NCBI GenBank assembly: GCA_021157815.1
Contig: JAGGVT010000123.1
Span: 1-16,352, forward strand
Direction: 5' to 3'
DNA: 16,352 bases
DNA from: a bacterium
Lineage (GTDB): Bacteria > JAJVIF01 > JAGGVT01
Part shown: piece after piece, positions 1-16,352 of the stretch
Layout: each line of letters starts with the position of its first letter
How positions within the stretch are numbered: position 1 is the stretch's first letter
Position numbers and translations under genes: made by a program
The notes under the pieces: generated by a model
Database searches by the model: none
What the model was told of the DNA's origin: nothing
What the model saw: the letters and a program-made list of their open reading frames with translations, nothing else

Positions 1-21
1 TGAATCAAGTTCAGAATGACA
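1..21. repeat. Edge of a dispersed GTCATTCTGA-type repeat
   Basis: Read on the minus strand, positions 21 to 1 start TGTCATTCTGAACTTGATTC, the form of a palindromic repeat family seen between genes of many uncultured bacteria. The core GTCATTCYGA recurs at 4372-4419 and 7451-7560 in this window. Only one arm is visible because the window starts here, so the other arm and the loop cannot be judged. Confidence 0.4.
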
Positions 22-56
22 ATTTATCACCCAATTGGTGAATTCAATGTTAACCA

Positions 57-95
57 GGAAAGCGAGAGCTTTCCACATAACCTGCGAGCCGTAGG
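57..95 (+). other. Two adjacent short hairpins in a non-coding stretch
   Basis: Positions 57-63 (GGAAAGC) pair perfectly with 68-74 (GCTTTCC) across a GAGA loop, which is a GNRA-type tetraloop. Positions 81-86 (CCTGCG) can pair with 90-95 (CGTAGG) with one G-U pair and a 3-nt loop. I do not recognise any RNA family, and no gene in 1-355 on the plus strand is convincing. They could be part of a structured transcript or of a mobile-element end, or be chance. Confidence 0.25.
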
Positions 96-189
96 TGATA
101 CGAAAATATCCCATCGCGGATTTAGGGAAGTGGTGTTATTCTTAGACAAACCCGGAATGAGACATAACTTGTGGAACCATGCGTGGAAT

Positions 190-238
190 CCTCCTCAAAA
201 ACCTCCTTTAAGAAACCTCCTCATCACACAAACCTCCT
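190..238 (-). repeat. Irregular array of four AGGAGG copies (minus strand)
   Basis: CCTCCT occurs at 190-195, 202-207, 216-221 and 233-238, so the minus strand carries four AGGAGG(TTT) units 12 to 17 nt apart. Each looks like a perfect Shine-Dalgarno sequence, but no convincing coding region follows on the minus strand. It is a low-complexity repeat, possibly a decayed coding repeat. Confidence 0.4.
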
Positions 239-289
239 TCAGATATTTAATAGACGGCGCCGAACTCCAAAACGCTGCATGAAATTAAA

Positions 290-332
290 AAAAAGATGCA
301 AAAACTTTTTTTTAATGTTTAAGCATCTTTTT
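290..332 (-). terminator. Probable intrinsic terminator of the DUF1858 gene
   Basis: AAAAAGATGC at 290-299 and GCATCTTTTT at 323-332 are a perfect 10-bp inverted repeat. On the minus strand the second arm runs on into further T residues, as in a rho-independent terminator, and it lies about 25 nt past the stop codon of the minus-strand gene ending at 356. The stem is GC-poor and the loop is 23 nt (itself A/T-rich and able to pair), so strength is uncertain. It could act in both directions. Confidence 0.45.
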
Positions 333-355
333 AGATTCTGAGTTATCAGTATTAA

Positions 356-565
356 TCAGTCAGCAGTGCCTGCGACTTTTTCGTTAAGCGCGTTTAGCAA
401 TGTATCCACATCAATTCCATGCGCCGCGGCTCCCTGTTGAAGTGTTTCAAATGCCGCCATCGCACAGCCTATGCAGCCAAGTCCGAAGTGGGCGAAAATC
501 TCTACGCTCTCAGGATGTTCAGCGACAATTTCCTTGATACTTGAATCTTTTGTAAAATCAGCCAA
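356..565 (-). CDS. DUF1858 redox-disulfide protein (hybrid-cluster-protein-associated type)
   Basis: A 69-aa cytosolic protein that matches the family called hybrid cluster protein-associated redox disulfide domain (DUF1858). The signature is FGLGCIGCAMAAFETLQQGA, with a CxxC pair at Cys31 and Cys34, followed by the typical HGID stretch. The family's exact reaction is unknown; members are thought to do thiol or metal-linked redox chemistry and are commonest in anaerobes. The frame is open to an ATG at 622, but the added 19 residues are unlike the family. A TTG at 565-563 is preceded by GGAGG (576-572) with a 6-nt gap, so I take TTG as the start. No hybrid cluster protein gene is nearby; the gene is divergent from ligA and stands alone. 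Confidence 0.85.
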   Translation of the reverse strand: MADFTKDSSIKEIVAEHPESVEIFAHFGLGCIGCAMAAFETLQQGAAAHGIDVDTLLNALNEKVAGTAD

Positions 566-600
566 ATTCGGCCTCCATAAAATGAATAATAACGAGTACA

Positions 601-609
601 AGTATATCA
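601..609 (-). promoter_or_regulatory. Extended -10 promoter for the DUF1858 gene
   Basis: On the minus strand 609-601 reads TGATATACT, an extended -10 (TGn followed by TATACT). Transcription would start near 594, giving a leader of about 29 nt before the TTG start at 565. No good -35 is visible, which the extended -10 can compensate for. Confidence 0.4.
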
Positions 610-650
610 CACCATTTAACATGCTTACACTTGAGTAGGAACCTTTGGGG

Positions 651-656
651 TATAAT
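651..656 (+). promoter_or_regulatory. -10 element for ligA
   Basis: A consensus TATAAT lies 35 nt before the ligA start codon, giving a start near 663. A TTGAGT at 631-636 is only 14 nt upstream, too close to be an ideal -35. The match is to the -10 alone. Confidence 0.35.
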
Positions 657-672
657 AATCTGTTACTTGTGA

Positions 673-2742
<2,070 letters not shown>

Positions 2743-2756
2743 TAATTTCTGTTTTT

Positions 2757-2935
2757 CCTGGGAGCGCTGGTCTCTGACCGGCAACTGAGCAGTCTATCTC
2801 TAAATGAAAAACCAGAATATTTCAGACATGGTTGATAAATTCAACTCTTTTCTATTGTTATTTTATCTGTTAGATATACTCTGTTGATTTCTATTAACCT
2901 TGTCCAAGTGCCGGTCAGAGACCAGCGCTCCCAGG
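2757..2935. repeat. 179-bp element with perfect 27-bp inverted arms (MITE/REP-like)
   Basis: Positions 2757-2783 and 2909-2935 are exact reverse complements over 27 bp (key core GGAGCGCTGGTCTCTGACCG). Outside them TTCTG (2747-2751) and CAGAA (2938-2942) extend the pairing after a small bulge. The 125-nt interior is AT-rich with no ORF. It fills the gap between the convergent ligA and trans-sulfuration genes, so it could serve as a two-way terminator. The GC-rich arms differ sharply from the AT-rich surroundings, which suggests an inserted non-autonomous element. I see no clear target-site duplication. Confidence 0.8.
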
Positions 2936-2954
2936 TTCAGAATTTACACCGCAA

Positions 2955-4139
2955 TTAAATAAGCGCCAAAACCTGATCTATATCATTAATAATGTCATTA
3001 ACCGATTCAATGCCGACACTTATTCTCACAAGACCTTCGGAAATATTTGCCATTTTTAATTCCTCAGGTGTGTATGTCGAATGTGTCATGCTTGCCGGAT
3101 GCTGAATAAGGGAGTCGCAATCGCCAAGCGAAACTGCAAGTTTGCACAGTTTCACATTATTCATGATTGTCTTGCCTGCATCGATTCCGCCCTTCACATC
3201 GAAACTGACAATACCGCCAAACGCGCTCATCTGCTTTTTCGCGACCTCATGATAAGGGTCGGACTCCAATCCCGGATATCTTATTACTTCAATTTTTGGA
3301 TGGCCTTTCAGGAATTTGGCAAGCTCAAGAGCATTTTCAGAATGTCGCTGCATTCGGATATGAAGCGTTTTCAAGCCTCTGAGAAGAAGCCATGACTCAA
3401 ATGGTCCCAGGTTTAATCCGAGATGTCCCATTTTTTCAGATGTATGATGTATATCATCTTTACTGCCAACCACTATTCCCGCGACAACATCCCCATGTCC
3501 GCTTGTGTATTTTGTCGCGCTGTGAATAACCATTGTCGCGCCAAGCGAAAGAGGCCGTTGAAGAGCCGGAGTTGCGAATGTGTTATCCACGATAAGAGGC
3601 AGATTTTTCGATTTCGCTACCTCTGAAACCGCTTTGATATCGACAACTTTCAATGTCGGGTTCGCTGGTGTTTCAGCCCATATCAGTTTCGTATTTGGTT
3701 TGATTGCAGCAGCTATTTCATCCTGATTAGAGGTGTCAATGAAGGATGTTTCAATTCCAAGCTGTTTTAACTCTTCGGAGAATTGGCTGAACGTACCGCC
3801 GTAGATAACACTGTCGCTGATAATGTGGTCGCCGCTTTTTGCGAAAGAAAGAACCGCGCAAAGAGTGGCTCCGAGTCCGCTGGAACATACAACTCCATCC
3901 TCAGCGCCCTCAAGGGTTGCCATTTTCTTCGCCAGCATATCAGTGTTTGGATTTCTAATTCGGGAATAAATATATCCCTCTTCCTCTCCTTTAAAAAGCC
4001 TGGCGCCGTGATCAGCGTTTTTAAAAACAAATGTTGATGTTTGATAAATAGGTGGTGTGAGCGCTCCTGTAAGTGGATCCGGTTCGGTTCCTGCGTGAAC
4101 CGCGAGCGTTTCAAAATCATACATGTTGGGGTCTTCCAT
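2955..4139 (-). CDS. PLP-dependent trans-sulfuration enzyme, methionine gamma-lyase-like
   Basis: A 394-aa cytosolic enzyme of the Cys/Met metabolism PLP family (fold type I). Visible landmarks: GALTPPIYQTSTF near residue 25, YIYSRIRNPN (Tyr58 and Arg60, phosphate contacts across the dimer), VIYGGTF with Tyr113, Asp185 in IVDNTFATP, and the PLP-Schiff-base lysine Lys210 in HSATKYTSGHGD. The C-terminal stretch SLGDCDSLIQHPASMTHS and the length fit methionine gamma-lyase (methionine to methanethiol, 2-oxobutanoate and ammonia) best. The cysteine that follows the Tyr-Gly of well-studied methionine gamma-lyases is Gly115 here, so cystathionine gamma-lyase or homocysteine desulfhydrase activity is possible. 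AGGAAG lies about 9 nt before the ATG at 4139; a second ATG five codons in (4124) also has GGAAG before it. No methionine-biosynthesis neighbour is present. Confidence 0.85.
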   Translation of the reverse strand: MEDPNMYDFETLAVHAGTEPDPLTGALTPPIYQTSTFVFKNADHGARLFKGEEEGYIYSRIRNPNTDMLAKKMATLEGAEDGVVCSSGLGATLCAVLSFAKSGDHIISDSVIYGGTFSQFSEELKQLGIETSFIDTSNQDEIAAAIKPNTKLIWAETPANPTLKVVDIKAVSEVAKSKNLPLIVDNTFATPALQRPLSLGATMVIHSATKYTSGHGDVVAGIVVGSKDDIHHTSEKMGHLGLNLGPFESWLLLRGLKTLHIRMQRHSENALELAKFLKGHPKIEVIRYPGLESDPYHEVAKKQMSAFGGIVSFDVKGGIDAGKTIMNNVKLCKLAVSLGDCDSLIQHPASMTHSTYTPEELKMANISEGLVRISVGIESVNDIINDIDQVLALI

Positions 4140-4163
4140 TGCTATCGCTTCCTAAGTTGAAGA

Positions 4164-4190
4164 ATTATATGAATAAAATCAGGCAGTCAC
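4164..4190 (-). promoter_or_regulatory. Candidate promoter for the trans-sulfuration gene
   Basis: On the minus strand GTGACT (4190-4185) and a consensus TATAAT (4169-4164) are 15 nt apart. Spacing is short, but the -10 is perfect and lies 24 nt from the ATG at 4139, with the AGGAAG site in between. I see no SAM riboswitch or MetJ-like repeat upstream. Confidence 0.35.
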
Positions 4191-4229
4191 GTCTGGTAAC
4201 TGATCTGAGAAAAGGTCATTATAATATTA

Positions 4230-4371
4230 TTATTGCTCATTGACCACCATGATTTTTGTTTCAGCCATTTCCCCGACCGCGTATTCGGGACCCTTCCCCC
4301 TGAATGCCATAGCGAATATCATCAACTGATTCAAGCGCGCTGTCAAAATAGCTGTGGATATACATGAAACC
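4230..4371 (-). pseudogene. Possible relic of a C-terminal coding region
   Basis: On the minus strand one frame reads SYFDSALESVDDI and, after a one-base shift near 4317, another frame continues FAMAFRGKGPEYAVGEMAET and ends NEQ-stop at 4232-4230. Spliced together these look like the end of a soluble protein with sensible composition. The relic would begin right at the GTCATTCCGACAT hairpin, as if that element had cut off the rest of the gene. I do not recognise the family. It may be chance; evidence is only composition and continuity. Confidence 0.25.
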
Positions 4372-4419
4372 GTCATTCCGACATCTAACTACAGTAAGAA
4401 GAAGGAATGTCGGAATGAC
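4372..4419. repeat. GTCATTCCGACAT inverted repeat (dispersed palindrome)
   Basis: Positions 4372-4384 and 4407-4419 are perfect 13-bp inverted arms with a 22-nt loop, carrying the core GTCATTCYGA shared with the elements at 1-21 and 7451-7560. An A-tract follows on the plus strand, so it does not have the T-tract of a terminator for plus-strand transcription. It lies in the 426-nt gene-poor stretch 4140-4565 together with the trans-sulfuration promoter and a possible gene relic. Confidence 0.65.
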
Positions 4420-4447
4420 AAAAAAACGTTTTAATGGATCTCTCTGA

Positions 4448-4453
4448 TATAAT
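4448..4453 (+). promoter_or_regulatory. -10-like TATAAT upstream of the DUF362 pseudogene
   Basis: A consensus TATAAT precedes the broken DUF362 gene, but the sequence 17 nt upstream (AACGTT) is a poor -35. A short frame starting at the ATG at 4489 (with AAGGT before it) runs 29 codons and ends at 4578, overlapping the Tat signal frame. It may be the original N-terminus, shifted out of frame. Confidence 0.25.
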
Positions 4454-4565
4454 GTTGACTCTAATAAACAATGCATTCAAGGTAAACCATGGCTGGCAGG
4501 AAACCTTTCGATGATGTTAACCATTGTCAATCGATGAAATATAAAGGCGAATCAACAATGATGAA

Positions 4566-5575
4566 ATGGACTGGATAAGCCGCCGCGGCCTGCTTGATAG
4601 ATCAGTAAAGGTAATCGGCGGATTGTCTCTGGGCATGATTCTCTTTTCCGGTTCATCCAGGGCGTACGCTGATGTTGACTTGATTGATGATGGTGAAAAA
4701 ACTAAAACATCCCCAAAAACAAAAAAGGTCAAAACGACAAATAATAAGAAGAAGAGCCTTGTTGTTAAAATAACAAACAGGAAAGCGGTTGATTCATCCG
4801 GTTCAGGCAAAGAGTGCGCTGTTTTTGACATGATAACCAAAGGCATCAGAGAATTGACAGGTGAAAAGGATGATTCCAAAACATGGCAAACAATGGCATC
4901 GGAGGGTCAGCGTGTGGGAATAAAAGTAAATTGTATAGCTGGACGAAACATGTCAACTCAGGTGCCGGTTGTAATGGCGATTATCGAGGGATTGAAATCA
5001 GCCGGAGTAAGGGAGCGGGATTTACATTATCCACTGGTACAAATTCACTGCGCTGTCATTGAACTAAAAGTTATGAGCCAGTGGCTAACAATATCAACGG
5101 TACGAAATTTAAGCTATCGACAATTCTTACTAATGAAATCGATGTTCTAATCAATGTGCCTGTGATGAAAAATCACGGATACGCCGGTGTTACTCTTTCT
5201 TTGAAAAACCACTAAGGCTCACACAATAATCCGGGAGATCATCACGGAAATAATTGCGATCCTGATATCGCGAATATCTGTTCACATGATGACATCCACA
5301 AAAAGACAAAACTAATCGTGTTGGATGCCCTTCGAGCGCAATGCAATGGCGGCCCAAGCTACAAGCCTAAATTCAAGTGGAATCCGGGAATAACACTCAT
5401 GAGCAGGGACAGTGTTGCAATTGACCGAATCGGGGGCGAAATCATTGATGCTCGACGAATTGAAACTAATATCAAACCTCTGGGAAACTCGCATCGGCAT
5501 ATCATTACAGCCGCGGCCCTTGGGCTGGTAATCGCTGATAGAAACATGATTGAAGTCAAAAATGTAGTGGTTTAA
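4566..5575 (+). pseudogene. Broken Tat-exported DUF362 family gene
   Basis: The first frame (from 4566) starts with a twin-arginine signal, SRRGLLDRS at residues 5-13, a hydrophobic core and AYA at 34-36, then a Lys/Thr-rich linker and the DUF362-like stretch VGIKVNCIAGRNMSTQVPVV (117-136). After Asp152 (about 5021) homology moves to another frame: FTLSTGTNS, then INVPVMKNHGYAGVTLSLKN and LDALRAQCNGG up to the stop at 5573-5575. The second frame is interrupted by TGA at 5060-5062 and TAA at 5213-5215; the TAA falls where the family normally has KNHYG, so a Tyr codon became a stop. A short segment seems lost at the frameshift. In intact form it would be a periplasmic protein of unknown reaction. 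No good ribosome binding site precedes 4566. Confidence 0.85.
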
Positions 5576-5620
5576 TAATTACTTATTACTTATAATCCCA
5601 AAGTTGTTTTCATTTCATGC

Positions 5621-5627
5621 AAAGGAG
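5621..5627 (+). promoter_or_regulatory. Ribosome binding site fixing the start of the first S55-like gene
   Basis: AAAGGAG lies 6 nt before the ATG at 5634. It decides between this start and the upstream TTG at 5604, and places the signal peptide at the very N-terminus. Confidence 0.75.
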
Positions 5628-5633
5628 CATCGG

Positions 5634-7349
5634 ATGCGTCAGGTCCTTTTAATACTGATGATATTCAGCGCATTTATGTTGTCCGGTTCATCATCAATGG
5701 TGATGGCAGAAACCGATGTTCAAAAATACCTTTCCACGAATGAAATCCGTCCCGGCATGAGAGGTTACGGACTAACCACACTTAATGGAAATGAGATAAT
5801 GCAATATCCAATCATAGTTTTATCGGTTATGGGAAATCGTGGAGGCACAATTCCTAACTACAAGAGCATTCTCATTAAGTTGGATGATGATGGTGAATTC
5901 CCGGACGGTTGGGTCGGTTTTCAAGATGATATGGCTGGCTCGCCTGTTTATATAAATAACAAGCTTATAGGCGCGGTATATTCCTTTTCTGAATGGTCAA
6001 GACAGGAAATCGCTCAGGTTAGGCCAATTGAGGAGATGCAGCTTATCGCTGAACGCCATGGAAACATCAATAAAACAGAACGCTCGTTAGAGCGCAGAAC
6101 TCTACTCGAAACTTCCAAAGAGAGTTCAAATACTGCATCAGGCGTTTCAGTTGAAACTTCACCTTTTAGTAATAATAATGAAAAAGCAGATAACATTAGA
6201 GCTCTTTTGCCCGGCGACGCTGTAGCTGCTGTCTGGGCAATCGGTGATTACACACAAATTGAAAAGGGAAATGTAACCGAGGTAACCGATGGAAACGGGT
6301 TCTATGCTTTTGGAAAAAGCGTATTTGGCCGTGTTGGATTAATTAACGCCCCATTGATTCGATTAGACGTGCTTAACACAATTAAGGGATTCAACCGAAA
6401 TTTCCAGATTGCGAATCCCGGCTTGATTGTTGGCACCATTCAGGAAGACAGAGCATCAGGAGTTTACGGGCAACTTGGCGAAAAACCCCAACTTTTAGAA
6501 GTGGAGTCCATAATTCACGATGTCCTCTACGGTAAAGTTTATGAGGCGTTCACACTGGTTATCAATGACGAAAAGTTTTATCCGCAACTTGTTCCAGCAG
6601 CGGTTTCACATTCTATAAGCAAGCATCTGGATGTAAGTTGGGAGGGAACAATTGACCTTTCCTTTGAGATTACATTCACGGTTGACAGTGGCGCGGTTAA
6701 GACATGGGGCGCGAGAAACATTTTCTACGGTGACAAAATAACATCGCTTGCTTTAAACGACCTTACTAAAGCGTTGAACACCCTCGCTGAAAATGATTTT
6801 GGGAAAGTGCAAATCGACAAAATAAGCGTGGAAGTATTCTGGACTCCCTTAAGAGAAACCGCGCGAATTGAATCACTTGAAATAGCTGACTGCGATGGCC
6901 TTTGGAAAAAAGATGAAAGGTATGTATTGAAAAGAGGGGAGGAAATTACGCTCAAAGTTGCGATTCTTCCATACAAACGGGAATTAATCGAGCAGAATAT
7001 TACGTTTAAAATTGATGAAAAATTCCCAAAGGGCGATGCCGTGATTCAGGTTAGAGGTGGAGGCTCGTTGCTTCCAAAACCAAATGATATTTCAAAAGAG
7101 GCATTGAAAAAAATAGAGGAGAACATAAACGGCAGAACAAGGATTCTGGAGCCAGCGCCGCCAAAAGGCCTTGAAAGCCTTCTGTCAGGCATGGCGTTTC
7201 TTGTGCCATCGAATAGAAGAATTGTTGAATTAATCTCAACTGAAAAAACACCTGCTCGTGGAGTGGACAGGTTTAATCAGACAGATAACGCTGATATGGA
7301 TTTTGTCATTTACGGTTTCGATTCAATCCTTGTGAAAATCAAGGACTAG
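5634..7349 (+). CDS. Secreted S55 (SpoIVB-like) family protein lacking both catalytic residues
   Basis: A 571-aa exported protein. The ATG at 5634 has a strong AAAGGAG site (5621-5627) 6 nt upstream; the frame is open to a TTG at 5604, but that adds non-signal residues. Residues 1-25 form a Sec signal peptide (cleavage likely after VMA). Features of S55-domain proteins follow: RPGMRGYGLTTLNGN, then DDMAGSPVYINNKLIGAVYS (about 98-117), QVRPIEEM, GNVTEVTDGNGFYAFGKSVF and IANPGLIVGTIQEDRASG. Aligned with the downstream paralog, the catalytic Ser of GMSGSP is Ala101 and the His of GFGHSM is Lys228. It is therefore probably a pseudo-protease with a binding, scaffolding or regulatory role. The C-terminal half is beta-rich, with no recognised domain. 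It follows the DUF362 pseudogene by 58 nt. Confidence 0.85.
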   Translation: MRQVLLILMIFSAFMLSGSSSMVMAETDVQKYLSTNEIRPGMRGYGLTTLNGNEIMQYPIIVLSVMGNRGGTIPNYKSILIKLDDDGEFPDGWVGFQDDMAGSPVYINNKLIGAVYSFSEWSRQEIAQVRPIEEMQLIAERHGNINKTERSLERRTLLETSKESSNTASGVSVETSPFSNNNEKADNIRALLPGDAVAAVWAIGDYTQIEKGNVTEVTDGNGFYAFGKSVFGRVGLINAPLIRLDVLNTIKGFNRNFQIANPGLIVGTIQEDRASGVYGQLGEKPQLLEVESIIHDVLYGKVYEAFTLVINDEKFYPQLVPAAVSHSISKHLDVSWEGTIDLSFEITFTVDSGAVKTWGARNIFYGDKITSLALNDLTKALNTLAENDFGKVQIDKISVEVFWTPLRETARIESLEIADCDGLWKKDERYVLKRGEEITLKVAILPYKRELIEQNITFKIDEKFPKGDAVIQVRGGGSLLPKPNDISKEALKKIEENINGRTRILEPAPPKGLESLLSGMAFLVPSNRRIVELISTEKTPARGVDRFNQTDNADMDFVIYGFDSILVKIKD

Positions 7350-7395
7350 CATGAAAAAAAAATATCATTTACTATTTACACAAAGGGAAATTAGA

Positions 7396-7605
7396 TGTAG
7401 CCCGGTTTCTCATGAAAGTGTCTCAGAACTCAATTTTAAGCAAAAAGGTTTGTCATTCTGAGCGCAGCGAAGAATCTATTTGCTACTGTGTTGATGATTA
7501 AACCTGATGAAATTAATCTACACTATCTAAAATAGATTCTTCGCTTCGCTCAGGATGACAGAAAAAGCCAGGTTCTGAGACAGATTCATAAGAAACCGGG
7601 CTGCA
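7396..7605. repeat. 210-bp nested palindromic element (two concentric inverted repeats)
   Basis: The outer arms, 7396-7430 and 7571-7605, are imperfect 35-bp reverse complements (shared AGCCCGGTTTCT and TGTCTCAGAAC). The inner arms, 7451-7481 and 7530-7560, match at 29 of 31 positions and carry the widespread TGTCATTCTGAGCG...AGCGAAGAATCT repeat. Both pairs are centred on the same point, so the whole segment can fold into one long cruciform or hairpin. It accounts for most of the 317-nt gap between the two S55-like genes; the rest is AT-rich with nothing visible. No ORF and no clear target-site duplication. It could end transcription from the first gene. Confidence 0.85.
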
Positions 7606-7678
7606 ATAAAATGAGTTTTTTCAGAGGTATCGTTATTTCAAAAGATGCAATTTTACATAGCACATCATGGAGTTTGAT

Positions 7679-9613
7679 TTGAAAGACACACTGAGATTAA
7701 TTTCATATAGTTTAATCATTTGGATCTCGTTGTCGGGAATGCTTTTTTCAATGCCGAATCCGGACCGTTTCGAATTTATATTCATGGATGAGCTGGAAAG
7801 TGGAATGAGGGGAGAAGCTCTTACTGTCATTGATGGAGCAAAAATCGAATCATTCACAGTTGAACTTATTGGATTGGCAAGGGATTCAGGTTTCGACAAT
7901 CGCGATTTCCTGCTTTGCCGTATGTCAGGCGATGTAATCGAAAGGTCGGGTGGAATCGCGGGTGGAATGAGCGGAAGTCCGGTTTACTTTTCCGGACGCC
8001 TTGCCGGAGCGGTAAGTGGGCATTGGAGTTTCACCGACCAGACTATTGGAATTGTAACTCCTATTGAATATATGCTTGAGGAGATAGATTACATTAAATC
8101 GGACATGAATTCCCGCAACAATCAAACCGATGAAACAGCATGGAAAAAGAGAAACAGCTCATCGAAAGCCATGGCGCTTCGGGAAATTAAAATCGTGTCC
8201 TCTTCGAATTTAATCCCCACAGGCAACGACAACGTTTTTGTCAGCGCGTCAACGCCTTTCTATATTTCAGGCATTGATGAGGAAGATCTTGAGCTTATCA
8301 AGCCCATTCTAAACGAGACAGGAAACAATGAACTATTCATTGTTCCTATTAGATATCCGCCCAATGTCAAAGTTCTAAAGGAATTCTCTCCGGGATGTGT
8401 GGTGTCTGTGCCTCTTTCAAGAGGTGATATATCGTATGGAGGATACGGTACGATTACATGGGTAAGTGATGATGGGAAATATTTCCTTGGATTCGGACAT
8501 TCAATGGGACGGCGAGGCCCTTGTGAAATACCGGTTGGAAATGGATACATCTACGGCATGTTGAGAAGCAAGTATCGATCAACCAAACTTGGTGTCGCGC
8601 TTGATCCCATCGGAATGGTGCTTCAGGACAGAGGCGACGCCATAGCCGGAATTATCGGCGATGTGCCATCCTATATCCCTGTGAAAGTCAGCACTCTCGG
8701 TTCCACTTTCAAGGACAGAATTACAATGCGAAGCGAAGTGATTCCATCCTGGGATGAATATCCAAAAGTGGCTACTTCTGTTGTTACCGCATCGATTTCA
8801 CGATGCCTTGATGGTGATACAAATGGTACGCTTAATGTAAATACAACTGTTAAACTGAAAATAAACGATGAAACAAAGTGGTTCACGCGTGATGACATAT
8901 ATTCCGGGAATAACATTATCGCCCAGTATCGGGATGGCCTTCAGCAAATTCTTCTGCGAATAAGGGAAACCGATATGGATTACATAACGCTTGAATACAT
9001 TGACGTTACCGCTGAATACAGGCCCGACAGGCACGAAGCCCGTATTGAGGGATTTGAAATTTTATCAATCGAAGAAATAAAAAGCAGAGCGGATGACAAG
9101 AATCATGCTAACGACTATCATGAGGATGCATTTGATGATACGTCCAACTACACAAATCCCAAGCTGGATGAGGACAATCCGCAGAAGTATATTCTTAAAT
9201 CCGGTTCGCTTTATCTTGCCGCGGTGAATCTCGTGAACTATCGAGCTCCAAGGGAAATAGTTTATATTCCATTCTATTTGCCTGATGCTTTTGAGGAAAG
9301 CAAAGGCCGGATTACAATCAGAAATGGAGCTGGTGAGATGCCATCCGCTAATGTAGTCGGATCTGATGTGAACACCTATATCAGCAAATGGAAAAAAGAA
9401 CCCGGTCATGAATCGATTGATGATATCGACACGATTGAAAACTATCTCGAGAACCTTTTCGAATCAAACCGGGGTAATGTTTTGATATTTGAGGTTATAA
9501 GCGACAAGCATGACTCCTCTAATAATATTGAGAATACTATGGTTAGAATTGAAATCGAGCGCGAGGGAGCTCTGAAGGGTATTTGGGAAAGTGAATTGAA
9601 ATTCGAGAAGTGA
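7679..9613 (+). CDS. Secreted S55 (SpoIVB-like) family serine peptidase, catalytic residues intact
   Basis: A 644-aa exported protein (648 if begun at the ATG at 7667). I prefer the TTG at 7679, because GGAG (7669-7672) sits 6 nt before it while nothing precedes the ATG; it starts directly with a signal-like LKDTLRLISYSLIIWISLSG segment. Numbering from the ATG: LESGMRGEALTVIDG at 43-57; GGIAGGMSGSPVYFSG at 95-110 with candidate nucleophile Ser102; IGIVTPIEYM at 127-136; and GTITWVSDDGKYFLGFGHSM at 261-280 with candidate His278. The latter aligns with the GTIT...GALGH segment of Bacillus SpoIVB. The C-terminal 300 residues are acidic and unrecognised. The substrate is unknown; SpoIVB cleaves SpoIVFA and SpoIIQ in sporulation, but no sporulation gene is here. 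It ends 1 nt from the convergent nadE stop. Confidence 0.85.
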   Translation: MKDTLRLISYSLIIWISLSGMLFSMPNPDRFEFIFMDELESGMRGEALTVIDGAKIESFTVELIGLARDSGFDNRDFLLCRMSGDVIERSGGIAGGMSGSPVYFSGRLAGAVSGHWSFTDQTIGIVTPIEYMLEEIDYIKSDMNSRNNQTDETAWKKRNSSSKAMALREIKIVSSSNLIPTGNDNVFVSASTPFYISGIDEEDLELIKPILNETGNNELFIVPIRYPPNVKVLKEFSPGCVVSVPLSRGDISYGGYGTITWVSDDGKYFLGFGHSMGRRGPCEIPVGNGYIYGMLRSKYRSTKLGVALDPIGMVLQDRGDAIAGIIGDVPSYIPVKVSTLGSTFKDRITMRSEVIPSWDEYPKVATSVVTASISRCLDGDTNGTLNVNTTVKLKINDETKWFTRDDIYSGNNIIAQYRDGLQQILLRIRETDMDYITLEYIDVTAEYRPDRHEARIEGFEILSIEEIKSRADDKNHANDYHEDAFDDTSNYTNPKLDEDNPQKYILKSGSLYLAAVNLVNYRAPREIVYIPFYLPDAFEESKGRITIRNGAGEMPSANVVGSDVNTYISKWKKEPGHESIDDIDTIENYLENLFESNRGNVLIFEVISDKHDSSNNIENTMVRIEIEREGALKGIWESELKFEK

Positions 9614-9614
9614 T

Positions 9615-10466
9615 TTATTTGCCCCAGTCTCGCAGATATCTGAAATCCTTGCCGATTGTGCGGTGCGACAGTTTAGCGATTACCGGTATGGTTCTTTTAA
9701 ATTGTGAATTCTTTATCATCTCATACACGCGATTCACGAATTTCTCATCATAGCCAAGTTTGATAATCTCTGACGCTCTGTATCTTCTGTCAACCAAAAG
9801 ATACAAAATCTCATCCACATCAAAGTATGTAAAACCAAGTTCCGCTTCATCGGTCTGGCCTTCCCATAAATCAGCTGACGGAATCTTATTCACAACAGTT
9901 TCAGGAAGAGAAATATATTTTGAAAGTTCGGAAACCTGTGTTTTATACAGGTCGCCAAGAGGGTTTATCGCGCTTGCCATATCGCCAAAAAGAGTAGAGT
10001 ATCCAAGAAGAAGTTCGCTTTTATTGCTCGTGCCAAGAACAAGCGCGTTTTGCTTCACAGACTGGTCATAGAGAATACTCATCCTTTCACGAGCCATTTT
10101 ATTTCCACGCCTGTTATTATCGGCATCTGGAAATTTATCGAAGTATGAGTCAATCATTGGGGATATTTCTATAATATGCCTTTCGATATCAAGAGCATCA
10201 CAAACCGCCAAGCCATCAGTTACGCTTGAACTTGATGACTCGCGGTAAGGCATCAAATAGGCGACCACGTTTTCCTTTCCAAGAGCATCAACTGCAAGAT
10301 ATGAACTTAGCGCTGAGTCAATTCCACCTGAAACTCCTATCACAACCCGATTGAATCCAATCTTGCGTGTTTCCTGGTAAATGAAAGCGGTTAGAAGCTT
10401 GTGAACTCCCTCATTACACATTGAGAGGTCAACCTTTTTTACGCTTTTTGGTATCTTATCTTCCAT
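9615..10466 (-). CDS. nadE: NH3-dependent NAD+ synthetase NadE
   Basis: A cytosolic N-type ATP pyrophosphatase that amidates deamido-NAD+ to NAD+, the last step of NAD synthesis. The P-loop motif VIGVSGGIDSALSS is followed by LGTSNKSELLLGYSTLFGD (NAD and ATP contacts), INPLGDLYKTQV and PSADLWEGQTDEAELGFTY, all typical. There is no N-terminal nitrilase domain, so the nitrogen donor should be ammonia. The frame is open to an ATG at 10547 (310 aa). I place the start at the ATG at 10466 (283 aa), because a TATAAT at 10514-10509 would put transcription start near 10502 and the usual NH3-dependent form is about 270 aa. The ATG at 10475 is also possible. No strong ribosome binding site precedes any of them, so the start is uncertain; the product is not. 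Confidence 0.95.
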   Translation of the reverse strand: MEDKIPKSVKKVDLSMCNEGVHKLLTAFIYQETRKIGFNRVVIGVSGGIDSALSSYLAVDALGKENVVAYLMPYRESSSSSVTDGLAVCDALDIERHIIEISPMIDSYFDKFPDADNNRRGNKMARERMSILYDQSVKQNALVLGTSNKSELLLGYSTLFGDMASAINPLGDLYKTQVSELSKYISLPETVVNKIPSADLWEGQTDEAELGFTYFDVDEILYLLVDRRYRASEIIKLGYDEKFVNRVYEMIKNSQFKRTIPVIAKLSHRTIGKDFRYLRDWGK

Positions 10467-10487
10467 GTTCAACATCCGTATAAGCGA

Positions 10488-10516
10488 TTGCAACTTTTCG
10501 GATATCAGATTATAGT
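10488..10516 (+). promoter_or_regulatory. Sigma70-type promoter of the lipoprotein-like gene, overlapping the nadE -10
   Basis: TTGCAA (10488-10493), a 17-nt spacer and TATAGT (10511-10516) make a good plus-strand promoter, with a start near 10523 and a leader of about 39 nt before the ATG at 10562. On the minus strand TATAAT at 10514-10509 overlaps this -10 and fits nadE. Two polymerases could not occupy both at once, so the two genes may be inversely expressed. Confidence 0.55.
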
Positions 10517-10561
10517 TTAATCTTGAGACTATTTCATTAACAAACATAAGGTGGTTGATAA

Positions 10562-12595
10562 ATGAGATTTGCCAAGTTCATAACCATTTTCGCTTTAATC
10601 GTATTCGCGTTGTCGTGCTCGTCAAGTGATTCATCGCAAATAAATGAAACTGATGAAATCAAACCAATTGAATTAACTCAAAAGGAAAAACAACTTCTTA
10701 GACTGGAAAAAACAATGCATTATCTTGTCATTTATGGTGAGGAAGTTGATGATGAACTGATACAGGGCATTCTTCTTGAGTATCTTGATAATGGCACTGG
10801 TTTTGGAATATTTGGCGATTACTGCTTTGATCTTGAAGTTGGCAATATGCCTCCTGATTTGTGCCGTAAGTTTACGATTGGTTTAATTGAAGGCAATTGG
10901 AGTGCCGAATTCAAGGACGCTGTTTTAGTAGGTAGAAATCCGGTTGGCACCATGAAAGTTGTCATTTTTCTTTATCGATCACTGGAAAGCGATTATCCTG
11001 ATCTTGCGAAGCAATTTCTCGATCATTTTTTAGACCTTATCAACCAAATAGAAATTCCCATTTCCAGAGCTTTTGGAAGCATTATCAGCTATAAATACCT
11101 TTATTTAGCTGGTTTCAGCGGGATGAAGATTAAGATGCTTGATGCCGTTCAGCTTCTAATGGATATAATAAGCAAAGGTGAAGATAAAATAACTCCTGTT
11201 GGCATGATTAACCAGGTTGCTGAAATTGCCAGTGTCGATTATGAAACCGCTATGATGCTCGCCCAAACCTTTTTTGATGATGAGTATTATCTCGTAGAAA
11301 GCAAAGCGGCGATTGCAGGCGGGTTGATGAAATCCGATTATGAACATGGGCTTCAATTATATTTGGAAGCGGTTGAAGAAATTGTTAAACTCGATTATAA
11401 CCCGGAAGCGAGAAAGCATATACCTTTTGAATTCGCTTACACTAATCTGCGTGAGGAAGATAAGAAAAAATATGCAAAAAAGCATTTCGATGTAATGAAT
11501 CACTACAAAAGAGTTGAGATTATGCCCCCGCTTGAAAAATTTCAGTTGAAATCAAGCGAGCCTGTTTTGCCATCATGGTTTAGAGATCAGCTGTTCGAAT
11601 GGATAAACAGTAAATTTGATTATCCGGTTAGAATTGAATCGGTTCAGAAAAAACTTATTGAACACTGTTCCCGGTATCCTAAATCACATAATACGGAAAT
11701 CTACATTGGTTGGCTGCTTGACTGGATTGAAAAACTTGATTCACCGTTTGAGAAATATATTTATCTTGGAAGGCTTCTTACAACCGCAAACGCTGTGATT
11801 CCAGATAATATTTCGATTGCAAAACCGAAATTTGACAGAATAATCAACAGTTTCAAAACCAAACTTCCCGACTTGGATTTGGAGGATTCACTACTCGGTG
11901 TTTTATTTTTCGAGGAACCCGGCCAGTTTAAAAACAATCTTGGTGATGGCAGTATAATTGCCGATAACAATGAGTTCATTACCAGCTTTATCGGAGTTAT
12001 GCAGTACCGCCACTATTTCCATCCTGACAACGACGCCGGTTTGGGTGAAATAATAACTGAACTTGCTGAGAACACTGAAAGATCGAATTTGAAAGAGGAT
12101 TTTGATATCTATAAAAATCTTGCCGCTATGTGGGCTGGATGGGATGACGACAGAGCATGGGAAATGATTGAATCGCTTGACAGGTCTAATGGTGAATTCC
12201 CAAAATCACTGATTATCGTGGCAATCGTAACTAAACCATACGCGCCTGGTTTTGCGGCAAGATGTATCGATGATTTGATGGAAAGCTATTCCAATTGGGA
12301 ATTCAACCTCTCAAATCCAAATTTGGAAACAAATCTTGTTAGTTCCCTTTCCATGATATCAATCCAGTGGGCTGAACAGCTTGCGGATGTCATCATTGAG
12401 CATCGCGGAGAAACTGATCCGGCGTTTTCTTTCTACAATCTAAGAGCTGATATTCTTAGAAGTGCATTCGACTTGAATGCTGGAAAAGATGAACTTGCGC
12501 GGATAACATACGACATCCAAAATAAGTTGAGAGTTGATTTCAATTTGGAAAGTGATTATAACGATGATGATGTTAACCTTAAAGAGGATTCCTGA
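10562..12595 (+). CDS. Large lipoprotein-like protein of unknown function
   Basis: A 677-aa protein that I do not recognise. AAGGTGG (10548-10554) lies 7 nt before the ATG. The N-terminus MRFAKFITIFALIVFALSCS has a positive start, a hydrophobic core and Cys19 preceded by ALS, a near-lipobox (the usual Leu at -3 is Ala), followed by a Ser-rich linker. It is thus probably an envelope lipoprotein, possibly only secreted. The remainder (about 40-660) looks almost wholly alpha-helical with many acidic residues and few glycines, as in solenoid repeat proteins (HEAT/TPR-like), but I cannot define a repeat unit. No catalytic motif is visible. It is divergent from nadE and ends immediately before the convergent 69-aa gene. 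Confidence 0.8.
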   Translation: MRFAKFITIFALIVFALSCSSSDSSQINETDEIKPIELTQKEKQLLRLEKTMHYLVIYGEEVDDELIQGILLEYLDNGTGFGIFGDYCFDLEVGNMPPDLCRKFTIGLIEGNWSAEFKDAVLVGRNPVGTMKVVIFLYRSLESDYPDLAKQFLDHFLDLINQIEIPISRAFGSIISYKYLYLAGFSGMKIKMLDAVQLLMDIISKGEDKITPVGMINQVAEIASVDYETAMMLAQTFFDDEYYLVESKAAIAGGLMKSDYEHGLQLYLEAVEEIVKLDYNPEARKHIPFEFAYTNLREEDKKKYAKKHFDVMNHYKRVEIMPPLEKFQLKSSEPVLPSWFRDQLFEWINSKFDYPVRIESVQKKLIEHCSRYPKSHNTEIYIGWLLDWIEKLDSPFEKYIYLGRLLTTANAVIPDNISIAKPKFDRIINSFKTKLPDLDLEDSLLGVLFFEEPGQFKNNLGDGSIIADNNEFITSFIGVMQYRHYFHPDNDAGLGEIITELAENTERSNLKEDFDIYKNLAAMWAGWDDDRAWEMIESLDRSNGEFPKSLIIVAIVTKPYAPGFAARCIDDLMESYSNWEFNLSNPNLETNLVSSLSMISIQWAEQLADVIIEHRGETDPAFSFYNLRADILRSAFDLNAGKDELARITYDIQNKLRVDFNLESDYNDDDVNLKEDS

Positions 12596-12805
12596 TTATG
12601 GATTATCCTTAATATGCTTCGAGGCGTTGATTGCCTTTAGGGTTTGAGGATCAACAGGGTAGAGCGATTTAAGAATATCAAACAAATCGCTTGGAACATC
12701 CTGAAAAACCACAATGCCGTAACTCATTATTTTTACTCCAAAACGGACTCTATCCTCGTTTTCGATTGTGTTTTCTTTCTGTTTTTCTTTATCTGAAATT
12801 GCCAT
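12596..12805 (-). CDS. Small conserved-looking hypothetical protein (69 aa)
   Basis: A charged N-terminus (MAISDKEKQKENTIENEDR) is followed by a compact segment, VRFGVKIMSYGIVVFQDVPS, then DLFDILKSLYPVDPQTLKAI. AGGT lies 8 nt upstream of the ATG. There is no signal peptide, membrane segment or cysteine, and the family is unknown to me. Its stop codon abuts that of the lipoprotein-like gene with no gap. It is downstream of the zinc-ribbon gene on the same strand but separated by a strong terminator, so probably not the same transcript. Codon use and composition look genuine, though short length limits certainty. Confidence 0.6.
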   Translation of the reverse strand: MAISDKEKQKENTIENEDRVRFGVKIMSYGIVVFQDVPSDLFDILKSLYPVDPQTLKAINASKHIKDNP

Positions 12806-12887
12806 TGTGTTTACCTGTATTAATTGGACAGCTAATCATACATCATGTTTGGCTTGGTCTGACATGGAAGAATGGAAATAAATATTT

Positions 12888-12920
12888 TCAAAAAAAAAAC
12901 GCCCTGACGGGCGTTTGGTT
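12888..12920 (-). terminator. Strong intrinsic terminator
   Basis: AAACGCCC (12897-12904) and GGGCGTTT (12909-12916) form a perfect 8-bp stem around a TGAC loop. On the minus strand the stem runs into ten T residues (12899 to 12890), a textbook rho-independent terminator 24 nt past the stop of the zinc-ribbon gene. On the plus strand only GGTTTT follows, so plus-strand termination would be weaker. Confidence 0.9.
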
Positions 12921-12940
12921 TTAAAACTAATCTGAGACTG

Positions 12941-13528
12941 TTAATCGACAGCGAACAGAAAAAGTTCTTCATCTTCAGTATTCTGCGGATTGCAGCAGAT
13001 ATAGATGTTCTTTATCCTCTCAGGTATTTCAGGAAATACCATCACACCCTCACGATAGGCATGCGGATAAAGATAGAACCATGATTCGAACATTTCTGGA
13101 ATGTCGATATCATCGCTATCGATAGTACCAAACTGCCTTCCAGCCGCGTTAATGATAACTGAATCCACACACACTAAAGACACGTGAAGCCTTTCTTCAG
13201 TAAGGTTCTCAATTCGAATTCGTAGCTTTGTAAAGTACTCTCCATTCAAATTGAAATCACGGTCAATATCCAGGAGCGCCACTTTGAACGCTTTCTTCTG
13301 CTGGATTATTGGCACAAACCCATTAGTGGATTCACTTGATCTCTCTACGGTAGGGGCTCCGCAATTTGGGCAATATCTGTAGTTGACATTTATAACCTCG
13401 TTGCAGTAACTACAGTTTACGAGATTGCCTGTCGTTTTGCCCTCAGCGGCTTTGCTATCGTCAACCCGTGTTTTGCCATCATCGAGGCAGTGCATTAATA
13501 CTTCATCAAACGGGTCTTTCTTATCCAT
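12941..13528 (-). CDS. Zinc-ribbon protein with a C-terminal beta-sandwich-like domain
   Basis: A 195-aa protein with no signal peptide. Residues 1-35 are polar and probably disordered. A zinc ribbon follows with Cys39, Cys42, Cys53 and Cys56 (CSYC and CPNC). Residues about 80-195 alternate hydrophobic and polar residues (KVALLDIDRDFNLNGEYFTK, LRIRIENLTEERLHVSLVCV, MFESWFYLYPH), suggesting a beta-sandwich similar in style to DUF4352-type domains, although I cannot assign a family. GAGG lies 6 nt before the ATG. It is monocistronic with its own terminator. Function unknown; zinc-ribbon plus beta-domain proteins of this kind are common and mostly uncharacterised. Confidence 0.8.
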   Translation of the reverse strand: MDKKDPFDEVLMHCLDDGKTRVDDSKAAEGKTTGNLVNCSYCNEVINVNYRYCPNCGAPTVERSSESTNGFVPIIQQKKAFKVALLDIDRDFNLNGEYFTKLRIRIENLTEERLHVSLVCVDSVIINAAGRQFGTIDSDDIDIPEMFESWFYLYPHAYREGVMVFPEIPERIKNIYICCNPQNTEDEELFLFAVD

Positions 13529-13718
13529 TCAGCACCTCACTCCTGTGTTCATCAATGCAAGACAAACTACATCCATTGTAGTATAGATAAATCAATATTT
13601 CAAAAGGATAGGGCAAATTTCACAAAAAAAAGTGTTATTTTTCTCATTTTGTCTAATCGGCATTAATCAGGATTGAATCAATCCAAGAGATGTTAATTTA
13701 GCCTGAATGAAATTCGTC

Positions 13719-13747
13719 TTGAACACTTTTTGTTCTTAAGGTAGAGT
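13719..13747 (+). promoter_or_regulatory. Candidate promoter for the M24 peptidase gene
   Basis: TTGAAC (13719-13724), a 17-nt spacer and TAGAGT (13742-13747) give a moderate sigma70 match with a start near 13754 and a leader of about 26 nt. Each hexamer matches consensus at four of six bases. The surrounding 239-nt gap is AT-rich with nothing else convincing. Confidence 0.3.
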
Positions 13748-13779
13748 TTGTTGTGCTTATCTAATATATGGAGAGTGAC

Positions 13780-14889
13780 ATGGACTACAAATCGAGAATT
13801 AAAGCTTTAAGAAAAGAACTTGGAAACCAGAACCTTGATGGGATAATAATCGAAAACCCGTCAAACAGGCGCTACCTGAGCGGTTTCACCGGGTCAGACG
13901 GAGTTTTGTACATTGATTCAAGAAGCGCTTTCATTGCCACTGATTCACGTTACTACATTCAAGTGAAGCAGCAATGCCCTGATTTTACACTTCTAAAAAC
14001 AGGTTACTCATCGCCCTATGCTGAATTCATGAAGAAGAAAAAACTTGTAGGAAAACGAATCGGGTTTGAAGCCGACACATTGACCGTCTCTTCCTTCAAA
14101 GCAATGAGGAAGGAAACTAAAGGCGTGAATCTGGTCCCAACCGAGCGAATCGTACTTCTTCTAAGGTCGATTAAGTATCCAGATGAGATTAAAATCATAA
14201 AAGCGGCACAGGAAATAACTGACAATTGCTTTAAAATGCTGATGAATAAAGTAAAACCGGGAATGACTGAAAAGGAAATCGCGTGGATGATTGAGGTCTT
14301 TCAAAGAGAAGCCGGCGCAAGTGAAGATAGTTTTGACGCGATTGTGGCATCGGGACCCAATTCCGCACTGCCACACGCTGTGCCGACCACCAGAAAATTG
14401 CAAAAAAACGAACCTCTTCTTTGTGATTTTGGATGCAGGTTAAATGACTACTGCTCCGATATGACTCGAGTGATTTTCTTCGGGAAACCATCAGCTAAAA
14501 TGGAAATGATATATAATCGTGTTCTTGAAGCTCATCTTATGGTGTTTGAAATGTCATCCCCCGGAACAAGGGTCGCAGATGTTGACAAGATAAGCCGTGA
14601 TTATATATATTCCTCAAAGTGGAAAAACAAGGATCTTATGGGCGAGGCAAAAGGGCAGGGCAGATATGAGCACGGTCTTGGCCATGGGGTGGGAATCGAT
14701 GTACATGAACTTCCAGTACTGTCGCAAAGAATGAAAAAGGACCTGCTGAAAGTCGGGCATGTTGTTACAGATGAACCCGGCATATATGTGGAAGGCGAAG
14801 GCGGCGTCAGAATTGAGGGCATGATGCACATTACAGAAGACGGAGCGATATCCCTCACAAAATCACCAAAGGAATTGATAGTTTTATAG
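13780..14889 (+). CDS. M24 family metallopeptidase, aminopeptidase P / Xaa-Pro dipeptidase type
   Basis: A 369-aa cytosolic enzyme that removes the N-terminal residue before proline in peptides. The frame is open from an ATG at 13768, but GGAG (13770-13773) lies 6 nt before the ATG at 13780, so I start there. Numbering from the upstream ATG, the N-terminal creatinase-like domain is about 8-135 (RRYLSGFTGSDG) and the pita-bread domain is about 140-370. The five metal ligands are all present: Asp220 and Asp231 (CDFGCRLNDYCSDMTR), His306 (GLGHGVG), Glu336 (DEPGIYVEG) and Glu350 (VRIEGM). His203 (PHAVPT) and His313 are the usual substrate-binding histidines. Length fits the short bacterial PepP/YpdF class; whether it is an aminopeptidase or a dipeptidase cannot be read from sequence. 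It is followed directly by a repeat array. Confidence 0.93.
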   Translation: MDYKSRIKALRKELGNQNLDGIIIENPSNRRYLSGFTGSDGVLYIDSRSAFIATDSRYYIQVKQQCPDFTLLKTGYSSPYAEFMKKKKLVGKRIGFEADTLTVSSFKAMRKETKGVNLVPTERIVLLLRSIKYPDEIKIIKAAQEITDNCFKMLMNKVKPGMTEKEIAWMIEVFQREAGASEDSFDAIVASGPNSALPHAVPTTRKLQKNEPLLCDFGCRLNDYCSDMTRVIFFGKPSAKMEMIYNRVLEAHLMVFEMSSPGTRVADVDKISRDYIYSSKWKNKDLMGEAKGQGRYEHGLGHGVGIDVHELPVLSQRMKKDLLKVGHVVTDEPGIYVEGEGGVRIEGMMHITEDGAISLTKSPKELIVL

Positions 14890-15020
14890 GTTAGCAAGTT
14901 AATAGGTTAGCAGGTTAGTAAGTTTGCAGGTTAGTAAGTTAGCAGGTTAGTAGGTTAGTAAGTAGCAGGTTAGCAAGTTAGAAGGTTAGAAGGTTAGCAA
15001 GTTAGTAAGTTAGCAGGTTC
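14890..15020. repeat. GTTAG-based tandem repeat array
   Basis: Starting one base after the peptidase stop codon, about 130 nt are built from 8-nt units of the form RGTTAGYA (GGTTAGCA, AGTTAGTA, AGTTAGAA), with a few single-base slips. Units vary mainly at two positions. No ORF or spacer structure is present, so it is not a CRISPR array. It looks like slippage-expanded DNA and would be copy-number variable. Confidence 0.85.
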
Positions 15021-15115
15021 GAAAGGAGTTGTACTCAGATAAGCAAGCAAATCGAGATTTTTTTTCTTTTTAACTTATTAACTTGCTAACCTTCTAACTT
15101 GCTAACTTACTAACT
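14968..15115 (+). repeat. 45-bp inverted repeat forming a long hairpin just before metG
   Basis: The right arm (15071-15115) is the reverse complement of array positions 14968-15012 at 40 of 45 positions; three of the five differences are G-U pairs in RNA. The 58-nt loop (15013-15070) contains AAAGGAG and an eight-T run. The stem ends at 15115 and the metG ribosome binding site GAGG begins at 15116, so folding could hide or expose it. Because the array repeats, several alternative registers are possible. No T-box or other known riboswitch is recognisable. Confidence 0.7.
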
Positions 15116-15127
15116 GAGGTATGTATT

Positions 15128-16352
15128 ATGAGTGAAAAGAGATATTTTGGAATAACAACTCCCCTTTACTATGCAAACGACATACCGCATATAGGCCATG
15201 CCTACTGCACGATTGCGGTTGATGCGATTGCGCGATTTCATCGCTCGCTGGGCGAGGAGGTTTATTTCATTACAGGCTCCGATGAGCACGGGCAGAAAAT
15301 CAATCGCGCGGCGGAAGAGGTTGGGAAACAACCAATTGACCACGCGAATGAGATAGTCGAATACACTAAAAAACTATGGGATAAACTTGAAATCAACTAT
15401 GACCGTTTCGTGCGAACAACTGAGAAAAAACACTACAGCGATGTCCAAAAGGTTATAAGGACAATATTCGACAACGGTGAAATATACAGGGATACGTATG
15501 AGGGATGGTATTGTACGCCGTGTGAAACATTCCTGACAGATGAAGAAGTAACGGATGAGAAAATCTGCCCGGAATGTGGAAGAGAGGTCGAATGGCAGAA
15601 GGAGGATACATACAAGTTCAAATTGTCCGATTACACTCAGACTCTCATCGATTTGTATGAGAAAGAACCATGGAGAATGCAGCCTGAAAGCCGCTACAAC
15701 GAGATAATGAGCCGTTTGAAAAAAGAGGGGCTTAGGGATTTGTCAATCACAAGAACAAGCCTTGACTGGGGCGTTCCTCTGGATGAAATAGAAAAAGGCC
15801 ATGTCTGCTATGTCTGGTTCGATGCTCTTCTTGGCTACGCCACCGCGGCGGGCATCTTTGGCGATGACAACCTTCCTGACGGTTTCTTTGAGAAACTATG
15901 GCCAAATACGGTTCATATTATCGGAAAGGATATTCTCTGGTTCCATACGGTTATCTATCCCGCGATGCAGCTTGCAATGGGCTGGGATAAATCCCAAATT
16001 AGCGCCGGCAGTTTCGCAACCGGATTCTGGATTGAAAAGGGCGAGAAAATGTCCAAATCGAAAGGAAATATCGTTGACCCGGTTCCACTTATCGAGGACT
16101 TTGGGCTGGATGCAATTCGATATTTCCTATTAAGAGAAATTACTTTCGGGCTTGATGGCAGCATCTCACTTGAAGCGATAATTCATCGGACAAATTCCGA
16201 TTTGGCGAATGACCTTGGAAACCTCCTGCACAGGTCTCTTTCAATGCTTGGAAAATACCGTGATGGAGTAATCCCGGCGCCGGATGCTATTAAAGTTGAT
16301 GTTCCGCTCGTTACATACAATCAGCTTGAGGAGCATTTTAACGCTGCTGCAA
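15128..16352 (+). CDS. metG: Methionyl-tRNA synthetase MetG (3' end outside the window)
   Basis: A cytosolic class I aminoacyl-tRNA synthetase that charges tRNA-Met with methionine using ATP. The 408 visible codons start at the ATG at 15128, with GAGG (15116-15119) 8 nt upstream; the ATG at 15121 runs into a stop after four codons. The Rossmann catalytic core has the HIGH motif at 21-24 (IPHIGHAY), the DEHG stretch at 52-55, and KMSKS at 307-311. The zinc knuckle inserted in the connective domain has Cys129, Cys132, Cys147 and Cys150. The sequence then enters the anticodon-binding helical domain (LANDLGNLLHRSLSML) and is cut by the window end, so any C-terminal tRNA-binding domain is unseen. 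A repeat-rich hairpin leader precedes it. Confidence 0.97.
   Translation, partial: MSEKRYFGITTPLYYANDIPHIGHAYCTIAVDAIARFHRSLGEEVYFITGSDEHGQKINRAAEEVGKQPIDHANEIVEYTKKLWDKLEINYDRFVRTTEKKHYSDVQKVIRTIFDNGEIYRDTYEGWYCTPCETFLTDEEVTDEKICPECGREVEWQKEDTYKFKLSDYTQTLIDLYEKEPWRMQPESRYNEIMSRLKKEGLRDLSITRTSLDWGVPLDEIEKGHVCYVWFDALLGYATAAGIFGDDNLPDGFFEKLWPNTVHIIGKDILWFHTVIYPAMQLAMGWDKSQISAGSFATGFWIEKGEKMSKSKGNIVDPVPLIEDFGLDAIRYFLLREITFGLDGSISLEAIIHRTNSDLANDLGNLLHRSLSMLGKYRDGVIPAPDAIKVDVPLVTYNQLEEHFNAAA

Follow-up and report, generated by a model that had tools for sequence, protein, structure and literature searches.

A putative pseudoprotease encoded beside an intact paralog in a circularly permuted SpoIVB-like family

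Results

The window, that is, the whole stretch of 16,352 nucleotides analysed here (contig JAGGVT010000123.1), carries two adjacent genes on the + strand whose products are related to SpoIVB. The upstream gene (positions 5634..7349) is an intact ORF for a 571-aa protein, which we describe below as a candidate exported pseudoprotease, and the downstream one (7667..9613) encodes a 648-aa protein with an N-terminal hydrophobic helix and the predicted catalytic residues of an intact serine protease. An initial annotation of this DNA had placed both ORFs at these coordinates with the upstream frame open over 571 codons, and this was confirmed, as were the ribosome binding site and signal peptide that it had reported for the first gene. 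The former is a Shine-Dalgarno-like AAAGGAG (5621..5627, + strand) located 6 nt ahead of the ATG. The latter is a putative Sec signal peptide, MRQVLLILMIFSAFMLSGSSSMVMA (5634..5708, + strand), with a predicted cleavage after VMA; both elements were recognized by eye in the sequence, and residues 2-17 form a helix in the AlphaFold2 model. The upstream protein would be located in the periplasm.

The gap between the two genes is 317 bp and contains a MITE-like palindromic repeat of 212 bp (7395..7606, no strand assigned) made of nested inverted repeats (7396-7429/7572-7605 and 7451-7495/7516-7560). This element, absent from the initial annotation, occurs in at least 40 places in the source genome, about 10 of them at 90% identity or more. 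With this gap and repeat, the genes do not at present form a tight operon. An adjacent DUF362 gene is broken by frame disruptions and an in-frame stop, which shows that genes in this part of the contig do decay. The two proteins were homologous over nearly their full length (BLASTP, 23% identity, E=4e-25), and by this comparison the genes are old paralogs. A third paralog, intact and likewise not noted before, was found on another contig (C54) of the same genome.

SpoIVB is a spore-signalling protease. Its reference entries are MEROPS S55, Pfam PF05580 and TIGR02860, and its structure is 9LNF. Profile-level alignments of the family to which the pair belongs matched SpoIVB in both the Ser half (E=3e-23) and the His half (E=2e-5), but in reversed order: the catalytic domain is circularly permuted with respect to SpoIVB, with the Ser half first and the His half second, a feature that had escaped the initial annotation. 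The downstream copy passed the PF05580 cut-off (46.1 vs 25 bits; residues 41-137 against profile positions 116-210) and the upstream copy fell just under it (22.6 bits; Ser half, profile positions 115-190). The PF05580 match was limited to profile positions 104-210, approximately, at the N-terminus, the His half coming after it, and neither protein carries a full-length S55 domain in the order His half to Ser half. The SpoIVB equivalog cut-off of TIGR02860 (305 bits) was not reached by the downstream (51.2 bits) or the upstream (20.8 bits) copy, and a Pfam scan, which a diverged domain could have escaped, detected no PDZ match in either protein. Both catalytic residues of S55, Ser and His, are present in the downstream copy and neither is in the upstream one. 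The assignment of the pair to the S55 family has to be amended on two counts, the permuted order of the catalytic halves and the score of the upstream copy just under the Pfam cut-off.

We define here a permuted S55-like family by the succession of GxSGSP, (F/Y)GH and an Asp 43-44 residues further on. This signature is present in the downstream copy and in about 180 homologs, and about 90 of the 385 genomes sampled contained the permuted form. The upstream copy retains the Asp and the GSP and has lost the Ser and the His. A limited literature search disclosed no relevant work on a permuted S55 or a circularly permuted chymotrypsin fold, although prior publication is still possible.

To compare the active sites we used an alignment of 186 family sequences, numbered after the downstream copy and with counts taken over the rows covering each column. 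The downstream protein bears the predicted nucleophile Ser102 (codon 7970..7972) within GMSGSPVY, the predicted general base His278 (8498..8500) within GFGHSM and the predicted third triad residue Asp321 (8627..8629), all on the + strand. The first two had been proposed from these motifs in the initial annotation, and correctly so: they are invariant in the family and align with S378 and H236 of SpoIVB, which shares the GMSGSP and (L/F)GH motifs. The Ser102 column contained S in 181 rows, A in one and P in one (the P belongs to a misaligned fragment and was set aside), and the His278 column H in 181 and K in one. The single A and K are those of the upstream copy, where, as previously reported, the motifs read DMAGSPVY, with Ala101 (codon GCT, 5934..5936, + strand), and AFGKSV, with Lys228 (codon AAA, 6315..6317, + strand). 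The double loss is thus confined to the upstream copy among the 186 sequences. Two further features were new. Asp99 (5928..5930, + strand) replaces the otherwise invariant oxyanion-hole Gly (Gly100 in the family, chymotrypsin Gly193 position; G in 182 sequences, D only in the upstream copy), and the Asp of the third position is kept as Asp272 (codon GAC, 6447..6449, + strand). This Asp was present in 182 of 182 readable rows, the upstream copy included, and stood 43-44 residues C-terminal of the His in every homolog measured. The upstream copy also has Asn at Thr262 (T 181, N 1) and Gln at Lys307 (K in 178), and its linker between halves is 59 residues long against a family median of 103.

Among 179 other homologs, 29 columns reached a conservation of 93% or more. 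All 29 were kept in the downstream copy, 28 in the C54 paralog and 22 in the upstream copy. The seven columns lost in the latter included three of the four positions named after chymotrypsin (P=0.034), whereas the Gly/Pro positions of the scaffold were mostly kept, as were the two conserved Asp. By the column counts of the full alignment, the upstream substitutions are not chance variation. That an assembly or sequencing artefact created the Ala and Lys codons is the least probable of the explanations considered: the draft state of the source genome (221 contigs) and the disrupted frame of the DUF362 gene nearby would fit it, but no fewer than two base changes separate His from Lys (CAY to AAR), and the catalytic halves deviate at five conserved positions at once within a frame that is otherwise open. 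It is also highly improbable that the upstream protein is an enzyme of altered chemistry, using for instance Lys228 as the base together with the adjoining conserved Ser103. The Lys stands exactly where the His was, and Asp272 is still present, as is Ser103 (family Ser104). However, the intact enzymes also conserve Ser104, which must therefore serve some other purpose in them, Asp has taken the place of the oxyanion Gly, and no homolog in the 186-sequence alignment shows such an arrangement.

AlphaFold2 predicted a confident fold for the upstream protein (pLDDT 84.9, pTM 0.82) and a comparable one for the downstream protein (pLDDT 83.2, pTM 0.82), which bears out, at the level of prediction, the earlier proposal that the fold is conserved in the upstream copy. 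The first barrel of both models had as best structural matches the same second barrels of HtrA/Deg proteins (Z 8.7 and 8.9). It is the Ser-bearing barrel of DegP, DegQ and DegS that matches (Z 8-9 over about 100 residues), although these proteins are unpermuted, show low sequence identity to the pair and, in HtrA, have PDZ domains. Chain-order structural aligners matched the Ser barrel alone, which is expected under permutation and hence is no proof of it. The upstream copy thus combines the loss of active-site residues with retention of the fold, as predicted, that defines a pseudoprotease, and a folded and exported one is the best reading of its sequence and model.

Orthologs of the upstream gene were found neither in the other three genomes of the phylum (four in the sample), nor among the 385 genomes with a whole-family profile (at most three candidates per genome scored), nor by a scan of 84,980 genomes for 8-residue peptides. 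Viral contigs gave one exact DNA match, which was rejected since it encodes no relative (tblastn E=0.48). At 23% identity the synonymous sites of the two copies are saturated, so that dN/dS between them is uninformative. The tree joining both window copies was better by 12 log units (p-AU 0.81), a sister relation that rests on very long branches in both. In codon usage and three-base periodicity the upstream gene resembles its neighbours. Its in-frame coding score was 0.185, against 0.170 for the downstream gene, but this score is not decisive because the fragments of the broken DUF362 gene still score 0.125-0.151. A neutral copy of the upstream ORF would meet its first stop at a median of 0.011 substitutions per site (95% point, 0.046), far below the 2.3-2.6 amino-acid changes per site on the upstream branch, and the gene has therefore been constrained for almost all its history. 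It could, even so, have been active until recently, and this constraint may predate the loss of the active site.

These data bear on whether the gene is in early decay, with catalysis lost recently, a protein without role and a frame yet unbroken. Such a course, with which the lack of a known ortholog, the broken DUF362 gene and the repeat inserted downstream are consistent, seems unlikely to us, since seven conserved positions have changed, with a concentration in the active site and the scaffold retained, the frame is intact over 571 codons and still has its ribosome binding site and signal peptide, and a neutral drift long enough for such specific changes would be expected to bring stops.

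Discussion

We believe that the upstream protein has probably been retained as a helper that does not cut. Its gene would go back to an active one, in the simplest case the ancestor of the downstream neighbour, that was duplicated long ago. The copy would then have lost its nucleophile and base, the Gly of the oxyanion hole and two more conserved residues in these halves, whereas the scaffold of two barrels and the C-terminal module were kept. The product would most likely act without cleavage, binding to the substrate or to the surface of the protease and so tuning the intact downstream copy in the periplasm. We infer from these substitutions that activity was lost, and suggest that the copy was retained by selection and acts through its neighbour; the initial annotation had likewise suggested a selected pseudo-enzyme, as a substrate adaptor or as an inhibitor or activator of its neighbour. 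As a whole, this account of a dead permuted SpoIVB-like copy, an old duplicate that is folded, exported and tunes its paralog without cutting, has in our estimation a probability of about one half. Against it count the high-copy repeat between the genes, the decay seen in the DUF362 gene nearby and the low identity (23%) of the two copies. Its leading mechanism, by analogy, would be regulation of the neighbour as exerted by the pseudoprotease MamO, which activates MamE non-catalytically (PMC4794232). In both cases, a dead chymotrypsin-fold paralog and an active one lie in one gene region, but MamO and MamE are unpermuted members of the HtrA family, and MamO is a metal-binding protein with a TauE domain (PMC4794232).

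It is possible, though less probable, that the upstream protein is a stand-alone repurposed pseudoprotease that binds a ligand, peptide or envelope protein of its own and has no action on the downstream protease. The very long branches of both copies, the shortened linker, the mobile-type repeat between the genes and the intact C54 paralog would all fit this explanation; the adjacent, same-strand placement beside an intact paralog and the joining of the two copies in the best tree speak for action on the neighbour instead. Since it is the only dead copy among about 180 homologs, the upstream protein offers a clean case in which to ask what role the scaffold has once catalysis is gone.

The genomic contexts of the permuted family suggest a role in the envelope. 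A gene for an exported beta-propeller lies directly 3' of the permuted S55 gene in 67 loci, and in diderm Firmicutes the permuted gene is followed by mlaE-mlaF-mlaD-tolC. In the source genome the beta-propeller partner was not found with one distant query, which may well have missed it. Vpar_0521 of Veillonella parvula is presented in the pertinent part of PMC5491611 as a protein of the outer-membrane proteome with an N-terminal SpoIVB domain and a DUF1090. It thus resembles our proteins in having an N-terminal SpoIVB match in a non-sporulating diderm, and Veillonella relatives (L190 and L233) belong to the permuted family; that part of the article makes no mention of a His half, a permutation or a dead paralog. 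We tentatively propose, as a broader and rather doubtful extension, that a widespread and so far undescribed permuted SpoIVB-like protease family operates in the envelope of diderms, either together with a beta-propeller protein or next to a Mla-type lipid transporter, and that a lineage-specific, dedicated pseudoprotease partner controls its active copy. If a chymotrypsin-fold protease has been circularly permuted in nature, and the permuted form is common across bacteria and lies beside envelope genes in many of their genomes, the SpoIVB domain would have a function beyond sporulation.

With respect to SpoIVB, the pair differs by its reversed half order, the lack of a PDZ match and a long C-terminal module, and the upstream copy, in addition, by the absence of Ser and His. 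The comparison also touches on the disputed triad of SpoIVB. Asp363 of SpoIVB has no conserved counterpart in the permuted family, and the invariant Asp321, found at the spacing of the classical Asp102, aligns with SpoIVB Asn290. Lys307 of the family aligns near a Lys that is invariant in SpoIVB too.

A circularly permuted S55-like family

The two window genes are intact ORFs on the forward strand, the upstream one at 5634-7349 and the downstream one at 7667-9613, and their proteins, which align nearly end to end (BLASTP, 23% identity, E=4e-25), are paralogs. The motifs and residue numbering that the initial annotation gave for both are correct, and the ribosome binding site and signal peptide of the upstream gene are clear in the sequence; the N-terminal hydrophobic helix of the downstream protein may be retained as an anchor. 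Their assignment to family S55 holds in part: both proteins match PF05580 (Peptidase_S55) solely through the C-terminal half of the profile (positions about 115-210), which is placed at the N-terminus in both, the halves being permuted with respect to SpoIVB. About 90 genomes of the 385 sampled, distributed across bacteria, gave the same N-terminal half-match, and only two, both from one phylum in which nearly every sampled genome has SpoIVB, carried a full-length SpoIVB match. In profile comparisons with 27 SpoIVB proteins, the first part of the permuted family matched the Ser half (E=3e-23) and the later part the His half (E=2e-5, a moderate match of 70-77% probability that superposes a GT-T strand, the (L/F)GH motif, a Lys and then a GI-G strand); crosswise matches of first part with His half or later part with Ser half were absent, and this settles the order of the halves. 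A PDB search with the family profile found only SpoIVB (9LNF, E=8e-12). Judged by sequence, there is a circularly permuted S55-like family outside SpoIVB proper, and this common family, with its envelope-gene contexts, is a wider and more valuable outcome than the dead copy. The Ser half precedes the His half in loci family-wide (L062-L141 and L170-L249), and one locus (L118, genome G187) encodes two adjoining permuted proteases with Ser and His intact in both.

Catalytic residues

The initial annotation held that the catalytic Ser and His are changed upstream and present downstream, and the alignment bears this out: among 186 aligned family sequences, wherever both positions are readable (fragments not covering the catalytic site were left aside), the upstream protein alone is without them. 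In addition, its oxyanion Gly is replaced by Asp, a conserved Lys by Gln and a conserved Thr by Asn. Twenty-nine columns are conserved in 93% or more of 179 homologs. All of them are kept by the downstream copy, 28 by the C54 paralog (a third, intact member elsewhere in the genome) and 22 by the upstream copy; the seven lost upstream include three of four positions predefined from chymotrypsin (Ser195, His57, Gly193, Asp102; P=0.034). The sampling carries a caveat: eighty loci had been found by a pattern requiring [SA]GSP, and the others via PF05580 or a whole-family profile. The residue loss is a sound observation, clearly apart from the rest of the family. Retention of the fold, also claimed initially, is supported by prediction, since AlphaFold2 with 60 family sequences gave similar confidence for both proteins, and the first barrel of each predicted model aligns structurally with the Ser-bearing barrel in HtrA/Deg proteases.

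Ser102, His278 and Asp321 (downstream numbering; Asp321 codon at 8627-8629) are invariant in the permuted family, with a His-Asp spacing of 43-44 residues throughout, close to the 45 of H57-D102 in chymotrypsin. Where the family has Asp321, SpoIVB has an Asn (N290, counting from H236) that is invariant in 27 of 27 SpoIVB proteins. Asp363 of SpoIVB had earlier been named as the acid of the triad; in the crystal it is about 24 angstrom away from His236 (PMC12502668), and no conserved counterpart of it was found in the aligned family sequences. Together, the invariant Asp321 and the distant Asp363, which lacks a conserved counterpart in the permuted family, support, by inference, an Asp102-like position as third triad residue, and bear on the disputed triad of SpoIVB.

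Age and constraint of the upstream gene

In the family tree both window copies have very long terminal branches, and the C54 paralog, which clusters with the one copy present in each of the other three examined genomes of the phylum, looks like its standard copy. In those three genomes (L124, L074, L090) a lipoprotein-like alpha/beta-hydrolase gene comes after the only permuted protease gene. The tree joining the window pair was 12 log units better and was not rejected; the two may be sisters, and long-branch attraction could contribute.

Early decay of the upstream gene is possible but less likely. In substitution-only simulations the first stop appeared at a median of 0.011 changes per site (95% point, 0.046), so early that an unconstrained gene could not have attained the observed divergence with its frame open; this shows constraint for most of its history, not necessarily after catalysis was lost. 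Its coding scores resemble those of neighbouring genes, and since pieces of the disrupted DUF362 gene come close to these values, the score alone is not decisive. That DUF362-type gene (4566-5575, with a Tat-like leader) is interrupted by frameshifts and a stop codon in frame, or else by errors of assembly. Orthologs of the upstream gene were found neither in the three other genomes examined from the phylum, nor in the 385-genome family-profile search, nor in an 84,980-genome peptide scan.

Proposed function and genomic context

The pseudo-enzyme interpretation of the initial annotation is plausible. The homology, the residue loss and the fold prediction are demonstrated; inactivity, retention by selection, location and interaction are proposed. 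We favour a pseudoprotease that would act via its active neighbour, either tuning the downstream protease or presenting substrate to it, by analogy with MamO/MamE, a precedent for a pseudoprotease acting on an active protease (PMC4794232). The main rival is a stand-alone binding role for the upstream protein. The genes share a strand, and a MITE-like 212-bp nested palindrome, with at least 40 occurrences genome-wide, lies between them (7395-7606), so a joint transcript is not assured. The neighbouring genes, whose names were in part assigned by reading sequences, are without functional hint: ligA, a PLP-dependent sulfur-amino-acid enzyme, the DUF362 gene, nadE, a lipoprotein, a zinc-ribbon protein, an Xaa-Pro aminopeptidase-like gene and metG. 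A 677-aa lipoprotein-like protein encoded at 10562-12595 had no Pfam or NCBIfam match.

For the permuted family an envelope role is likely. Immediately after the protease gene and in the same orientation, 67 of about 160 loci (for example L128:212-2383 (-), L215 and L239) carry a gene for an exported beta-propeller protein of some 700 residues, which is likely to be a partner in function. The C-terminal part of this protein is Ig-like. In about 25 loci, mostly of Negativicutes, mlaE, mlaF, mlaD and a tolC-like gene come next, the Veillonella operon mlaEFD-tolC-tamB being on record (PMC10665443). The outer-membrane proteome of Veillonella includes a SpoIVB-domain protein (PMC5491611), and the hosts, as read from organism names, are largely diderm lineages. 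It is these contexts, proteome and hosts that point to the envelope; for the window pair we infer such a role from kinship only. The mlaE-mlaF-mlaD-tolC genes directly follow the permuted protease in L171, L172, L173, L188, L190, L216, L233 and other loci, and this context occurs in some lineages besides Negativicutes. An MlaD protein is encoded in the window genome.
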